Source of the DNA: Arthrobacter horti
GTDB taxonomy: Bacteria; Actinomycetota; Actinomycetes; Actinomycetales; Micrococcaceae
DNA: 64,000 bases
Reading direction: 5' to 3'
Assembly: GCF_030731045.1 (NCBI RefSeq)
Contig: NZ_JAVALS010000003.1
Location: 1-64,000 of the forward strand
Every line of letters starts with the position of its first letter. Position 1 is the stretch's first letter. The position numbers and the translations under genes are program-made. A model generated the notes under the pieces. It worked only from the letters and a program-made list of their open reading frames with translations, was not told the origin of the DNA and did no database searches. Positions 1 through 64,000 of this stretch are shown here, piece after piece.

Positions 1-67
1 GCGCCTCCACACCCGCACGCTGCTCACGGCGACGCGCCTCACGCGCCTGCTTATCGATCATGGTCAT
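1..67 (-). CDS. Start of an unidentified gene, cut by the left edge
   Basis: Reading leftwards from an ATG at 67 there is an open frame to the window edge beginning MTMIDKQAREARRREQ, rich in Arg, Ala and Glu. A GGAG ribosome binding site lies 6 nt before this ATG (a second ATG at 61 is in the same frame). Only 22 codons are visible, so the family cannot be named. It points away from the NUDIX remnant that follows, and its arrival may be what removed the front half of that gene. A transposase or other mobile gene would fit this position, but nothing in the residues proves it. Confidence 0.45.
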   Translation of the reverse strand, partial: MTMIDKQAREARRREQRAGVEA

Positions 68-111
68 CAGTGTCTCCGATCAATCAGGAGCACCGCCCCT
101 CACACAAACCA

Positions 112-330
112 TCTGACACCCTCGAAGTCACCACCACAGCTCATCCGTACGACTTCGGCACGGTCAACCTCACCACGTTTTACTGCGAACTGGTCTCCGG
201 CGAACCGCAGCTCACGGAACACGCCGACGTCGTGTGGCTGTCACCCGACGAACTCGGGAGCCTCGACTGGGCACCGGCCGACATCCCAGCCGTGGAACTG
301 ATTCAGGGCGCCCTCGCCAGGAATGGCTGA
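112..330 (+). pseudogene. Truncated NUDIX hydrolase (C-terminal half only)
   Basis: From about residue LEVTTTAHPYDF onward the frame reads like the second half of a MutT/CTP-pyrophosphohydrolase-type NUDIX protein: a strand-rich stretch FGTVNLTTFYCELVSGEPQL, then EHADVVWLSPDELGSLDW and a short terminal helix. The Nudix box (GxxxxxExxxxREUxEExG) that binds metal and substrate is absent. The sequence upstream in this frame (1-110) has no NUDIX character and carries the start of an opposing gene instead. Its stop overlaps the helicase start by 8 nt, so it was once the first gene of a two-gene unit with the helicase. The break point near 105-120 is estimated from where similarity seems to begin. 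Confidence 0.6.
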
Positions 331-3268
331 TTTCTACTGGCCGCCCGCGCCACCCGTTCTTGAACAAGACGTGCGGTTCGGGTACCTCGACCGCAGGCTC
401 TCCGCGAGCAAACAATTCAACCCCGAAATTGTCTTCAATTCCGAGGGCAGCACCATGCTGCGCACCCTGCGTCAGAACCTGAGGACGTGCACATCGTTCA
501 CGTTCTCAGTGGCCTTCGTATCGCCTCGCGCGATCGCCCTCTTGAAGCAGGAACTCGCCGAGTTCTCAGGCAAGGGACGGATCATCACCTCCGACTACCT
601 GGGCTTCAACTCACCTCACGCATTCTCGGAATTGCTCAATCTCGCCCAGCCGAATGCACTTTCGCAGGCATCGATCGATGTGCGGCTTCACCGCCGAACG
701 GATTTTCATCCGAAGGGCTACATCTTTCATCACACGGAGAATGTGACGGCAGTCCTGGGCAGTTCGAACCTGACCGAGAATGCCTTGGTCCGGAATCACG
801 AATGGAATCTGAAAGTCGCAGCTGGGCATGACAGCGACCTGGCGAGCCAAATTGAAGGCCTTCTCGACAGCGAACTTCACCAGTCTGATGCACTGACTGC
901 TGAGTGGATCGAAGAGTACCGCAAGCACTACGTCCGGCCGCCAGCACGCTCAGGGGGAGGACGTCGTCGTGGACTCACTCCACGAATAGCGCCCCAGGAG
1001 GCTGCCTCCGAAGGCCTGCCCGAGGTCATCGAGCCGAATGCCATGCAGCGCACGGCCCTTGAGGCGATCCAAGCGATGCGGATGGATGGCAAGGACAAGG
1101 CACTCGTCATTTCGGCCACCGGGACGGGCAAGACGATCCTGTCTGCCTTGGACGTGAGACAGGTCAATCCCCGGCGCATGCTGTTCGTGGTCCACCGGGA
1201 ACAGATTCTCGACAAAGCGATGTGTGAGTTTCAGCGGGTGCTGAATGTCGACGACGAGGCGCTGAGCAAGCTCGCTGGCAGCTCGAAGCAGTTTGATGCG
1301 AAGTACACCTTTGCCACTGTTCAGACGCTCTCGCAGCCGGACGTCCTTAGCCAGTTCGATCCGGACGAGTTCGACTACATCCTGATCGACGAAGTGCACC
1401 GAGCGGGCGCAGAGAGCTACCGAAGGGTCCTGGACCATTTCCGCCCGAACTTCCTGCTGGGAATTACGGCGACGCCAGAACGTACCGACGGCACGAACGT
1501 GTATGAGCTGTTTGACTTCAACGTGCCGTACGAGATTCGGCTGAATCACGCGCTCGAAGAAGGGATGCTCAGTCCGTTCCACTACTACGGGGTGGCCGAT
1601 ATTGAGCCTGTCGGCGATACGTCCTCAAATAACTTTGCCCAGCTCGCCCGGCTCACGAGCGATGAGCGTGTGGAGCACATTCTCAGTGCGATTTCGCTGT
1701 ACGGGCAGGCCGGCATCGAGCCTCGAGGTCTGATCTTCTGCAGCCGCAAGGACGAGGCTGCTCGGTTGTCAGAGCTCCTCAATGAGAGATCGCTCCGGGG
1801 ACGCCGGCTGAGGACGGTGGCGCTCACCGGTGACGACCCGATCGCCCGGCGGGAAGAGCAAGTCAAGCTCCTTGAAGCCGGCGAAATCGACTACATCCTG
1901 ACTGTGGATATCTTCAATGAAGGTGTCGATATTCCGTCGATCAACCAGGTCATCATGCTGCGGCAGACTCAATCCGCCATTGTGTTCGTGCAGCAACTCG
2001 GACGAGGGCTGAGGAAGCACGACGACAAGGAATATGTCGTGGTGATCGACTTCATTGGGAACTACGCCAATAACTACCTGATCCCGATCGCGCTGTTCGG
2101 AGACGAATCGCTCAACAAGGAATCGCTGCGGCAGAATCTCATCGCCGCCGAGGAGAGCGGAGTGCTTCCGGGACTGTCGAGCATCCGCTTCGATCAGATC
2201 TCACAGGAGCGAGTGCTGCAGTCGATCGTCGATACCAAGCTCGACAAAATGCAGAATCTCAAGGCCGCGTTCGAGTCGATGCAGAACCGTCTCGGAGGTA
2301 CACCGCGGCTGATGGATTTCTACCGCTTTGAGTCGGTGGATCCGGTGCTGATGGCGACGAAGGAAGAGAACTATCCGCGGCTCGTGGCGAAGATCGTCAA
2401 GGAGCCGAGCGGGCTCACCGAAGTGCAGGACCGGCTACTGACGTTGCTATCGAACGAAGTCCTGCCGGCGAAGCGCCTGCACGAGACGATGCTGCTGGAG
2501 GAACTGCTGCAGACCGGACGGCTTGAGCTCGCTGACATCCGCAGGCTGTTTGAGGTCGCGGGGATCGCTTCTGGTTCCGCGCATGTGGACAGTGCGATCC
2601 GCACACTGACGCTGGAATTCAATGTTGAAGGGGAACGAGACAAGTACCGATACCCGGCTGCGGTTCGTGTGGATGACGGCATCGAGCTGTCATCTGAGTT
2701 GGCTGGCAACTACCAGTCTTCGGAAGACTTCGCCGTCGAAGTGGACGATCTGCTCGCGACAGGCAAAACGCTCATCACTGACAAGTACTCAGAGGGCGAT
2801 CCATTCGTTGTCGGCAAGCAGTACTCACGCAAGGACGCCTGTCGGCTCTTGAACTGGCAGAAGAACCAGATGGGCAACGTCTTCGGGTACAAGGTCGACA
2901 TCCCTACGAAGAGTTGCCCGATTTTCGTGACCTATCAGAAGGCCGACGATGTCACCGCGAGCACCGACTACGGCGACGAACTGATCGACCCCTCGACGAT
3001 GCATTGGTTCACTCGCAGCCGCCGCACCCTCAAGAGCGCAGAACTCGCGCCGATTCTCGCGAACGAAGTGGATCTCCACGTCTTCGTGAAGAAGGACGAC
3101 AACCACGGCACCGACTTCTTCTACCTAGGGCGGGCGAAGTCCTGGGACGCTCGCGACGCACATATGGCCGGGGCCGAGGGGCTGCCAGTCGTCCGAATGA
3201 ATCTCAATTTTATGAATCCAGTGCCCACAGGGTTCTTCGCCTACTTCTCCCAAAAATTCGATCACTAA
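323..3268 (+). CDS. PLD-like nuclease / SF2 helicase with DUF3427 domain
   Basis: A 981-residue protein. Residues about 1-190 form a phospholipase D-like domain with one HxK motif (HPKGYIFHH, about 129-137) followed by GSSNLTENAL. The SF2 helicase core has Walker A SATGTGKT (264-271), DEVH (356-359), ITATPERTDG (about 380) and motif VI QQLGRGLRKH (about 556). The remaining C-terminal third corresponds to the DUF3427 region seen in COG1061/COG3886-type proteins. It should act on DNA or RNA in the cytoplasm; the family is often listed near defence genes, but its role is not established. The ATG at 323 overlaps the end of the NUDIX remnant. G+C is visibly lower than in genes beyond 5.3 kb, suggesting transfer. 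Confidence 0.85.
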   Translation: MADFYWPPAPPVLEQDVRFGYLDRRLSASKQFNPEIVFNSEGSTMLRTLRQNLRTCTSFTFSVAFVSPRAIALLKQELAEFSGKGRIITSDYLGFNSPHAFSELLNLAQPNALSQASIDVRLHRRTDFHPKGYIFHHTENVTAVLGSSNLTENALVRNHEWNLKVAAGHDSDLASQIEGLLDSELHQSDALTAEWIEEYRKHYVRPPARSGGGRRRGLTPRIAPQEAASEGLPEVIEPNAMQRTALEAIQAMRMDGKDKALVISATGTGKTILSALDVRQVNPRRMLFVVHREQILDKAMCEFQRVLNVDDEALSKLAGSSKQFDAKYTFATVQTLSQPDVLSQFDPDEFDYILIDEVHRAGAESYRRVLDHFRPNFLLGITATPERTDGTNVYELFDFNVPYEIRLNHALEEGMLSPFHYYGVADIEPVGDTSSNNFAQLARLTSDERVEHILSAISLYGQAGIEPRGLIFCSRKDEAARLSELLNERSLRGRRLRTVALTGDDPIARREEQVKLLEAGEIDYILTVDIFNEGVDIPSINQVIMLRQTQSAIVFVQQLGRGLRKHDDKEYVVVIDFIGNYANNYLIPIALFGDESLNKESLRQNLIAAEESGVLPGLSSIRFDQISQERVLQSIVDTKLDKMQNLKAAFESMQNRLGGTPRLMDFYRFESVDPVLMATKEENYPRLVAKIVKEPSGLTEVQDRLLTLLSNEVLPAKRLHETMLLEELLQTGRLELADIRRLFEVAGIASGSAHVDSAIRTLTLEFNVEGERDKYRYPAAVRVDDGIELSSELAGNYQSSEDFAVEVDDLLATGKTLITDKYSEGDPFVVGKQYSRKDACRLLNWQKNQMGNVFGYKVDIPTKSCPIFVTYQKADDVTASTDYGDELIDPSTMHWFTRSRRTLKSAELAPILANEVDLHVFVKKDDNHGTDFFYLGRAKSWDARDAHMAGAEGLPVVRMNLNFMNPVPTGFFAYFSQKFDH

Positions 3269-3455
3269 AGATACGACGACGAGAACCAAATGATTTACCA
3301 GGATCGTGCACGAACTCTGCAACTACTGTCTGCACCTGGATCCTCCATCTCAGTCATCAACCACGCAGCCTAAGGTGCGACCGCGAGTCGGACACGTTTG
3401 GAGACTCAACCCGTACTCTGAGGCAAATTAAAGGGCTAGGAGCTCCTTGTTAGGC

Positions 3456-4571
3456 TCACTGAGCCTGCACAATCGACACGAGTTCCCTCGCAGTACTCAT
3501 CACCTTTCCTGACGACTGCGAAAACTTCTGAGTGATCTTTACGATCACCTTTACAGACACATCGTTTCCAGCTTCTCGAAGCCTGCCAAGCCTAATAACA
3601 TTCTGCAGCAAATCATTGGTCGGAACCAGAATGGGTAATGCACTAGCACGTCGCGCGTGATGCAGCCACATCCGAGATTCGGAAATCCGGTATCCGTCAA
3701 AGAGCCCTTCAAGAACCTCAGTCTGTTCGATGACACGAGCCGGCGATAAAACAGCCTTAAGTCGGTTTGCTCCACGCTTAGTCAGGCTGACAGGCCGCCG
3801 ACCGATACCGCGCTGACGAACGGTCCCGCTAATCTCCCAATCTGCGGTGAGTGCAGTCTCAATGGCATTCTTAAGTGGCCTATGCGCACTTGAAGGTAAC
3901 CGGTGCAGTGCATTCCCAAGAGCTTCGTCTCCAATGTCGTCCGCGTCAGACGCACCTGTGAGCGCGTACGCGACTTCACGGAGCGCGACGGAGTCTGAGG
4001 TGTCGCACCTTATGTCTTCGAACAGTGGCTTGGCGCCGATCATCTGGGTGGTTGGAACGAACGCATCTGCGGATTTCAGCACAACGCGGACAGACCCTGG
4101 CGATGCGCCCTCAATTAGAAGAGGAAGCCTTGATTTAGCATATCCTTGCACATGCTTACTCGCGGACGAGATCGCATGAACAAGGTTTGAGGTGAAGTCG
4201 AGGAAGTGCTTAGCGTCCGTGGTATGCCCGGCGACTCCGCCGCCCTCCAGGTGGAGGTCTAGTTCGGCTTGACGTGGGCCTTGATGGAGATCGAAGAGAT
4301 CAACTAACTGAGGGTTGTCGCCGATAACGTGACTTCGAATTCGCTCAAATGTCCACAGCCCATCCGTTTCAACCAAAGCTGAAGTGAGAGTAATCCAGAG
4401 ATCACTTCCTCCGTACGCTCGGAGAAAGTGATCACGGCCGATGTTCAGCATGTGTTGGCGCATGCTCCACGCGCCGAGACTGTCCAGGTCTTGGAGCGGG
4501 TCAGGGTATCCTTCGGCGTCATCTTCGTTCCACTCGTCCCAGAATGCGTCAAAGGCTGACCGCGTAGCCAT
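3456..4571 (-). CDS. Unknown 371-residue protein paired with a DUF6932-type nucleotidyltransferase
   Basis: I do not recognise this family. The N-terminal part is acidic and Trp-rich (FWDEWNEDD). A middle stretch (FTSNLVHAISSASKHVQGY followed by SPGSVRVVLKS) looks like a helix then a beta strand. The C-terminal part has Arg/Lys-rich GIGRRPVSLTKRGANRLK and then a probable small beta-barrel (VLEGLFDGYRISESRMWL, then SVKVIVKITQKF). There is no signal peptide or membrane segment. Its ATG lies 23 nt inside the end of the nucleotidyltransferase gene, so the two are translationally linked. Low G+C matches its partner. An effector, partner or antidote of the nucleotidyltransferase is the natural guess, without direct proof. 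A small hairpin (AGGCTC-ACT-GAGCCT, 3452-3466) covers its stop codon. Confidence 0.7.
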   Translation of the reverse strand: MATRSAFDAFWDEWNEDDAEGYPDPLQDLDSLGAWSMRQHMLNIGRDHFLRAYGGSDLWITLTSALVETDGLWTFERIRSHVIGDNPQLVDLFDLHQGPRQAELDLHLEGGGVAGHTTDAKHFLDFTSNLVHAISSASKHVQGYAKSRLPLLIEGASPGSVRVVLKSADAFVPTTQMIGAKPLFEDIRCDTSDSVALREVAYALTGASDADDIGDEALGNALHRLPSSAHRPLKNAIETALTADWEISGTVRQRGIGRRPVSLTKRGANRLKAVLSPARVIEQTEVLEGLFDGYRISESRMWLHHARRASALPILVPTNDLLQNVIRLGRLREAGNDVSVKVIVKITQKFSQSSGKVMSTARELVSIVQAQ

Positions 4572-5322
4572 CGAGCATCACCTCCAGGTAACCATGCCCG
4601 GGCAGCGCGTGCACAGGGTGAGGGTCTTCATTCTTGACGCTGTTTCTCTGCAGCCAATCGTCCCAATAACCTCGATGAATCAGATAACGGTGATGCAGAT
4701 TGTTCTCCGGCTGGGTGATAGGGATCGCCTCCCAATCGAGAGTGTAGGAATCGATGCCGTATTTGAACAGGCTACCGTTCTTCCCACGTCCGAGAGAACG
4801 GAGCAACCGGACATGCTTCTCGTTGGTGATTGCTCTGGTAAAAGCCTTGTCGAGTACGAATACGCAGTCGATATCGTCGGGCTTACGCTTCCATGAGACG
4901 AATGAGCCTCCGATGTAGACAGAAGCTGCTGGCGTGATTCGTCGAACTTGAGTCACGAGCGAAGTGAAGTTGTTCCACAGCAACGCTCGTCGTGAATTGT
5001 CCCTGTAGATGGGTGCTTGCACATAGGTCCGGTGAACGTCAGAGAGACTGACCGTGTGACGCCCAAGGGTAGGTGCACCGCCCGAAATCTGCCGCGGAAC
5101 GTGGGAGCGCTGCAATCCCGCGCAGCTGGCGTCGCTTTGCTCATAGAGCTCCTTAGTCCTCTCCACATCTACAGCAGGGAACACGTCAAGAGCCCGAGCT
5201 TCTTCAGTTATTTCCCCCATAGCCAACAAAACTGCTCCTTTGGCCGGCATTACATCTCTACTGGCTAGGTACATTATCGAACATTCTCGGTGCGCGCCCA
5301 GGCCGACGGCTAAATTCGTCAC
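4549..5322 (-). CDS. DUF6932-type nucleotidyltransferase (pol-beta fold)
   Basis: The core motif VYIGGSFVSWKRKPDDIDCV gives the GGS...DxD signature of the polymerase-beta nucleotidyltransferase superfamily, in the form typical of DUF6932 proteins, preceded by the usual TVSLSDVHRTY entry and a helix with ALLWNNF. Such enzymes transfer nucleotides to a protein, RNA or small molecule; many act as toxins or antitoxins. The substrate here is unknown. The listed start is the GTG at 5322, which overlaps the helicase stop as GTGA and follows a GGGGGTGA-like ribosome binding site. Other candidates are TTG 5229 (AAGGAG 5 nt before it), ATG 5250 and ATG 5220, because the family domain begins well inside the frame. 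It overlaps the downstream unknown gene by 23 nt. Confidence 0.75.
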   Translation of the reverse strand: MTNLAVGLGAHRECSIMYLASRDVMPAKGAVLLAMGEITEEARALDVFPAVDVERTKELYEQSDASCAGLQRSHVPRQISGGAPTLGRHTVSLSDVHRTYVQAPIYRDNSRRALLWNNFTSLVTQVRRITPAASVYIGGSFVSWKRKPDDIDCVFVLDKAFTRAITNEKHVRLLRSLGRGKNGSLFKYGIDSYTLDWEAIPITQPENNLHHRYLIHRGYWDDWLQRNSVKNEDPHPVHALPGHGYLEVMLDGYAVSL

Positions 5323-7082
5323 CGCCTCACCCCCTTCTCCGCGAGCACCTTCACCAGTTCCTCCCTACCCGCCTCGCGAATCACGTCCGGGTCGCCGACC
5401 AGCACCAGGAGGCTCCTCGCCCGGCTCATGCCGACGTACAGCAGCTCACGCGCCCGGTCCATGTCCTTGAACCCGTCCATGCACAGGATCACCACGCTGC
5501 GCTCCAGCCCCTTGATGCCCAGCACGTGCCCGTAGAACACCTTCCGGCCGTCGTGGAAATCCCGCCAGTACTCCGCAACGGCGGCGTCCCCGCCGTCGTA
5601 CGCCTCCTGGTGCACCGGGTGCCGGTGTTTGGTGGTCAGCAGCGCGATCTGGTTTGCCGCCCAGCCCTCCTCCAGCAGGGGATCCACCAGGTCATCCGCC
5701 GCACCGATCTCCCCTCCCGCCGCGCAGGCCACGATCCGCACGGGCAGCCCCGTGTCCGTCCTCGGCGTGAACCCCTCCCCGGCGAAGCACGCGAAACTCT
5801 CCGCGATCCGTCGCGAATTCCTCAGATTCTCGTCCACATGGATCGGCGCGAACGTCACCACCTGATCGCCCACCGCCGCCACATCCGCCCCGTCCCAGCG
5901 CCGGTACACGTCCTGCCGGTCGTCCATGAACGCATATACCTCCGCCCGCGCGGGCTCCTTCACCCAGGACAGCAGCGCCTCCCACCAGGACGGCGCAAGG
6001 TCCTGCGCCTCATCCACCACGATCGCGTCGAACTTGTCCGCCGGATCCGCCCACACCCCCAGTTCGCTCAGCCTCCGGGGCATCTCCGCGTCGAAGTACT
6101 CCTGCCCCACGCCGGCCGGCACGCCCTGCTGGAGCGCGAACGCGTGGAACTCCCCCGTGAACACCGGCTTCCGGTGCCGCCAGCGGGCCACCTGCCTTGC
6201 CAGGTGCTGCCCCAGCCCCTTGTTGTAGCAGAACAGCCCCACCCGTTTGCCGGCCTTGGCCAGCCTCCGCGCCTTCTCCACCGCCAGCCACGTCTTGCCG
6301 CTCCCCGCGCCACCCACGAACCTCACGTGCTTGAGCGACCGCGTCGCCGTGAGCAGCAGCTGCTGCTTCTCCGTCAGCCTCTCCTGCGCATCCTCAGCCT
6401 CCGACGACGCCGAAGGGTCACCGCTCGCGAACGCCGCGCCGTCGTCGTCGGGCAGTCCGCCCGCGATGAACTGCTCCAGTCGCTCCGCATACGGCGGCGC
6501 GAGCGACGAGTGCCCCTTCGCCTCCGCGTGGATCGCCCCGCGGATCCGTTCGGCGAGCGCGTCCCCCGCCAGCTCCGCCTCGTCCAGGATCAGCGCCCGC
6601 GGCGTCCCGGCCATCTCCCAGCCCGGCGCCACCGCCGTGTACGGGAATGCCCCCAGGTAGATGATCCTGCTGGTCAGGGGCGTGCCGAGCCGCTGCGACA
6701 CCATGTTGAGGAAGCCGTGCATCGCCGACTGCGCCTGCGCCACCGGACTCGCGATGCGGTGCTTCCCATTGCGGTCCGCCTGGAGCCACTGCCCGCCGTC
6801 GACGCTCACCCGGCCGCCTTTGACCTCCAGGCACGCGATCCCCACGCCCGGCCACAGCACCAGGAGGTCAATCTCGTGCTCCGCGGCGCCGTCGCGCACT
6901 TGCACGGAGTGGCAGACCACGACGTCGTCAGGCAGCTGCCGCAGCAGCGTCGCCCAGACGCGGCGCTCGGCGTCGCGCCCCTCGCCGAAGAGCGGTTCCT
7001 CCGGAACGGACCTGGCTATGTGTACCCCCTGTGTGACCGGCTCGGTGGTTCCAGTTCTACCGGGCGGGGCGGGCGTTGTCAC
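5319..7082 (-). CDS. NERD-domain nuclease fused to UvrD/Rep-like SF1 helicase
   Basis: A 587-residue protein. An N-terminal NERD nuclease domain carries EHEIDLLVLWPG and ACLEVKGG (catalytic D72, E86, K88 region). The SF1 helicase has Walker A GGAGSGKT (about 257-264), Walker B VVDEAQD (about 355), and C-terminal motifs GHVLGIKGLE and YVGMSRARSLL typical of UvrD-like enzymes. It probably processes DNA ends or branched DNA. The start is a GTG; no strong ribosome binding site is visible, but the NERD domain begins close behind. It is the first gene of a set of three overlapping genes, and is markedly more G+C-rich than the two genes after it, so the cluster may have been assembled from different sources. 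Confidence 0.85.
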   Translation of the reverse strand: MTTPAPPGRTGTTEPVTQGVHIARSVPEEPLFGEGRDAERRVWATLLRQLPDDVVVCHSVQVRDGAAEHEIDLLVLWPGVGIACLEVKGGRVSVDGGQWLQADRNGKHRIASPVAQAQSAMHGFLNMVSQRLGTPLTSRIIYLGAFPYTAVAPGWEMAGTPRALILDEAELAGDALAERIRGAIHAEAKGHSSLAPPYAERLEQFIAGGLPDDDGAAFASGDPSASSEAEDAQERLTEKQQLLLTATRSLKHVRFVGGAGSGKTWLAVEKARRLAKAGKRVGLFCYNKGLGQHLARQVARWRHRKPVFTGEFHAFALQQGVPAGVGQEYFDAEMPRRLSELGVWADPADKFDAIVVDEAQDLAPSWWEALLSWVKEPARAEVYAFMDDRQDVYRRWDGADVAAVGDQVVTFAPIHVDENLRNSRRIAESFACFAGEGFTPRTDTGLPVRIVACAAGGEIGAADDLVDPLLEEGWAANQIALLTTKHRHPVHQEAYDGGDAAVAEYWRDFHDGRKVFYGHVLGIKGLERSVVILCMDGFKDMDRARELLYVGMSRARSLLVLVGDPDVIREAGREELVKVLAEKGVRR

Positions 7083-7152
7083 CGGTGAATGCCGAAATCT
7101 GGTGACGCGACCACTGGACCCCTAGGATGGGCTCACACGCCTGGGGGAATTC

Positions 7153-7449
7153 ATGAATCAGCAACAGCACGCTCAAGAGGCCAGACACGTCGCACCGGAG
7201 GTCCTCCTGGTGATCAACGACAAGGACGAGATCACTCACCTCGTCTGTTGCCGTGACAGGTCCTGGGAGATCGGCTTTTGCGGAGCCGAGACCGGCCACG
7301 TCAATCTGCACGCCGAGATCATCTGCTCCATGTGCATCGAAGTCGTCGGGCCGAAGGCCCTCGAGCAGAACATCTGCCCTGTCGATGATCGTCCATGCCC
7401 CGCCGGGGAAGAGTTTGATCGTTTGATCAGGGAGCGGACTTGGGGCTGA
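7153..7449 (+). CDS. Small Cys-containing hypothetical protein
   Basis: A 98-residue soluble protein that I do not recognise. It has a GGGGGAA ribosome binding site just before the ATG and a TAGGAT -10-like box at 7123-7128. Cysteines are spaced as CC, C, CSMC and CPVDDRPCP, which could form a metal site. The middle (APEVLLVINDKDEITHLVCC, then SWEIGFCG and HVNLHAEIICSMC) resembles a small beta-sheet domain. It stands alone, divergent from the NERD-helicase and convergent with the hydrolase at 7487. Confidence 0.6.
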   Translation: MNQQQHAQEARHVAPEVLLVINDKDEITHLVCCRDRSWEIGFCGAETGHVNLHAEIICSMCIEVVGPKALEQNICPVDDRPCPAGEEFDRLIRERTWG

Positions 7450-7467
7450 CGTGATCGTCGACGTCAG
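7446..7467. terminator. Short bidirectional hairpin between convergent genes
   Basis: CTGACGT and ACGTCAG form a 7-bp stem around an 8-nt loop, overlapping the stop of the small gene and lying 20 nt past the hydrolase stop. There is no clear T-run. Confidence 0.4.
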
Positions 7468-7486
7468 TCCAAATTCATGCCGTCAG

Positions 7487-8155
7487 TCATCCAAGTAGCG
7501 CCCTCACCAGCTCCTCCGGCCTCGCCAGCGCCACCAGGTGCCCGCCGGGCACCGCCACCGGCTCCACGCCCACGCGTTCCAGCGCCACGCGACGCTGGAA
7601 CTCCACCGGGAAGAAACGGTCGTCTGCGCCGCTGATCACCCGGGTCCGCCCCTCCGGCCACCCGCTGAACGAACAGACCGAGCCGAACACGGCCTCCGCC
7701 TCCGGTCTCTGGAACGGTTCGCCTTCCGCGGCGACCTCAGGCGCGACGTCGTGCAGGAAGTACTCCTCCAAGCTGAACTCCTCGGGGTACTCGCCGCCGT
7801 CGCGCGCGGCCCGCGAGCGCGCCTCCTCCCAGCCGACGTTCCCCCACCACGCACCTGCCGTCTCGCCGGGCTCCGGGATCATCGCGTTGACCAGCACGAT
7901 CTCGGCCACGCCCGCCTTCTCCCACGCCGCGGCCGCCGTGAAGCCGCCCAGCGACTGCGCCACCAGCACCACGTCCCGCCGCTCCCCGATCGCCTCCAGC
8001 GTCAGCTCCACATACTCCGGCAGGCCCGCCGCCGGGTCGTCGCCCGGCAGGTCCACGGCCACCGCCTCATGCCCGGCCGCCTCCAGCAGCGGGATCACAC
8101 GGCTCCAGTACCAAGACGTGCCACCGGCGCCGGGCAGCAGGATGAAAGAGGTCAT
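7487..8155 (-). CDS. Alpha/beta hydrolase
   Basis: A 222-residue serine hydrolase. The oxyanion loop is FILLPGAGGTSWYW near the N-terminus, the nucleophile elbow AQSLGGF (Ala replacing the first Gly of GxSxG), an acid candidate in ISGADDRFF and the catalytic His in PGGHLVALARPEEL. It resembles the small salicylate-esterase/hydroxynitrile-lyase-like group of esterases. I start at MTSFILLPG because the fold begins there; the open frame extends 24 codons further upstream without hydrolase character. It is divergent from the DJ-1/PfpI gene and has no operon partner. The substrate is unknown. Confidence 0.8.
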   Translation of the reverse strand: MTSFILLPGAGGTSWYWSRVIPLLEAAGHEAVAVDLPGDDPAAGLPEYVELTLEAIGERRDVVLVAQSLGGFTAAAAWEKAGVAEIVLVNAMIPEPGETAGAWWGNVGWEEARSRAARDGGEYPEEFSLEEYFLHDVAPEVAAEGEPFQRPEAEAVFGSVCSFSGWPEGRTRVISGADDRFFPVEFQRRVALERVGVEPVAVPGGHLVALARPEELVRALLG

Positions 8156-8265
8156 GGCTCCATGATGGCCGCGAACGGCTGCCTCCGGAATAGGCGGCCT
8201 GCCCAGACAGCACGTCGCGAGGGTCATATCCGCCCAGCCGCGGGCGGACCTGCCATCATGAGCCT

Positions 8266-8967
8266 GTGACGGATGAAATTCGCATCAATGCCCTCGTGTT
8301 CCCGGATGTCACCCAGCTGGACCTGACCGGCCCGGTGCAGTTCCTGACAGGCATTCCCGGCGCCGTGGTGGACCTCGTTTGGCATTCCACCGATCCCGTT
8401 CCCACCGACTGCGGGTTCTCCATCCTGCCGACTACCACCTTCGCCGACGCGCGGCCGGCAGACGTCATCATGATCCCGGGCGGTCAAGGCGCCTTCAATC
8501 TCCTCGAGGACGCCGTCGCCCTGGACTTCGTCCGCGCCCAGGCCCGAGACGCCCGGTACATCACCAGCGTGTGCACCGGAGCATTCGTCCTCGGGGCGGC
8601 CGGCCTCCTGAAGGGCCGCCGCGTCACCACCCACTGGGCGTCCCACGCGATGCTCTCCCACTTCGGTGCGATTCCCGAGCAGGCCCGGGTGGTCCGGGAC
8701 GGCAACCTCATCACCGGCGGCGGGGTGACCAGCGGCATCGACTTCGCCTTGACGCTCGCTGCCGAGATCGCGGGGCCCGACGTCGCTCGGCGGATCCAGC
8801 TCGCCCTGGAATACGATCCTCAACCTCCGTTCGACGCGGGAACCCCGGCCCGGCCGGAGGCCGACCAGGAGTTCGTCGCGTCCTTGATCGCCTCCAACCG
8901 GGAGCGTCGCGAAGGCCCGGTGCTCGCAGCCGCGGGACGCAACGCGGGGTCGGATATCGCCCGGTAA
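8266..8967 (+). CDS. DJ-1/PfpI family protein, isonitrile hydratase-like
   Basis: A 233-residue class I glutamine amidotransferase-like protein. The nucleophile elbow is SVCTGAFVLGAAGLLKGRR with the Cys typical of isonitrile hydratases and the non-DNA-binding relatives of AraC-type DJ-1 regulators, followed by THWAS. PGGQGAFNLL precedes it and GGGVTSGIDFAL follows. There is no C-terminal AraC HTH, so it is an enzyme or chaperone-like protein rather than a regulator. Start GTG at 8266, with a CATCAT box 6 nt upstream that could give a leaderless mRNA. Confidence 0.82.
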   Translation: MTDEIRINALVFPDVTQLDLTGPVQFLTGIPGAVVDLVWHSTDPVPTDCGFSILPTTTFADARPADVIMIPGGQGAFNLLEDAVALDFVRAQARDARYITSVCTGAFVLGAAGLLKGRRVTTHWASHAMLSHFGAIPEQARVVRDGNLITGGGVTSGIDFALTLAAEIAGPDVARRIQLALEYDPQPPFDAGTPARPEADQEFVASLIASNRERREGPVLAAAGRNAGSDIAR

Positions 8968-8974
8968 TCGACCC

Positions 8975-9298
8975 ATGGCAAAAACGCGCCCACCCGTCCT
9001 CGGCCCCACCGTGGATGACCAGACCCGCTGCATCCACTACCGGACCCCAGTGGACATCGTCGCCATCAAATTCTTCTGCTGCGGCGACTACTACCCCTGC
9101 CACCTCTGCCACGAGGAGACTGCGGACCACCCCACCCGCCAATGGCCCCGGGACCAGCGGGACTCCAACGCCATACTCTGCGGCGTCTGCGGCACCGAAC
9201 TGACCATCAGCGCGTACCTCGCCACGGAAAGCTGCCCCTCCTGCAGCAGCCTGTTCAACGAACGCTGCCGCCTCCACACGCACCTGTACTTCGAGTGA
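8975..9298 (+). CDS. CHY zinc-finger protein
   Basis: A 107-residue protein with the CHY zinc-finger pattern: CIHY near residue 19, then CCGDYYPCHLCHEE, CGVCGTEL and CPSCSSLFNERCRLH. The ordered Cys and His pairs should bind several zinc ions. The family (PF05495) includes eukaryotic Hot13 and RCHY1 N-termini; the function of the short bacterial form is unknown. It starts 7 nt after the DJ-1 gene and may be cotranscribed. Confidence 0.85.
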   Translation: MAKTRPPVLGPTVDDQTRCIHYRTPVDIVAIKFFCCGDYYPCHLCHEETADHPTRQWPRDQRDSNAILCGVCGTELTISAYLATESCPSCSSLFNERCRLHTHLYFE

Positions 9299-9421
9299 CC
9301 GGAACGCAGGGTCAGAACAGCCCAGACCAAACCCTCGCTTCTCACCTGCGACAACACCTATCCTGAGGGCGGGAACTCACTCGCACATCCCGGCCTCCGG
9401 GCCCACTCAAGAACAGGGACC

Positions 9422-11293
9422 ATGAAGACTTCACTGGCCGCGGCCTCCGCCGTCGCACTGCTGAGCGCCGGCCTCCTGGTGGTGGCGCCCTCCGCCAACG
9501 CCGCCGCACCCACCGCCAAGGTGGCCGTCACAACGCAGCGCATGGCCAAGCCGACCCTCAACAGCACCCAGCTCGGCTGGTACAACGCCGGCCAGACCCT
9601 CACCCTCAGCTGCTACTCCCGCGGCCAGGCCGTCACCGGCTACTACAGCCCCTGGCTGCCCAACGGCGGCTTCGACGACTACTGGTACAAGACCAGCGAC
9701 GGCGGGTTCGTCGCCGATGTGGACATCAACACCAATTCGAACTCCCCCATCACGCCCGCCTGCAACGACCCCTTCACCACGGCCCCCAACCCCAGCGTGA
9801 CCGGCACCGCCGCCATCGGCCAGGTCCTCCGCGCCAACCCCGGCACCTGGGACCCCGCCGCCACCTTCAGCTACCAGTGGCTCCTGGCCGGTGCCCCCGT
9901 CACCGGCGCCACCGCCGCCACCTGGACCCCGCCCGCCACGGCCCTCGGCAAGGCCGTCTCGGTCCGCGTCACCGGAACCCGTCCCGGCTTCGCGGCCACC
10001 ACCCGCACCTCCGCCGCCACCGCGGCCCTCGGCAAGGGCACCCTGGTCCCGGGCGTGCCCAGCATCGCCGGCACCCCGATCCCCGGCCAGACGCTCACCG
10101 CGAGCCCCGGCGCGTGGTCGCCCGCGGCGTCGTACACGTATCAGTGGCGGCGCAACGGCGCGCCGATCACCGGCGCCACCGCCGCCGGCTACCTCGTGGC
10201 CGCCGCCGACCTCAACACCGACCTCACCGTCCTGGTGACCGGCACGGCCACCGCCTACAACCCGGCGTCGGCCGTCAGTGCCGCGGTCCGCGTCGGCAAG
10301 CAGTTCACCGCCGCGCCCACGCCCGCCATCTCCGGAGGGCTCGACGTCGGCGCGCGCCTCACTGCGACGGTCGGCGCCTGGGCGCCCGCACCGCAGCTCG
10401 CCTTCCAGTGGCTGCGCAACGGCGCGCCGATCGCCGGCGCCACCGGCACCGCCTACGTCCTGACCACCGCCGACGCCGGCACCTCCATCACCTTCCGTGT
10501 CACCGGGTCCCTCGCCGGATACGCGACGGCGGTCCGCACCTCCACGGGCCTCACAACGCGCGCGCTGCTCAGCCCATCCCCCGTCCCCGTCATCCGCGGC
10601 TACATCGCCGCAGGTCAGACGGTCACGGCGATCGCTGGCACGTGGGGTCCGGGCGCCGTGACGCTCAGCTACCAATGGCTGCGGAACGGTGTGCCGATCG
10701 CCGGCGCCACCGGCCCCACCCTCGCCCTGAGCAGCGCCCACACCGGCGCACAGCTGTCCGTCCGGGTCGGCGGGACCGCTGCAGGATTCATCCCCGTGAC
10801 GCGCACCTCGGCCGCGACCGTCGTCGCCGCGAACACGGTGGGGATGCACCCGTACAAGCTGCCGTTCCCGTTCGGGAAGTCCTACACGATCCTCCAGGGC
10901 CCGGCCGAGCACGCCCGCGGGCCGCTGCCCGAGTACAACAAGACGGCCGTCGACTTCGGCACCGGATACGGCGCGCCCATCGACGCCGCCGCGAGCGGGC
11001 TGGCGGTGTTCGCGGGCGTCGGCTACGGCGGGAACCTGCAGGTGCGGATCGACCACGGTGACAACCGCTGCACCGACTATTCGCACCTCAGCAGCACCAC
11101 CGTCACGGCTGGGACCCCCATCGCGCAGGGCCAGCTCCTGGGCTACTCCGGCCAGAGCGGCATGGCCTCCGGCCCGCATCTGCACTGGAACGTGGTCTAC
11201 TGCGATTCCCAGCTCAGCCGCGCTGTCCCGGACAGCCTGGAGATGGGGACCACGTACAGGGTCGGCGCCGTCGCGACAAGCCGGAACGGGTAG
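9422..11293 (+). CDS. Secreted M23 peptidase with four Ig-like repeats
   Basis: A 623-residue exported protein. A signal peptide (MKTSLAAASAVALLSAGLLV, cleaved near ANAAAP) is followed by a small SH3-like part (about 30-120), then four repeats of about 85 residues (about 122-202, 206-291, 295-380, 383-470) that share YQWLRNGxPIxGAT and VRVTG. The C-terminal part is an M23 zinc peptidase with YNKTAVDFGTGYGAPI, DHGDN, YSHLSS and the second metal motif PHLHW. The usual HxxxD is not adjacent (Lys at D-4); the His of AEHARG 14 residues before the Asp may serve, as in related M23 forms. It likely cuts peptidoglycan cross-bridges outside the cell, with the repeats holding it to the wall. Confidence 0.85.
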   Translation: MKTSLAAASAVALLSAGLLVVAPSANAAAPTAKVAVTTQRMAKPTLNSTQLGWYNAGQTLTLSCYSRGQAVTGYYSPWLPNGGFDDYWYKTSDGGFVADVDINTNSNSPITPACNDPFTTAPNPSVTGTAAIGQVLRANPGTWDPAATFSYQWLLAGAPVTGATAATWTPPATALGKAVSVRVTGTRPGFAATTRTSAATAALGKGTLVPGVPSIAGTPIPGQTLTASPGAWSPAASYTYQWRRNGAPITGATAAGYLVAAADLNTDLTVLVTGTATAYNPASAVSAAVRVGKQFTAAPTPAISGGLDVGARLTATVGAWAPAPQLAFQWLRNGAPIAGATGTAYVLTTADAGTSITFRVTGSLAGYATAVRTSTGLTTRALLSPSPVPVIRGYIAAGQTVTAIAGTWGPGAVTLSYQWLRNGVPIAGATGPTLALSSAHTGAQLSVRVGGTAAGFIPVTRTSAATVVAANTVGMHPYKLPFPFGKSYTILQGPAEHARGPLPEYNKTAVDFGTGYGAPIDAAASGLAVFAGVGYGGNLQVRIDHGDNRCTDYSHLSSTTVTAGTPIAQGQLLGYSGQSGMASGPHLHWNVVYCDSQLSRAVPDSLEMGTTYRVGAVATSRNG

Positions 11294-11409
11294 CGTTTCC
11301 CGGTCCCGCAGTCCGTGCCGCGAGCGTCGGCAGCGGTCAGGACCGTCATTCCGGAACCGTATCGCGTGACTTTCACCGAATCGCGTCACGATCAGCACCA
11401 CCTGTGCAC

Positions 11410-11443
11410 TTCATCAGTGGGGGTTAGTCCACTCACTGATGAA
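11410..11443. promoter_or_regulatory. Inverted repeat overlapping a ribosome binding site
   Basis: TTCATCAGTG (11410-11419) and CACTGATGAA (11434-11443) are perfect 10-bp arms, with an inner GTGGG/CCAC pairing. The right arm runs into the GAAAGAG ribosome binding site of the small membrane protein at 11454. It may be an operator or an RNA hairpin controlling translation. Confidence 0.4.
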
Positions 11444-11453
11444 AGAGCTTCAC

Positions 11454-11672
11454 ATGCAGATCGAGCTGATCGATTCCCTTCTCTTCCTGGCCGTGGTCAC
11501 TGCAGGCGCCCTCGCCATCCTCCTGGTGGTGGTGCTCGTGTACACGTTGACCGCCCTCGGCTATGCCGGCCACCGGGCCGTCGAGGCCGTCCGCCGCCGG
11601 ACCACGACGACGCCGGCCGCCGCCCCGGCGTTGGACACCGACGCCGTCATGCGGCACGTCGTGGCGCGCTGA
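11454..11672 (+). CDS. Small single-pass membrane protein
   Basis: A 72-residue protein with one long hydrophobic helix (about residues 6-36, LLFLAVVTAGALAILLVVVL) and a basic tail (HRAVEAVRRR). I place the start at MQIELID because AAAGAG lies 6 nt before that ATG; the ATG at 11439 has no ribosome binding site. The family is unknown. It is followed by a strong bidirectional terminator. Confidence 0.55.
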   Translation: MQIELIDSLLFLAVVTAGALAILLVVVLVYTLTALGYAGHRAVEAVRRRTTTTPAAAPALDTDAVMRHVVAR

Positions 11673-11686
11673 GCCCCGGACACCAC

Positions 11687-11726
11687 AACGCGGGGTCACT
11701 CATCGCCCGATGAGTGACCCCGCGTT
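11687..11726. terminator. Bidirectional terminator, perfect 18-bp stem
   Basis: Arms 11687-11704 (AACGCGGGGTCACTCATC) and 11709-11726 are exact reverse complements with a GCCC loop. It sits between two convergent genes and would end transcription from both sides. Confidence 0.75.
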
Positions 11727-11766
11727 CCGGGGCGTTTCCGGCGGCCCTCCCCCAGGGGCCGGCCGG

Positions 11767-12147
11767 TCAGGGCAGGTACGCCACTCCGTCGATCTCCACC
11801 AGGAAATCGCCCAGGACGGAACCCACCGTGGTCCGGACCGGGAACGGAGCGGGCACCCGCGCCGCGTACACCCGGTTGAACCCGTCGAAGTCCCGTTCCG
11901 GGTACTTCAGGTGCACCGTGGTCTTCACCAGATGCCCCAGGTCCAGACCCCTCGCAGCCAGCACCGCCGCGAGGTTGTCCAGAGTCCGTTCCGTCTGCTC
12001 TTCGATGGTCTCTCCGACGCACTCGTCCGTCACGGCGTCATGGGCGGTCTGCCCGGCCGTGAAGTAGAAGCCGTTGGCCTCGATCCCCTGGGAGTACGGA
12101 CCGGACGGCACGGGGGCCTGAGCGGTTGAGAACGACGTCTTCATCAC
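11767..12147 (-). CDS. ridA: RidA family enamine/imine deaminase
   Basis: A 126-residue RidA/YjgF/UK114 protein: [20 protein letters not shown] near the N-terminus, then [20 protein letters not shown], the conserved FNRVYAA and the Arg-containing [10 protein letters not shown] that binds the carboxylate of the substrate. RidA hydrolyses reactive 2-imino acids to 2-oxo acids and ammonia. It is the last gene of the operon, its ATG overlapping the ABC ATPase stop. Its presence suggests that the FMN enzyme or a downstream step of this operon makes an imine from an amino acid. Confidence 0.9.
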
Positions 12148-12908
12148 AGCACCTTCGAGAGAAACGACTTGGTCCGTTCGTGGACCGGGGAACCGAGGAC
12201 CTGCTCCGGAGGGCCGGACTCGACCACCACACCCTGGTCCATGAACACCACCTGATCGCTGACCTGGCGGGCGAACGCCAGCTCATGCGTGACCACCACC
12301 ATGGTCATGCCCTCTTCGGCCAGGTCCTTCATGACATCCAGGACTTCACCCACCAGTTCCGGGTCCAGCGCGGACGTCGGCTCATCGAAGAGCATCAGCT
12401 TGGGCTTCATGGCCAGGGCCCGGGCGATCGCGATGCGTTGCTGCTGGCCCCCGGAGAGCTCCTGCGGGTAAGAATCCCCCCGGTGCCCCAGCCCCACCCG
12501 GTCCAGGAGCACCTGGGCCTCCTTGAGCACCTCGGCCCGCGGACGCTTCTGGACCCGGACCGGGGCCTCCAGGATGTTCTCCATCACCGTCATGTGAGGG
12601 AACAGGTTGAACCGCTGGAACACCATGCCCGCATCCAGCCGGGCCTGGGCCGTCTGGTCCTCCTTGAGCTCGTACAGCTTGCCGTTCCGCTCGGCGTAAC
12701 CCACCAGGGAGCCATCCACCGAGAGCCGGCCGGCGTCCACCTTCTCCAGGTGGTTGATGCACCGCAGGAACGTGGTCTTCCCGGAACCCGACGGCCCGAT
12801 CAGGCACGTCACAGACCCTTTCTCAACCCGCAGATCGATGCCCTTGAGGATCTCCACGGGACCGAAACTCTTCCGGACGCCCTGGGCCTCCACCATGGCG
12901 GTACTCAT
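12144..12908 (-). CDS. Polar amino acid ABC transporter ATPase (GlnQ/HisP-like)
   Basis: A 254-residue ATPase with Walker [11 protein letters not shown], signature [15 protein letters not shown], Walker [15 protein letters not shown] and the H-loop [13 protein letters not shown], typical of the polar amino acid uptake family. The start is [16 protein letters not shown]: the ATG at 12908 overlaps the permease stop as ATGA, and the longer frame upstream is permease sequence read out of frame. It energises the permease and binding protein encoded just upstream. Confidence 0.92.
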
Positions 12909-13918
12909 GCCGCACTCCTCTTCCTGCGCTTGCGGGTCTTCCCGGACGTCAGCTCGAAGCCCCGCCCGTAGCGCTTCTCCAGCTTGCCCTGGAAGTAGCT
13001 CAGGACGGTGGTCAGAGCCAGGTACCACAGGCTCGCCACGATCAGCAGGGCGATGGTCTGATAGTTGGTCGCGTAGATGATCTGCGCCGAGTAGAGCAGA
13101 TCGGAGATGGCCAGGACGCTCACCAGGGACGTGCCCTTGAGCATGGAGACCACCTGATTGCCGGTGGGCGGCAGCACCACGCGCATGGCCTGCGGCAGGA
13201 TGATCCGGCTCATCATGGTGGCACGCTTCATTCCGAGCGCCCGCGCCGCCTCATACTGGCCCTTGTCCACGGATCCGATGCCGCCACGGATGATCTCCGC
13301 CATGTAGGCCGCCTCGTTCAGGGACAGGCCCAGGATGGCCGCACCTAGCGGCGTGATGAGCACGTTCGCGGAACCGATCACCCAGGACGGGCCGCCGAAC
13401 GGAAGGCCCAGGGCGATCACCGGATACAGCGCCGCAATGTTGTACCAGAAGATGAGCTGCACCAGCAGGGGGGTGCCACGGAAGAACCAGATGTAGCCGC
13501 GGCTGACCGTGCTCAGCACCGGATTCGCGGACAGCCGCATGACCGCGAGCGCCGTGCCGAGCAGGATGCCGGCCGTCATGGACACCACGGTGAGCAGGAG
13601 GGTCAGGCCCGCCCCTGAGAGGATCTGCGGGGCGAACAGGTAGCCCACCACCACGTCCCAGTGGTAGCGCTTGTTCAGCGCCACGTCCGCCGCGGCGAGC
13701 GCCGCCACCACCACCAGGATCACTGCCACGGTGATCCGGCCGGGGTAGCGCAGGGGGACCACCGGCATGGACACCTGGTGAGTGGCGGACGACGACGGCG
13801 TCTGGCCGGCGGAGGTGACGCCCAGCGCGGTGGCGCTGGCCGCCGTCGTCGGGGCCGCCGTCGTGCCGCTCACCATGGGCACGCCGTGCACGGCGTCTTT
13901 CAGCTGATCGCCGCTCAT
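12905..13918 (-). CDS. Polar amino acid ABC transporter permease (HisM/GlnP-like)
   Basis: A 337-residue membrane protein. The first 60 residues are a low-complexity Ala/Thr/Ser cytoplasmic extension, longer than usual. The family domain follows: [35 protein letters not shown], and the EAA loop near [20 protein letters not shown]. Five or more membrane helices are visible. No second permease gene is present, so it probably works as a homodimer. It overlaps its neighbours by 4 nt on both sides. Confidence 0.9.
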
Positions 13919-14841
13919 TGGAACTTGTTCACACTCGCTTCGGTCACGGCACCGCTCTGAAGGCCGTAGCGCTTCAGCACGGTGGCGTACGCGTCACTAT
14001 GGATCACCGTGGCCATGGCCTTCGCCACGGCCTTCACCAGGCCCTGTTCCTTGGCCAGGCCGATCCCCACATCGGCCACGCCGTAGGTGGCCCCGATCTC
14101 GATGTCCGGGTTCTGGGTGGCGGCGTAGTTCACGATCGGCGAGTCGGCCAGCACCGCGTCCAGGCGGCCGCTGGCCAGGGCCGAGATGGCCTGGCGCGTG
14201 TCCTGGAACTCGCTGGTCTGGATCTTGTCCTTGCCGGCCGTCTGGCAGGCCTTGTCGAAGTCCGGAACGTCCGTGCGCAGCTGGTAGGAGGCGGTCAGGA
14301 ACCCCACCTTCTTGCCGCACAGGGTCTTCTCCGTCAGGCCCAACGGATTGCCCTTGGCCACGGCCACGCCGCTGCCGAACTGCACGTAGTCCACGAAATC
14401 CAGGACCTTGCCACGCTCCGCCGTGGGGGACATGGAGGACACGGTGGCGTCATAGCGGCCGGCCGCGATGCCGGGGATGATGGCGTCGAAGTTGGCCACG
14501 GAGATCTCCACCTTCACACCCAGCGCCTCACCGAGGAGCCTGGCCATGTCCGGGTTGAGGCCCACCAGGTCCTGGGTGCCTTCCTGGTAGAACTGCGTGG
14601 GCGGTTCGTTGGTGGGGATGGCCACCTTCAGCACCTTGGAGCTCTGGATGGAGGCTGGGAGGAGCGCGGCGGCTGCGGCGTCCTGGGCCAGCGGCGGGAC
14701 CTGCGTGCTGATCTTGCTGAGGTCCACCTGACCGGCGCCGGTGGCTGCCGGGGCAGGGGTCTGGCTGCAGGCTCCCAGGCTCACCACGAGTCCGAGTGCC
14801 ACCGCCGCGGGGCCCGCGGCCCTGCGAATTGCTGTGGTCAT
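13915..14841 (-). CDS. Family 3 substrate-binding lipoprotein
   Basis: A 308-residue extracellular binding protein of the polar amino acid family. The signal peptide ends in the lipobox LGAC (Cys about 25). Family marks include LNPDMARLLGEALGVKVEI, FDAIIPGIAAGRYD and DTRQAISALASGRLDAVLAD. The ligand is not identifiable, but the operon suggests an amino or hydroxy acid. It is 18 nt after the FMN enzyme gene and overlaps the permease start. Confidence 0.9.
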   Translation of the reverse strand: MTTAIRRAAGPAAVALGLVVSLGACSQTPAPAATGAGQVDLSKISTQVPPLAQDAAAAALLPASIQSSKVLKVAIPTNEPPTQFYQEGTQDLVGLNPDMARLLGEALGVKVEISVANFDAIIPGIAAGRYDATVSSMSPTAERGKVLDFVDYVQFGSGVAVAKGNPLGLTEKTLCGKKVGFLTASYQLRTDVPDFDKACQTAGKDKIQTSEFQDTRQAISALASGRLDAVLADSPIVNYAATQNPDIEIGATYGVADVGIGLAKEQGLVKAVAKAMATVIHSDAYATVLKRYGLQSGAVTEASVNKFQ

Positions 14842-14859
14842 GTCAGTTCCTTCTGTTCT

Positions 14860-16134
14860 TCAGCGGTCCGTGGCGGGCCGGAGTGCGGAGGAATCGCGTC
14901 CGAAGACGTCGTTCCGGTGGCGGATGAGGCCGGGGCCTTCGTGGCGGAGCTCTTCGATGCTGGAGACGCCCAGGAGGATCATGGTTCGTTCGATCTCCTC
15001 GGCGAACATGCCGATCACGTGACGCACGCCGGTCTCCCCGGCCGCGGCGAGACCATACAGGTACGGCCGCCCGATCGATGCCGCGGAGGCACCCAGCGCG
15101 AGCGCCTTGACGACGTCCACGCCGCGCCGCACGCCGCCGTCGACAATCAGCTCGAGCCGGCCGTCCGCGCGATGAGCCAGCTCCGGCAGGACGTCCATGG
15201 GCGAGGCCATGTGGTCCAGCTGCCGGCCGCCGTGGTTACTGACCTGAACGGCGTCCACGCCCAGCGAGGCCGCGCGGGCCACATCGTCCGGGTTGACGCA
15301 GCCCTTGAGCACCAGCTTGCCGTTCCAGCGCAGACGCAGGTCCTCGATATCGGCCCAGTCGGTGGGTTCGTAGCTTCCGGCCAGCAGGCTCTTCCACATG
15401 TCAGGGGTGCTGGCGAGCGGTCCGGCGGGGGCCTCGGCCTCCAAGTTGGGGAACGCGATGGCGTCATTGAGCAGGAAGCCCAGCGACCAGCGCGGATGCA
15501 GCGCGCCTTCCAGCACGGTGCGGGGCTTGATGGTGGGCGGCGCCGTGAAGCCGTTGCGGTAATCGCGCTCGCGGCGGCCGATGCCCCGGCAGTCCACGTT
15601 GACCAGCAAGGCCTCATACCCGGCCCGCGAGACGCGCTCCAGCACGCCGTCCAGCTCATCCTTGTCCACGATGGGTTCGATGTTGAACCACTTGCGCAGA
15701 CGGGGCGCCGCCTCGGACACCGACTCCAAGGTGGTGGTGCTCAGGTGCGCCAAGCCGTACGGGATCCCGGCGGCCTGGGCCGCACGGGCCACCGCCAGTT
15801 CGCCCTGCGGGTGGAAAAGGCGGGTGCCGCCCGTGGGGGACAGCGTCAGCGGCAGGGCGCTCGGGCCGCCCAGCACCGTGGTGTCCGCATGGAGGCCGTC
15901 CACGCTGCCCCACTTCGGCAGGAAGCGCCAATCGGAGAAGGACTCGCGGTTCCGGCGCAGGGACGCCTCATCCTCACTGCCGCCGTCGATGTAGTCGAAG
16001 ATGCTGCCGGGAAGGCGACGGCGGGCGATGCGGCGCATGTCATCCACGCTGAAGCAGCTCCGCGCCAGGCGCTCCTCGAGACTCTTCGCCGGTGCCGGCG
16101 CCGCCACCAGCCCGCGGATGTCCTTGACCTTCAT
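14860..16134 (-). CDS. FMN-dependent alpha-hydroxy acid dehydrogenase
   Basis: A 424-residue member of the lactate dehydrogenase (LldD)/glycolate oxidase/mandelate dehydrogenase family. FMN-binding and catalytic marks are PGSIFDYIDGGSEDE at the N-terminus, LVLKGCVNPDDVARA (active-site Lys) and the catalytic His with its Arg in QVSNHGGRQLDH, then DGGVRRGVDVVKAL. I start at MKVKDIRGL, which follows GGGGAG; the open frame extends 22 codons upstream without family sequence. As the first gene of an operon with an amino acid transporter and RidA, it may oxidise an alpha-hydroxy or alpha-amino acid rather than lactate. It is divergent from a PucR-type regulator. Confidence 0.88.
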   Translation of the reverse strand: MKVKDIRGLVAAPAPAKSLEERLARSCFSVDDMRRIARRRLPGSIFDYIDGGSEDEASLRRNRESFSDWRFLPKWGSVDGLHADTTVLGGPSALPLTLSPTGGTRLFHPQGELAVARAAQAAGIPYGLAHLSTTTLESVSEAAPRLRKWFNIEPIVDKDELDGVLERVSRAGYEALLVNVDCRGIGRRERDYRNGFTAPPTIKPRTVLEGALHPRWSLGFLLNDAIAFPNLEAEAPAGPLASTPDMWKSLLAGSYEPTDWADIEDLRLRWNGKLVLKGCVNPDDVARAASLGVDAVQVSNHGGRQLDHMASPMDVLPELAHRADGRLELIVDGGVRRGVDVVKALALGASAASIGRPYLYGLAAAGETGVRHVIGMFAEEIERTMILLGVSSIEELRHEGPGLIRHRNDVFGRDSSALRPATDR

Positions 16135-16230
16135 GTTTGTGCCACTCCCCTCTTTGCTCCGGCATTCCCGGCGCTTCCCTTCCATGGTGATGCAGCTCAC
16201 TCGATGGATATATGTGAGTTTTCATGAAGT

Positions 16231-16255
16231 ATCAGGTGTCTGATTGTGGTAATTT
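16231..16255. promoter_or_regulatory. Operator candidate and -10 box before the PucR gene
   Basis: ATCAG-GTGT-CTGAT (16231-16244) is a short inverted repeat between the divergent FMN-enzyme operon and the PucR gene. TAATTT (16250-16255) lies 6 nt before the PucR ATG, suggesting leaderless transcription. PucR may bind here to regulate both sides; this is inference. Confidence 0.35.
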
Positions 16256-16261
16256 CCAGAC

Positions 16262-17893
16262 ATGACGGGAGCGGACGACACCTCGGGCGCGGCGGCCGCT
16301 GCCGCCGTGACGCTCTACGACTGCCTGCAACTCCTGGGCCCCGGCGTGGTGCATCTGAACCCCGGCGAGCTACAGCTGCGCCGCCCCGTCCAGGACACCG
16401 TGATCCTGGACGCGCTGGCCACGCCGGCGTCGTGGGAGAGCCGCCTGGTGCTCGCCATCGGTCTCACACCGGAGGCCGGAGGCTTCCACGACCGCCTCCA
16501 GCGGCTTGCCGACGACGGCGCCGCGGCCGTCCTGCTGAAGGCGGCCGGAACTCCCCTGGAGGAGCTGCGGCGGCTGGGTTCCAGCCTGGATCTCGCGCTC
16601 CTGGTCATCCCCGACGACGGCGACTGGGCCCACTTCGTGTCCATGGCACGCGCCTCGGTGGCCGGCGCATCCGCCGGGGACACCGCATCCGGGGTACGGC
16701 TGGGAGACCTGTATGCCTTCGCGAACGCCCTCGCCTCGATCCTGGGCGGCGCAGTGAGCTTCGTGGACACCCTGGGGCGGATCCTGGCGTACTCCACCTT
16801 GGCGGGACAGCCCATCGATGAGATCCGCAGGACCACCACCCTGACCCTGAGGGAGCTGACACCGCCCGGCCTGGACGCCGATTTCCGGGCCGTCTATGGC
16901 GCCTCGGGTCCGGTGGAAGTCCCTTCGGAGGACGGGGGCCTGGGGCGCCTGGCGTTGGCCGTGCGGGCCGGAGGAGAGCTGCTGGGCACCGTCTGGATCA
17001 TCGACCCTGGGCCATCCACCCGCGGCCCCGCCTTGAAGACGCTGGAGCGCATGAGCCCCCTGATCGGGCTGCACATGCTGCACGCCCGCACCGAATCCGA
17101 CTTCGGAGAACGGCGCAACACGGACCTGATCCGCACCCTCATCGAAGACCCCGAGCACGCCTCTTACGCCGCGGCCCAATTGGGCGTCAGCGGCAGCCGC
17201 GGGCTGGCGGTGGGAGCATTCGTCTTCGCCCAGCCGGAACCCGGATCACTGGATTCGCTCCGGGCCGTCCGTCAGCTGGTCCACCTGGTCACCACCGTCT
17301 GCCGGATCCACTTCCAGGCCGGCCACGCCGCCGTGATCGACTCCGTGGTCTACGCGCTCCTGCCGGGGAGCGGTGAGTCCCAGCGTCAGACGCACCGGCG
17401 GGTGGCGGAGGAGGTGGTCCAGTACGCCCGGACCATCTCGGAGTCGCCGCTCCTGGCCGCGGCCGGGCCCGTGGCGGGGTCCCTCGAAGAGCTGGCGGCC
17501 TCACGCGCCGGCGCGGACCTGCTTCTCAGGCTCCTGGGGACCCGGGACGGGTCTGCCACGGCGGTTCCGGCCTCCCGGGCCGCCCTCACCGAGGACCACC
17601 AGGCGGAACTGGGCATCCTCCGGGTCGGTGAGTTCCTGGCAGGCTCCGGGCTCACCTCGGATGACCCGCTCAGCCGGATTCAGGCGCACGACGCGCGGCA
17701 CGGGACCGAGTTCGCGGCCACCCTGTCCGCGTACTTCCAGTGCAACGGCAATATCGCCCGGATGGCGGAGTTGATGCATCTGCACAACAACACGGTCCGG
17801 TACCGGCTCAGCCGGCTGCCGGTGGAGGTGGGCGTCGATCTGGACCACGCCCCCACCCGGCTCTGGCTCGCCCTGCGCCTGGCCTGCGCCTGA
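16262..17893 (+). CDS. PucR/CdaR family transcriptional regulator
   Basis: A 543-residue regulator. The N-terminal half resembles the PucR ligand-sensing region (LRRPVQDTVILDALATP), the middle has a GAF-like part (FVDTLGRILAYSTLAGQPID), and the C-terminus carries the HTH_30 domain: YFQCNGNIARMAELMHLHNN followed by TVRYRLSRLPVEVGVDL. Such proteins usually activate catabolic operons when their substrate is present. It is divergently placed from the FMN-dehydrogenase/ABC transporter/RidA operon, its most likely target. Confidence 0.85.
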   Translation: MTGADDTSGAAAAAAVTLYDCLQLLGPGVVHLNPGELQLRRPVQDTVILDALATPASWESRLVLAIGLTPEAGGFHDRLQRLADDGAAAVLLKAAGTPLEELRRLGSSLDLALLVIPDDGDWAHFVSMARASVAGASAGDTASGVRLGDLYAFANALASILGGAVSFVDTLGRILAYSTLAGQPIDEIRRTTTLTLRELTPPGLDADFRAVYGASGPVEVPSEDGGLGRLALAVRAGGELLGTVWIIDPGPSTRGPALKTLERMSPLIGLHMLHARTESDFGERRNTDLIRTLIEDPEHASYAAAQLGVSGSRGLAVGAFVFAQPEPGSLDSLRAVRQLVHLVTTVCRIHFQAGHAAVIDSVVYALLPGSGESQRQTHRRVAEEVVQYARTISESPLLAAAGPVAGSLEELAASRAGADLLLRLLGTRDGSATAVPASRAALTEDHQAELGILRVGEFLAGSGLTSDDPLSRIQAHDARHGTEFAATLSAYFQCNGNIARMAELMHLHNNTVRYRLSRLPVEVGVDLDHAPTRLWLALRLACA

Positions 17894-17914
17894 TCCTGAT
17901 CCTGAATTCCGGCC

Positions 17915-20635
17915 TCACCCCATCCGGTTCTTGGTCTTGGCCGTTGCCACCGCGGTCCACGGGTCCTCCGGCCACGGATGCTTCGGGTACCGGCCACGCA
18001 TCTCCGCCCTGACCTGCGCATACGGCCCGGACCAGAACGACGCCAGGTCCCCCGTGACCGCCAGCGGACGCCCCGCCGGGGACAGCAGGTGGAACAGCAC
18101 CGGCACCCGCCCGTCCAGCAATCGCGGCGTCTCCGCCCAACCGAAGCACTCCTGCAGCTTGACCGCGATGACGGGCTGCTCGACGACGGCGGGGCGCCCG
18201 GCGCCGTCGTCCGTCCCACCGTCGGCGGCCGCCTCAGTGCTGCTCGCCGCGGCGCCGCTCACCTCCGACTCGACCGGCGGGTACTCGATCCGCACCCCGC
18301 GCCCGCTCGGGACCAGCAGCTCCGCGGGTGCCAGCTCGTCCAGTCGCACGGCCTCCGGCCATGGCAGCAGCCGGCGCAGCGGGTCCAGCAGCTCCACGTT
18401 CTTCACGGCCTTCCCGCCGGCCAGCGCCTCGAGCTCCGGCCCCAGCCACTCCTCGGCCCGGTCCAGCAGCGCGGTGTCGGACACGTCCGGCCACGGCTCC
18501 CCCAGCACCCGGTGCAGCAGCCCCAGCCTGCGGCGCAGCGCCTCCGCTCCCGGCGAGAACGTCAGGACACCGAGCCCCTCGGCCCGGAGGCCCGCGAGCA
18601 CGGCGGCGCGCCCCTCCTCGACCGACGGCTTCACCGGCGTGCTCGCCAGGACAATCGCACCCAGCCGCCGGATCTTCCGGGCGGTGACCCGGCCGGCGTC
18701 GAACGCGGCCTCCACTGCGTCCGCGAGCAGGTGCCCGGCGGCGAACAGCGCCGTCTCTTCAGACAGTACTGCGGCGGCCCGGATGACGGCACCCGTCCCG
18801 GCGGCCTCACGGCCCTGCGCCCGGCCGGCCTCCGCCACCGCGAGCCACTCCTGCCCGGCCAACCCGCTGCCGGACGGCAGGGCGGCGCGGGTCCCCGAGG
18901 CCAGGAGGTACACGGGCGCATCACCCGGCACGCGCCGCGCCACCTGGGCCGGGAATGCGAGCGCGACGACGGCGCCCACCTCCTCGCCGCGCGGCACCTC
19001 GGCGTCGGCGGCAAAGACGCCGCCGGACACTCCGGCGCTGGCCAGGCGTTCGAAGCGCCGTGCTTCGTCCTTCCACGCGTGGGTATGCGGTTCGGATCCG
19101 GAACGGAGCCCGGAGAGGAGTCTTCCCAGGTCGGCGCCGGGCGCGCGGAACTCACGGGCCACGAGCGCGACGGCCTCGGCGGCCGCCCGCGGGCCCAGCA
19201 ACGCGGCGCCTTCCAGCAATGCGCGGCCGAGCCGGGGATCGGCGGGGATCGCGGCCAGGAGGCGGCCCTCGGTGGTGGGGCGGCCGGCGACGTCGATGGC
19301 TCCCAGCGCGCGCAAGGCGCCTACGGCGTCCTTCAGTGCCGCGGCAGGCGGGGCGTCCGGGAGGGCGGTTGCGCCGTCGTCGGCCAGTACGGACGGCAGG
19401 GAGCCCCAGCAGGCGAGGACGAGCGCGGCCTCCGTGAGATCCGCGGTCTGGATCTCCGGTGTCGGCTGGGCCGGGGCCACGGCGAATGTGCGCTCGTCGC
19501 AGCACCGCACGGCGCGCCCGGGTCCCTGGCGGGCGGCACGGCCCGCACGCTGTTCGGCGCTGGCGCGCGATGCGGCCACCGTGACCAGGCCGTTCATACC
19601 GCGGGCGGCGTCGCGCCGGGGTTCTCGGCTGAGGCAGGAATCGATCACCAGGCGCACGCCGGGGACGGTCAGGGAGGATTCGGCGAGGGACGTGGAGACG
19701 ACGACGCGCGGCCCCTCCCCTGGGCCCCGGCCGGATACGGCGCGGAGCTGCTCGGCCGGGGGTACCTGGCCGTGAAGTTCCAGCACAGTTGTGCCATATC
19801 CGCGGGAGCGCAGCCGCTCGGCCACGTGCCGGACTTCTCTGGCGCCCGGGACGAACACCAGCGCGTCGACGTCCCGGCCCGCATCAAGCAAGGCCCGGTG
19901 CTCCGCCGCGGCCGTGTCCGCCACATGGTCCAGGAAGCCGCGGGTCACGCCGCGTTCGTCCAGGCGCGGGACGGGCGACGGCGCCCAGGCCTTCTCCAGC
20001 GGGTGCAGGGCGGAGGGGCAGTCGATGACGGGCACCGGGCCCGCGTCGCCGCCGAGGAGCGTGGCGAAGCGGGCGGCGTCCAGAGTGGCGGACATGGCGA
20101 CCACCCTCAGGTCCTCGCGGAGCTGCCGGAGTTCGGCGAGCATGGAGAAAAGGAGGTCGCTCTCCAGGGCGCGTTCGTGGACCTCGTCCAGGATCACGGC
20201 GTCCACCCCGGACAGTTCCGGGTCCTTCAGGAGGCGACGAAGCAGGATGCCGGGGGTCACGAACTCCACCACGGTGTCCCGGCCGGCCTGCCGCTCGCCG
20301 CGGACCGTGAAGCCGGACCTGGTCCCGAGCGGGCTGCCGTCCAGCGCGGCCAGACGCTGCGCCGCGGCCCGGGCGGCGACCCGACGCGGCTGGGTCACGA
20401 CGACGCGCGGTGGGCGGGCGTCGTCGTTCTCGTCCGCGAGATCCGCCACCGCAAGATTCGCCACCAACGGCGCCACCAACGGCGGCACCAGCGTGGTCTT
20501 GCCAGTGCCCGGAGGCGCCTGGACGACGGCGGCGGGCCCGCCGCCATCCGCCGGCCCGGTGCTCAGCGCGGCGCGCAGCTCCGGCAGAGCCGCGGCGAAC
20601 GGCAACCCCGCACCGATCACGTCGAGCTCGAACAT
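17915..20635 (-). CDS. hrpB: ATP-dependent helicase HrpB
   Basis: A 906-residue DEAH-box helicase. Walker A is APPGTGKTTLVPPL near residue 43, DEVHERALESDLLF follows, then SATLDAARFATLL, SLAESSLTVPGVRLVID and RAGRAARQGPGRAVR (motif VI). The long C-terminal part holds the HrpB domain, ending in LFHLLSPAGRPLAVTGDLAS and YPKHPWPEDPW, a family hallmark. The biological role of HrpB is poorly defined; it is thought to act on RNA or in transcription-repair coupling. It is slightly longer than the Escherichia coli protein because of Ala/Gly insertions. It stands alone, preceded by a family A palindrome. Confidence 0.93.
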   Translation of the reverse strand: MFELDVIGAGLPFAAALPELRAALSTGPADGGGPAAVVQAPPGTGKTTLVPPLVAPLVANLAVADLADENDDARPPRVVVTQPRRVAARAAAQRLAALDGSPLGTRSGFTVRGERQAGRDTVVEFVTPGILLRRLLKDPELSGVDAVILDEVHERALESDLLFSMLAELRQLREDLRVVAMSATLDAARFATLLGGDAGPVPVIDCPSALHPLEKAWAPSPVPRLDERGVTRGFLDHVADTAAAEHRALLDAGRDVDALVFVPGAREVRHVAERLRSRGYGTTVLELHGQVPPAEQLRAVSGRGPGEGPRVVVSTSLAESSLTVPGVRLVIDSCLSREPRRDAARGMNGLVTVAASRASAEQRAGRAARQGPGRAVRCCDERTFAVAPAQPTPEIQTADLTEAALVLACWGSLPSVLADDGATALPDAPPAAALKDAVGALRALGAIDVAGRPTTEGRLLAAIPADPRLGRALLEGAALLGPRAAAEAVALVAREFRAPGADLGRLLSGLRSGSEPHTHAWKDEARRFERLASAGVSGGVFAADAEVPRGEEVGAVVALAFPAQVARRVPGDAPVYLLASGTRAALPSGSGLAGQEWLAVAEAGRAQGREAAGTGAVIRAAAVLSEETALFAAGHLLADAVEAAFDAGRVTARKIRRLGAIVLASTPVKPSVEEGRAAVLAGLRAEGLGVLTFSPGAEALRRRLGLLHRVLGEPWPDVSDTALLDRAEEWLGPELEALAGGKAVKNVELLDPLRRLLPWPEAVRLDELAPAELLVPSGRGVRIEYPPVESEVSGAAASSTEAAADGGTDDGAGRPAVVEQPVIAVKLQECFGWAETPRLLDGRVPVLFHLLSPAGRPLAVTGDLASFWSGPYAQVRAEMRGRYPKHPWPEDPWTAVATAKTKNRMG

Positions 20636-20660
20636 CCGCTTCCCTTCATCACTTCCCTGC

Positions 20661-20721
20661 CGCGAAACGCCACTTAATCGCAGTGCTTCGCAACAACACT
20701 GTGCTCAAGTGGCGGCTCGTG
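20661..20721. repeat. Palindrome family A, copy 1
   Basis: Imperfect inverted repeat with arms 20661-20685 and 20697-20721. The left arm contains CGCCACTTAATCGCAGTG. It lies between the E2 gene (stop at 20747) and the hrpB start (20635), both read leftwards. The same unit recurs at 29743 and 48135. Confidence 0.75.
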
Positions 20722-20746
20722 TCGAATCCGGGCGGCGGACGGCCCC

Positions 20747-22015
20747 TCAGAGGAGGATGGAGAGCGGGTTCTCCACGCGCTGGGCGAAAGCCGCGAGGAA
20801 GCGGGCGCCGACGGCCCCGTCCACGCAGCGGTGGTCCGCGGAGAGCGTGACAGTCATCCGGGTGGCGACGGTCAGCCCCCCGTCCACCACCACGGCCCGC
20901 TGCTCGGCGGAGCCGACGGCCAGGATCCCGGCCTGCGGCGGGTTGATGATCGCGGCGAACTCGCGCACCCCGAACATGCCGAGGTTGCTGACCGTGAAGC
21001 TGCCGCCGCTGAGCTCGGCGGGCGCCAGCTTTCCGTCACGCGCCCGCTCGGCGTTGTCCGCCAGGGTGGCGCTGAGGGCCTCGATGGACAGCGACTCGGC
21101 ACCGCGCAGCACCGGCGTGACCAGGCCGCCGTCGATCGCCACGGCCACCGAGACGTCCGACGCGCGGTACCGCACCACGTGGTCGCCGCCCCAGCTGACG
21201 TTCGCCTCCGGCACATCCTGCAGCGCGAGCGCCACGGCGCGGACCACCAGATCATTGACCGTCACCTTTCGGGATGCGGCCTCGTTGATCTGCCGCCGCA
21301 GCGCCAGCAGGGCGTCCATGGTCACGTCCCGGCTGAGGTAGAAGTGCGGGACGGTGCTCTTGGACTCGCTCAGGCGCCGCGCGATCGTGGCGCGCATCCG
21401 GCTGAGCGGGACGCGCTCGGCACCCTCGGGGAGTTCGGTGATAGCCGACGACGGCGCGGCCGCCGGGGCGGGCGCCTCGGCTACCGTCACGGGGGCCGGA
21501 GCAGTGGTCACCGGAGCCGGGGCCGCGCTTGCCGCGGCGAGGACATCGGAGCGGACGATCCGTCCGCCGGGTCCGCTGCCCTGCAGAGCGTCCACGGACA
21601 GGCCGTGTTCGCGGGCCAGGCGGCGTGCGAGCGGCGAGGCGAAGACGCGGGGCTCGTCGACTGCCGTGAGGGGCGCCGTGGTGACGGGTGCCGGAGCGGC
21701 GGGGGCCGCCGTCGTCGGCTCTGCCGCAGGAGCGGCCGCCTCACCCAGCACAGCGAGCAGCTCCGCCTCCGTCTCCTCCGCACCGCCCAGGATGGCGATC
21801 GGAGCGCCGACGGCCACGGTGGAGCCTTCCTCCACCAGGAGCCGGCGTAGGATCCCGGAGGCTTCCGCCTCCATCTCCACGCTGGCCTTCTCAGTCTCGA
21901 TCTCGGCCAGGGCGTCGCCCGCGGACACCGTGTCCCCGGGCTTGCGCAGCCAGAGGGAGAGGACGGCGTCCGTTGAGTCCGCCACGATGGCGGGCATGGT
22001 GATCAGTGTCGCCAT
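20747..22015 (-). CDS. 2-oxoacid dehydrogenase E2 (lipoyl acyltransferase)
   Basis: A 422-residue E2 component. The N-terminal lipoyl domain carries the modified Lys in EIETEKASVEMEA (about residue 43). An Ala/Pro/Thr linker is followed by the peripheral subunit-binding domain (FASPLARRLAREHGLSVD, GSGPGGRIVRSDVL), then the catalytic domain with VNDLVVRAVALAL and the active-site DHRCVDGAVGARFL. It transfers the acyl group made by E1 to CoA. It follows the fused E1 gene by 17 nt. No E3 (dihydrolipoamide dehydrogenase) is encoded in the window, so a shared E3 must be used. Confidence 0.92.
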   Translation of the reverse strand: MATLITMPAIVADSTDAVLSLWLRKPGDTVSAGDALAEIETEKASVEMEAEASGILRRLLVEEGSTVAVGAPIAILGGAEETEAELLAVLGEAAAPAAEPTTAAPAAPAPVTTAPLTAVDEPRVFASPLARRLAREHGLSVDALQGSGPGGRIVRSDVLAAASAAPAPVTTAPAPVTVAEAPAPAAAPSSAITELPEGAERVPLSRMRATIARRLSESKSTVPHFYLSRDVTMDALLALRRQINEAASRKVTVNDLVVRAVALALQDVPEANVSWGGDHVVRYRASDVSVAVAIDGGLVTPVLRGAESLSIEALSATLADNAERARDGKLAPAELSGGSFTVSNLGMFGVREFAAIINPPQAGILAVGSAEQRAVVVDGGLTVATRMTVTLSADHRCVDGAVGARFLAAFAQRVENPLSILL

Positions 22016-22032
22016 GGTCAGGTCCTTCCAGC

Positions 22033-24216
22033 TCAGGCGCCGAGAGCGGCGTCGAGGGCGGTCAGTGCGGCGGCGGCTTCCGCGCGTCCGGCAATGGCGG
22101 CGGCCTCCAGCACCTTGGAGATGCTCGGGGAGGCCTCACCGCCCGTGACGCGCTGGATCGGCTGGTCCAGCCAGTCGAAGAAGCGGCGCTGGATCTCATC
22201 GGCCAGCCAGGCGCCGTAGGACGTACCCACGGCGCCTTGCTCGGCGATCAGAACGCTGCCGGTCTTGCGGATCGACTCGCCGATGGTGTCCCAGTCCAGG
22301 GAGGCGCGGTCCAGCCAGCGCAGGTCGATGACCTCAGCGTCCACACCCGTCTCGTCCACAGCATCCAGCACGGGCTGCACCATGGCCAGGTAGGTCAGGA
22401 CGGTGTGACGGGAGCCCTCACGGCGGACGGCGGCCTTACCGAAAGGGATCTGGTAGTCCAGGTCCCCGTCCGGGATGGTTCCCGTGGTTCCGTACAAGTC
22501 CACGTTCTCCAGCACCACCACGGGGTCCTCCAGGTCCAGGGCCGCGTTCATGAGACCGATGTAGTCGTGCGCGGTGGACGGGGCCACGATCCGCCAGCCG
22601 GGTTGGGTGGCGAAGATCCCGGCGGGGTCCATCGAGTGCTGGGATCCGTAGCCGGTTCCCATGGCCACCTTGGAACGCAGCACGAGCGGCATGGTCCCGT
22701 CCCCGCCGAACATGTGGCGGGCCTTGCCGATCTGGTTGAAGAGCTGGTCAGCGGCCACCCACATGAAGTCGGCGTACATGAACTCGACCACCGGCCGGAA
22801 CCTGCCGTCCATGGCCAGGCCGCCGGCCAGGCCGGCGAACGCGTTTTCGCTGATCGGGGTGCCAAGGACGCGCTCCGGGAACGCACCTTTCAGGCCCCGG
22901 GTGGCGCCGTTGGTGCCACCCTTGAGCCGGTGGACATCCTCGCCCAGGACCACGACGCGCGGGTCCGTCTCCATGCGGCGGTGCAGAACGTCCGCGATGG
23001 CGTCCACGAAGCGGCGGGTGACGACCGGGCCGGCGTCCCCGGCCTCCAGCGTCCGCGCGTCCGCGAGTTCGGAGGCGTCGCCGCGGATCCCGACGTCCGC
23101 GAACGACGGCGCCGGCCACAGTTCGGGGCGGATGCTCCGGGCTCCCGGCTTGCCTGCCGGGTCGGTTTCGGTGAGGGCGTCCACGGCCTCCGCCATGGCG
23201 TCCCGGGCGGTCTGGGCGAGCTGCTCCAGCCCGGTCTGATCGATCAGGCCGCGAGCTTCCAGTTCGGTCCCCATGCGCAGCAGCGGGTCCCGGGCACGCC
23301 ATTCGGCTTCTTCGGCCTTGGTCCGGTACCCGAAGGCGCTGCCGGGGAAGGGGCCGTTCTGATGGAAGAAGCGGTACACGTCGGCTTCGATCAGCACGGG
23401 GCCGTCTCCGGCGCGGAGTGCCTCGGCGGCTTCCTCCATGGCCAGATGGACGGCGAGTGGATCCATTCCGTCCACGTGCCAGGAACGGATGCCGAAACCC
23501 GGTCCGCGCGCGGAAAGCCGCGCCTCGCCGGTCACCTCGGCCACATGGGTGGACACCGCGTACTGGTTGTTCTCGATGAAGAAGCAGAGGGGCAGCTTCC
23601 ACGCGGCGGCGAGGTTCATCGACTCCAGGACGGAGCCGATGTTCGTGGCACCGTCGCCGAAGTACGTGACCGTGAGGTCGCCGTCGCCGCTGTGCTTCTG
23701 CGCCCAGGCGTTGCCGGCGGCCAGCGGGGCTCCGCCGCCCACGATCGCGTTGGTGCCGATGGCGCCCGCCTCGTGCCACTGCAGATGCATGGACCCGCCG
23801 CGGCCGTGGCTGAAGCCCTGGTCCAGGCCCAGGATCTCCGCCAGGGTCTTCTGCAGCAGCGACTTCACCTCACCGCTGAGCGGAGCGGCCGGGTCGAAGC
23901 CGTCCGGCGAGACGTAGCCGAGGGTCTTGGCCAGGAACTGGTGGTGTCCGCGGTGCGTGCCGTTCACGCCGTCCGTGGCGCGCAGGCCGATGGCGGAACC
24001 GACCGCCCCGCCCTCCTGGCCGATGCTCGAATGGGCCGGCCCGTGGACCAGGCCCTGGGAGGCCAGGTCCAGGACGGTCTCCTCGAAGGACCGGATCACC
24101 TGGATCTGGACCAGCATGCTCTTCAGCAGCTTCGGATCAGCGGCTGCCCAGTCCTCCGGGGTGGTCCTCAGCTGCGTCCACGGCACCGAGGCGGTGAGGG
24201 GCGACGTCGTACTCAT
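22033..24216 (-). CDS. 2-oxoacid dehydrogenase E1, fused alpha and beta subunits
   Basis: A 727-residue thiamin diphosphate enzyme. The alpha half has HSSIGQEGGAVGSAIGL, GRGGSMHLQWHEAGAIG and the ThDP motif TYFGDGATNIGSVLESMNL through FFIENNQ. The beta half (from about 400) has VVVLGEDVHRLKGGTNGATRG, TPISENAFAGLAGGLAM, QPGWRIVAPSTAHDYIGLM and VIDLRWLDRASLDWDTI. This single-chain arrangement matches acetoin-/branched-chain-type dehydrogenases. The substrate would be a 2-oxoacid produced by the neighbouring catabolic enzymes. It is 20 nt after the cyclase gene and forms an operon with it and E2. Confidence 0.9.
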   Translation of the reverse strand: MSTTSPLTASVPWTQLRTTPEDWAAADPKLLKSMLVQIQVIRSFEETVLDLASQGLVHGPAHSSIGQEGGAVGSAIGLRATDGVNGTHRGHHQFLAKTLGYVSPDGFDPAAPLSGEVKSLLQKTLAEILGLDQGFSHGRGGSMHLQWHEAGAIGTNAIVGGGAPLAAGNAWAQKHSGDGDLTVTYFGDGATNIGSVLESMNLAAAWKLPLCFFIENNQYAVSTHVAEVTGEARLSARGPGFGIRSWHVDGMDPLAVHLAMEEAAEALRAGDGPVLIEADVYRFFHQNGPFPGSAFGYRTKAEEAEWRARDPLLRMGTELEARGLIDQTGLEQLAQTARDAMAEAVDALTETDPAGKPGARSIRPELWPAPSFADVGIRGDASELADARTLEAGDAGPVVTRRFVDAIADVLHRRMETDPRVVVLGEDVHRLKGGTNGATRGLKGAFPERVLGTPISENAFAGLAGGLAMDGRFRPVVEFMYADFMWVAADQLFNQIGKARHMFGGDGTMPLVLRSKVAMGTGYGSQHSMDPAGIFATQPGWRIVAPSTAHDYIGLMNAALDLEDPVVVLENVDLYGTTGTIPDGDLDYQIPFGKAAVRREGSRHTVLTYLAMVQPVLDAVDETGVDAEVIDLRWLDRASLDWDTIGESIRKTGSVLIAEQGAVGTSYGAWLADEIQRRFFDWLDQPIQRVTGGEASPSISKVLEAAAIAGRAEAAAALTALDAALGA

Positions 24217-24236
24217 GCTTCTCTGCTCCTACGCGA

Positions 24237-25220
24237 TTACTTGATGACCACGGGGTTGACCGGGGCGCCCGAGCCGTTGACGATCTTCAGCGGCGCCGCG
24301 GTGTAGAGGAAGGTCCACTGGCCGTCCCGGGCGCAGTCTTCGGCCAGTTCGTCCAGGGCGATGATTTCGGAGAACGCCACGCCCAGGTTCCTCATGAGCG
24401 CGTTGTGCAGGGGCAGATCCACGCCGGTGACCGGGTCACGGGTGACCTCATTGGCGATCGTGTCCGTGACGAGGTTGGGGATCTCCATGTCCTGGAACCA
24501 CTGCACCAGTTCAGGGCTGTAGGTCAGGCCCGGTTCGATGAAGTCCCGGTAGAACTCGGATTCCGGGGTGCGGTAGTAGGAACCGATCCAGCCCGTGCGA
24601 ACCAGGAGGACGTCCCGCTTCTGGATCTCGACGCCCTGTGCCTGGGCGGCCTCCATGAGGTCCTCATGGGTGAAGGTCTCGCCCCGGTCCAGGACGTCCT
24701 TGCCCCGGTGACGGGCCATGTCGATGAGGATGCCTCGGCCCACCACGCCCTTCTCCGCGATGGGGAAGATGCTGGCCTTCTTCACGGCGCTCGTGGTGGT
24801 GTCAGCGGAGTAGCCGTTGTAGATCTGGTCGCCGTACCAGACGTGTCCCAAAGCGTCGTACTGGCTGGAGCCCTGGAGGTACATGATGATCATGTCGTCG
24901 GCGTATTCCATGTCGCCGTTGTAGTGCGGGCCGTTCCCGGCGAGGTAGTCGCCGCGGTCCATCACGTTGATGCGCTGTGCGGTGCGCCGGCCCGGCCAGA
25001 TCGGGTCGCCCTCCGGGTTGGCGATCGGGATGCCCAGGGTGAAGGACTTCCCCGAACGGATCTCGCGGACGCCCCGGAGAGCCTCCTCATCGGTCAGGTA
25101 GTTCAGGGACCCGACCTCGTCCTCCGGGCCCCACTTCCCCCAGTTCTTAGGGGAGTCCTTGAGCAGGTCCACGAACTTGGGGACCTCGGTGGATACGGCG
25201 TTCTGGGTGTTGTCGGACAC
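24237..25220 (-). CDS. Cyclase-family (kynurenine formamidase-like) hydrolase
   Basis: A 327-residue protein of the cyclase family (PF04199): FVDLLKDSPKNWGKWGPEDE and the later RDVLLVRTGWIGSYYRT are typical. The metal-binding segment reads QGSSQYDALGH where classical members have HxGTHxDxPxH, so two of the His ligands are Gln; the Asp and last His remain. I start at the GTG at 25220 because AAAGGAG lies 7 nt before it; the longer frame from 25325 runs through the operator region. It probably hydrolyses an amide, lactone or related bond of a catabolic intermediate. First gene of the cyclase-E1-E2 operon. Confidence 0.85.
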   Translation of the reverse strand: MSDNTQNAVSTEVPKFVDLLKDSPKNWGKWGPEDEVGSLNYLTDEEALRGVREIRSGKSFTLGIPIANPEGDPIWPGRRTAQRINVMDRGDYLAGNGPHYNGDMEYADDMIIMYLQGSSQYDALGHVWYGDQIYNGYSADTTTSAVKKASIFPIAEKGVVGRGILIDMARHRGKDVLDRGETFTHEDLMEAAQAQGVEIQKRDVLLVRTGWIGSYYRTPESEFYRDFIEPGLTYSPELVQWFQDMEIPNLVTDTIANEVTRDPVTGVDLPLHNALMRNLGVAFSEIIALDELAEDCARDGQWTFLYTAAPLKIVNGSGAPVNPVVIK

Positions 25221-25314
25221 GGCCCGGCTCCTTTGCTTGGCGATGGTTGTCTGTGCCGCGAGGCCTTCCTCAGAGGCCTCCGCGTGATGTCTGCCACATT
25301 CACGGTAAGTGTCA

Positions 25315-25326
25315 ATTGGATCCAAT
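25315..25326. promoter_or_regulatory. GntR-type operator candidate in the divergent promoter region
   Basis: ATTGGATCCAAT is a perfect 12-bp palindrome in the 204-bp gap between the divergent cyclase and SDR operons. A degenerate relative (GGATTTCTTCAAATATCC, 25332-25349) lies close by. The FCD-type GntR encoded at 26787 is the likely binder. Confidence 0.5.
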
Positions 25327-25424
25327 GCAAGTGGATTTCTTCAAATATCCCTCTTGAATCCGCTCGAATGTATCCATTACAGTCCTTACTGAGATCCGAA
25401 TCACATCAACACCAAGGAGTCCCC

Positions 25425-26192
25425 ATGGTCCGGCCAACTCATCCCCGACGCATCGCCAGCGTCACCGGGGGCGCCTCCGGCATCGGCCTCGCGTTCGCCC
25501 AGCGCTGGGTCGACGACGGCGGTGCAGTCGTCCTGCTCGACCTGAACGCCGACGCGTTCGACGACGCCGTCGAGCATCTGGGCGGCCCCGACAAGGCGCG
25601 GGGCTGCACCGTCGACGTCACCGACGCGCGGAGCGTCGCCGCCGCCTTCGCAAGCATCGCCGAGCAGGAGGGACGGCTCGACGCCGCGGTGAACTGCGCC
25701 GGCATCGCCCGCCCCGCGCCGTCGTCGGAGGTGAGCGATAAGGACTTCGTGCGCCTGGTGGACATCCACCTCCACGGCACGATGCGCGCCTGTCAGGCCG
25801 CCTATCCGCTCCTGAAGGAGTCGAATGGATCCATCGTCAACATCTCCTCTGTGGCTGCCTCCTCCGGGATGCCGGCGCGAGCCAGCTACTGCGCGTCCAA
25901 GGCCGGCATCGAGGGCCTGACCAGGACTCTCGCCGTGGAATGGGCACCGGACTCCGTCCGCGTCAACGCCGTGGGGCCGGGCTACACGCGGACCGCTCTG
26001 ACGGAGAAGCTCATGGCGGAAGGGAAGCTGGACGTCTCGCCGCTCGTGGCGCGCACACCGCTGGGCCGCCTCGCGGACCCGCGGGAGATCGCCGCGGCCA
26101 TCAACTTCCTGGTCTCCGAGGACGCCTCCTACATCACGGGCCAGTCCCTCCTGGTGGACGGCGGCATGACCGTGGACGGGAACTGGTACTGA
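25425..26192 (+). CDS. SDR family oxidoreductase
   Basis: A 255-residue short-chain dehydrogenase. The nucleotide-binding motif is TGGASGIGLAFAQ, the acidic residue after beta-2 (LLDLNADAF) suggests NAD, NCAGIARP marks the structural motif, and the catalytic Ser-Tyr-Lys are in NISSVAASSGMPARASYCASK. It ends with SYITGQSLLVDGGMTV. Start ATG with AAGGAG 5 nt upstream. First gene of the SDR-VOC-GntR-SDR-MFS operon; it likely oxidises a hydroxyl of the imported substrate. Confidence 0.9.
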   Translation: MVRPTHPRRIASVTGGASGIGLAFAQRWVDDGGAVVLLDLNADAFDDAVEHLGGPDKARGCTVDVTDARSVAAAFASIAEQEGRLDAAVNCAGIARPAPSSEVSDKDFVRLVDIHLHGTMRACQAAYPLLKESNGSIVNISSVAASSGMPARASYCASKAGIEGLTRTLAVEWAPDSVRVNAVGPGYTRTALTEKLMAEGKLDVSPLVARTPLGRLADPREIAAAINFLVSEDASYITGQSLLVDGGMTVDGNWY

Positions 26193-26194
26193 TC

Positions 26195-26719
26195 ATGACC
26201 GGAATCCCCGGGCTCGCCGGAACGGAACACATCGGATTCACGGTCCCCGATCTCGAAGAGGCCACCCGTTTCTTCGTGGACGTCATCGGATGCGAGCTGG
26301 TCTATTCCCTGGGCCCGTTCCGGGACGACGGGGACTGGATGCAGGAGCATCTCAACGTGCATCCGCGTGCCGTCATGAAGGAGCTCCGCTTCTTCCGGTG
26401 CAAGCACGGCCCCAATTTCGAAGTCTTCTCCTACACCTCACCGGACCAGGCCACCGTCCAGCCGCGCAATAGCGACGTCGGCGGTCATCACCTGGCGTTC
26501 TACGTGGACGATCTGGACGCAGCGGCCGAATACCTCAGAAGCCGCGGAGTCCGCGTCCTGGGTGAGCCCACGGCGAGCAGCGGGCCGAGTGCAGGACAGC
26601 GCTGGCTGTACTTCCTCTCGCCCTGGGGGATGCAGTTCGAGCTGGTCAGCTTCCCCGGCGGCAAGAAGTACGAAGCCACGAGCGAGGTCCTGCTCTGGGA
26701 TCCCCGGGGCACCGCCTGA
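26195..26719 (+). CDS. VOC-fold (glyoxalase/dioxygenase-like) protein
   Basis: A 174-residue vicinal-oxygen-chelate protein. The two modules are visible as GTEHIGFTVPDLEEATRFF and GGHHLAFYVDDLDAAAEYL, with metal-ligand candidates His14, Glu in NFEVFSY, His in the second module and Glu in MQFELVSFPG. Such proteins are lyases, isomerases, epimerases or ring-cleaving dioxygenases. It begins 2 nt after the SDR gene and belongs to the same pathway. Confidence 0.85.
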   Translation: MTGIPGLAGTEHIGFTVPDLEEATRFFVDVIGCELVYSLGPFRDDGDWMQEHLNVHPRAVMKELRFFRCKHGPNFEVFSYTSPDQATVQPRNSDVGGHHLAFYVDDLDAAAEYLRSRGVRVLGEPTASSGPSAGQRWLYFLSPWGMQFELVSFPGGKKYEATSEVLLWDPRGTA

Positions 26720-26786
26720 TGACCGCGATACTGGGGGATGGACCTCCAGGGAGGAGGCCGTCTCACGGACCATGAATTGAGATGCC

Positions 26787-27440
26787 ATGACCAGCCCTAC
26801 CGTCGCGAGCGTCAGGATCGCTCAGGCCCTGCACGAGTCGATCCTCAGGGGCGAGCTCAAGCCCGGGGAGCGGATCCGGCAAGAGGAGATCGCGGCCGAG
26901 TTCGGCGCCAGCCGGCTCCCCGTCCGTGAGGCCCTCCGGCTTCTCGCCGCCGACGGCCTGGTCACCATGGTCGCCAACACCGGCGCCTGGGTCGCCCAGC
27001 TGAACCTCCGTGAGGCCACGGAGATCTACAAGATCCGCGAGCGCATCGAACCCCTCGCCCTCGCGGAGAGCATGCCTCGTCTCACCGAGGCCGACATTGA
27101 CCAGATCTCGGGTCTCGCCGACGCCATCGACGGCGTGGAGGACACGGATTCCTTCCTCCGGTTGGACCGGGAATTCCACCTCGCCACGTACCGTCGGGCC
27201 GACATGCCCGCGCTCGAGGCCATGGTTCTGCGGTACTGGAACACCACCCAGCACTACCGCCGCGCCTACTACGAGCTCCCCGGCAGCGGGGGGCACTGGA
27301 CCATTCACTACGAGCACAAGCTGCTTGTGGACGCCATCCGCAGACGCGACACCGACGAAGGTGAGCGCATCCTGCGCAGCCACATCCGGAGGACCAGGCT
27401 CGCCCTGGCCGAGCATCCGGAGATCTTCCCTAAGGATTGA
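26787..27440 (+). CDS. GntR family regulator, FCD subfamily
   Basis: A 217-residue regulator. The winged HTH is AQALHESILRGELKPGERIR with EEIAAEFGASRLPVREALRL, followed by the all-helical FCD effector domain (KIRERIEPLALAESMPRL, DREFHLATYRRAD, WTIHYEHKLLVDAI) that holds a metal-His site and binds a carboxylic acid. It sits inside the catabolic operon and should control it, probably at ATTGGATCCAAT (25315). Confidence 0.9.
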   Translation: MTSPTVASVRIAQALHESILRGELKPGERIRQEEIAAEFGASRLPVREALRLLAADGLVTMVANTGAWVAQLNLREATEIYKIRERIEPLALAESMPRLTEADIDQISGLADAIDGVEDTDSFLRLDREFHLATYRRADMPALEAMVLRYWNTTQHYRRAYYELPGSGGHWTIHYEHKLLVDAIRRRDTDEGERILRSHIRRTRLALAEHPEIFPKD

Positions 27441-27442
27441 CA

Positions 27443-28186
27443 ATGAACTTTGACTTCACCGGCCGTACGCTCCTGCTGACAGGTGCCGCGGGAGGCATCG
27501 GCCGTGAAATCGCCAAGCTGTTCCACACCGCAGGCGCCAACCTGGTCCTGGCGGACCTCAATGAGGACGCCCTGCAGGAAGTCGCGGCCGGGCTCGGCGA
27601 GGGCCCGGGGCGGATTCTCTGCCGCGCCACCAACGGCGCGGACCCGGAGGACATCGCCGCCACCGTCGGCGCCGCGGTGGACACCTTCGGCGGGCTGGAC
27701 TTCGTGGTCCCCGCCGCCGGCATCTACCCTGAGCGCGATGTCGAAGACATGAGCGACGACGAGTGGCGGCTGGTGCAGTCCATCAACCTGGACGGTGTCT
27801 TCTACCTGCTCAAGCGTGTGATCCCGCACCTCGCCGACAACGCGGCGATCGTGAACTTCGCCTCCGTCGCCGGCCACCGTGGCAGCCGCAGCCACGCCCA
27901 CTACGCGGCCAGCAAGGCGGGCATCATCGCCCTGACCCGCAGCCTGGCCATGGAGCTCGGCTCCCGCGCCCGCGTCAACGCCGTCTCCCCCGGCACCATC
28001 GAAACACCCATGACCATCGGCCTGATCCGCGACCGCGGTGAGTCGATGCTGGCCAACACCCCACTGGGCCGCAACGGCCGCCCGTCCGAAGTCGCGTCCG
28101 TCGTCGGCTTCCTCTGCTCCGACGCGGCGTCGTTCATCACGGGAGAGACCGTCCACGTCAACGGCGGGCTCTTCATGGCCGGCTGA
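27443..28186 (+). CDS. SDR family oxidoreductase
   Basis: A 247-residue short-chain dehydrogenase: TGAAGGIGREIAKLF (cofactor), LADLNEDAL (NAD preference), VPAAGIYPERDV, and the catalytic NFASVAGHRGSRSHAHYAASK, ending FITGETVHVNGGLF. Start ATG with AAGGA 7 nt upstream, 2 nt after the GntR stop. A second dehydrogenase in one operon suggests two oxidations, or a stereo-inversion, of the pathway substrate. Confidence 0.9.
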   Translation: MNFDFTGRTLLLTGAAGGIGREIAKLFHTAGANLVLADLNEDALQEVAAGLGEGPGRILCRATNGADPEDIAATVGAAVDTFGGLDFVVPAAGIYPERDVEDMSDDEWRLVQSINLDGVFYLLKRVIPHLADNAAIVNFASVAGHRGSRSHAHYAASKAGIIALTRSLAMELGSRARVNAVSPGTIETPMTIGLIRDRGESMLANTPLGRNGRPSEVASVVGFLCSDAASFITGETVHVNGGLFMAG

Positions 28187-28318
28187 CCGCCCGCCGCCTT
28201 CCCACTTCTCACTTCCCACCGAGGGCACCGCCCTCCTCAGCTCCCGGTCATGCGTCCGGGGGCCATCCCACCACGCCTTCATCCGGCCCCTTCCGGCCGG
28301 AAACAAAGATAGAGAGTC

Positions 28319-29725
28319 ATGTCCATGACCACCACCAACATCGCGGCGACCAAGCCGCGGGGATTCTTCAGCCGCATCGGAAACAAGCAATCCTGGATCG
28401 CCATGGGCCTGTTGTGGGGCCTGTTCGCCATGAACGGCAATATGCGCTCCTGGGCCATCGGCAGCCTGCAGCCGGCCATCGTCAAGGAATTCAACGTCGA
28501 TCCCACCACCATCGGCCTGTTCGCCGGGTTCGTCACCCTGGCGCAGGGCCTGTTCGCGATTCCCATCGCGCACTGGTCCGACAAGGGCGGAGCCGGCTGG
28601 CGCAGGAAGTACCGGTACATCGCAGTGGTCCTCGCCTACGTGGTCCTGACCATCCTGACCGGCGTGAACATCTTCACCGTCAGTCTCCTGGCCGTCTTCA
28701 TCCTGCAGTTCCTGCAGAAGGTGTTCAGCGGTGCCGGGGAGGCTCTGGAGGTGACCAATGTGACCGAGTGGTGGCCGGTGGAAAAGCGCGGCTTCGCACA
28801 GGGCCTGCACCACACTTCCTACCCGTGGGGCACGTTCATCGGCGGCCTGATCATCGCAGGCATGCTGAGCGCGTTCGGCCAGGATCAGTGGCGCATGGTG
28901 TTCCTCATCCTCCCGCTGATCAGCTTGCCGCTGCTCATGATGTTCTGGAAGTTCTCCAGCAAGAAGAACTACGACAAGTTCACCGCGGACACCCTGGCCC
29001 GTGGGCAGACGGTTCCGGTCGGTCACGGTGGGGCGGACAAGGTCCCGGCCGGCGCGCTCAAGCGGGCCTTGAAGAACCCGAACGTCATGATCACCTCTCT
29101 CATCATGGGCCTGGCGCTGGCGGTGTACACGGGCATCAGCTTCTGGCTGCCGCTCTACCTGGCCTTCGTGGCGAACTTCAACCTGGCGGACACGGCAGCG
29201 CTCAGCGTGGTCTTCACCATCACCGGCGGCGTCGGGCAGATCCTCTGGGGTTCGGTCTCCGACAAGCTCGGCCGGAAGCTCACCCTCATCGTCCTCTTCA
29301 TCTGGCTCGCGATCGCCCTGGTTCTCATGCAGTACATCGGCCTCGGCATCATCGCCCTGGTGGGCCTGCAGCTGCTGCTCGGCCTCGCGACCAACGGCGT
29401 GTACCCCGTGCTCTACGCCATGGCCGCGGACTCGATCGAACCGGGCGCCGTGGGACTCGCCATGGGCTTCAACGTGGCGGGTCAGATGATCGCCGCGATC
29501 GGGCCCATCGCCGTGGGCGCCTTCATCGCCGCCGGAGGAGGATTCCACGACGCCTCCGGCTACATGGTGGGCCTGTACGTGATGGCCGCCGCGATGCTGC
29601 TCTGCGCGGTGCTGATGTTCCTCTTCACCCGCGAGACGATCGGCTGGTTCCGCAAGCGGGACCGCGCCCTGGTCTCCGAGACCAGCTGCCTCCAGGGCCC
29701 GCTGCACGCCGGAGCCGAGAGCTAA
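28319..29725 (+). CDS. MFS transporter
   Basis: A 468-residue major facilitator protein with about 12 membrane helices. Family motifs include HWSDKGGAGWRRKYRY (loop 2-3), ALEVTNVTEWWPVEKRGFAQ and GSVSDKLGRKLTL (loop 8-9). Last gene of the catabolic operon and the probable importer of its substrate, likely an organic acid. An alternative ATG lies two codons downstream. The gap before it (28187-28318) contains only a small GAGGGC-ACC-GCCCTC hairpin. A family A palindrome follows its stop. Confidence 0.88.
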   Translation: MSMTTTNIAATKPRGFFSRIGNKQSWIAMGLLWGLFAMNGNMRSWAIGSLQPAIVKEFNVDPTTIGLFAGFVTLAQGLFAIPIAHWSDKGGAGWRRKYRYIAVVLAYVVLTILTGVNIFTVSLLAVFILQFLQKVFSGAGEALEVTNVTEWWPVEKRGFAQGLHHTSYPWGTFIGGLIIAGMLSAFGQDQWRMVFLILPLISLPLLMMFWKFSSKKNYDKFTADTLARGQTVPVGHGGADKVPAGALKRALKNPNVMITSLIMGLALAVYTGISFWLPLYLAFVANFNLADTAALSVVFTITGGVGQILWGSVSDKLGRKLTLIVLFIWLAIALVLMQYIGLGIIALVGLQLLLGLATNGVYPVLYAMAADSIEPGAVGLAMGFNVAGQMIAAIGPIAVGAFIAAGGGFHDASGYMVGLYVMAAAMLLCAVLMFLFTRETIGWFRKRDRALVSETSCLQGPLHAGAES

Positions 29726-29742
29726 GCTCTCCCTTTCTCCTT

Positions 29743-29804
29743 CCGCGAACCGTCATTTTGTCGCAGTGTTTGTGTCAAACACTGCGATCAAGTGGCGGCT
29801 CGCG
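29743..29804. repeat. Palindrome family A, copy 2
   Basis: Arms 29743-29772 and 29776-29804 around a TGT loop. The core TCGCAGTGTTTG / CAAACACTGCGA is perfect and the outer ends are CCGCGA / TCGCGG. It lies between convergent genes, and its right arm contains the last codons and stop of the DUF308 gene. Confidence 0.85.
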
Positions 29805-30429
29805 GAGGAGTGGGGGCGGAAGTCTGCGCCCGGCGGAGCGTGGTGGTGGACAGGACCACGATCTTCAGGCCCACCAGCACGCTGCGCAGGCCGAACGCGA
29901 CCGCCAGCACCGCGGCACCGGATGCCGGGAGCACCGCGCAGAACACTGCGAGCGCCAGGTCCAGGACGCCGCGGAGCAGGTCCTGCCGTCGCGCCTCAGA
30001 ATGCCCGCGCGCCACCTCCACCAAGCGCGTCGCCCCGCTGGACAGGAACACGAGCGCGGTCAGATACACCAGCACCTCCGCGGGCAGCGGCACGGCGAGC
30101 ACGACGACGCCGGCCACCACCCAGCAGACGCCCAGCAGCATGGGCCAGAGGCGCCGTCGTCGTGGATCAGCTGAGCGCGCCTCCTGCGCTCTGCCGTCTG
30201 AACGCGCCTCCTGCGCGGCGTCCGCGACGTCGTCGAGCCCGGACAGCACGAACCCCACCCCCGCGTACACCTCGATGCGAGTCAGCGCGCTGAGCGGATG
30301 GACGAAGAGCCACACACCACCGGCGAGCGAGAGCAGCCCCACCAGGAACACCACCCACCAGGGCAGCCGGCCGACGTGCTTGCGCATCACCCCGGGCAGG
30401 GCCCAGAAACGCCGGTGCAGGGAACTCAT
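29788..30429 (-). CDS. DUF308/HdeD-like membrane protein
   Basis: A 213-residue protein with about six membrane helices in three pairs (VVFLVGLLSLAGGVWLFVHP, VLSGLDDVADA, MLLGVCWVVAGVVVLAVPLP, YLTALVFLSSGATRLVEVAR). The repeated GGVW and LSG patterns are those of the DUF308 (HdeD) family, of unknown biochemical role and linked in enterobacteria to acid stress. Start chosen at MSSLHRRFW; the frame continues upstream through a palindrome. The C-terminus extends into palindrome A copy 2. Confidence 0.78.
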   Translation of the reverse strand: MSSLHRRFWALPGVMRKHVGRLPWWVVFLVGLLSLAGGVWLFVHPLSALTRIEVYAGVGFVLSGLDDVADAAQEARSDGRAQEARSADPRRRRLWPMLLGVCWVVAGVVVLAVPLPAEVLVYLTALVFLSSGATRLVEVARGHSEARRQDLLRGVLDLALAVFCAVLPASGAAVLAVAFGLRSVLVGLKIVVLSTTTLRRAQTSAPTPPRAAT

Positions 30430-30440
30430 GGCCCTATCTT

Positions 30441-30506
30441 CCCCGCGAGAAGACAAAAGTTGCCGCTCACCGTGACGGCAAGCGGCAACTTTTGCGCTCT
30501 CGCGGG
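30441..30506. repeat. Palindrome family D
   Basis: Outer arms CCCCGCGAGA / TCTCGCGGGG and inner arms CAAAAGTTGCCGCT / AGCGGCAACTTTTG around a short loop. It lies between the HTH-MurA stop (30516) and the DUF308 start (30429). The outer ends resemble those of family A. Confidence 0.8.
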
Positions 30507-30515
30507 GAGGAGAGA

Positions 30516-32036
30516 TCAGTCCTCGAAGTACTCGATCCGGGCGCCGATGGAGTTCAGGCGGTCCGCCAGCTCCGCGTAGCCGCGCTCGATCACGTAGATG
30601 TTCCGCAGCGTGGACGTCCCGCGGGCCGCCAGCATGGCCAGCAGGATGCAGGCGGCGGGGCGCAGGGCCGGCGGGCAGCCGATCTCCGCGGCACGCCACT
30701 TGGTGGGGCCGTTCACGTACAGCCGGTGCGGGTCCAGGAGCTGGACGTTGGCACCCAGGCGGTTGAGCTCCGTCAGGTAGATGGCACGGTTCTCGTAGAC
30801 CCAGTCGTGGATCATGGTCTGGCCCTGCGCGTTCGCCGCGATGACGGCGAAGAACGGCAGATTGTCGATGTTCATGCCCGGGAACGGCATGGGGTGGATC
30901 TTGTCCACGGACGCGTGCAGCGTGCTCGGCTTGGTGGTCACGTCCACCAGGCGGGTGTGGCCGTTGTGCGCCACGTACTCGCCGGAGATCTCCAGCTCCT
31001 GGCCCATGTGCTGCAGGAATGCCAGTTCGATCTCCATGAACTCGATCGGCACGCGGCGCACGGTCACCTCGGAATTGGTGACGATGCCCGCGGTGATCAG
31101 GCTCATGGCCTCAATGGGGTCTTCGGAGGGGTAGTACTCGATGTCCGCGTTGATGTTGGTGCGGCCTGTGATGCGCAGCGTGGTGGTGCCGATGCCCTCG
31201 ATGGTCACGCCGAGCATCTGCAGGTAGAAGCACAGGTCCTGGACCATGTAGTTGGGGCTGGCGTTACGGATCACGGTGGTGCCGGTGCGGTGCGCGGCCG
31301 CCATGATGGCGTTCTCCGTGACGGTGTCGCCGCGCTCGGTGAGCACGAAGGTGCGGTCCTTGGTGTCCGCGGCGGGCGCCTGCACGGAGTAGAAGCCGGA
31401 CTTGGCCTCCACGCTGAGCCCGAACTGGCGCAGCGCCTGCATGTGCGGCTCCACGGTGCGGGTGCCGAGGTCACAGCCGCCTGCGTAGGGCAGCTGGTAC
31501 TCCTCGCGCTCGTCCAGGAGCGGGCCGAGCAGCATGATGACGCTGCGGGTGCGCCGCGCGGCGTCGACGTCCATGGCGTCCAGGTCCAGGACGGCGGGGC
31601 GGCGGACGCGCAGGTCGTTGTCGTTCAGCCAGGTGCACTCGACGCCGATCGACGCCAGCACCTCCACGATTCGGTTCACCTCCTCGATGCGCGCCAGGCG
31701 GCGCAGCGTGGTGGTGCCGCGGTTGATCAGGCTGGCGAGCAGAAGCGCGACGCCGGCGTTCTTGCTGCTGTTGACGTCCACCGCGCCGCTGAGCTGCTGT
31801 CCGCCCTGCACCCGCAGGTGCGTCTGGCGCGGCCTCGCGGGGGTGACGAGCGTGGCTTCGAAGAGGTCCTCGAGCCGGCGGATCATGCGCAGGCTCAGGT
31901 TCTGCTTGCCGGTCTCCATGCGGGCCACGGCGCTCTGGCTGGTTCCCAGCTCCTCCGCCAGCTTGCCCTGCGTCCAGCCCTTGTCGCTGCGCGCGTCGCG
32001 GAGCCAGGAGGCCAGGTGATCCATCGTCTCAGTCAT
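30516..32036 (-). CDS. murA: HTH domain fused to UDP-N-acetylglucosamine 1-carboxyvinyltransferase (MurA-like)
   Basis: A 506-residue protein. Residues about 5-65 are an XRE-type helix-turn-helix (SWLRDARSDKGWTQGKLAEE, then LGTSQSAVARMETGKQNLSL). The rest is a full-length MurA fold that transfers enolpyruvate to UDP-GlcNAc, the first step of peptidoglycan synthesis. Key residues remain: NSSKNAGVALLLAS (Lys/Asn of the active site), the phosphoenolpyruvate-binding Cys in YAGGCDLGTRTVEPH, and IHPMPFPGMNIDNLPFF. The fusion suggests either autoregulation or a DNA-binding regulator that uses the MurA part to sense UDP-GlcNAc. It probably coexists with a conventional MurA elsewhere. The catalytic Cys argues against a dead enzyme. 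Confidence 0.88.
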   Translation of the reverse strand: MTETMDHLASWLRDARSDKGWTQGKLAEELGTSQSAVARMETGKQNLSLRMIRRLEDLFEATLVTPARPRQTHLRVQGGQQLSGAVDVNSSKNAGVALLLASLINRGTTTLRRLARIEEVNRIVEVLASIGVECTWLNDNDLRVRRPAVLDLDAMDVDAARRTRSVIMLLGPLLDEREEYQLPYAGGCDLGTRTVEPHMQALRQFGLSVEAKSGFYSVQAPAADTKDRTFVLTERGDTVTENAIMAAAHRTGTTVIRNASPNYMVQDLCFYLQMLGVTIEGIGTTTLRITGRTNINADIEYYPSEDPIEAMSLITAGIVTNSEVTVRRVPIEFMEIELAFLQHMGQELEISGEYVAHNGHTRLVDVTTKPSTLHASVDKIHPMPFPGMNIDNLPFFAVIAANAQGQTMIHDWVYENRAIYLTELNRLGANVQLLDPHRLYVNGPTKWRAAEIGCPPALRPAACILLAMLAARGTSTLRNIYVIERGYAELADRLNSIGARIEYFED

Positions 32037-32181
32037 GGGCTCGAATATATCAGATATGAGTTACGCACCTCGCTTAGCCGTCATACCGGCGCGCCCTCGT
32101 GGGAAATTTGGGATACCTGAGTCGATTCGCGCATATTCTGCACCCCCGCCGACGCGCCACACGAAACCATCGCAGGAAACA

Positions 32182-32223
32182 CCGGGGGCCGGTGGGAGAC
32201 CCCCGTCTCCCACCGGCCCCCGG
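32182..32223 (-). terminator. Terminator with perfect 19-bp stem
   Basis: Arms 32182-32200 (CCGGGGGCCGGTGGGAGAC) and 32205-32223 are exact reverse complements with a CCCC loop. Read leftwards, it follows the stop of the deaminase gene and leads into GTGTTT. It ends the MFS-uraD-deaminase operon. The remaining gap to the HTH-MurA start (32037-32181) shows nothing definite. Confidence 0.7.
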
Positions 32224-32254
32224 CTCGCCTCAGGCGTGCTGTGCGCTCAGGCGC

Positions 32255-32698
32255 TCAGGCGTTCAGCGCGGTGTAGTACGCCGCGGCTTCCTCGCCCAGG
32301 ACACCACGCTCGATGGTGACCTCATCGCGCAGACCCACCAGGTCCAGCAGCTTCTCCACACTGTAGCCACCGGGCGCCTCGATGCCGGGCACGGACTGCA
32401 CGGCGATGACGAAGTGCCGGATTCCGGCGTTCAGCAGCGCACCGGCGCACATGGCACACGGCTCGAAGCTGGTGATCAGCGTGGAGTCGGACAGGTCCAG
32501 GCCCCACTGCGCGTTCGCGGCACGGACGGCGGCCAGCTCGGCGTGAGCCGTGACGTCCTGCGTGCTCTCCACCGAGTTGCGCACCACGACGGTCCCGCGC
32601 GGGCCCGTGATGACGGAGCCGTAGGGGTGATCCCCGGCGGCCTCGGCGATCCGGGCCTGCTCAAGGGCCTGGCGTACGTGCTCTTCGTGGTTGGTCAT
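32255..32698 (-). CDS. Nucleoside/nucleobase deaminase (CDA fold)
   Basis: A 147-residue zinc deaminase with HAELAAVRAAN (zinc His and catalytic Glu) and EPCAMCAGALL (zinc Cys pair). The length and the GGYSVEKLLDL tail match guanine deaminase/nucleoside deaminase types rather than tRNA adenosine deaminase. Together with uraD and an MFS transporter it points to purine salvage or breakdown. It is 27 nt after uraD, in the same operon. Confidence 0.85.
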   Translation of the reverse strand: MTNHEEHVRQALEQARIAEAAGDHPYGSVITGPRGTVVVRNSVESTQDVTAHAELAAVRAANAQWGLDLSDSTLITSFEPCAMCAGALLNAGIRHFVIAVQSVPGIEAPGGYSVEKLLDLVGLRDEVTIERGVLGEEAAAYYTALNA

Positions 32699-32725
32699 AT
32701 CTCTCCTTGGGGTGCGTGTGATGAA

Positions 32726-33241
32726 TCAGGCTGCGACGGCGCGGTCGAGGCGACCGCGCGAGATGATCGCGATCTGGCCGAGCGCAGCCTGCAGCTCTGC
32801 CTCGGTATCGGCGCTGATCCGGCGCTCGAACTCCGCGAAGATCGAGTCCTTGGTGTGGCCGCGGACGGCGATCACGAACGGGAAGCCGTGACGCGCCTGG
32901 TAGTCGCGGTTCAGCGTGGACATCCGGGCGAACTCCTCCGGGCTGAGGGAGTCGAGACCGGCACTGGACTGCTCACCGACCGACTCCACCGTCATCTCGC
33001 CGGCCTGGGCCTCCTTGCCCGCCAGGGCGGGGTGGCCGTTGAGGAAGTCGAGCACCTTCTGGCGGTCCGCGGACTCGACGACGGCGAACATCGCGCGGTG
33101 CAGCGCGTCGACGTCGGCGAACGGCCGGGAGTCCCAGGCCGCCTCGGCGACCCACGGGGAGTTCTCGAAGATGGGGCCGAGGACGGCGACGAACGCCTCC
33201 CGGTCCATCGCATTGACGTCGTTCAGGGTGGTCTCGGTCAT
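32726..33241 (-). CDS. uraD: OHCU decarboxylase (urate pathway)
   Basis: A 171-residue 2-oxo-4-hydroxy-4-carboxy-5-ureidoimidazoline decarboxylase. Marks are FVAVLGPIFENSPWVAEAAW, the active-site NGHPALAGKEA, EEFARMSTLNRDYQARHGFP and FPFVIAVRGHTKDSIF. It converts OHCU to S-allantoin after urate oxidation and 5-hydroxyisourate hydrolysis. Those other two enzymes are not in the window. It lies 30 nt after the MFS gene. Confidence 0.93.
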   Translation of the reverse strand: MTETTLNDVNAMDREAFVAVLGPIFENSPWVAEAAWDSRPFADVDALHRAMFAVVESADRQKVLDFLNGHPALAGKEAQAGEMTVESVGEQSSAGLDSLSPEEFARMSTLNRDYQARHGFPFVIAVRGHTKDSIFAEFERRISADTEAELQAALGQIAIISRGRLDRAVAA

Positions 33242-33271
33242 GAGTTCGTCTCAGCTTTCTTGGTGTCGGAG

Positions 33272-34624
33272 TTACCGCCCCGCCGGCTCTTCGACGGGGA
33301 TGGAGTCGGCGCCGGCCTTCGGTGCCTCACGGAACTTGGGGACCAGCAGCAGAATCAGGATCGTGGCGCAGATCTCCACGCCGGCGACGATGAGAAGACC
33401 CGGGGCCAGGCTACCGGTGGAGTCCTTCAGCGAGCCGAGCATGTACGGCGCGCCGAAACCGGCGAGGTTGGCGATCGAGTTGATCAGGGCGACACCACCG
33501 GCGGCCGCAGCCCCGGCGAAGAAGCGGTTGGGCATCTGCCAGAAGACCGGGATGGCGGACATGGTGCCGACCAGTGCCAGGGCGAGGCAGGCGATGGCGC
33601 CGAGCGGGCTGACGGTGATCAGCAGGGCCGCACCGGCCAGACCGAGAGCGCCAAGAGCTGCGGAAACGGAGGTCTGGACCCGGGATTCGCCCGTGCGGTC
33701 CGAGATGAACCCGGCGCAGATCATGCCGGCGGCGCCCAGCAGGTTGATGCCCGCCATGATCCAGCCGACCACCAGCGGGTCCTTGAAGCCGACCGTGGCG
33801 ACCAACGAGGGACCGTAGAACGTCAGCGAGGAGTTGGCGGCGATGATGCAGAAGAAGATGAGGATGAAGAGCCAGATGGTCTTGCCCTTGAGCGCGGCGA
33901 GCATGCCGTGCTGGCGACCCTCGGCGTGCTCTTCCTTGTCCAGTTCACCCTGCACGAAGTCACGCTCGGCCTGGGTCAGCCACTTGGCGTGATGCGGGCG
34001 GTCCGTCAGGTAGAAGAGGGTGGCGATGCCCAGGATGATCGACGGGATGCCTTCGATGATGAAGACCCACTGCCATTCGGCCAGGCCGGCCACGCCGCCC
34101 ATGCTGGTCATGATCCAGCCGGCGAGCGGGCCGCCGACGACGCCGGCGAACGCGGAGGCGGACATGAACATGCCGAACGCCTTGGCCCGGCGGTTGGCCG
34201 GGAACCAATAGGTCAGGTACAGGATGATGCCGGGATAGAAGCCGGCTTCGAAGACACCGAGCAGGAAGCGCAGGCCGTAGAAGATCTCCGGCGTGGTGGC
34301 GAACATCATCAGGATGCTGACGACGCCCCAGCCGAGCGTGATACGCATGATCGTCTTCTTGGCGCCGATCCTCTGCAGGAGCAGATTGCTCGGGACCTCG
34401 AAGAGGAAGTAGCCGATGAAGAAGATGCCGGCGCCCAGGCCGTAGATGGCCTCGCTCCAGCCGAGGTCGTCCAGCATGCGGAGCTTGACGAAGCCGATGT
34501 TGACGCGGTCGATCCAGGCGACGATCCAGAGCAGCATCAGGAACGGCACCAGCCGGAAGAAGACCTTCCGGTAGATGCTCTCAGCGAGCGCGGGAGTGAC
34601 CGCCGCGGTCTGAGGTGTGGACAT
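33272..34624 (-). CDS. ACS-family MFS transporter of the purine operon
   Basis: A 450-residue 12-helix transporter of the anion:cation symporter type. It shows RLVPFLMLLWIVAWIDRVNI, FFIGYFLFEVPSNLLLQRIG, GVFEAGFYPGIILYLTYWFP and FYGPSLVATVGFKDPLVV. The start MSTPQT has AAGGAG 6 nt upstream; the longer frame from 34702 is not used. Being first in an operon with uraD and a deaminase, it may import urate, allantoin or another purine-derived anion. A paralogue is encoded at 39538. Confidence 0.88.
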   Translation of the reverse strand: MSTPQTAAVTPALAESIYRKVFFRLVPFLMLLWIVAWIDRVNIGFVKLRMLDDLGWSEAIYGLGAGIFFIGYFLFEVPSNLLLQRIGAKKTIMRITLGWGVVSILMMFATTPEIFYGLRFLLGVFEAGFYPGIILYLTYWFPANRRAKAFGMFMSASAFAGVVGGPLAGWIMTSMGGVAGLAEWQWVFIIEGIPSIILGIATLFYLTDRPHHAKWLTQAERDFVQGELDKEEHAEGRQHGMLAALKGKTIWLFILIFFCIIAANSSLTFYGPSLVATVGFKDPLVVGWIMAGINLLGAAGMICAGFISDRTGESRVQTSVSAALGALGLAGAALLITVSPLGAIACLALALVGTMSAIPVFWQMPNRFFAGAAAAGGVALINSIANLAGFGAPYMLGSLKDSTGSLAPGLLIVAGVEICATILILLLVPKFREAPKAGADSIPVEEPAGR

Positions 34625-34762
34625 GGAAATCTCCTTTGATTTCCCGGGACGCCTCCGCGTCTCGGTTCGGAGCAGGCGCACCCACCAGGCGCCCACTTTC
34701 ACGATCCGAAATATAAATTCCAGAAGCGCGAGTGATACCGGAAATCTACAAGGAGGTGGAAA

Positions 34763-34903
34763 ATGAATTCAAGTTACCTGTGTCACATTCAGCGCCGGGT
34801 ATACCAACCGGACGCCTCGATCAGCGCCCTGACCAGCGGAATCACAAGGTTCCGCGCCCGCAACATGGCATACCATCTGAGCGCCGTCACAGACGGCCGT
34901 TGA
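34763..34903 (+). CDS. Possible small protein with a near-perfect ribosome binding site
   Basis: A 46-codon frame begins MNSSYLCHIQRRVYQPDASI and ends in TGA at 34903. AAGGAGGTG lies 5 nt before the ATG, one of the best ribosome binding sites in the window. It sits in the 337-bp gap between the divergent purine-operon MFS gene and the convergent ECF transporter T gene. A TATAAA box is at 34712-34717. The product is basic with no membrane helix and matches no family I know. Other explanations are a leader peptide or chance. The rest of the gap (34904-34961) is GC-rich short palindromes that probably end the ECF operon. Confidence 0.4.
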   Translation: MNSSYLCHIQRRVYQPDASISALTSGITRFRARNMAYHLSAVTDGR

Positions 34904-34961
34904 CCCCGGAGGGACCCCGGGGAGAGCCCCGCGGGGGCCGAAACCGGCAGGCGGCGTGCCG

Positions 34962-35792
34962 TCAGTACACCACGTGCCAGGCGCCGGTGAGCAGCGAGGT
35001 GCCCACGGCGAGGCCCGCCAGCAGGACCGCCCCGAGCAGCACCCAGGCGTCCGCCCGGACCATCCTCGACGGCCGGGCCCAGCTCCGGGGGCCGGCACCG
35101 AAGCCGCGGGCCTCCATGGTCACGGCCAAGCGGGACGCCCGGCGGATCGACTGGACCAGGAGCCCGAAGCTCTGACCCAGCTTGGCCCCGATCCCGGCCA
35201 GGAAGCCACCCGAAGACCCGACACCACGGGCCCGGCGCGCCATGCCGATGGTCTGCCACTCCTCCACCATGAGCCCCACCAGGCGCAGCGCAGCCAGGGT
35301 CCCCAGGACGAAGCGGTGCGGAAGGCGGGCCAGCTGCGCCAACGCATCGGCCAGCTCGGTCGGTTCCGTGCAGGCCATCATGATGACGGCGGGAAGCGCG
35401 ATCGCCAGACCACGCAGCGCGAAGCCCACGCCCAGCAGCAGCGAGTGCTCGCCCATGGTCCAGATCCCCACACTGAAGATCAGCGGCCCCTTGTCCGGCG
35501 CCAGGACGGCCGTGCTCCAGCCGCCCAGTAGGGCTCCGCAGACCAGTGGCCAGGCACGCAGCCACAGCGTTCGGAGGTTGAGTCCCGCCAGCGGCAGCAC
35601 CAGCAGCTCGCCGAGCACGGCGATCCCGGCGGACAGCCAGTCGATGGACCACACCAGCGCCACCGTGATGACCACCAGCGCACCGAGCTTGGCGAGCGGG
35701 TTCACCCGGCCGAGCAGCGGCTGAGCCGCGCGCGCGGAGGCATACGGGTCGACGGCGGCCGCCGTCGTCGTCGGTGCGGATACGGCACTCAT
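34962..35792 (-). CDS. ECF transporter T component (YkoC/CbiQ-like)
   Basis: A 276-residue membrane protein with about five helices. The T-component marks are RVNPLAKLGALVVITVALVW, GLNLRTLWLRAWPLV, TEPTELADALAQLARLPHRF and the coupling motif near SIRRASRLAVTMEARGFGAG. It docks the two ATPase domains to the substrate-binding S component. Its ATG overlaps the ATPase stop. Third gene of a TPP-riboswitch operon, corresponding to YkoC. Confidence 0.9.
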   Translation of the reverse strand: MSAVSAPTTTAAAVDPYASARAAQPLLGRVNPLAKLGALVVITVALVWSIDWLSAGIAVLGELLVLPLAGLNLRTLWLRAWPLVCGALLGGWSTAVLAPDKGPLIFSVGIWTMGEHSLLLGVGFALRGLAIALPAVIMMACTEPTELADALAQLARLPHRFVLGTLAALRLVGLMVEEWQTIGMARRARGVGSSGGFLAGIGAKLGQSFGLLVQSIRRASRLAVTMEARGFGAGPRSWARPSRMVRADAWVLLGAVLLAGLAVGTSLLTGAWHVVY

Positions 35793-37357
35793 GCGCCTTC
35801 CTTTCCCACGGTGACGGACCGCTCAGCCGTGGCGGGGGAACCCGCAGCGAACTCGGAGGCGCCGAGCGCGCGGGTGAAGTCGGCGTCGTGCGTAACGGAC
35901 AGGACCGCGACGCCGTCGGCGAGCAGCTCCAGCAGCAGCGAGCCGAGCTCCGCCCAGGTGTTGGCGTCCTGCCCGAAGGTCGGCTCGTCCAGGATCAGCA
36001 GCCGCGGGTGGGCGGCCAGGACGGTGGCCACGGAGAGCCGGCGCTTCTCGCCGCCGGAGAGCGTGTACGGATTGGCGTCCACCAGGTTTTCGAGACGGAG
36101 GCGCTGCAGGAGCTCGTCCACGCGGTCCTCGCCGCGGCCCAGCTGCCGTGGCCCGAAGCGCAACTCGTCCAGGACGGTGCCGGTGACGAACTGGTGCTCC
36201 GGTTCCTGGAACACGGTGCCGATCCGGGTGATGAGCTCCTTGGCCCTCCAGCGGTGCGGTTCGGGGTGCCGGGGCACTGAACCGCCCGCGGCCAGCAGCG
36301 CCTGAGAGCCGACGACGGCGCCACGCACCGGGGCGAGCAGGCCCGCCAGGGTGAGGGCCAGGGTCGATTTGCCCGCCCCATTGGGGCCGGTCACGGAGAG
36401 CGCCCGGCCAGATTCGAGGGTCAGGGAGACGTCGCTCAGCACCGGGGCGGGAGCCTTGGAACCGAAGCCCCGGCGCATGGCGGCGGCACGGCTCACCGCC
36501 AGGTGCCGGGCGTCGAGGAGCGTTTCGCCGGCGCCACGTGGCGCGGTGCCTTTCAGGGCCGGCACCCGGCCGGGCACCCAGACACCCTGGGCCGCGAGGG
36601 AATCCCCCCGCGCGTCCAGCACGGCGGACGGAGGCCCGGAAGCAACGACGCCGGACGGACCGGCACCCGTGGAACCCTGACGCCCTGAACCCAGCACCAC
36701 CACACGGTCCACCACGTCCTTCCAGACCTCCACGCGGTGCTCCACCACCAGGAGCGTGGCCCCCGTGGCGGCGACGGCGCGGATCACGGCGTCGCGGACC
36801 TCCAGGACGCCGGCGGGGTCCAGATTGGCGGTCGGTTCGTCCAGCAGGACCAGGCCGGGCCGCATGGCCAGGACGCCGGCGAGCGCCAGCCGCTGCTTCT
36901 GACCGCCGGAGAGCGCGTGGGTGGGGTGGTCGAGCGGCAGGGAACCCAGCCCGACGTCGTCGAGCGCCTGCCGGACACGGCCCCAGATCTCCGCCGGCGC
37001 AACGGCGAGGTTTTCGGCGCCGAAGGCGACGTCGTCGCCCACCCGGCCCAGGATCACCTGGGTCTCCGGGTCCTGCTGCACCAGCCCGGCGCGGCCGCGG
37101 GCTTCCCGCGGCGAGCGGCCGTCCACCAGCAGCGCGCCGGTCTCATCGGCGTCGTCGTCCTCGGAAGAGCCCAGCACCCCCGCCAGGGCGTGCAGCAGCG
37201 TGGACTTGCCCGCGCCGGACGGACCGAGCAGGAGGACCTTCTCCCCCGGCTCGATGTCCAGGTCCAGGCCCGCGACGGCGGCGCGGCCGCGGCCGCCGTG
37301 CCGCCAGCCCCAGCCGCGGGCGGTGACCCTGGCGGGCCGGACTTCCGTGGACGTCAT
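35789..37357 (-). CDS. ECF transporter ATPase, two fused ABC domains (YkoD-like)
   Basis: A 522-residue protein with two ATPase cassettes in one chain. The first has GPSGAGKSTLLHALAG, the Q-loop LVQQDPETQ, signature LSGGQKQRLALAGVL and LVLLDEPTANLDP. The second has TGPNGAGKSTLALTLAG, FQEPEHQFV, LSGGEKRRLSVATVL and LLILDEPTFGQD. This corresponds to YkoD and powers the thiamin-precursor transporter with the S and T proteins beside it. It is 4 nt after the S component and overlaps the T component. Confidence 0.93.
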   Translation of the reverse strand: MTSTEVRPARVTARGWGWRHGGRGRAAVAGLDLDIEPGEKVLLLGPSGAGKSTLLHALAGVLGSSEDDDADETGALLVDGRSPREARGRAGLVQQDPETQVILGRVGDDVAFGAENLAVAPAEIWGRVRQALDDVGLGSLPLDHPTHALSGGQKQRLALAGVLAMRPGLVLLDEPTANLDPAGVLEVRDAVIRAVAATGATLLVVEHRVEVWKDVVDRVVVLGSGRQGSTGAGPSGVVASGPPSAVLDARGDSLAAQGVWVPGRVPALKGTAPRGAGETLLDARHLAVSRAAAMRRGFGSKAPAPVLSDVSLTLESGRALSVTGPNGAGKSTLALTLAGLLAPVRGAVVGSQALLAAGGSVPRHPEPHRWRAKELITRIGTVFQEPEHQFVTGTVLDELRFGPRQLGRGEDRVDELLQRLRLENLVDANPYTLSGGEKRRLSVATVLAAHPRLLILDEPTFGQDANTWAELGSLLLELLADGVAVLSVTHDADFTRALGASEFAAGSPATAERSVTVGKEGA

Positions 37358-37361
37358 CGGA

Positions 37362-37976
37362 TCAGCGGAAGGCGGGCTCGGAGCCGGCCTTGCGTGACGC
37401 GAAGGCGGACAGCGCGCCGGTCTTCGCCAGGCCGCGGGTGGCCAGCCAGGACAGGGCGCCGGCGATCACGGCGCCGGAGAGGATGCAGAACACGGTGTAG
37501 AGGGCCTTGGAACCGCCGTCCCACTCGATGTTCCAGCCCCACGGCATGAAGTTGTCGTTGATGGAGCAGCCCAGGCCGGCCAGCGCGCCGGAGAGGATCC
37601 CGACGGGCAGGTTGAACTTGCGGTAGAGGAAGATCGCCAGGGCGATCTCCGCGCCGAGGCCCTGGATGGCGCCGGAGGCGAGAACGGTGAGGCCGTACTG
37701 GGAGCCCATGACGAGCTCGGAGCAGGCCGCGATGACCTCCACGAACAGGGCCGCGCCCGGCTTGCGGATGATGAGTCCGGCGAGGACGCCGGGCAGCAGC
37801 CAGCCACCGACGTAGAGGCCCCCGCCGGGAGGGAAGGCCGTGGTGAAGGCGGTGATCAGGTTGGCGCCCTGGTCCCACGCCCAGAAGATCACACCGCCGG
37901 CGACGGCGATCAGGGCCGCCACCACGATGTCCACCACGCGCCAGTTGCGGCGCGTCGCGATTGCCTGAGTAGTCAT
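37362..37976 (-). CDS. ECF transporter S component, YkoE family (thiamin/HMP)
   Basis: A 204-residue protein with about six helices, starting WRVVDIVVAALIAVAGGVIFW, with GGWLLPGVLAGLIIRKPGAA and ELVMGSQYGLTVLASGAIQG, as in the YkoE family of thiamin/hydroxymethylpyrimidine-binding subunits. The TPP riboswitch directly upstream independently supports this substrate. First gene of a ykoE-ykoD-ykoC-like operon. Confidence 0.92.
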   Translation of the reverse strand: MTTQAIATRRNWRVVDIVVAALIAVAGGVIFWAWDQGANLITAFTTAFPPGGGLYVGGWLLPGVLAGLIIRKPGAALFVEVIAACSELVMGSQYGLTVLASGAIQGLGAEIALAIFLYRKFNLPVGILSGALAGLGCSINDNFMPWGWNIEWDGGSKALYTVFCILSGAVIAGALSWLATRGLAKTGALSAFASRKAGSEPAFR

Positions 37977-37981
37977 GTCAT

Positions 37982-38001
37982 CCTCCTGGGATTTCAGGAG
38001 G
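37982..38001 (-). promoter_or_regulatory. Hairpin sequestering the ribosome binding site
   Basis: Read leftwards, CCTCCT-GAAATCCC-AGGAGG forms a stem in which the AGGAGG ribosome binding site of the S-component gene is paired. It probably is the expression platform of the TPP riboswitch, closing translation when TPP is bound. Confidence 0.6.
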
Positions 38002-38032
38002 GGAGGTGCCTGGCGGCACGTTCTGAGATGCT

Positions 38033-38134
38033 CGACTCCCTATCGCCGGTACTAACCGGATCAGGTTCGAGGGTCTGCGGTTGTTCCGCACTCTCAGCGC
38101 CCACTCACCTTGCGGCGGCGGCGCTCCCCTGTCG
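38033..38134 (-). ncRNA. TPP riboswitch (THI element)
   Basis: Read leftwards, this has the conserved thi-box parts in order: closing P1 pair CGAC/GTCG (38131-38134 and 38033-38036), AGGGGAGCGCC, the sensor GCTGAGAGTGCGG, then ACCCTCGAACCTGATCCGG, TTAGTACCGGCGATAGGGAG. It binds thiamin pyrophosphate and should lower expression of the YkoEDC-type operon when TPP is plentiful. A TATAAAC -10 box (38151-38157) lies 16 nt before it, so transcription begins at the riboswitch. Confidence 0.95.
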
Positions 38135-38232
38135 TTTCTGGTGCAGCCCAGTTTATACCCGCGCCCGGGTCCGCGGCGGGGCCTGGGCGTCACAATCCGC
38201 GGGGCGGGGCTGGGGCGCCGCGGGGCGCCGAG

Positions 38233-39183
38233 TCAGGAACCGGAAGAGATTCGCTGCCGCAGCGGGGCGGACCGGGCTTCCTGGAATCCGGCGAGCACCA
38301 TGACGGCCACCGTGCCGGTCCCCCAGACGGCGATCACGAGCCCGGGCGGCACCGAGTCGCCGCCGTCCCCGGCCGCGAGCGCGCAGGCGACAGCCACCGC
38401 CCCCAGGCACTGCCACAGGACCATGACCATGAGCGGGATCCGGGACACCACTTTCGACGCCGAAGCCGCCTCCCGGTCCGTGATGCCCGGCGCCTCTGCG
38501 GCCGCGTCCTCCCGGGTCCAGCGCCTCAGCCGTCTGGCCGCCAGAACGGACATCACCGTCAGCGCGGCCAGGACGATGCACAGACCCAGGGCGGACAGGG
38601 ACAGCCCCCAGACGAACTGCCCGTGCAGGGACGCCTCCTTGCCGGGTGAGAACGTCAGCGTCTGCGCGGCCGCGCCGCGGCCCGGCTTCCTGATGATCAG
38701 TCCGGCCACGGTCAGCAGGCCGCCCAGGCAGGCCACGACGACGCCGGACATCGCCACCCTGCCCGACATCCGGATCCCGGCCCGCCGTTCAGTGGGGCGA
38801 CCGGGGCCTGCGCTCGCGTGCGGACGGTCCGCTGCGGCGTCGTCGGCGGCGGCACTGTGGTCGGCTGCGGCGTCGTCGGCGGTGCTCGCAAGGGAGGCCT
38901 TCGAGCGCGCCCGATCCGGTCTCCGCGCAAGCCCGGCTGCGATGAAGAACAGCAGGGAGGCCGGGGGCAGAAGCAGCGTGAAGATTCCCATCAGCGCACG
39001 GACTCCCGCCGCTACGGTCTCTGCCGGTCCTGTCCGGAAGAACTCGTCCGCCAGGACCTGGCTCGTGACCATGGCGCACAGCGTCAGCGGAGCCGTGAGG
39101 AGAAGCCCCATCGCCAGGGTCTTCAGCGCCGCGGACATCAGGCGGGAGAACGGGACCCGTGGCTCCACGGCGGCGTCGGTCAT
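38233..39183 (-). CDS. Hypothetical membrane protein
   Basis: A 316-residue protein with about seven hydrophobic segments (for example LAMGLLLTAPLTLCAMVTSQ, MGIFTLLLPPASLLFFIAAG, MSGVVVACLGGLLTVAGLII). Between the second and third segments is an Ala/Asp repeat DDAAADHSAAADDAAADR, probably a flexible cytoplasmic loop. I do not recognise a family. It is transcribed alone, and ends about 100 nt upstream of the riboswitch promoter. Confidence 0.65.
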   Translation of the reverse strand: MTDAAVEPRVPFSRLMSAALKTLAMGLLLTAPLTLCAMVTSQVLADEFFRTGPAETVAAGVRALMGIFTLLLPPASLLFFIAAGLARRPDRARSKASLASTADDAAADHSAAADDAAADRPHASAGPGRPTERRAGIRMSGRVAMSGVVVACLGGLLTVAGLIIRKPGRGAAAQTLTFSPGKEASLHGQFVWGLSLSALGLCIVLAALTVMSVLAARRLRRWTREDAAAEAPGITDREAASASKVVSRIPLMVMVLWQCLGAVAVACALAAGDGGDSVPPGLVIAVWGTGTVAVMVLAGFQEARSAPLRQRISSGS

Positions 39184-39537
39184 GAGACAAAACTACAACG
39201 ACAGGACGAACCCGGGCCGCCGACGTCTGCGCGACGACCGGAGGCGCCGCGTCCGGAGTTCCAGGTTTGGGATCCCATATGAGAACGATTATTAACAGTC
39301 GGTTATTACAGTTGCTATGTTCACCATTCTTTGACCGTGCCCCAGGTCACTTCCTACAGTTTCAGCACCTCGCATATTCATTTCTCGGACCGTGACCCGG
39401 GCGGCTGGCAGCACGACGATCTTGAGGCGTCACCCACCCGGTTCCGAGCCGCGCACAGTGTTCCGCGGCTTTTCGAGAAATCCCCTCTCACTTCCCTGAA
39501 GCAGCCCGGTATGCCGGGCCACAACCCGGAGTCAACC
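39184..39537 (+). promoter_or_regulatory. Intergenic region before the MFS gene
   Basis: A 354-bp gap. It holds a perfect 10-bp palindrome TGGGATCCCA (39268-39277) and an AT-rich stretch (GATTATTAAC ... GGTTATTACAG, 39287-39312) suited to a promoter. No convincing gene is visible, although an open frame in phase with the MFS gene extends upstream to 39331. Confidence 0.4.
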
Positions 39538-40902
39538 ATGTCCTCTTCCGTGGAATCCCCACAACCCTCGGCCGCCGCGTTCCGGCCCGAGGAACGCGAC
39601 CGCACCTTCCGCAAGGTGATCTTCCGCCTGGTCCCGTTCCTGACCCTCGTCTGGTTCCTGGCGTGGATCGACCGCGTGAACGTCGGCTTCGCCAAACTGA
39701 CCATGATCGATGACCTGCACTGGTCCGAGGCCATCTACGGGGCCGGCGCCGGAATCTTCTTCCTCGGCTACTTCTTCTTCGAGGTGCCCAGTAATCTGCT
39801 GCTCCAGAAGATCGGCGCCCCGAAGACCATCATGCGGATCGCCCTGGGCTGGGGCGTGGTCTCCGTGCTCATGGCCTTTGTTCACGACCCGTGGCAGTTC
39901 TACGTCCTGCGCTTCCTGCAGGGCGCCTTCGAGGCCGGCCTGCAGCCCGGCGTCATCCTGTTCCTCACGTACTGGCTGCCCGCACACCGCCGCGGCAAGG
40001 CCATGGCGTTCTTCATGTCCGCCTCGGCCATGTCCCTCATGATCGGAAGCCCGCTGGCCGGTTTCCTCATGAACGCCTTCAACAATGTGGGCGGCCTGGC
40101 CAACTGGCAGTGGCTGTTCATCGTGGAGGGCATCCCCTCCGTGATCGTCGGCATCCTCGCCGTGTTCGTCCTGACCAACAAGCCCGCCCAGGCCAAGTGG
40201 CTGAGCGAGACGGAGAAGGAGCACATCGCCGCCGAGCTCGCTCAGGAGGCCGAGGTCCTGGGGCACCGCGAGCACAAGTTCTGGAGCTCTCTGCGCAAGC
40301 CCAGCTCCTGGGTCCTGATCCTCACTTTCTTCTGCATCGTGGCCGGCAACGCCACCCTGACCTTCTACGGCCCCAGCCTGGTCCAGGCCGTGGGCGTCAA
40401 GGACGTCACCACGCTCGGCTGGCTCATGTCCGTGGTCTACGCGTTCGGCTGGCTCGGCATGATCGGCAACGGCTGGCTGTCCGACCGCAAGCGTGAATCC
40501 CGCTGGCACACCGCCGTCGCGGCCGGCCTGGGCGCTCTCGGCCTCCTGCTGGCCTCCGTGTTCCTGGGCCAGCACAGCCTGTTCGGCGTGGTCGCCGCGC
40601 TGTCACTCTCCGCCGCCGGCACCATGGGAGCCATCCCGGTGTTCTGGAACCTGCCCGCCAAGTTCATGAGCGGCACGGCCCTGGTGGCCGGCGTGGCCGT
40701 CATCAACTCCGTGGCCAACCTGGCCGGCTACTTCGCCCCGCAGCTGCTGGGCACCCTGAAGTCCACCACCGGCGCCTACACGGGCGGCCTGGCCATGATC
40801 GCCGCCGTGGAAGCCGTGGCCGTCCTCCTGGTCCTGCTCTGCATCCGCAAGGACCAGACCGCCGCCCCGGTCCAGGACCTCGAGGCCGCCGACGTCCACT
40901 GA
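39538..40902 (+). CDS. ACS-family MFS transporter
   Basis: A 454-residue 12-helix transporter, closely similar in layout to the purine-operon MFS protein at 33272 (for example FRLVPFLTLVWFLAWIDRVN, FFEVPSNLLLQKIGAPKTIM, FYGPSLVQAVGVKDVTTLGW). It belongs to the anion:cation symporter family and should import an organic anion. The start at MSSSVESP has GGAG 6 nt upstream; the frame from 39331 lacks family sequence. Transcribed alone. Confidence 0.88.
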   Translation: MSSSVESPQPSAAAFRPEERDRTFRKVIFRLVPFLTLVWFLAWIDRVNVGFAKLTMIDDLHWSEAIYGAGAGIFFLGYFFFEVPSNLLLQKIGAPKTIMRIALGWGVVSVLMAFVHDPWQFYVLRFLQGAFEAGLQPGVILFLTYWLPAHRRGKAMAFFMSASAMSLMIGSPLAGFLMNAFNNVGGLANWQWLFIVEGIPSVIVGILAVFVLTNKPAQAKWLSETEKEHIAAELAQEAEVLGHREHKFWSSLRKPSSWVLILTFFCIVAGNATLTFYGPSLVQAVGVKDVTTLGWLMSVVYAFGWLGMIGNGWLSDRKRESRWHTAVAAGLGALGLLLASVFLGQHSLFGVVAALSLSAAGTMGAIPVFWNLPAKFMSGTALVAGVAVINSVANLAGYFAPQLLGTLKSTTGAYTGGLAMIAAVEAVAVLLVLLCIRKDQTAAPVQDLEAADVH

Positions 40903-40930
40903 CACCGGTTCGCCCGCCCCGGCCACGGCA

Positions 40931-40962
40931 CCCCGGCCCCCCGCACAGGGGAGCCGGGGCGT
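40931..40962 (+). terminator. Terminator after the MFS gene
   Basis: CCCCGGCCCCCC (40931-40942) pairs with GGGGAGCCGGGG (40948-40959) around GCACA, followed by CGTT. Confidence 0.6.
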
Positions 40963-40993
40963 TGTGCGTTCACCGCCGCGCCGCTGCGCCGCT

Positions 40994-41058
40994 GAAACAG
41001 CTGGTTTCCGCTGAGACAGTGGGTTTAAACCACTGTTTCAGCGGAAACCAGCTGTTTC
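40994..41058. repeat. Palindrome family B, copy 1
   Basis: Arms 40994-41026 and 41027-41058 meet at TTTAAA and start GAAACAGCTGGTTTCCGCTG. It lies between the convergent MFS and YCII-domain genes. A near copy is 413 nt away. Confidence 0.85.
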
Positions 41059-41083
41059 GCCGGACCAGGGCCGAGCGGGTGCC

Positions 41084-41362
41084 TCAATCGAAACGGACGG
41101 CGTTCCACTCCAGCAGGCGCGGAGAGGCCAGACCCTCGAGGACGAACGGGTCACCCGCGATGAACCGCTCCGCGTCCTCCCGGGTGGTGAAGACACCCAT
41201 GGATCCGCCGGCACGGTCCGGGGTGAGGAACGGCCCGAGCGCGATGAGCCCACCGCCCGCGGCCTGGAAGTCCCGGTAGTAGGCCTGGTGCCGCGGGAAG
41301 ACGTCCAGGACACGGGCCCGGTCCGCGCCCTCGCGCAGGGTGTACAGCACGACGATCTCCAT
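41084..41362 (-). CDS. YCII-related domain protein
   Basis: A 92-residue YciI-like protein (PF03795): VVLYTLREGADRARVLDVFP, then RHQAYYRDFQAAGGGLIALG, GGSMGVFTTREDAERFIAGD and DPFV. The fold is a dimeric alpha/beta barrel of the ferredoxin type; the His of RHQ and the Asp of GDPF are the conserved pair. Enzymatic function is mostly unknown. It sits between two copies of palindrome family B. Confidence 0.82.
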   Translation of the reverse strand: MEIVVLYTLREGADRARVLDVFPRHQAYYRDFQAAGGGLIALGPFLTPDRAGGSMGVFTTREDAERFIAGDPFVLEGLASPRLLEWNAVRFD

Positions 41363-41406
41363 GGGCGGATCGTACCAACCGGCACCGCCGTCGTCGCCCT
41401 CTTGCC

Positions 41407-41471
41407 GAAACAGCGGGTTTCCGCTGAAACAGTGGGTTTAGACCACTGTTTCAGCGGAAACCCGCTGTTTC
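41407..41471. repeat. Palindrome family B, copy 2
   Basis: Outer arms start GAAACAGCGGGTTTCCGCTG and are perfect; the centre GGTTTAGACC is slightly altered from copy 1. It lies upstream of the YCII gene and far upstream of the TetR gene, i.e. between divergent genes, so it is not simply a terminator. Confidence 0.85.
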
Positions 41472-41565
41472 AGCAGGGCCACGAAGGCCGGCAGAGCCAC
41501 GAGAGCCGCGAGCGCCCGGAGGGCCGGTTCCAGGGACGGTCAAGAGCCGGCCACGCATGCCCCAT

Positions 41566-41634
41566 TCTCAGCATTTTCTGAGACTTTCTTCACTCAATGC
41601 AAGATTGCACTCCGTGCACCATGGCGCGTAGCAT
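41566..41634 (+). promoter_or_regulatory. Promoter and operator of the TetR-MMPL unit
   Basis: TTGCAC (41605-41610) and TAGCAT (41629-41634), 18 nt apart, form a good sigma-70 promoter whose start point would be the A of the TetR ATG. The palindrome TGCAAGATTGCA (41598-41609) overlaps the -35 box, and TCTCAG-CATTTT-CTGAGA (41566-41583) lies upstream. TetR probably represses its own operon here. Confidence 0.6.
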
Positions 41635-41640
41635 GGAACC

Positions 41641-42312
41641 ATGAGTTCCACCACCCCCGACGCGGCCTTCGTGCGCGCCGGGACCCCCGTGGAGGACCGG
41701 GAAGAGAAGACCTCCCGGCGTGAGCTGAACAAACTGGCCACGCGCGCCGCCATCATCGAGGCGGCCGTGAACCTGCTTTCCGAGCACGGACTCGGCGGAT
41801 TCACGGCGGAGGACCTGGCGGACGCCGCCGGCATCTCCCGCCGGACCTTCTTCAACTACTTCCCCAGCCCGGAGGCCGCCCTGGCCGCCACGGTCCAGAT
41901 CTTCCTGGACGGCGCCATCGAGGAGTTCCGGAACCGCCCCCACCAGGAAAGCGTCCTGGACTCCGCCATCGCCGCCGTCACGGCCCTCGTGGAGCCGGGC
42001 GCCCTGTCCCGGATGGCCCGCGTCTGCCTCCTGACGGAGAACCAGCCCCAGGTCCAGCGCTGGCAGCTCATGGCGTGGGACGAGGCCACCGGCAAACTCA
42101 GCGCGGCCGCCGTCGAACGTCTGGGAACCGAAGCGGACCCCTTCTTCGTCAGAACCATGGTGGGCGCCATCATCGGCGCCGGGAAAGCCGCCATGGAGTT
42201 CTGGCTGGAGCACGAGGCACCCCGCAACGGTGAGGTGACCGACGCCCACAGCGCAGCCCTCAGACGGCTCATCACGCAGGCCCTGCAACACCTCCGCAAC
42301 GGCTTCGCCTGA
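41641..42312 (+). CDS. TetR family regulator of the MMPL exporter
   Basis: A 223-residue TetR protein. The HTH is NKLATRAAIIEAAVNLLSEH, then DLADAAGISRRTFFNYFPSP. The C-terminal domain is of the AcrR/MftR-like type. It is 60 nt upstream of the MMPL gene and should repress it. The start codon has no ribosome binding site; a TAGCAT box lies 6 nt upstream, so the mRNA is probably leaderless. Confidence 0.88.
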   Translation: MSSTTPDAAFVRAGTPVEDREEKTSRRELNKLATRAAIIEAAVNLLSEHGLGGFTAEDLADAAGISRRTFFNYFPSPEAALAATVQIFLDGAIEEFRNRPHQESVLDSAIAAVTALVEPGALSRMARVCLLTENQPQVQRWQLMAWDEATGKLSAAAVERLGTEADPFFVRTMVGAIIGAGKAAMEFWLEHEAPRNGEVTDAHSAALRRLITQALQHLRNGFA

Positions 42313-42372
42313 GCACCCCTGACCACCCATCCTGCCCACCGGCACCAACGGCATCGACAAAGGCATCAGACC

Positions 42373-45189
42373 ATGGCACTCCTGCTCTACAGGCTCGGCA
42401 AGTTCTCCTACCGGCACCGCTGGTGGGTCCTTTCGTTCTGGCTTGTCGCCTTGCTGGCCGTGGGCGGCTCCGCTCTGGCCTTCCACGGCAAGCTCACCAA
42501 CGACTTCAAGATCCCCGGCACCGAGACCCAGCGCGTCCTGGACCACCTCAAGGACGCCCTGCCCGAGGCGTCGGGCGGCACGGGCTCCGTCGTCTTCCAG
42601 ACCTCGGACGGCAAGGCGTTCACGGATGACCAGAAGAAGGCCGTCGAGGACGCCCTGACCGGTCTCAACGGCAAGAACCAGGTGCAGTCCAGCGTGGACC
42701 CGTTCGCCACCCAGGCCCAGGTGGACGCCGGCCCCGGCAAGCTCGCCGACGCCAAGAAGCAGCTCGACGCGGGCAAGGCGCAGCTGGACGCCACCAACGC
42801 CCAGCTGGATGACGCCAAGAAGCAGCTGGACACGGCGAAGCAGCAGCAGGCCGCCGCGCAGGCCTCGGGCGCGAACATCCCGGCCGCTCAGGCCGCCGCC
42901 GCGGCCGCGCAGATCGCCGCGGCGCAGAAGGCGTACGACGACGGCCGGGCCAAGGCCGACGCCGCCGGCAAGGAACTGGCCTCCCACCAGGCCGAACTGG
43001 ACGTGGCCCAGCGCAAGGCGTCCGCGGCGCAGGGCATCCGCTTCGTCTCCAAGGACGGCGCCACGGCCGTGGCCCAGGTGTCCTTCAAGGTCGCCCTCTC
43101 CGCGCTCTCCACGGAGGACCGCGACCAGGTGGTCAGCACCCTGGAGGCCACCCAGTCCAAGGGCCTGAACGTCTACCCCAGCAAGGAACTCTCCGAGGAC
43201 CTCGGCAGCCTGGCCGGCCCCGGCGAGATCATCGGCCTGTGCGTGGCCGTCCTGGTCCTGATCATCATGCTCGGCACCCTCGTGGCGGCCGGCCTCCCGC
43301 TCCTCATGGCCATCGCGGGTGTGGGCGTGGGCGTGGGCGGCACCTTCGCCCTCTCCGGCGCCATCCAGATGAACAGCATGACCCCCATCCTGGCCCTCAT
43401 GCTCGGCCTGGCCGTGGGCATCGACTACTCCCTGTTCATCGTCAACCGGCACCGCGGCCAGCTGCTGGCCGGCATGGAACTGGAGGAGTCCATCGGCCGC
43501 GCCACGGGCACCAGCGGCAACGCCGTGTTCTTCGCCGGCGTCACCGTGGTCATCACCCTCGCGGCCCTGGCCGTCCCGGGGCTGCCGTTCCTGACGCTGA
43601 TGGGCCTGGCCGCCGCGGCCACCGTGGCCGTCGCGGTCCTGGTGTCCCTGACCCTGACGCCCGCCATGCTGGGCTTCCTCGGCCGCCGGGTCGCCACCAA
43701 GCGCGCCTGGGCGCGCGCCGCCGCCTCGGAGGCGGACCCGGACGCCCACACCCTGAAAGAGAACGACGCCGCCGGCCGCGGCTGGGGCGCGTGGGTCACC
43801 AAGTGGCCGTGGCTGGCCGTGCTGCTGGCCGTCGTCGTGCTCGGCACCGTGGCGCTGCCCGCGAAGGACCTCCACCTGGCACTGCCCGACGGTGGCTCCG
43901 AGCCCGCCGACTCCGCCGCGTACAAGGCGTACGCCGCGATCGGCCAGTCGTTCGGCGACGGCATGAACGGGCCGATCGTGGTGGTGGGCGAGTTCCCGGC
44001 CGGGCTGAGCGACCAGGACGCCGCCCTCAAGCAGCTTGACGTGGCGGACAAGCTCCGCTCCGTGCCCGGCGTGGTGGCGGCCGTGCCGGCCCTGCTCAGC
44101 GACGACCACCAGACCGCCCTGTTCCAGGTCATCCCGTCCAAGGGCCCGGCCGATCCGGACACCGTCAAGGTGGTCTCGGACCTGCGGGCCGAGGGCGCGC
44201 AGATCCAGAAGGACCTGGGCGTCACCATCGGCCTGACCGGGCAGACCACGGCCAACATCGACGTGTCCAACAAGCTCGTCGAGGCCATGCCGGTGTACCT
44301 GGCGATCGTGGTGGGGCTGTCCCTGATCCTGCTGCTCCTGGTGTTCCGGTCCGTCTGGGTGCCGGTCCTGGCAACGCTGGGCTTCCTGCTCTCGCTGGCC
44401 GCGTCCTTCGGCGCCGTGGTGGCCGTGTACCAGTGGGGCTGGCTGGGCGCCGTGTTCGACGTCAGCCACCCGGGACCGGTGCTGAGCATGCTCCCCATCA
44501 TCCTGATCGGCGTGCTGTTCGGCCTGGCCATGGACTACCAGGTGTTCATCGGCTCCGGCATGCGGGAGGCGTACGCCCACGGCGCCGAGGCGAAGAACGC
44601 CGTGCGGATCGGCTTCCGGCACGCCGCAGTGGTGGTCACCGCCGCCGCGATCATCATGACCAGCGTGTTCGCGGGCTTCATCTTCAACCACCTGACCATG
44701 GTCCGGCCGCTCGGCTTCTCCCTGGCGTTCGGTGTGCTGCTGGACGCGTTCGTGGTCCGCATGACCCTGGTCCCGGCCGCCATGCGGCTGCTCGGCGCGC
44801 GCGCCTGGTGGCTTCCGGGCTGGCTGGAGCGGATCCTGCCCGACGTCGATGTGGAGGGCGCTCGCCTGAACCAGGCGGCCGTCGTGGCGGTGGCCGCCGA
44901 GGCCGGCGCCGGCGTCGTCGTGGACTCCGGGGAGGACGACGCGCCGTCCGCCGGCGGCAAGCGCGCCGCCGTGGAGGAGCCGGAGGAACCTGCGGCGCTG
45001 ACCGGTTCCCACGCGCTCATCCAGGCGCCCGACGCCACCCCCACGGAGCTCGGTTCGCCCATGCCGGGCGGCCGGCGCGAGGCCCGGCAGCGGGAGCGCC
45101 TGATCGAGACCGGCATGATCCCGGTGGTGTCCGCCCCGGAGCCGTCCGAGGAGGACGAGGAATCGGACTCCGTCGGCGCCGGACGCTGA
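42373..45189 (+). CDS. MMPL family RND transporter
   Basis: A 938-residue RND-superfamily exporter. After the first membrane helix (WWVLSFWLVALLAVGGSALA) the first extracellular region contains a long coiled coil (about residues 115-220) made of repeats such as KKQLDAGKAQLDATNAQL. Two six-helix groups follow, each with the MMPL motif (GLAVGIDYSLFIVNRHRGQL and GLAMDYQVFIGSGMREAYAH; the Asp-Tyr pairs carry protons). The tail is a hydrophilic Ala/Glu-rich region of about 120 residues. It likely exports a lipid or hydrophobic drug. A terminator follows. Confidence 0.92.
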   Translation: MALLLYRLGKFSYRHRWWVLSFWLVALLAVGGSALAFHGKLTNDFKIPGTETQRVLDHLKDALPEASGGTGSVVFQTSDGKAFTDDQKKAVEDALTGLNGKNQVQSSVDPFATQAQVDAGPGKLADAKKQLDAGKAQLDATNAQLDDAKKQLDTAKQQQAAAQASGANIPAAQAAAAAAQIAAAQKAYDDGRAKADAAGKELASHQAELDVAQRKASAAQGIRFVSKDGATAVAQVSFKVALSALSTEDRDQVVSTLEATQSKGLNVYPSKELSEDLGSLAGPGEIIGLCVAVLVLIIMLGTLVAAGLPLLMAIAGVGVGVGGTFALSGAIQMNSMTPILALMLGLAVGIDYSLFIVNRHRGQLLAGMELEESIGRATGTSGNAVFFAGVTVVITLAALAVPGLPFLTLMGLAAAATVAVAVLVSLTLTPAMLGFLGRRVATKRAWARAAASEADPDAHTLKENDAAGRGWGAWVTKWPWLAVLLAVVVLGTVALPAKDLHLALPDGGSEPADSAAYKAYAAIGQSFGDGMNGPIVVVGEFPAGLSDQDAALKQLDVADKLRSVPGVVAAVPALLSDDHQTALFQVIPSKGPADPDTVKVVSDLRAEGAQIQKDLGVTIGLTGQTTANIDVSNKLVEAMPVYLAIVVGLSLILLLLVFRSVWVPVLATLGFLLSLAASFGAVVAVYQWGWLGAVFDVSHPGPVLSMLPIILIGVLFGLAMDYQVFIGSGMREAYAHGAEAKNAVRIGFRHAAVVVTAAAIIMTSVFAGFIFNHLTMVRPLGFSLAFGVLLDAFVVRMTLVPAAMRLLGARAWWLPGWLERILPDVDVEGARLNQAAVVAVAAEAGAGVVVDSGEDDAPSAGGKRAAVEEPEEPAALTGSHALIQAPDATPTELGSPMPGGRREARQRERLIETGMIPVVSAPEPSEEDEESDSVGAGR

Positions 45190-45194
45190 CGATC

Positions 45195-45234
45195 CCGTGG
45201 GGCCCTGCCGGATGCGGCGGGGCCCCACGGTTTT
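45195..45234 (+). terminator. Rho-independent terminator after the MMPL gene
   Basis: CCGTGGGGCCC (45195-45205) pairs with GGGCCCCACGG (45220-45230) and is followed by TTTT. Confidence 0.85.
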
Positions 45235-45300
45235 GACGGAGCGATGCCCCGCGCCTTGTAGGCTGGGGCAGGAACGTCAGCCACTCCCTGAGGAGACAGC

Positions 45301-45561
45301 ATGCAGCTTCTGTTCAAATTGCTCGGCACGGCCGTCAGCATCGGCGCGGGCCTCCTCGGTTCCAAGCTGGTGAACGCCGGCTGGGAGAAGGCCACGGGCA
45401 ACAAGCCTCCGCAGAAGGGCGACGACGCCGAGGCCAGCCTGCGCGGCGCCCTCGCCTTCGCGATCATCTCGGCCACGGTCAGCGCGGCCATCCAGGTGCT
45501 CACCAGCCGCGGCACCCAGCGGGCGATCGCCAAGTTCAACAAGACCCGGGACATGGTCTAG
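45301..45561 (+). CDS. DUF4235 small membrane protein
   Basis: An 86-residue protein with two hydrophobic helices (LLFKLLGTAVSIGAGLLGSK and AFAIISATVSAAIQVLTSRG) and the WEKATGNKPP linker typical of DUF4235, an actinobacterial family of unknown role. GAGGAG lies 5 nt before the ATG. A TTGACG (45233) and TGTAGG (45257) pair is a probable promoter. Transcribed alone. Confidence 0.85.
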   Translation: MQLLFKLLGTAVSIGAGLLGSKLVNAGWEKATGNKPPQKGDDAEASLRGALAFAIISATVSAAIQVLTSRGTQRAIAKFNKTRDMV

Positions 45562-45586
45562 CCGCACCTTCGCCCGCCCCCCTGGT

Positions 45587-47269
45587 TTAGTGCGCCCCGT
45601 CTCCGTGCGCTGAGCAGTGCTGCTGGCCGCCGTAGACCGGGACCGGAGCGGCGTCGACGGAGGCGTCATGGACCACCTCGCCGCCCACCAGGGTGAGGTC
45701 CGCACGCTGCTCCAGGAGGGCGGCCGGGTCCTGCTCGTGTTCGTAAAGGTTGGAGCTCCAGGCCACCAGGTCCGCCTGCGCACCGGCCTTGATGACGCCG
45801 AGCTCGTTCTCCGAGTGCCACGCCCAGGCGCCCTCGGCGGTGTAGCCCCGCAGGGCCTGGTCCAGGGTGAGACGCTCCGCCGGGGTCCAGGCGTCCGAAC
45901 CGTCCAGGCCGGCCCGGGTCAGCGCCGAGTAGAAGCCCACCAGCGGGTCCATCTCCCCCACCTGCCAGTCGCTGGACAGTGCCACGTGGGCGCCGGATTC
46001 CACGAGGGAACGGAACCGCCAGGCGCGGTCCCAGCGCTGCTCGCCCACGTTCTCCATCCAGGTGCCCGCCACCAGGTCCGGCGAGCAGTGCCGCGGCTGC
46101 ATGGCCGCCGTGACGCCGAGCTCCCGGAAGCGCGGCAGATCGGCCGGGTCCAGGCATTCGACGTGTACGATCCCGTGCCGGCGGTCGCTCGTCCCGTTGG
46201 CGCGTGCGGCGTGCTCGATCGCGTCGAGCGCCAGGCGGATTCCACCGTCGCCGGTCGCATGCGTGTGGGTCTGGAAGCCGAGCCGGTCCAGCTCGGTGAC
46301 GATCCTGGTCAGCTCGCCGAGGGCCGCCGAGGGGTGGCCGCGATGACCGGGGCGGTTGGCGTAGTCGTCCAGCATCCAGGCGGTGTGGGGCTCGATCACG
46401 TCGTCCGCGTAGAGCTTGATGGGGCCCAGGCGAAGGCGGTCATGGGACGGCCCGTGATCCACGGCGTCGCGGAGCTCACGGCGGAAGGCGTCATCGGCGT
46501 CGACGGGGTGGAAGAGCGCCGCGATCACGCGGGAGGACAGCTTGCCCTCGCGGATGGCGCGGTCCAGGAGGGGCACCTCGGCGAGCGGGACCTGCGGCTC
46601 CACCACGGTGGTGATGCCGGTGGCGGTGGCCATTTCCAGGCTGGAGAGGAACTTCCGGTAGCGGCGGTCCGGGGAGTACATGGGGATGTCCCGCTGCAGC
46701 CCGGCCAGGCCGGCCGTGGTCATGGCGCTCGTGTAGAAGTCGGTGACCCAACCGGTGGGACGGCCGTCGGCGTCACGCTCTGGATTGCCCCAGGGGATGT
46801 CCCCGCCATCGCCGATGCCCAGCACGCGCAGTGCCGCCTCGTTGAGCCAGACGGAGTGCTGGTCGTAGGTGGTGACGAACACCGGGCGGTCCGTCAGCCC
46901 GGCCAGATCCCGGGCGTTCGGGCGGCGACCAGAGACCACGGAGTAGACCGCGTTCTCTGCGCAGATCCAGTCCAGTTCGGGGCGGCGGTCGGCCAGTTCC
47001 TTGATGCGGCGGCGGACTTCTTCGAGCGTCTCGGCACCTTCGAGGCTCACGGCATCAGCGTCGAAACCGAGCAGGAGGTGGTTGTGCGAGTCGATGACGC
47101 CGGGGGTGAGCAGCGCGCCGTCGAGGTCTCTGGTGTGCCGGGCGGCAGGGGCGTCAGCGGCGCTGCCGACGTAGCTGATCCGGCCGTCCGTGACCCCGAC
47201 GGCCTCGGCCCAGGGCTGGGCGGGGTCGAAGGTGCGGACGGTGGCACGGGTGAGGAGCAGGTCGAGCAT
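45587..47269 (-). CDS. Amidohydrolase family 3 (YtcJ-like)
   Basis: A 560-residue metal-dependent hydrolase. It has TPGVIDSHNHLLLG (first metal site), LGPIKLYADDVIEPHTAW, HTHATGDGGIRLALDAI, GIVHVECLDP and the last metal Asp in SSDWQVGEMDPL. Family 3 includes N-acyl-D-amino acid deacylases and imidazolonepropionase-like and exoenzyme-regulatory YtcJ proteins; the substrate cannot be read from the sequence. It is divergent from a TetR gene across a strong operator, so its expression is probably induced by its own substrate. Confidence 0.85.
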   Translation of the reverse strand: MLDLLLTRATVRTFDPAQPWAEAVGVTDGRISYVGSAADAPAARHTRDLDGALLTPGVIDSHNHLLLGFDADAVSLEGAETLEEVRRRIKELADRRPELDWICAENAVYSVVSGRRPNARDLAGLTDRPVFVTTYDQHSVWLNEAALRVLGIGDGGDIPWGNPERDADGRPTGWVTDFYTSAMTTAGLAGLQRDIPMYSPDRRYRKFLSSLEMATATGITTVVEPQVPLAEVPLLDRAIREGKLSSRVIAALFHPVDADDAFRRELRDAVDHGPSHDRLRLGPIKLYADDVIEPHTAWMLDDYANRPGHRGHPSAALGELTRIVTELDRLGFQTHTHATGDGGIRLALDAIEHAARANGTSDRRHGIVHVECLDPADLPRFRELGVTAAMQPRHCSPDLVAGTWMENVGEQRWDRAWRFRSLVESGAHVALSSDWQVGEMDPLVGFYSALTRAGLDGSDAWTPAERLTLDQALRGYTAEGAWAWHSENELGVIKAGAQADLVAWSSNLYEHEQDPAALLEQRADLTLVGGEVVHDASVDAAPVPVYGGQQHCSAHGDGAH

Positions 47270-47292
47270 GGGAGTCCCGTCAGGAGGTCGAA

Positions 47293-47324
47293 GGAGTTTT
47301 TTGACGCTATTGTCAAAGAACTCC
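47293..47324. promoter_or_regulatory. TetR operator between amidohydrolase and TetR genes
   Basis: Arms 47293-47305 (GGAGTTTTTTGAC) and 47312-47324 (GTCAAAGAACTCC) match in 12 of 13 positions around a GCTATT spacer. Read leftwards it contains TTGACA (47317-47312), a consensus -35 box for the amidohydrolase. The TetR -10 box TAACGT (47349-47354) is nearby. Confidence 0.7.
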
Positions 47325-47360
47325 TCCAGTGGAACATCACCGCTCTGCTAACGTCAAGGC

Positions 47361-47969
47361 ATGGCCCGGCCCAGCACCCAGACAGCGCGACGCGAAAAGC
47401 TCGTGGCGGCCGCCCTGGACGCGGCCTCGGAGCGCGGTCTGCGCTCCATCTCGATGACCGACGTCGCGGCGAAAGCCGGGCTGACCAGGGGCGCCGTCCT
47501 CTACTACTACGAAGACCTGGATGAGCTGCTGGTGGAGGCGCACCGCGCCGGCGTCGCGCGCTTCTGCGACGCGAGAGACGACGCCGTCGCCACCGTTCCG
47601 GACCCGGCCTGGCAGCTCGCGGAGGCCATCCGCCGCGGCCTGCCGAGCGGCCCGGACGACGCCCTGATGCGCCTGCTCTACGAATTCGACGTGCTGGCCG
47701 GCAATTCGTCCCTCCACCACGAGCTGGTGGAGGGCATGTACCTCCGGCAGCTCGCCACCTACCGCGGTATCCTGGAACGCGGCATCGCCAGCGGTGACTT
47801 CACGCTGCGGCTGCCGGCGGACACGCTCGCCATGAACCTCGTGGCACTCGAGGACGCGTACGGCCTGCACATCACCGCCGGGAACAGCCTCATCACCGTG
47901 GCGTCGGCGGAACAGGCCATGCGCGACGCCGCGGCCGCCCTGGGCGCGGCGCCTAGGATGCTGGAATGA
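47361..47969 (+). CDS. TetR family regulator
   Basis: A 202-residue TetR protein with HTH REKLVAAALDAASERGLRSI and TDVAAKAGLTRGAVLYYYED. The ligand domain is of the BetI-like C-terminal type (YRGILERGIASGDF). It is divergent from the amidohydrolase and probably represses both through the inverted repeat at 47293. The ATG has no ribosome binding site; TAACGT ends 6 nt upstream, indicating a leaderless mRNA. Confidence 0.88.
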   Translation: MARPSTQTARREKLVAAALDAASERGLRSISMTDVAAKAGLTRGAVLYYYEDLDELLVEAHRAGVARFCDARDDAVATVPDPAWQLAEAIRRGLPSGPDDALMRLLYEFDVLAGNSSLHHELVEGMYLRQLATYRGILERGIASGDFTLRLPADTLAMNLVALEDAYGLHITAGNSLITVASAEQAMRDAAAALGAAPRMLE

Positions 47970-48100
47970 ACGAACTCGTGCTGACGGTCGTCTTCGGGGC
48001 GATCTTCCTGTATCTCCTGTACTTCACCATCAGGGCGGGCGTCCGCGACGGGATCAAGCAGGCCCGCCGGGACGACCGCGACGCGGACTCGGTGCTCTGA
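47966..48100 (+). CDS. 44-residue single-pass membrane protein
   Basis: MNELVLTVVFGAIFLYLLYF starts a membrane helix, followed by a basic/acidic tail (KQARRDDRDADSVL). Its ATG overlaps the TetR stop as ATGA, and TAGGAT lies 6 nt before the ATG, so it may also have its own leaderless promoter inside the TetR gene. The layout (one helix, then a short charged tail) resembles DUF6019-type small proteins of Firmicutes. Function unknown. Confidence 0.65.
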   Translation: MNELVLTVVFGAIFLYLLYFTIRAGVRDGIKQARRDDRDADSVL

Positions 48101-48134
48101 CACCGTCACCTCGGCGCCCCGCCCCGCTCCCTTT

Positions 48135-48195
48135 CGCGAGACGGCACTTAATCGCAGTGTTTGCGCCAAACACTGCGATTAAATGGCGTTTCGCG
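48135..48195. repeat. Palindrome family A, copy 3
   Basis: Arms 48135-48163 and 48167-48195 around a CGC loop; the core CTTAATCGCAGTGTTTG is perfectly mirrored apart from single changes, and the outer ends are TCGCGAG / TTTCGCG. It lies between the convergent small membrane gene and the last mrp gene. Confidence 0.85.
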
Positions 48196-48211
48196 GGGGC
48201 GTGGGAGAGGC

Positions 48212-48589
48212 CTACTCCGCCGTCTTCTTCTCACCGGCCTTGGCGACGACGGCGGCCAGCTCGTCTTCGCTGAGCAGCTCCGGGTGCCGGTGCTTGGTGC
48301 GGTAGCCGGCGCGGCTGATCATGTGCGCGGAGATGGGCACGGTGAGCAGCTGGAACAGCCAGGCCAGCAGCAGTACCGGCCACACCACCCAGGTGCGCAG
48401 CTGCAGCCCAAGCGCCACCAGGACCAGGAACATGCCCAGGACCTGCGGCTTGGAGGCGGCGTGCATGCGGCTCATGAGGTCCGGGAACCGCACCATGCCG
48501 ATCGCGGCGCCCAGGCTCAGCAGGGCGCCCGCGGCCAGGAGGATCCCACTGGCCACGTCCACCACGGAATCCCAGTTCTCAGCGGTCAT
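48212..48589 (-). CDS. mrpG: Na+/H+ antiporter subunit G (MrpG/MnhG)
   Basis: A 125-residue, three-helix subunit: ASGILLAAGALLSLGAAIGM, VRFPDLMSRMHAASKPQVLG and VVWPVLLLAWLFQLLTVPIS. The FPDLMSRMHAASK loop is the family signature. Start MTAENWD overlaps the MrpF gene by 11 nt. Last gene of the six-gene Mrp operon. Confidence 0.92.
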   Translation of the reverse strand: MTAENWDSVVDVASGILLAAGALLSLGAAIGMVRFPDLMSRMHAASKPQVLGMFLVLVALGLQLRTWVVWPVLLLAWLFQLLTVPISAHMISRAGYRTKHRHPELLSEDELAAVVAKAGEKKTAE

Positions 48590-48887
48590 CCTCAGTCTCC
48601 CTCCGCCCGGTGCCGTCGTCCGGCACACTCCGGTCCTGCACGAACCGCGCCACGGTCACGGACCCGATGAAACCCACCACGGCCAGCGAGATCACCAGAA
48701 CCAGGTTGTTCAGGTTCCTGTTGACCGCCATGTCCAGGAGCAGTGCCGTCACCACGATGCTCAGCAGCACATCGGAAGCCAGCATGCGGTCCAGGAGGGA
48801 CGGCCCCTTGGCGATCCGGTAGATGGCGGCCGCGGCGGCCAGGCCCAGTGCCACCTCCGCCACGGTCACGAACACGGGGTTGATCAT
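48579..48887 (-). CDS. mrpF: Na+/H+ antiporter subunit F (MrpF/MnhF)
   Basis: A 102-residue, three-helix subunit with RIAKGPSLLDRMLASDVLLS, the family hallmark, and NNLVLVISLAVVGFIGSVTV. The ATG at 48887 overlaps the MrpE stop (ATGA); the frame continues upstream only as an out-of-frame shadow of the E and D genes. Confidence 0.92.
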   Translation of the reverse strand: MINPVFVTVAEVALGLAAAAAIYRIAKGPSLLDRMLASDVLLSIVVTALLLDMAVNRNLNNLVLVISLAVVGFIGSVTVARFVQDRSVPDDGTGRRETEDDR

Positions 48888-49456
48888 GCCTGCACCTTCC
48901 CGGCCTGTTCCGCCTTCTCCGCCTTGAGCCGCAGCACTTCGGCCTTGGACCCCATGATCAGGATGAGCTTGGCCTCGATCCGCCGCACATCGGCCCTGAC
49001 CTTCGCAGCGTCCTGGGGCGTGTGCACATTGAGCGCGTGCAGGTAGAGGGTGGAGGTGGAACGGTCCACGTCCACCACCATGGACCCGGGGATCCAGGAG
49101 CTGACGTGCCCCACGGCCGTGAGGATCAGGTCCGAATGGCTGCGCAGCGGAACACGCAACACGGCATTGCGCACCTTCGGCCCCTGAACCAGCGCCACCC
49201 AGGTGACCTGCAACGATGCCCACGCCGTCCGGCTCAGGACCTCCAGCGTGAACAGCGCCGCGCGAGGCACGTTGAATCTGCCGGACAGCTGCACGGGCGG
49301 CAGATAGAACACGCGCGTCACGGCGAGCGCCAGGAGCGCCCCGAAAAGCAGCGTCCCCGGGCTGAAGTCCTGCCACAGCACGGCCCACACCAGCACCAGC
49401 CAGATGAGGAGCGGGATCTCCTGCAGGAGGCGGATCTTGCGGCGGTGCGGGCTCAT
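48884..49456 (-). CDS. mrpE: Na+/H+ antiporter subunit E (MrpE/MnhE)
   Basis: A 190-residue subunit: two or three N-terminal helices (LLIWLVLVWAVLWQDFSPGT, LLFGALLALAVTRVFYLPPV), then the soluble part with TWVALVQGPKVRNAVLRVPL, HVSSWIPGSMVVDVDRSTST and LYLHALNVH. Overlaps both neighbours by 4 nt. Confidence 0.92.
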   Translation of the reverse strand: MSPHRRKIRLLQEIPLLIWLVLVWAVLWQDFSPGTLLFGALLALAVTRVFYLPPVQLSGRFNVPRAALFTLEVLSRTAWASLQVTWVALVQGPKVRNAVLRVPLRSHSDLILTAVGHVSSWIPGSMVVDVDRSTSTLYLHALNVHTPQDAAKVRADVRRIEAKLILIMGSKAEVLRLKAEKAEQAGKVQA

Positions 49457-51039
49457 CGGGCACCTCCTTCAGCGGCCGGCGCTCCAGGAACTGCCGGCAC
49501 CACCGCCTGCTGGCCCAGCACGGCGTGGATGTACGCGTCCCGGTTGAGCATCTGCGCGGCCGAGCGGTCGGCGACGCCGAACAGCGGCCCCGCGAACACG
49601 GTGAGCGCGACGCCGAAGACCACCAGGGCCGCTGTCGGCGCCACCATGCCGCGCGGCATGAGGCGGCGCGCTGCCGCACCCGTGGCGAGGAGCTCCGGGG
49701 CCGGGTCCTCGGCGTCGTCCGTGGTGCGCCAGAAGGCCCGGTTCCACACACGGGCGATCGCCAGCAGCGTCAGCAGGGAGGCGAGGACGCCGCCCACCAC
49801 CAGCACCATCGCCAGCCCGGTCCCCTGGGCCACACCGGCCTGCAGGAGGCCCAGCTTGCCCAGGAAGCCGGAGAACGGCGGGATGCCGGCCAGGTTCATG
49901 GCGGGCACGAAGAACAGCACCGCCAGGAGCGGCGAGAGCTTGCCCAGCCCGCCCAGACGGTCCAGCGAGGAGCTTCCGGCCCGCAGTTCTATCAGGCCCG
50001 CCACCAGGAACAACGAGGTCTGGATGGTGATGTGGTGCGCCACGTAGAACACGGCCGCCCCGAGCCCGGCCGCGGAGCCGAGCGCCAGCCCGAACACCAT
50101 GTAGCCGATGTGGCTGACCAGGGTGAAGGAGAGCAGACGCTTGATGTCGTTCTGGGCGACGGCGCCGAGGATGCCCACCACCATGGTCAGCAGCGCCACG
50201 ATCATGAGCGGCTGGTTCAGGGTGTCACCGGGGAACAGGAGGGTCTCCGTCCGGACCATCGCGTACACGCCCACCTTGGTCAGCAGGCCCGCGAACACGG
50301 CGGTGACGGGCGCGGGTGCGGTCGGGTAGGAGTCCGGCAGCCAGAAGGACAGCGGGAACACGGCGGCCTTGATGCCGAACGCCACCAGCAGCATGACGTG
50401 CAGAAGCGTCTGGATACCGGGGTCCAGCTGGGCCAGCTTCCCGGCCAGATCGGCCATGTTCACGGTGCCCGTGGAGGCGTAGATCATGGCGATGGCGATC
50501 AGGAACAGCAACGAGGACACCACGGACACCACCACGTACGTCACGCCGGCCCGGATGCGCTGCTCAGTGCCGCCGAGCGTCATGAGGACATAGCTGGCGG
50601 TCAGCAGGATCTCGAAACCCACGTACAGGTTGAAGAGGTCGCCGGAGAGGAACGCGTTGGAGACGCCCGCGATCAGGATGAGATAGCTCGGATGGAAGAT
50701 CGAGACCGGGCCGTCATAGCCGGACTCGCTGGCACCCTGGGCCGAGGCGTAGATCAGCACGCACAGGCTCACGGCGGATGACACCACCAGCATGAGCGAG
50801 GAGAACGCGTCCACCACCATGACGATCCCGAACGGCGGGAACCAGGCGCCCAGCCGGACGGCGGTGGTGCCGCCGTCCCAGCTGGAGGCCAGGAGGAGCG
50901 ATTCCAGCGTCAGCGTCAGGGACAGCACGGTCACGCTCACCGCGCGCTGCGCCCGCGGGTGCCGGATGAGGGTGAACGCCAGCGCCGCGCCCAGGATGGG
51001 CAACAGGACGGCCAGCGGGGCGAGGTGCGCGAGGTTCAT
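49453..51039 (-). CDS. mrpD: Na+/H+ antiporter subunit D (MrpD/MnhD)
   Basis: A 528-residue NuoN/L-like ion-translocating subunit with about 14 helices: FNLYVGFEILLTASYVLMTL (membrane Glu), LHVMLLVAFGIKAAVFPLSF with the key Lys, WLPDSYPTAPAPVTAVFAGL and LLSFTLVSHIGYMVFGLALG. Together with MrpA it forms the proton and sodium path of the complex. Confidence 0.94.
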   Translation of the reverse strand: MNLAHLAPLAVLLPILGAALAFTLIRHPRAQRAVSVTVLSLTLTLESLLLASSWDGGTTAVRLGAWFPPFGIVMVVDAFSSLMLVVSSAVSLCVLIYASAQGASESGYDGPVSIFHPSYLILIAGVSNAFLSGDLFNLYVGFEILLTASYVLMTLGGTEQRIRAGVTYVVVSVVSSLLFLIAIAMIYASTGTVNMADLAGKLAQLDPGIQTLLHVMLLVAFGIKAAVFPLSFWLPDSYPTAPAPVTAVFAGLLTKVGVYAMVRTETLLFPGDTLNQPLMIVALLTMVVGILGAVAQNDIKRLLSFTLVSHIGYMVFGLALGSAAGLGAAVFYVAHHITIQTSLFLVAGLIELRAGSSSLDRLGGLGKLSPLLAVLFFVPAMNLAGIPPFSGFLGKLGLLQAGVAQGTGLAMVLVVGGVLASLLTLLAIARVWNRAFWRTTDDAEDPAPELLATGAAARRLMPRGMVAPTAALVVFGVALTVFAGPLFGVADRSAAQMLNRDAYIHAVLGQQAVVPAVPGAPAAEGGAR

Positions 51040-51638
51040 GCCCGGCCCCCGTCCACGCCGCGGCTTCCGCCCTCAGGGGGCGCGACGACGCCGCCCGCCC
51101 CCTTGGAGGGCACTGCGTCGCTGGAGGGCACGACGGCGGCCGCCGCGGCGCCGTCGTCGGCCATGCCGCCGTCGTGCGCGTCACCGCGGCCATCCGCGCC
51201 GCTGCCGAGCGGGAACTCGGTGGTCTCGTCCGGGATGGGGGCGTCATCCTCGGCGTCGAAGCTGGGGGTGTTGGCCACTTTCCGGTCTTCCGTGTCGTCC
51301 GCGATGACGTCCTGGCGGCCCAGGATCCAGGTGCGGTAGATGATGCCGAGCATGAACGCCGTGACCGCGAAACTGATGACGATCGAGGTCAGGATCAGGG
51401 CCTGCGGGAGGGGGTCGTTGTAGTCCTTGGGGTCCGTGCCCTTGGTGAAGAGCGGGGCGAGCCCGGCGTAGCCGCCCGTGACCAGGATCAGGAGGTTGGT
51501 GGCGTTGGCCAGGAGCATGAGCCCCAGGGTGACGCGGGTGAGGCTGCGTTCCAGCAGGAGGTAGATCCCACAGGCGTAGAGCACGCCCATGATCAGCAGG
51601 AGGGTCATATTGGCACTCAGGCCCGTCTCAGCGCTCAT
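51036..51638 (-). CDS. mrpC: Na+/H+ antiporter subunit C (MrpC/MnhC)
   Basis: A 200-residue NuoK-like subunit: three helices (MTLLLIMGVLYACGIYLLLE, LTRVTLGLMLLANATNLLIL, LPQALILTSIVISFAVTAFM) then an unusually long acidic, Gly/Ala-rich cytoplasmic tail of about 75 residues (ADDTEDRKVANTPSFDAEDD onward). Overlaps MrpA and MrpD by 4 nt. Confidence 0.92.
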   Translation of the reverse strand: MSAETGLSANMTLLLIMGVLYACGIYLLLERSLTRVTLGLMLLANATNLLILVTGGYAGLAPLFTKGTDPKDYNDPLPQALILTSIVISFAVTAFMLGIIYRTWILGRQDVIADDTEDRKVANTPSFDAEDDAPIPDETTEFPLGSGADGRGDAHDGGMADDGAAAAAVVPSSDAVPSKGAGGVVAPPEGGSRGVDGGRA

Positions 51639-54628
51639 CGTGCGGCCACCTCGCTTTCCTCCTCGAGTTCCACATCGATCTGGGCCCCGAAACCGCGGAG
51701 CACGTCCAGGACCAGGCCGATCACCACCAGGTAGACCCCTATGTCGAAGAAAGTGCTGGTCACGAACTTCACGTCGCCGAACACCGGCAGGGTGAAGTGC
51801 AGGATGGCCGCTTGGAACACGTTCCCGCCCAGCAGGAACGGCGCCAGTCCGGAGACGGCGGCGAGGGCCAGGCCGAGGCCCAGGACCAGGCCGGGGCTCA
51901 TCCGCAGCGCCTCCGCGAGCTCGAAGCGGCCACCGGCCAGGTACCGGATGGTCAGCGCCATGCCCGCCATGAGGCCGCCCGCGAAGCCGCCGCCGGGCAG
52001 ATTGTGGCCGGCGAAGAGCAGGTACACGGAGAACACCACCATGGTGTGGAAGATCAGCCGCGTGACCACCTCGAAGAGGATGGAACGGCGCTCGGGCGCC
52101 AAGGTGCGGCCGGCCACGAGCCACGGGTTCCGCCGCACGCCACCCACCGTGCTCGGCGAGGCGCCGAAGCGGCGGGCCGTGGCCAGTGCCGCGGCGGCCA
52201 GTGAACCCGTCGGCTGCTTGGCCACACGGCCCACACTGCCGGTCTCCACCCCGGCGCTGCGGCCCAGGCTGTGCCCGATCGAACGGACGAAGATGAGGCT
52301 GGCCACGCCCGTGGCGGCCAGGGCCAGCACGGAGATCTCGCCGAAGGTGTCCCAGGCCCGCAGATCCACCAGGGTCACGTTGACCACGTTCAGGCCGCCG
52401 CCCTGCTCGTAGGCGAGCTTGGGGAAGTCCAGGGAGATGGGAGTGGCCACGCGGGCGTCCGCGGCGAACAGCGCGAACACCACCATGGCCGCGCCGAACG
52501 CCAGGCCCAGGACCACGCGGATCACCCGGTACCGGCCGCCCGTGCGGTCCCGCAGTTCAGGGGGAAGGCGGCGCATGGCCAGCACGAACGCCACCAGCGC
52601 CACGGTCTCCACGAGCATCTGGGTCAGGGCCAGGTCCGGCGCGCTCTGCAGGGCGAAGATGAGGGCCATGCCGTAGCCGGTGACGGAGACGAACAGGACG
52701 GCCATGAAACGCTTGTTGGCCTTGACCGCGCCGAACGCGCCCACCACGATGCCGAGGCCGATCAGCCACTGCAGCGGCGAGCCCGGGTCGATCCAATAGA
52801 GCTTTGACGGGATGGGCTTCCCGTTCCAGAGCAGCACCCCAACGGGTACGGCCACGGCGACGGCGAGGATCACCACGAGGTAGAAGAACAGGGAACCGCG
52901 CTGCGTGCGGCCCGTGACCCAGACGGCCACATCGTCCAGGGCGCCGATGACGTTCTGGTAGGCCTTGTCCGCCTCCGGGATTTTCGGCAGTGACGACTGG
53001 AACCGGCTCACCGCGTCCCGGCCCCAGACCAGCAATGAACCCACCAGGAAGGTCACGGCGGTCAGGCCCAGGGCCGGCGTGACGCCGTGCCAGAGTTCCA
53101 GGTGGCCGGCGGAGGTTCCCCCGTGACCACCGGCGTCACCCGGCGCGCCCGCTGCGAAGAGCGCGGCGTACGGCTGGATCCAGGAATCCACCGGTGCCGG
53201 CCAGACGCCGTAGACCACGCTGAGAACGGCCAGAAGGGCGGGTGCGGCCAGGAAGGAGAAGCGGATCGGCTTGAACGGGGTGGGCGGAACGCCCGGTTTC
53301 ATGGCGAACGCGCCCCATATGAACCGCGCGGAATATGCGAACGTGAGTATGGATCCGAGCACCATGCCCGCCAGGACCACCGGCCCCCACGGCGCATGGC
53401 CGGCTTCTCCGGCCCACTCCACGAACGCCGTGAACACGCTCTCCTTCGCCACGAACCCCGCCAGCGGCGGGATGCCCGCCATGGACGCCGCGGCGACCAC
53501 GGCCACCACGCCCAGCGCCCGGGAGGAGCGGAAGACGCCGGAGAGCTTGCCGACGTCGCGCGTTCCGGTCTGATGGTCGATGATGCCCACCACCAGGAAC
53601 AACGCCGCCTTGAACAGGCCGTGGGCGAGCAGGAGCCCCAGCCCTGCGAGTGCCGCCTCCGGCGTTCCCAGGCCCACCACCATGGTCAGGAAGCCCAGCT
53701 GGGACACGGTGCCGAACGCCAGGATGAGCTTGATGTCCTTCTGCCGCAGGGCGCGGTAGCCGCCCACCAGCATGGTCGCCAGGCCGAGCGTCAGGATCAC
53801 CGGCAGCCAGCTGTCCGCGCCGGACAGCCCGGGAGCCAGGCGCGCCACCAGGTAGATGCCCGCCTTCACCATCGCGGCGGCGTGCAGATACGCGCTCACG
53901 GGGGTGGGCGCGGCCATCGCGCCCGGCAGCCAGAAGTGGAAGGGGACCAGCGCGCTCTTGGTGATGGCCCCCACCAGCACCAGCACGACGGCGACATTCA
54001 GCGCCGCCATCGCGGCGCCGTCGTGTGCGGCCAGCAAAGCCGGCGCCCGCTCGAGGAGGCCGGAGACGCGGCTGGTGCCCGTGAGCTGGGCGAGCATGAT
54101 GAGCCCGATCAGCATGGTCAGGCCGCCGGCCGTGGTCACGATCAGCGCCGTGAGGGCCGAGCGGCGGGCGGAGATCCTGGCGCGCGCGTAGCCGATGAGC
54201 AGGTAGGACAGGATGGTGGTCAGTTCCCAGAAGACGAACATCAGGATGAGGTCGTCCGCGGTGACCAGGCCGAACATGGCGCCCGCGAAGGCCAGCAGCT
54301 GGGCGCCGAAGCTCCCCAGGTTCGCGTCCTTGTCCTTGAAATACCGGGCGCAGTAGGCCAGGACCAGCGCACCGACACCTAAGACCAGCAGGCACATGAC
54401 CCAGGAGAGCGGGTCCATCCGGAACGTCAGATCCAACTGGAGCTCCGGGATCCAGTCCACATGTTCCGTCAGGCCCTGGCCGTAGGCGGCGGGGTACTGG
54501 AAGATCAGCCACACGAACGCGGCGGCCGGTGCGGCGGCCAGCACGTAAAACGCGTTCCTGCCCATCCCTGCGAAGAAGACGGGCGCCAATGCGGCGACCG
54601 CGAAGAGGGAACAGAGGACAAGAATCAC
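51635..54628 (-). CDS. mrpA: Na+/H+ antiporter subunit A with fused B domain (MrpA-MrpB)
   Basis: A 997-residue NuoL-like subunit with more than 20 helices. It shows MFVFWELTTILSYLLIGYAR, VGAITKSALVPFHFWLPGAM, HAAAMVKAGIYLVARLAPGL and LLAHGLFKAALFLVVGIIDH. The C-terminal 150 residues are an MrpB-type domain (VVTRLIFHTMVVFSVYLLFA, GHNLPGGGFAGGLMAGMALT). First gene of the operon. The GTG at 54628 follows AAGGTG; the longer frame to 54715 is non-coding. The complex supports sodium efflux and alkaline pH tolerance. Confidence 0.94.
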   Translation of the reverse strand: MILVLCSLFAVAALAPVFFAGMGRNAFYVLAAAPAAAFVWLIFQYPAAYGQGLTEHVDWIPELQLDLTFRMDPLSWVMCLLVLGVGALVLAYCARYFKDKDANLGSFGAQLLAFAGAMFGLVTADDLILMFVFWELTTILSYLLIGYARARISARRSALTALIVTTAGGLTMLIGLIMLAQLTGTSRVSGLLERAPALLAAHDGAAMAALNVAVVLVLVGAITKSALVPFHFWLPGAMAAPTPVSAYLHAAAMVKAGIYLVARLAPGLSGADSWLPVILTLGLATMLVGGYRALRQKDIKLILAFGTVSQLGFLTMVVGLGTPEAALAGLGLLLAHGLFKAALFLVVGIIDHQTGTRDVGKLSGVFRSSRALGVVAVVAAASMAGIPPLAGFVAKESVFTAFVEWAGEAGHAPWGPVVLAGMVLGSILTFAYSARFIWGAFAMKPGVPPTPFKPIRFSFLAAPALLAVLSVVYGVWPAPVDSWIQPYAALFAAGAPGDAGGHGGTSAGHLELWHGVTPALGLTAVTFLVGSLLVWGRDAVSRFQSSLPKIPEADKAYQNVIGALDDVAVWVTGRTQRGSLFFYLVVILAVAVAVPVGVLLWNGKPIPSKLYWIDPGSPLQWLIGLGIVVGAFGAVKANKRFMAVLFVSVTGYGMALIFALQSAPDLALTQMLVETVALVAFVLAMRRLPPELRDRTGGRYRVIRVVLGLAFGAAMVVFALFAADARVATPISLDFPKLAYEQGGGLNVVNVTLVDLRAWDTFGEISVLALAATGVASLIFVRSIGHSLGRSAGVETGSVGRVAKQPTGSLAAAALATARRFGASPSTVGGVRRNPWLVAGRTLAPERRSILFEVVTRLIFHTMVVFSVYLLFAGHNLPGGGFAGGLMAGMALTIRYLAGGRFELAEALRMSPGLVLGLGLALAAVSGLAPFLLGGNVFQAAILHFTLPVFGDVKFVTSTFFDIGVYLVVIGLVLDVLRGFGAQIDVELEEESEVAAR

Positions 54629-54777
54629 GTGGTCTTCACCTTCCGGTGTCGCCGGCCGCGGGCAGTCCTGTCGTCCGGAATGATTCCTTGAACAGGTGTC
54701 TTTCCATTTTATCAAGTGGATGGTTTCGAAATGATTTCGTCGCCTTTCCGACCCGATGGACCGCTACCATTCGTCCT

Positions 54778-56151
54778 ATGAGCGCCGATGCCCTCCCGCC
54801 CGCCCTGAGCGACACCGCCGTCCTGGAACCCCGCAGGCAGCGCAGCATGGTGCTGGCCTGGGCCTCGTGGGACTGGGGCTCCGCCTCCTTCAACGCCGTG
54901 ATGACCACCTTCGTCTTCACGGTCTACCTGACGTCCTCAGCGTTCGGCGGGCAGGACCACGCCTCCGGCGTGCTGTCCGCCGGCTTCGGCTTCGCCGGGC
55001 TCGCCATCGCCCTGCTGGCGCCCGTCACAGGTCAGAGGGCCGACGCCGGAGGGCGGAGGAAGCTCTGGCTGGGTGTCTACAGCGGGGTGGTGGTGCTGCT
55101 CATGGCGCTCTGCTTCTTCGTCCGGCCCCAGCCGGAGTACCTGCTGTTCGGCGTCATCCTCATGAGCGTGGGGCACGTGTTCTTCGAGCTGGCGGGCGTG
55201 AACTACAACGCCATGCTCACGCAGATCTCGACGCCGGCCACCATCGGCCGCGTGTCAGGGATCGGCTGGGCGGCGGGCTACGTGGGCGGGATCGTGGCGC
55301 TGCTGCTGGTGCTGCAGCTCTTCATCCAGCCGGCCTTCCACTGGTTCGGCGCCAGCACGGACGATTCGCTCAACATCCGGCTCGTGGCCCTGTTCTCCGC
55401 CGTGTGGTTCGGGCTGTTCGCACTGCCCGTGTTCTTCCGGATCCCCGAGCCGCCCAAGGTGCCGGCGGAGGCCCGGATCGGCTTCCTGCAGTCCTACGTC
55501 CTGCTGTTCCGGCGGATCAAGGCCCTGTATCGCAAGGCGCCGCACACCATTTATTTCCTGCTGGCCAGTGCGGTGTTCCGTGACGGCCTGGCGGCGGTGT
55601 TCACCTTCGGCGGCGTGATCGCGGCCGGGACCTTCGGGTTCCAGCTCAAGGAGGTCATCTTCTTCGCCGTCTTCGGGAACGTGGTCGCCGCCGTTGGCGC
55701 GATCCTGGGCGGGTTCCTGGACGACCGGATCGGGCCGAAGCGCGTGATCGTCCTGTCCCTGCTGGGGCTCCTGGTGGCCGGGACCGCCATCCTGGTGCTC
55801 GGCAACGAGACGTATTCCCTGGGCGGCATGCAGTGGCACGGAACCCTGACGTTCTGGGTGTTCGGCCTGCTCCTGTGCCTGTTCGTCGGCCCGGCCCAGG
55901 CCTCCGCCCGGGCATTCCTGGGACGCCTGGCACCCGACGGCGAGGTCGGCGAGCTCTTCGGCCTCTACGCCACCACCGGCCGGGCGGTCTCCTTCCTGGC
56001 GCCGATGCTTTTCAGCATCTCGATCGCCATCGCCTCCCAGCTGGTCCCGGCCGGGCAGGCACAGCGCTGGGGCATCCTCGGCATCATGGTGGTGCTCCTG
56101 GCCGGCCTCCTGGTCCTGCTCCCGGTCAAGGCTCCGTCTTCCTCCCGTTGA
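54778..56151 (+). CDS. UMF1-type MFS transporter
   Basis: A 457-residue 12-helix transporter of the Atg22/UMF1-type family: SMVLAWASWDWGSASFNAVM, FVFTVYLTSSAFGG, GQRADAGGRRKLWLGVYSGV, NYNAMLTQISTPATIGRVSG and FGLYATTGRAVSFLAPMLFS. The substrate is unknown. TACCAT lies 7 nt before the ATG and no ribosome binding site is present, so the mRNA is probably leaderless. Its stop codon lies inside palindrome C copy 1. Confidence 0.88.
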   Translation: MSADALPPALSDTAVLEPRRQRSMVLAWASWDWGSASFNAVMTTFVFTVYLTSSAFGGQDHASGVLSAGFGFAGLAIALLAPVTGQRADAGGRRKLWLGVYSGVVVLLMALCFFVRPQPEYLLFGVILMSVGHVFFELAGVNYNAMLTQISTPATIGRVSGIGWAAGYVGGIVALLLVLQLFIQPAFHWFGASTDDSLNIRLVALFSAVWFGLFALPVFFRIPEPPKVPAEARIGFLQSYVLLFRRIKALYRKAPHTIYFLLASAVFRDGLAAVFTFGGVIAAGTFGFQLKEVIFFAVFGNVVAAVGAILGGFLDDRIGPKRVIVLSLLGLLVAGTAILVLGNETYSLGGMQWHGTLTFWVFGLLLCLFVGPAQASARAFLGRLAPDGEVGELFGLYATTGRAVSFLAPMLFSISIAIASQLVPAGQAQRWGILGIMVVLLAGLLVLLPVKAPSSSR

Positions 56152-56207
56152 GTGCTCAGTTGTGGCGGCTTAAAGCGGTCAAATCCCGCCACAACTGAGC
56201 AGTCAAC
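56147..56207. repeat. Palindrome family C, copy 1
   Basis: GTTGAGTGCTCAGTTGTGGC begins the left arm (56147-56168); the right arm (56186-56207) differs at one position. The MFS stop codon is within the left arm. Left of the Vsr-like gene. Confidence 0.88.
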
Positions 56208-56284
56208 ACGGGTGCCGGGCCAGATTCTCCACATGCCGGAAGTCTCGAGGGATCTCGCACCGCCCAAGCTGGTCCCATGGCCGG

Positions 56285-57208
56285 ATGAGAGCGCACCGAC
56301 TGCCCGAACAATTCCGGTCCGGATCCTTCACCACCGTCGAGGCGGACGGCGCGGGCCTGTCCCGGAGCCGTCTGCGGGCGAGCGACCTGGACGCCCCGTC
56401 ACGGGGTATCCGCGTGCCGCTGCGCGACGATTCATCATTGCTTCAGCGCCTCCGGGGCTACACCGCGCTGGATGACGCCTCGGTCGTCTCCGAGCTGACA
56501 GCGGCACGCGCGAGAGGTATCTCGCTTCCCCCTTGGGTGGACGACACCATCCATCTCTCACGCACCAAGGGAGGAACGCACCCTCGCCGCGCCGGCGTCG
56601 TCGGGCACCGAACCCTGCTTCTGCCGGACGAGGTGGAGCACCTCGACGGCGTAAGGATCACGTCGCCGGCCCGGACCTGGCTGGATCTGGCGCACCATCT
56701 GCCACTCTGGGATCTCGTGGCGGCCGGAGACCATCTGGTGAACGAGCATGGCCCGGACCATCCGCATCCGCGCGAAGCGATCTGCACCCTGGAACAGCTC
56801 CGCCGCACCACGATGGCTCACCCGAAGAAGAAGGGCAAGCGCAACGCACTGGCTGCACTGGACCTGATTCGCGTCGGTGCGGACTCGCCGAAAGAGACCG
56901 AGATGCGCCGGGTCCTCATGGATCACGGGATGCCCGAACCGACGCTCAACGTCGTCCTGTACGGGGAGTGGAGCAGGCCTGTCGTATGGCCCGACGTCGC
57001 TTACCCCGAGTTCCGGATCAGTCTCCAGTACGACGGCAAGGTCCACGGCGAGGAGCAGCAGTACGAAAGGGACATCCGACGGGCAGCCCTTACCGCGGAA
57101 CTCGGCTGGGAGGAGGTCCGTGTGAGCGCTGGGGACCTTCGGGGAAAGTGGCCCTCCATGATGCCAAAGGTCCGCCGGGCGCTCCTCCGCGCAGGATGGA
57201 CGGAATGA
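56285..57208 (+). CDS. AbiEi-like N-terminus with Vsr/DUF559-like endonuclease fold
   Basis: A 307-residue protein. The N-terminal part has the winged-HTH style typical of AbiEi-like proteins (GLSRSRLRASDLDAPSRGIR and, later, VRITSPARTWLDLAHHLPL). The C-terminal part (YPEFRISLQYDGKVHGEEQQ, YERDIRRAALTAELGWEEVR) is a Vsr/DUF559-like PD-(D/E)xK endonuclease fold; however, the acidic residues are partly altered, so activity is uncertain. Such proteins are common in Micrococcales and their role is unknown. Copies of palindrome family C lie 77 nt before and 4 nt after it. The start lacks a good ribosome binding site. Confidence 0.7.
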   Translation: MRAHRLPEQFRSGSFTTVEADGAGLSRSRLRASDLDAPSRGIRVPLRDDSSLLQRLRGYTALDDASVVSELTAARARGISLPPWVDDTIHLSRTKGGTHPRRAGVVGHRTLLLPDEVEHLDGVRITSPARTWLDLAHHLPLWDLVAAGDHLVNEHGPDHPHPREAICTLEQLRRTTMAHPKKKGKRNALAALDLIRVGADSPKETEMRRVLMDHGMPEPTLNVVLYGEWSRPVVWPDVAYPEFRISLQYDGKVHGEEQQYERDIRRAALTAELGWEEVRVSAGDLRGKWPSMMPKVRRALLRAGWTE

Positions 57209-57212
57209 GCCG

Positions 57213-57274
57213 GTTGAGTGCTCAGTAGTGGCGACTTGTGGGGCGCCGAAGCCGCCACAACTGAGCACTCAACG
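57213..57274. repeat. Palindrome family C, copy 2
   Basis: Left arm GTTGAGTGCTCAGTAGTGGC from 57213, right arm GCCGCCACAACTGAGCACTC to 57274, with a divergent loop. It lies directly after the Vsr-like gene. Confidence 0.88.
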
Positions 57275-57301
57275 TCGGGTGGAGAGGACTAGGCTGGAGT
57301 C

Positions 57302-57784
57302 ATGCACGTGGAAGAAACCGAACTCCCCGGCCTCGGGGTGCGGAAAGACTTCATGACCGCCAGCGGACGCAGGATCGGCGTGGTGGTCCACCGTGATGGC
57401 ACCACGGAATTCATCCTCTCCACCTGGGACGACCCGGACACCTGCCAGGCCTCCATCCCGCTGACCAGCCAGGAGACCACCACCCTGGCCCAGCTGCTGG
57501 GCGGCCAGCTGATCGTCAACCAGCTCACGGAGGAGCACCGTGACGTCCCGGGCATCGTGACACGCCAGTTCTCCATCCTGCACGAGTCCCCCTTCCGCGA
57601 CCGCCCCATGGGCACCGCGTCGATCCGCACGCGCAGCGGCGTGTCGATCGTGGCGATCATGCGGGAAGGCGAGGTGATCCCGTCCCCGGGCCCCGACGTC
57701 GTTCTCCACGCCAGTGACCTCCTGGTCGCGGTGGGCACTCTCGAAGGCCTGGACAAGGCCGCCGAGATCCTCCGCAAGGGGTAG
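57302..57784 (+). CDS. Regulatory subunit of cation:proton antiporter (TrkA-C/RCK_C)
   Basis: A 160-residue soluble protein. The N-terminal half is the KhtT-like part (VEETELPGLGVRKDFMTASG), and residues about 80-158 are an RCK_C domain (SILHESPFRDRPMGTASIRT, GVSIVAIMREGEVIPSPGPD, LHASDLLVAVGTLEGLDKAA) that binds a nucleotide and gates the transporter. It precedes the antiporter gene by 2 nt. TAGGCT ends 6 nt before the ATG and no ribosome binding site is present, suggesting a leaderless mRNA. Confidence 0.9.
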   Translation: MHVEETELPGLGVRKDFMTASGRRIGVVVHRDGTTEFILSTWDDPDTCQASIPLTSQETTTLAQLLGGQLIVNQLTEEHRDVPGIVTRQFSILHESPFRDRPMGTASIRTRSGVSIVAIMREGEVIPSPGPDVVLHASDLLVAVGTLEGLDKAAEILRKG

Positions 57785-57786
57785 GA

Positions 57787-58983
57787 GTGGACCAGCTCGC
57801 CCTGACCCTGATCGAGCTGGGAGGCGTGGTCTTCGTCCTCGGCCTCCTGGCCCGCCTCGCCGGGCGCATCGGCATGTCCCCCATCCCGTTCTACCTGCTG
57901 GGCGGCCTGGGCTTCGGCGCAGGCGGCGTGATCCAGCTGGGCGGCATCCGCGATTTCAGCCACCTCTCCGGAGAGATCGGCGTGATCCTCCTGCTGCTGA
58001 TGCTCGGTCTGGAATATACGGCGGACGAGCTCTTCACGGGCTTGAAGAAGTCCTGGAAAGCCGGTGTGATGGACGCCGTCCTGAACGCCATCCCGGGCGC
58101 CGCCGTCGCTCTCCTGCTCGGCTGGGGCCCCGTGGGCGCGCTGGTGATGGCGGGCGTCACCTACATCTCGTCCTCCGGCATCGCCGCCAAGACCCTGACG
58201 GACCTGGGCCGCCTCGGCAACCGGGAGACGCCCACGGTCCTCTCCGTCCTGGTGTTCGAAGACCTGGCCATGGCCGTCTACCTGCCCATCCTGACCGCCA
58301 CACTGGCCGGCGTCGGGTTCTTCGGCGGGCTGCAGGCCGTGGCGATCGCGCTGGCCGTGATCAGCGTGGTGCTCCTGGTCGCCATGAAGCACGGCCACCG
58401 GGTCTCCGCGATCGTGCACAGCGAGAACGCGGAAGTGTTCCTCTTGACCGTCCTGGGCGCGGCCCTCCTGGTGGCAGGCATCGCCTCCGCCCTGCAGGTG
58501 TCCGCCGCGGTGGGCGCGTTCATGCTGGGCATCGCGATCTCCGGCGCCACGGCGCACAACGCCACCCGGATGCTGGAACCGCTGCGGGACCTGTTCGCGG
58601 CCATCTTCTTCGTGGCGTTCGGCCTGAGCACGGACGCCACCACCATCCCGCCGGTGCTCGGCTGGGCACTCCTGCTGGCCCTGGTCACCACGCTCACCAA
58701 GATGGTGACGGGGTGGTGGGCCGCGGGGCGTGCCGGGATCGGCAAGCCGGGCAAGGTGCGCGCCGGGGCGGCGTTGGTGGCCCGTGGCGAGTTCTCGATC
58801 GTCATCGCGGGCCTCGCCGTCACCTCCGGTGCGGTGCCGGCGCAGCTCGCCGCCCTGGCCTCGTCCTACGTGCTCATCATGGCCGTCCTGGGGCCGCTCA
58901 TCGCCCGCTACATCGAGACCTGGGCCAAGCCGTTCATCCGCCCGCGCAAGGCGGCCGTGGCGAACGCGGGTGGAGCCACCTGA
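57787..58983 (+). CDS. Cation:proton antiporter (KefB/KhtU type)
   Basis: A 398-residue CPA2 antiporter with about 12 helices: PIPFYLLGGLGFGAGGVIQL, VILLLLMLGLEYTADELFTG, SSSGIAAKTLTDLGRL, VLVFEDLAMAVYLPILTATL and IAISGATAHNATRMLEPLRD. No RCK domain is fused to it, consistent with the separate regulatory subunit. It probably exports potassium or sodium in exchange for protons. Start GTG at 57787. Confidence 0.9.
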   Translation: MDQLALTLIELGGVVFVLGLLARLAGRIGMSPIPFYLLGGLGFGAGGVIQLGGIRDFSHLSGEIGVILLLLMLGLEYTADELFTGLKKSWKAGVMDAVLNAIPGAAVALLLGWGPVGALVMAGVTYISSSGIAAKTLTDLGRLGNRETPTVLSVLVFEDLAMAVYLPILTATLAGVGFFGGLQAVAIALAVISVVLLVAMKHGHRVSAIVHSENAEVFLLTVLGAALLVAGIASALQVSAAVGAFMLGIAISGATAHNATRMLEPLRDLFAAIFFVAFGLSTDATTIPPVLGWALLLALVTTLTKMVTGWWAAGRAGIGKPGKVRAGAALVARGEFSIVIAGLAVTSGAVPAQLAALASSYVLIMAVLGPLIARYIETWAKPFIRPRKAAVANAGGAT

Positions 58984-58986
58984 GCC

Positions 58987-60273
58987 TCAGGCGGTGACCG
59001 CGTCCCGCCCGGTGGAAGGCGCGACGGCGGCCGGGCCGGCGGCGTCGTCCATCACCGTCGACTTCCCGCGCAGCAGCCCGCGGATGCGCCAGGCGGCCAC
59101 GATCGCGAGCACGCTGAACGCCAGGTGCATGCCGAGGAACACGTCGCCCAGGCCGGAACCGAGCAGCAGACCCGCGATGAGCGGGCCGGCGGCGGAGAAC
59201 GCCGTCTGCAGCGCACCGACCACGCCGAGCGTCTGCCCCACCATGCCCGCGGGTGCCAGCGACGCCGTCAGCGGGCTGAGCACCGGGCTGTAGACAGTCT
59301 CACCCACAGCGAACACGCCGTATGTCAACACGAACAGCGCGGGCGCCACACCCGGCAGGAACTGCGCCGTGGACAGGATCAGCCACGACAGGACCCACAC
59401 GCCGCCCACGGCCATGAGCAGGACGGGCGCGGAACGCTTGGCGGTCAGGCGCACGACGACGAGCTGCAGCGCCACGATGACCAGGCAGTTCACCGCGGCG
59501 GCCGTGCCGATCACGGACGGTTCGGCGTGCAGCACCGTGAGGGCGTAGGCGGGGAGGCCCGATTCGAACTGGGCGTAGAAGCCCAGTGCCAGGGCGATGG
59601 TCAGTACGGCGGTCCAGCGCATCGCCGGGGTGGCGAAGATGGTCCTCAGAGCACCGCGGCCGCTGCCGGGGGCCTCGTCCGGGAAGTCCGGGCTCTCCAG
59701 CTCCGCGCCGGCGGCCACCTGCGCCGGGAGCCATCCCGCGACGGCGATGAGCGCCGAGGAGATGACGAAACCGGCGCCCGCCATGAGGAAGCCGGCGGCC
59801 AGACCGTCGGGACGCCCCAGGTCCACCACCAGGCCGGCCAGGAAGGCGCCCGCGGCCATGCCGAGGGACTCACCGGTGAACTTGTAGGCGAAGACCTTGC
59901 GGCGGTCGCCGCTGGAGGACCACTGCAGCGCCAGGACCTGCTTGGCCGGCACGGACGCGGACAGCCCGAGTCCGAAGGCGAGCATGCCGAGCAGGAACGG
60001 CACGGGGCTCTGGACGAACATGAGTGATCCGACCGCGACGGCGCCGAACAGCTGTGCGACGACGGTCACCGCCACCGGGTTGAAGCGGTCCGCCAGTCGT
60101 CCGGCCAGGGGCGAGGCGACGAGCGCGCCGAGGGAGAAGAGCGAGGAGGCACCGGCTGCGGTCAGAGCGCCCCAGCCGCGCGTGTCCGCAGCGTACGCGT
60201 ACTGGTACGGAAGCACGGCTCCCCAGCCGAGCGAACCGATGGCGGACGCGAGAATGAGCAGTTTCGCGCGCAT
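58987..60273 (-). CDS. MFS transporter under MarR control
   Basis: A 428-residue 12-helix transporter, drug-efflux-like: SLGALVASPLAGRLADRFNP, GLGLSASVPAKQVLALQWSS, FAYKFTGESLGMAAGAFLAG and GVFAVGETVYSPVLSPLTAS (motif C). The ATG at 60273 follows AAGGGGGTG by 5 nt; 18 codons of open frame upstream are not used. It is divergent from a MarR gene, with a perfect 24-bp operator between them, so it is probably induced by a drug or phenolic compound. Confidence 0.9.
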   Translation of the reverse strand: MRAKLLILASAIGSLGWGAVLPYQYAYAADTRGWGALTAAGASSLFSLGALVASPLAGRLADRFNPVAVTVVAQLFGAVAVGSLMFVQSPVPFLLGMLAFGLGLSASVPAKQVLALQWSSSGDRRKVFAYKFTGESLGMAAGAFLAGLVVDLGRPDGLAAGFLMAGAGFVISSALIAVAGWLPAQVAAGAELESPDFPDEAPGSGRGALRTIFATPAMRWTAVLTIALALGFYAQFESGLPAYALTVLHAEPSVIGTAAAVNCLVIVALQLVVVRLTAKRSAPVLLMAVGGVWVLSWLILSTAQFLPGVAPALFVLTYGVFAVGETVYSPVLSPLTASLAPAGMVGQTLGVVGALQTAFSAAGPLIAGLLLGSGLGDVFLGMHLAFSVLAIVAAWRIRGLLRGKSTVMDDAAGPAAVAPSTGRDAVTA

Positions 60274-60372
60274 GAGGGCACCCCCTTGGATCCGGTGGAC
60301 GACGCCTGCTGAACGAAGTGCGGCCACCCTCCCCGGTCAGGATGAGAGCGGCATCACTTCTATTTCGACGTC

Positions 60373-60396
60373 TAATATTTCGATGTCGAAATATTA
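60373..60396. promoter_or_regulatory. MarR operator, perfect 24-bp palindrome
   Basis: Arms TAATATTTCGA (60373-60383) and TCGAAATATTA (60386-60396) are perfect around TG. A further half-site TATTTCGA lies at 60361-60368, and the -10-like TATTAT (60392-60397) overlaps the right arm. Confidence 0.75.
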
Positions 60397-60428
60397 TCAG
60401 ATGGAAGAACCGTGGGAGGATGATTTTC

Positions 60429-60935
60429 ATGCCCGCACAGCAGTCCAGCGCCCAGGAAGAGCACCGCAAGAGCGTCGCGGCGTACGTCTCCGCGGGCGGC
60501 GAGGAGACCGTGCAGCGGGTCATCACGGCCGTGCAGTCTCTCAGCCGGAAGCTGGACCAGTGGTACGCCCGGCAGCTTGCGGACCTGGACCTCTCCGCCG
60601 GCGAGTGGGGCGTGATGACGGCCCTCGTCAAGGCGAAGGAGCCCCTCACGCCCACGCAGCTGGCGGATCTGGGCAATGTGGCACCGTCCTCCATGACGCA
60701 CCGCCTGGACAAGCTGGCGGAGCGGGGGTTGATCGAGCGCACCCCGGATCAGAGCAAGCGGACCCGTGTGTTCGTGAGCCTGACGGAGGAGGGCCGGCAG
60801 CTGTTCACCCTGGCCATCCAGGGCTCCAATGTGGTGGAATCGGACGTCCTGAAGGACCTCAGCCGGCCCGAGGTGACCGAGCTCGCCCGCCTCCTGGAGG
60901 TCGTGATCGCCCGCCTGGACGACGTCGACGCCTGA
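60429..60935 (+). CDS. MarR family regulator
   Basis: A 168-residue MarR protein with winged-helix region LDLSAGEWGVMTALVKAKEP, LGNVAPSSMTHRLDKLAERG and RTPDQSKRTRVFVSLTEEGR. The ATG at 60429 is used because GGGAGG lies 9 nt before it; the ATG at 60420 touches that box. It should bind the palindrome at 60373, repressing itself and the divergent MFS gene. Confidence 0.9.
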   Translation: MPAQQSSAQEEHRKSVAAYVSAGGEETVQRVITAVQSLSRKLDQWYARQLADLDLSAGEWGVMTALVKAKEPLTPTQLADLGNVAPSSMTHRLDKLAERGLIERTPDQSKRTRVFVSLTEEGRQLFTLAIQGSNVVESDVLKDLSRPEVTELARLLEVVIARLDDVDA

Positions 60936-60972
60936 GGTTCCGCGCGCCGTCGTACGCCCCAGGGCAGCGCTC

Positions 60973-62154
60973 TCAGTCCTCACCGCGCGAGGCCGCCACG
61001 GTGGACGGCAGTTCCAGCAGGACCACCAGCAGGACCATGACGACGGCGGCCGCGACGGTGGCGCCCACCGTCGTCTCGCCGGGGACCAGGGCGCACGCGG
61101 CGAGCGCGGCGGTCAGGCCCAGGAAAGCGACGCTGAGGTTCCGGGGCAGCGACTTGCGCAGCGTGATGAACCACGTGGTGGCGAGGAAGAGCGCCACGGG
61201 GACGGTCAGGGTGGCCGCGGCCGCCGCGGTGCTCAGCGCGGACTCCCCTGAGACGACGTCGATGGCCACCTCGATGCCCGCGGAGAAGGACGCCGCCACG
61301 GCGAAGATCACGTAGTGCCCGTAGCCGAACATCAACCCGTCCCGCATGTTCCCGAAGTGCTCGTGATGCTCGCGGGAGAAGTAGACCCACCACATACCGG
61401 CGGCCAGGACCAGGGCACAGCCGGCCAGCGGGAGCAGCGCTTCCGAGCGGTTCTGGTGACCCGCGGCGTCGATGACCGCCGTGGTGGAGGCCAGGATCGA
61501 CTCGCCGAGCACGATCAGGGTGAAACAGCCGTACCGTTCCGCGATGTGCTGCGGGTGCCACGGGGTGTTCCGGGACAGCTCGGCCAGCACGGGCACCATG
61601 ACCTCGGCGGCCATCAGGATCAGGAAGACCGGGATCCCGCCCTGGCCCGGAAGCGCCAGGCGGGCCACCCAGAAGACCTGGACCAGCGTGATGCCGCCCG
61701 CGTACCGCAGGGCGGTGGACCGCAGCGCCGGGTCGGAGAACGCGGCCCGGAGCCACTGCAGCACCATGGAGATGCGCATGATGACGTAGCCGAGGGTCAT
61801 CACCAGGAAGTCCTGGTGCTCCATGGCCTGGGCGATGCCCGCCGTCATCACCAGGGCCCCGCCCATCTGGAGGATGGTCAGGACGCGGTAGAGCCAGTCA
61901 TCCGTGTCGAAGGAGGTGGCGAACCAGGTGAAGTTCATCCACGCCCACCAGATGCCGCAGAAGACCATGGCATAGACGCCCACCCCGGCCGCCGCCTCAC
62001 CGGCGGCATAGAAGTGGTGCAGCTGCCCGGAGACCGTGGACACCGCCACCACGAAGACCAGGTCGAAGAACAGTTCCAGCGGGCTGGCGGCCCGGAACGC
62101 CTCCCGGGGATCGCGGGCGCGCATGGGCCGCAGGCCGAGCTGTTCCGCGGTCAT
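60973..62154 (-). CDS. ltrA: Low temperature requirement protein A
   Basis: A 393-residue membrane protein with about 12 helices and the LtrA signature SPLELFFDLVFVVAVSTVSG, FCGIWWAWMNFTWFATSFDT, RYGCFTLIVLGESILASTTA and WVYFSREHHEH. The family was named for cold growth in Listeria, but its activity is unknown. Transcribed alone; convergent with the MarR gene. Confidence 0.92.
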   Translation of the reverse strand: MTAEQLGLRPMRARDPREAFRAASPLELFFDLVFVVAVSTVSGQLHHFYAAGEAAAGVGVYAMVFCGIWWAWMNFTWFATSFDTDDWLYRVLTILQMGGALVMTAGIAQAMEHQDFLVMTLGYVIMRISMVLQWLRAAFSDPALRSTALRYAGGITLVQVFWVARLALPGQGGIPVFLILMAAEVMVPVLAELSRNTPWHPQHIAERYGCFTLIVLGESILASTTAVIDAAGHQNRSEALLPLAGCALVLAAGMWWVYFSREHHEHFGNMRDGLMFGYGHYVIFAVAASFSAGIEVAIDVVSGESALSTAAAAATLTVPVALFLATTWFITLRKSLPRNLSVAFLGLTAALAACALVPGETTVGATVAAAVVMVLLVVLLELPSTVAASRGED

Positions 62155-62241
62155 CGCTTCTCCTCAGATTCAGTGGTCACGGGCGCGAGTATTCCACCTG
62201 GCGCCCCGCGGGAGAAGCCCGGCCGTAGGAGGGCATACGTA

Positions 62242-62279
62242 GGCCGTGGTCCCCGCCACGCACGGTGGGAACCACGGCC
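62242..62279 (-). terminator. Terminator after the VOC gene
   Basis: GGCCGTGGTCCCCGCC (62242-62257) pairs with GGTGGGAACCACGGCC (62264-62279) with two mismatches. Read leftwards, it follows the VOC stop. Confidence 0.6.
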
Positions 62280-62288
62280 GGTGGCTTT

Positions 62289-62666
62289 TCAGGCGAAATT
62301 CCCCAGCTCCAGCACCAGCCCGCCGGGCGTGCGCACGAAGGCCGCCCGCTGGCCCCATTCGCGGTCGGCCGGCTCGCGCAGCGTCTCGGCACCCGCGGTG
62401 ACGGCCTGCTGGAAGGCCGCGTCGACGTCGTCGGCCACGAAACTGAGCACACCGGTGATGCGGTCCGCCTCCGCGGCCGCCAGCGGCTGGCCGGGCAGGT
62501 GATTCCCGGCGGCCTCGAGGGTGCCGAAGGCCAGTTTGGTGTCGCCCGTGGCGACTTCCGCATAGCCTTCCCCGTACACCTGTGCTTTCAACCCGAAGGC
62601 GGCGGTGAAGAACTCGGCGACGTCCTTGGCGTTGGAGACGTAGAACATGCTCTTGGCGTAGCGCAT
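62289..62666 (-). CDS. VOC-fold protein, ECF41 target
   Basis: A 125-residue glyoxalase/bleomycin-resistance-like protein: MFYVSNAKDVAEFFTAAFGL, GVLSFVADDVDAAFQQAVTA, GQRAAFVRTPGGLVLELGNF. The ATG at 62666 has AAGGAG 5 nt upstream. It is the only gene downstream of the left-facing ECF41-type promoter, so it is the likely target of the sigma factor encoded beside it. A detoxification or resistance role would be usual. Confidence 0.85.
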   Translation of the reverse strand: MRYAKSMFYVSNAKDVAEFFTAAFGLKAQVYGEGYAEVATGDTKLAFGTLEAAGNHLPGQPLAAAEADRITGVLSFVADDVDAAFQQAVTAGAETLREPADREWGQRAAFVRTPGGLVLELGNFA

Positions 62667-62714
62667 TGGAAACTCCTTGAAACCGATACGGGCGTTTCCC
62701 GCATTCACCCTCTT

Positions 62715-62741
62715 GACGCCGGTGCCGCCGCGAATGTGACA
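62715..62741 (-). promoter_or_regulatory. ECF41-type promoter of the VOC gene
   Basis: Read leftwards: TGTCACA (62741-62735), 16 nt, then CGTC (62718-62715), which is the published ECF41 consensus with exact spacing. It would start the mRNA some 40 nt before the VOC ATG. Confidence 0.75.
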
Positions 62742-62769
62742 TGGCCACGGGGATTGTTCCGAAAAGTGC

Positions 62770-62796
62770 GGTCACATCGGCGTGCGCTGAAACGTC
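62770..62796 (+). promoter_or_regulatory. ECF41-type promoter of the sigma factor gene
   Basis: GGTCACA (62770-62776), 16 nt, CGTC (62793-62796): one change from the ECF41 consensus with exact spacing. It would make the sigma factor gene self-activating. Confidence 0.65.
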
Positions 62797-62813
62797 AGAA
62801 GGGCATGAACACC

Positions 62814-63695
62814 ATGGAGAACGAGCTGGAGCTCGCCACGCGTTTTGAGCACGAGCGGCCCCGCCTGATCGGGATCGCCTCACGGATCCTCGGGGCATCC
62901 GGGCCCCTCGGCGCCGAGGACGCCGTCCAGGAGGCCTGGTTCCGGCTGGCCCGCACGGCGGAGCCGGAGATCGAGAGCCTGCCCGCCTGGCTGACCACCG
63001 TGGTCAGCCGGATCTGCCTGGACGCGCTGCGCTCCCAGGCACGGCGCGATTCGCTCGCCGAGCAGCTCGCCGACCGTCTGGACGAGGCCATTCCGGGTCC
63101 GGAGGAACAGGCCCAGCTGGACGATTCCCTCAGCGTCGCACTGCTGGTGGTTCTGGACACGCTGAGCCCGGCCGAGCGGGTGGCGTTCGTCCTGCACGAC
63201 CTGTTCGGCGCCCCCTTCGAGGACGTCGCGGCCGCCACGGGCCGCACCTCCGCCGCGGCGCGGCAGCTGGCCAGCCGTGCCCGACGGCGCGTGCGCGGGC
63301 AGGCGCCCATGGTCACCACGGAGGCGGACGACGACGCCGGCGACGCCACCGCGCGGGCCCCGCGCGACGTCGTGCTCGCCTTCATGGAGGCCTCCAAGGG
63401 CGGCGACCTCGCCACCCTGGTGAAGCTCCTGGACCCCGAGGTGGTCATGACCTCGGACGACGCGGCCGCCGCGATGGGCTCCCCCGCCCTCAAGCTGGGC
63501 CGCGACGAGGTGTCCGGATTCTTCAACGGCAAGGCCAAGGCCGCGCGCTTCGCGATGCTGGGCGGCGAGCCGGGCCTGGTGTGGCAGTACCGCGGCGTGG
63601 TCCAGGTGGCGTTCACGTTCCAGCTGCGTGGCGGCGTCATCCACGCCGTCCGCCTGATCGGGGACCGGGAGGAATTGGACCGCCTGACGGCCTGA
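62814..63695 (+). CDS. ECF41-like sigma factor with SnoaL-like C-terminal domain
   Basis: A 293-residue SigJ-type sigma factor. Region 2 is ATRFEHERPRLIGIASRILG, GAEDAVQEAWFRLAR and SLPAWLTTVVSRICLDALRS. Region 4 is VLDTLSPAERVAFVLHDLFG, FEDVAAATGRTSAAARQLAS. The C-terminal 110 residues (VVLAFMEASKGGDLATLVKL, ending RLIGDREELDRLTA) are a SnoaL-like domain, which in ECF41 proteins replaces a separate anti-sigma factor. The WLPEP linker typical of ECF41 is not recognisable (AIPGPEEQ is present), so it is a divergent member. The ATG at 62805 is an alternative start. Both sides of this gene carry ECF41-type promoters. Confidence 0.85.
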   Translation: MENELELATRFEHERPRLIGIASRILGASGPLGAEDAVQEAWFRLARTAEPEIESLPAWLTTVVSRICLDALRSQARRDSLAEQLADRLDEAIPGPEEQAQLDDSLSVALLVVLDTLSPAERVAFVLHDLFGAPFEDVAAATGRTSAAARQLASRARRRVRGQAPMVTTEADDDAGDATARAPRDVVLAFMEASKGGDLATLVKLLDPEVVMTSDDAAAAMGSPALKLGRDEVSGFFNGKAKAARFAMLGGEPGLVWQYRGVVQVAFTFQLRGGVIHAVRLIGDREELDRLTA

Positions 63696-63700
63696 CTGCG

Positions 63701-63763
63701 CGTTGACTGCTCAGTTGTGGTGGCTTCCAGGCGGTATATCCCGCCACAACTGAGCACTCAACG
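63701..63763. repeat. Palindrome family C, copy 3
   Basis: CGTTGACTGCTCAGTTGTGG begins the left arm (63701-63723) and CCGCCACAACTGAGCACTCA begins the right arm (63741-63763). No Vsr-like gene is adjacent. It lies between two convergent genes. Confidence 0.88.
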
Positions 63764-63770
63764 GAGAAGG

Positions 63771-64000
63771 TCAGCGCGTCGCGCGGGCGAGCAGCTCCAG
63801 GATGTGGCGGTACGGGCGGCCCGTGGCGCGGGTGAGGCCGATTTCGCAGGTCCGGTTGGAGGAGACGTATTCGGTGAACGGCCGGCCCCGTTCCCGTTCC
63901 GCCGCCTCGATCCCGGCGGCCTCCGGAACGGTGGCCGCGGCGGTCAGCTCGGGGTGCAGCAGGCCGCGGTCACCGGCGAAGGCGCAGCATCCGGCGTCGA
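63771..64000 (-). CDS. C-terminal end of a D-lactate dehydrogenase-type (FAD and Fe-S) protein, partial
   Basis: 76 codons are visible before the right edge. They read AGCCAFAGDRGLLHPELTAA, EYVSSNRTCEIGLTRATGRP and YRHILELLARATR. The CC-x-FAGDRG and SSNRTCE-xG motifs are those of the iron-sulfur (CCG) domain at the end of large FAD-binding D-lactate/2-hydroxyacid dehydrogenases. Start and FAD domain lie outside the window. Confidence 0.8.
   Translation of the reverse strand, partial: DAGCCAFAGDRGLLHPELTAAATVPEAAGIEAAERERGRPFTEYVSSNRTCEIGLTRATGRPYRHILELLARATR

Follow-up and report, generated by a model that had tools for sequence, protein, structure and literature searches.

Near the end of the 64,000-nt stretch of Arthrobacter horti DNA analysed here (referred to as the window; contig NZ_JAVALS010000003.1, positions 1 to 64,000), a gene of the VOC (glyoxalase/bleomycin-resistance) superfamily lies divergent from an ECF sigma factor gene, raising the question of which sigma factor transcribes this pair and whether the adjacent one serves both its neighbour and itself. 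The VOC gene (62289..62666, minus strand; PF00903) encodes a protein of 125 aa and is the probable target, and the sigma gene (62805..63695, plus strand) has its first ATG at 62805 and a second in-frame ATG at 62814. The 138-bp region between them contains two sites matching the motif TGTCACA-N16-CGTC (spacing 16 ± 1) that Wecke et al. (2012) reported for ECF41 sigma factors (PMC3426412). The ECF41-type promoter facing the VOC gene (62715..62741, minus strand) reads TGTCACA TTCGCGGCGGCACCGG CGTC from 62741 to 62715, with its –35 box at 62741-62735 and its –10 box at 62718-62715. The one facing the sigma gene (62770..62796, plus strand) reads GGTCACA TCGGCGTGCGCTGAAA CGTC from 62770 to 62796, with its –35 and –10 boxes at 62770-62776 and 62793-62796, respectively. 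Both spacers measure exactly 16 nt, and the two promoters lie back-to-back with 28 bp between them, confirming the divergent motif pair proposed in a first-pass annotation of this DNA. Among 20,000 dinucleotide shuffles of the intergenic region, the motif was present at all in 9 and on both strands in none. Because about one chance match is expected when the whole window is scanned with a looser motif (spacings 14-18), the weight is carried by the pairing, position and conservation of the two sites. A scan of the region found no sigma70-type promoters or intrinsic terminators, and an Rfam scan of the region yielded no match near any family's gathering score.

Conservation was examined in the three other genomes of the genus, which carry orthologues with 83-85% identity. 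In all four genomes, the GTCACA and CGTC elements of both promoters and their 16-nt spacings are invariant, and all three congeners keep the box pairs exactly. The ECF41-type identity of the promoters is supported. The spacers themselves have diverged (identity between the window and congener G003 at 7/16 and 4/16 positions), and the gap between the promoters is 28 bp in the window and 14 bp in the congeners. The pattern GTCACA-N16-CGTC occurs 7-13 times per genome in the genus and just 7 times in the 3.57-Mb genome of the window, where two of the seven occurrences belong to the VOC/sigma locus; the remaining three KGTCACA-N16-CGTC sites of this genome all fall inside coding ORFs. Of all these sites, only the VOC/sigma promoter pair is found at a corresponding locus in each of the four genomes, suggesting that the regulon probably consists of this pair alone. 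The genome scan that had been recommended for further motif copies thus revealed no wider regulon, in line with the single local target of ECF41 systems (PMC3426412).

For S. meliloti RpoE9, the transcriptional start was mapped 9 nt after CGTC (PMC3616915). Applied to the window, this distance predicts starts at about 62706 for the VOC gene (minus strand) and about 62805 for the sigma gene (plus strand), which are 99 bp apart. The latter position coincides with the A of the sigma gene's first in-frame ATG. All four genomes of the genus place this ATG 8 nt after CGTC, which makes a leaderless sigma mRNA probable. Most relatives have about 36 nt between CGTC and ATG, with a ribosome site included. 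The VOC mRNA, on the other strand, probably begins with a leader of 40 nt, in which a good ribosome site (AAGGAG) lies 6 nt before the ATG in all four genus genomes, and both leader and start are conserved across these genomes. A longer VOC reading frame from a GTG at 62708 was ruled out, because the congeners preserve the ATG at 62666 and its ribosome site but not that longer frame. Just downstream of the predicted VOC start, the leader contains a palindrome (ATGCGGG-N5-CCCGTAT; 62686..62704, minus strand) that has an exact match only at the VOC/sigma locus in each of the four genomes and could possibly be an operator or a hairpin. The fold energy of the VOC leader was no better than that of shuffled sequences, so that no RNA element is claimed.

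The sigma protein itself shows the two-domain core of ECF41 proteins, with Pfam matches to region 2 (PF04542, residues 11-78) and region 4 (PF08281, residues 109-159) only. Pfam returned no SnoaL match on its C-terminal part, but residues 176-292 of an AlphaFold model (mean pLDDT 86.5; pTM 0.47, which leaves the domain arrangement undefined) matched NTF2/SnoaL-like folds with a Z of about 10. Structure prediction thereby supports the SnoaL-like extension named in the first-pass annotation, of the roughly 100-residue kind seen in ECF41. Foldseek with the whole model gave M. tuberculosis SigJ (5xe7) as top match, and SigJ is also the best sequence match over sigma2, sigma4 and SnoaL. However, the window sigma scores 199.8 bits against the SigJ family model NF007214, under its curated cut-off of 271 bits, and has neither the linker motif nor the C-terminal motifs. 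Judged by pattern search, with canonical ECF41 paralogues as positive controls, WLPEP is absent from the sigma2-sigma4 linker (LAEQLADRLDEAIPGPEEQ; residues 86-94 predicted to be disordered) in all four genus genomes, as the earlier reading had noticed for the window. DGGG and NPDKL are absent from the window sigma as well, with DDAAA and GDREEL in their places. By its own motifs and its subthreshold score, the window sigma is therefore a relative resembling ECF41, not a textbook member of that group.

In a tree of 133 proteins (a quick tree with many weak forks), all 13 WLPEP proteins formed one clade with a support of 100, and the window genus was placed deep in a large WLPEP-free clade, near Granulicoccus and some members of the family. 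Other family members (L024-L043) form a related sigma clade that mostly has no upstream motif, and at many of these loci a small conserved gene encoding about 80 residues (cluster c2) lies next to the sigma gene. Within the genus, the SnoaL domain is 89-92% identical, as against 76-78% for sigma2 and 33-50% for the linker between sigma4 and SnoaL. The SnoaL domain is thus under strong constraint, even though its known contact motifs are gone.

From these sequence data and the predicted fold, we infer that the adjacent sigma factor very likely drives both promoters, in a one-target, positively autoregulated module whose SnoaL domain most likely modulates activity. The sigma factor (62805-63695) would bind RNA polymerase and recognise both promoters of the 82-bp region, and the resulting holoenzyme would transcribe the divergent VOC gene as well as the sigma gene. 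The SnoaL/NTF2-like domain would most likely tune this activity on a small-molecule signal, as proposed for SigJ and ECF41; with WLPEP, DGGG and NPDKL missing, its contact would have to use other residues. Because the sigma mRNA is predicted to be leaderless and the VOC leader to carry a good ribosome site, the basal level of sigma synthesis may be low, with a high output of VOC. Autoregulation, as put forward in the first-pass annotation, is probable. A set of 80 relatives from public genomes was picked by two peptide patterns and favours the clade without WLPEP, DGGG and NPDKL; in 69 of them the motif precedes the sigma gene. Against this circuit stand the missing motifs, which underpin the ECF41 model of intramolecular control, the closely related family clade with mostly motif-free sigma upstream regions, and the low pTM of the model.

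The distribution of the VOC gene offers a further view on its role as target. At E<=1e-15, VOC was found in only 7 of 295 family genomes. The four genus genomes and G030, a member of another genus, have it in divergent orientation to the sigma gene and carry motifs on either side. In G259, likewise from outside the genus, 240 kb separate the VOC homologue from the sigma gene of that genome. The motif is still there, as CGTCACA-N16-CGTC, 63 bp ahead of the VOC ATG, and the G259 sigma gene has a copy as well. A search at E<=1e-20 yielded no such sigma in G278, whose VOC homologue had no motif within the 4.5 kb examined. The proposed pairing of sigma factor and target is upheld by these two cases, since the unlinked VOC gene keeps the motif and the one without a sigma factor has none. 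Among the relatives of the same clade, the sigma neighbours are CMD, NmrA or VOC genes, and four of them (L049, L054, L066 and L086) have a VOC gene that points away from the sigma gene, the motifs lying in the region between the two. The nearest solved relative of the VOC protein is a mitomycin-binding protein, and the VOC protein might possibly sequester or detoxify a small molecule.

Much of this arrangement is known from the 2012 study, in which 36 sigma promoters and 41 COE promoters carried the motif among 55 divergent ECF41/COE loci, with both promoters present at most of these loci and the adjacent gene as sole target (PMC3426412). The window locus likewise has promoters on both sides of a divergent pair, a SnoaL-like extension on the sigma factor, a single adjacent target and no anti-sigma gene. 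However, the COE neighbours defining ECF41 are carboxymuconolactone decarboxylases, oxidoreductases or epimerases (PMC3426412), whereas the partner in the window belongs to the VOC/glyoxalase class, so that the claim of an agreeing neighbour gene family did not hold. The window locus further departs from ECF41 in the loss of WLPEP, DGGG and NPDKL and in the predicted leaderless sigma mRNA. With motif, spacing, dual promoters and sole neighbour target already reported in 2012, the locus exemplifies a known circuit in which both regulator and target are variants. A search of the main text of the 2012 paper turned up no glyoxalase targets, palindromes or overlapping promoters. In ECF41, partial truncation of the C-terminal domain raises activity and its full removal abolishes it (PMC3426412). 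The ECF56 factor SigG1 (7qh5, PMC7730460) resembles the window sigma in being a SnoaL_2-bearing ECF sigma that also lacks NPDKL, but differs in its promoter (CCG / CCCTCC, 17 bp), its long linker and its anti-sigma partner RsfG (PMC7730460).

An alternative that we regard as rather unlikely keeps the sigma factor as driver of both genes, but denies its SnoaL domain the role of inhibitory sensor; activity would be set by the amount of sigma, and a separate regulator would bind DNA at the VOC-leader palindrome or at another site. The joint loss of WLPEP, DGGG and NPDKL and the predicted disorder of the sigma2-sigma4 linker would fit a non-sensing domain, and a conserved, locus-unique palindrome just after the predicted VOC start would fit such a regulator. 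The SnoaL domain is nevertheless more constrained than sigma2, and the palindrome covers the VOC side only, with no cognate regulator identified.

A clearly less probable alternative is that a canonical ECF41 paralogue transcribes the pair and that the adjacent sigma factor is a regulated target instead of the regulator. Such a paralogue is encoded in the same genome (G000:C3:79034-79885; L130, L169), behind an ORF that belongs to the CMD cluster. It has WLPEP, DGGG and NPEKL (for NPDKL), passes the SigJ cut-off with a score of 301.9, and its operon carries a nearly identical promoter, TGTCACA-N16-TGTC, upstream in three of the four genus genomes. However, congener G002 (99% complete) has no canonical paralogue and yet keeps both promoters exact, which makes the adjacent sigma factor the better candidate for transcribing the pair. 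The –10 boxes differ as well, with TGTC for the paralogue in all three genomes having it and CGTC for the VOC/sigma pair in all four. Given the similarity of the paralogue promoter, cross-talk between the paralogue and the VOC/sigma promoters is possible.

Slightly less probable still is that the VOC protein is more than the output and helps to sense the signal, for instance by acting as a soluble anti-sigma factor. Anti-sigma genes beside the sigma gene are the rule in other ECF groups, and G030 also keeps VOC beside its sigma gene; against this, the VOC homologue is unlinked in G259, Ecf41Bli was unaffected when the COE neighbour was co-expressed (PMC3426412), and relatives pair the same kind of sigma factor with unrelated CMD or NmrA genes. 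That the motifs are a mere coincidence of G+C-rich sequence is hardly credible, for although each genome has a few GTCACA-N16-CGTC sites at other places, the shuffles never reproduced the pair, the boxes are exact in four genomes with diverged spacers, and the motif recurs in most of the relatives.

Beside SnoaL-fused ECF sigma genes of relatives, two such motifs were also found facing each other in a symmetric element of 62 bp (TGTCACA-N16-CGTC-N8-GACG-N16-TGTGACA), which is present at 32 loci (L074 and 31 others) with hosts among Actinomycetota, rhizobia and one Acidobacteria MAG. The 5′ ends of the facing motifs are exactly 61 bp apart at these 32 loci, and only 4 of the 36 facing pairs have another distance. 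Because the spacers are not complementary, the element corresponds to two promoters and not to a hairpin. A genome-wide search of 295 family and 198 phylum genomes revealed 7 sites, each of the 7 immediately adjacent to a sigma gene from this clade, and reversed-pattern controls gave none in the same genomes. With starts 9 nt after CGTC, a single palindromic site would give two divergent transcripts whose first bases lie 9-10 bp from each other. The element in this respect resembles the bidirectional promoters of E. coli described by Warman and co-workers, which share one –10 element (PMC12825309), in its close divergent starts and mutually exclusive polymerase binding, both predicted. The facing arrangement is absent from the window genus, where the pair is back-to-back and the predicted starts lie well outside the spacing of about 10-23 bp that marks symmetric bidirectional promoters.

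A further reading, with the balance tipping slightly against it, is that the window sigma belongs to a large clade of SnoaL-fused ECF sigma factors in which the WLPEP-NPDKL lock was either lost or absent from the outset, so that control works by other means. The clade would be marked by the 62-bp element, from which one holoenzyme could start on either strand, towards the sigma gene one way and the target the other, and the window genus would be derived, with the element split into two independent promoters and a leaderless sigma transcript. The symmetric element of the relatives would then give a naturally occurring example in which opposite directions compete for the same holoenzyme. If the proposed circuit is right, the VOC/sigma locus would be a minimal two-gene self-amplifying switch without an anti-sigma partner, run by a sigma factor lacking the residues thought to restrain ECF41. 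It would add VOC proteins to the targets of the ECF41-type promoter class, and what SnoaL senses and how it controls the sigma factor could be tested in a single genome that encodes members of both kinds, those having the lock and those lacking it.

Directly after the sigma gene, at 63708-63756, lies a 49-bp inverted repeat (TGCTCAGTTGTGG...CCACAACTGAGCA, with variable middles) that is also found at 56153-56201 and is dispersed over the genome in 14 exact copies. A related repeat occurs at 57220-57266. The copy following the sigma gene may end its transcription.
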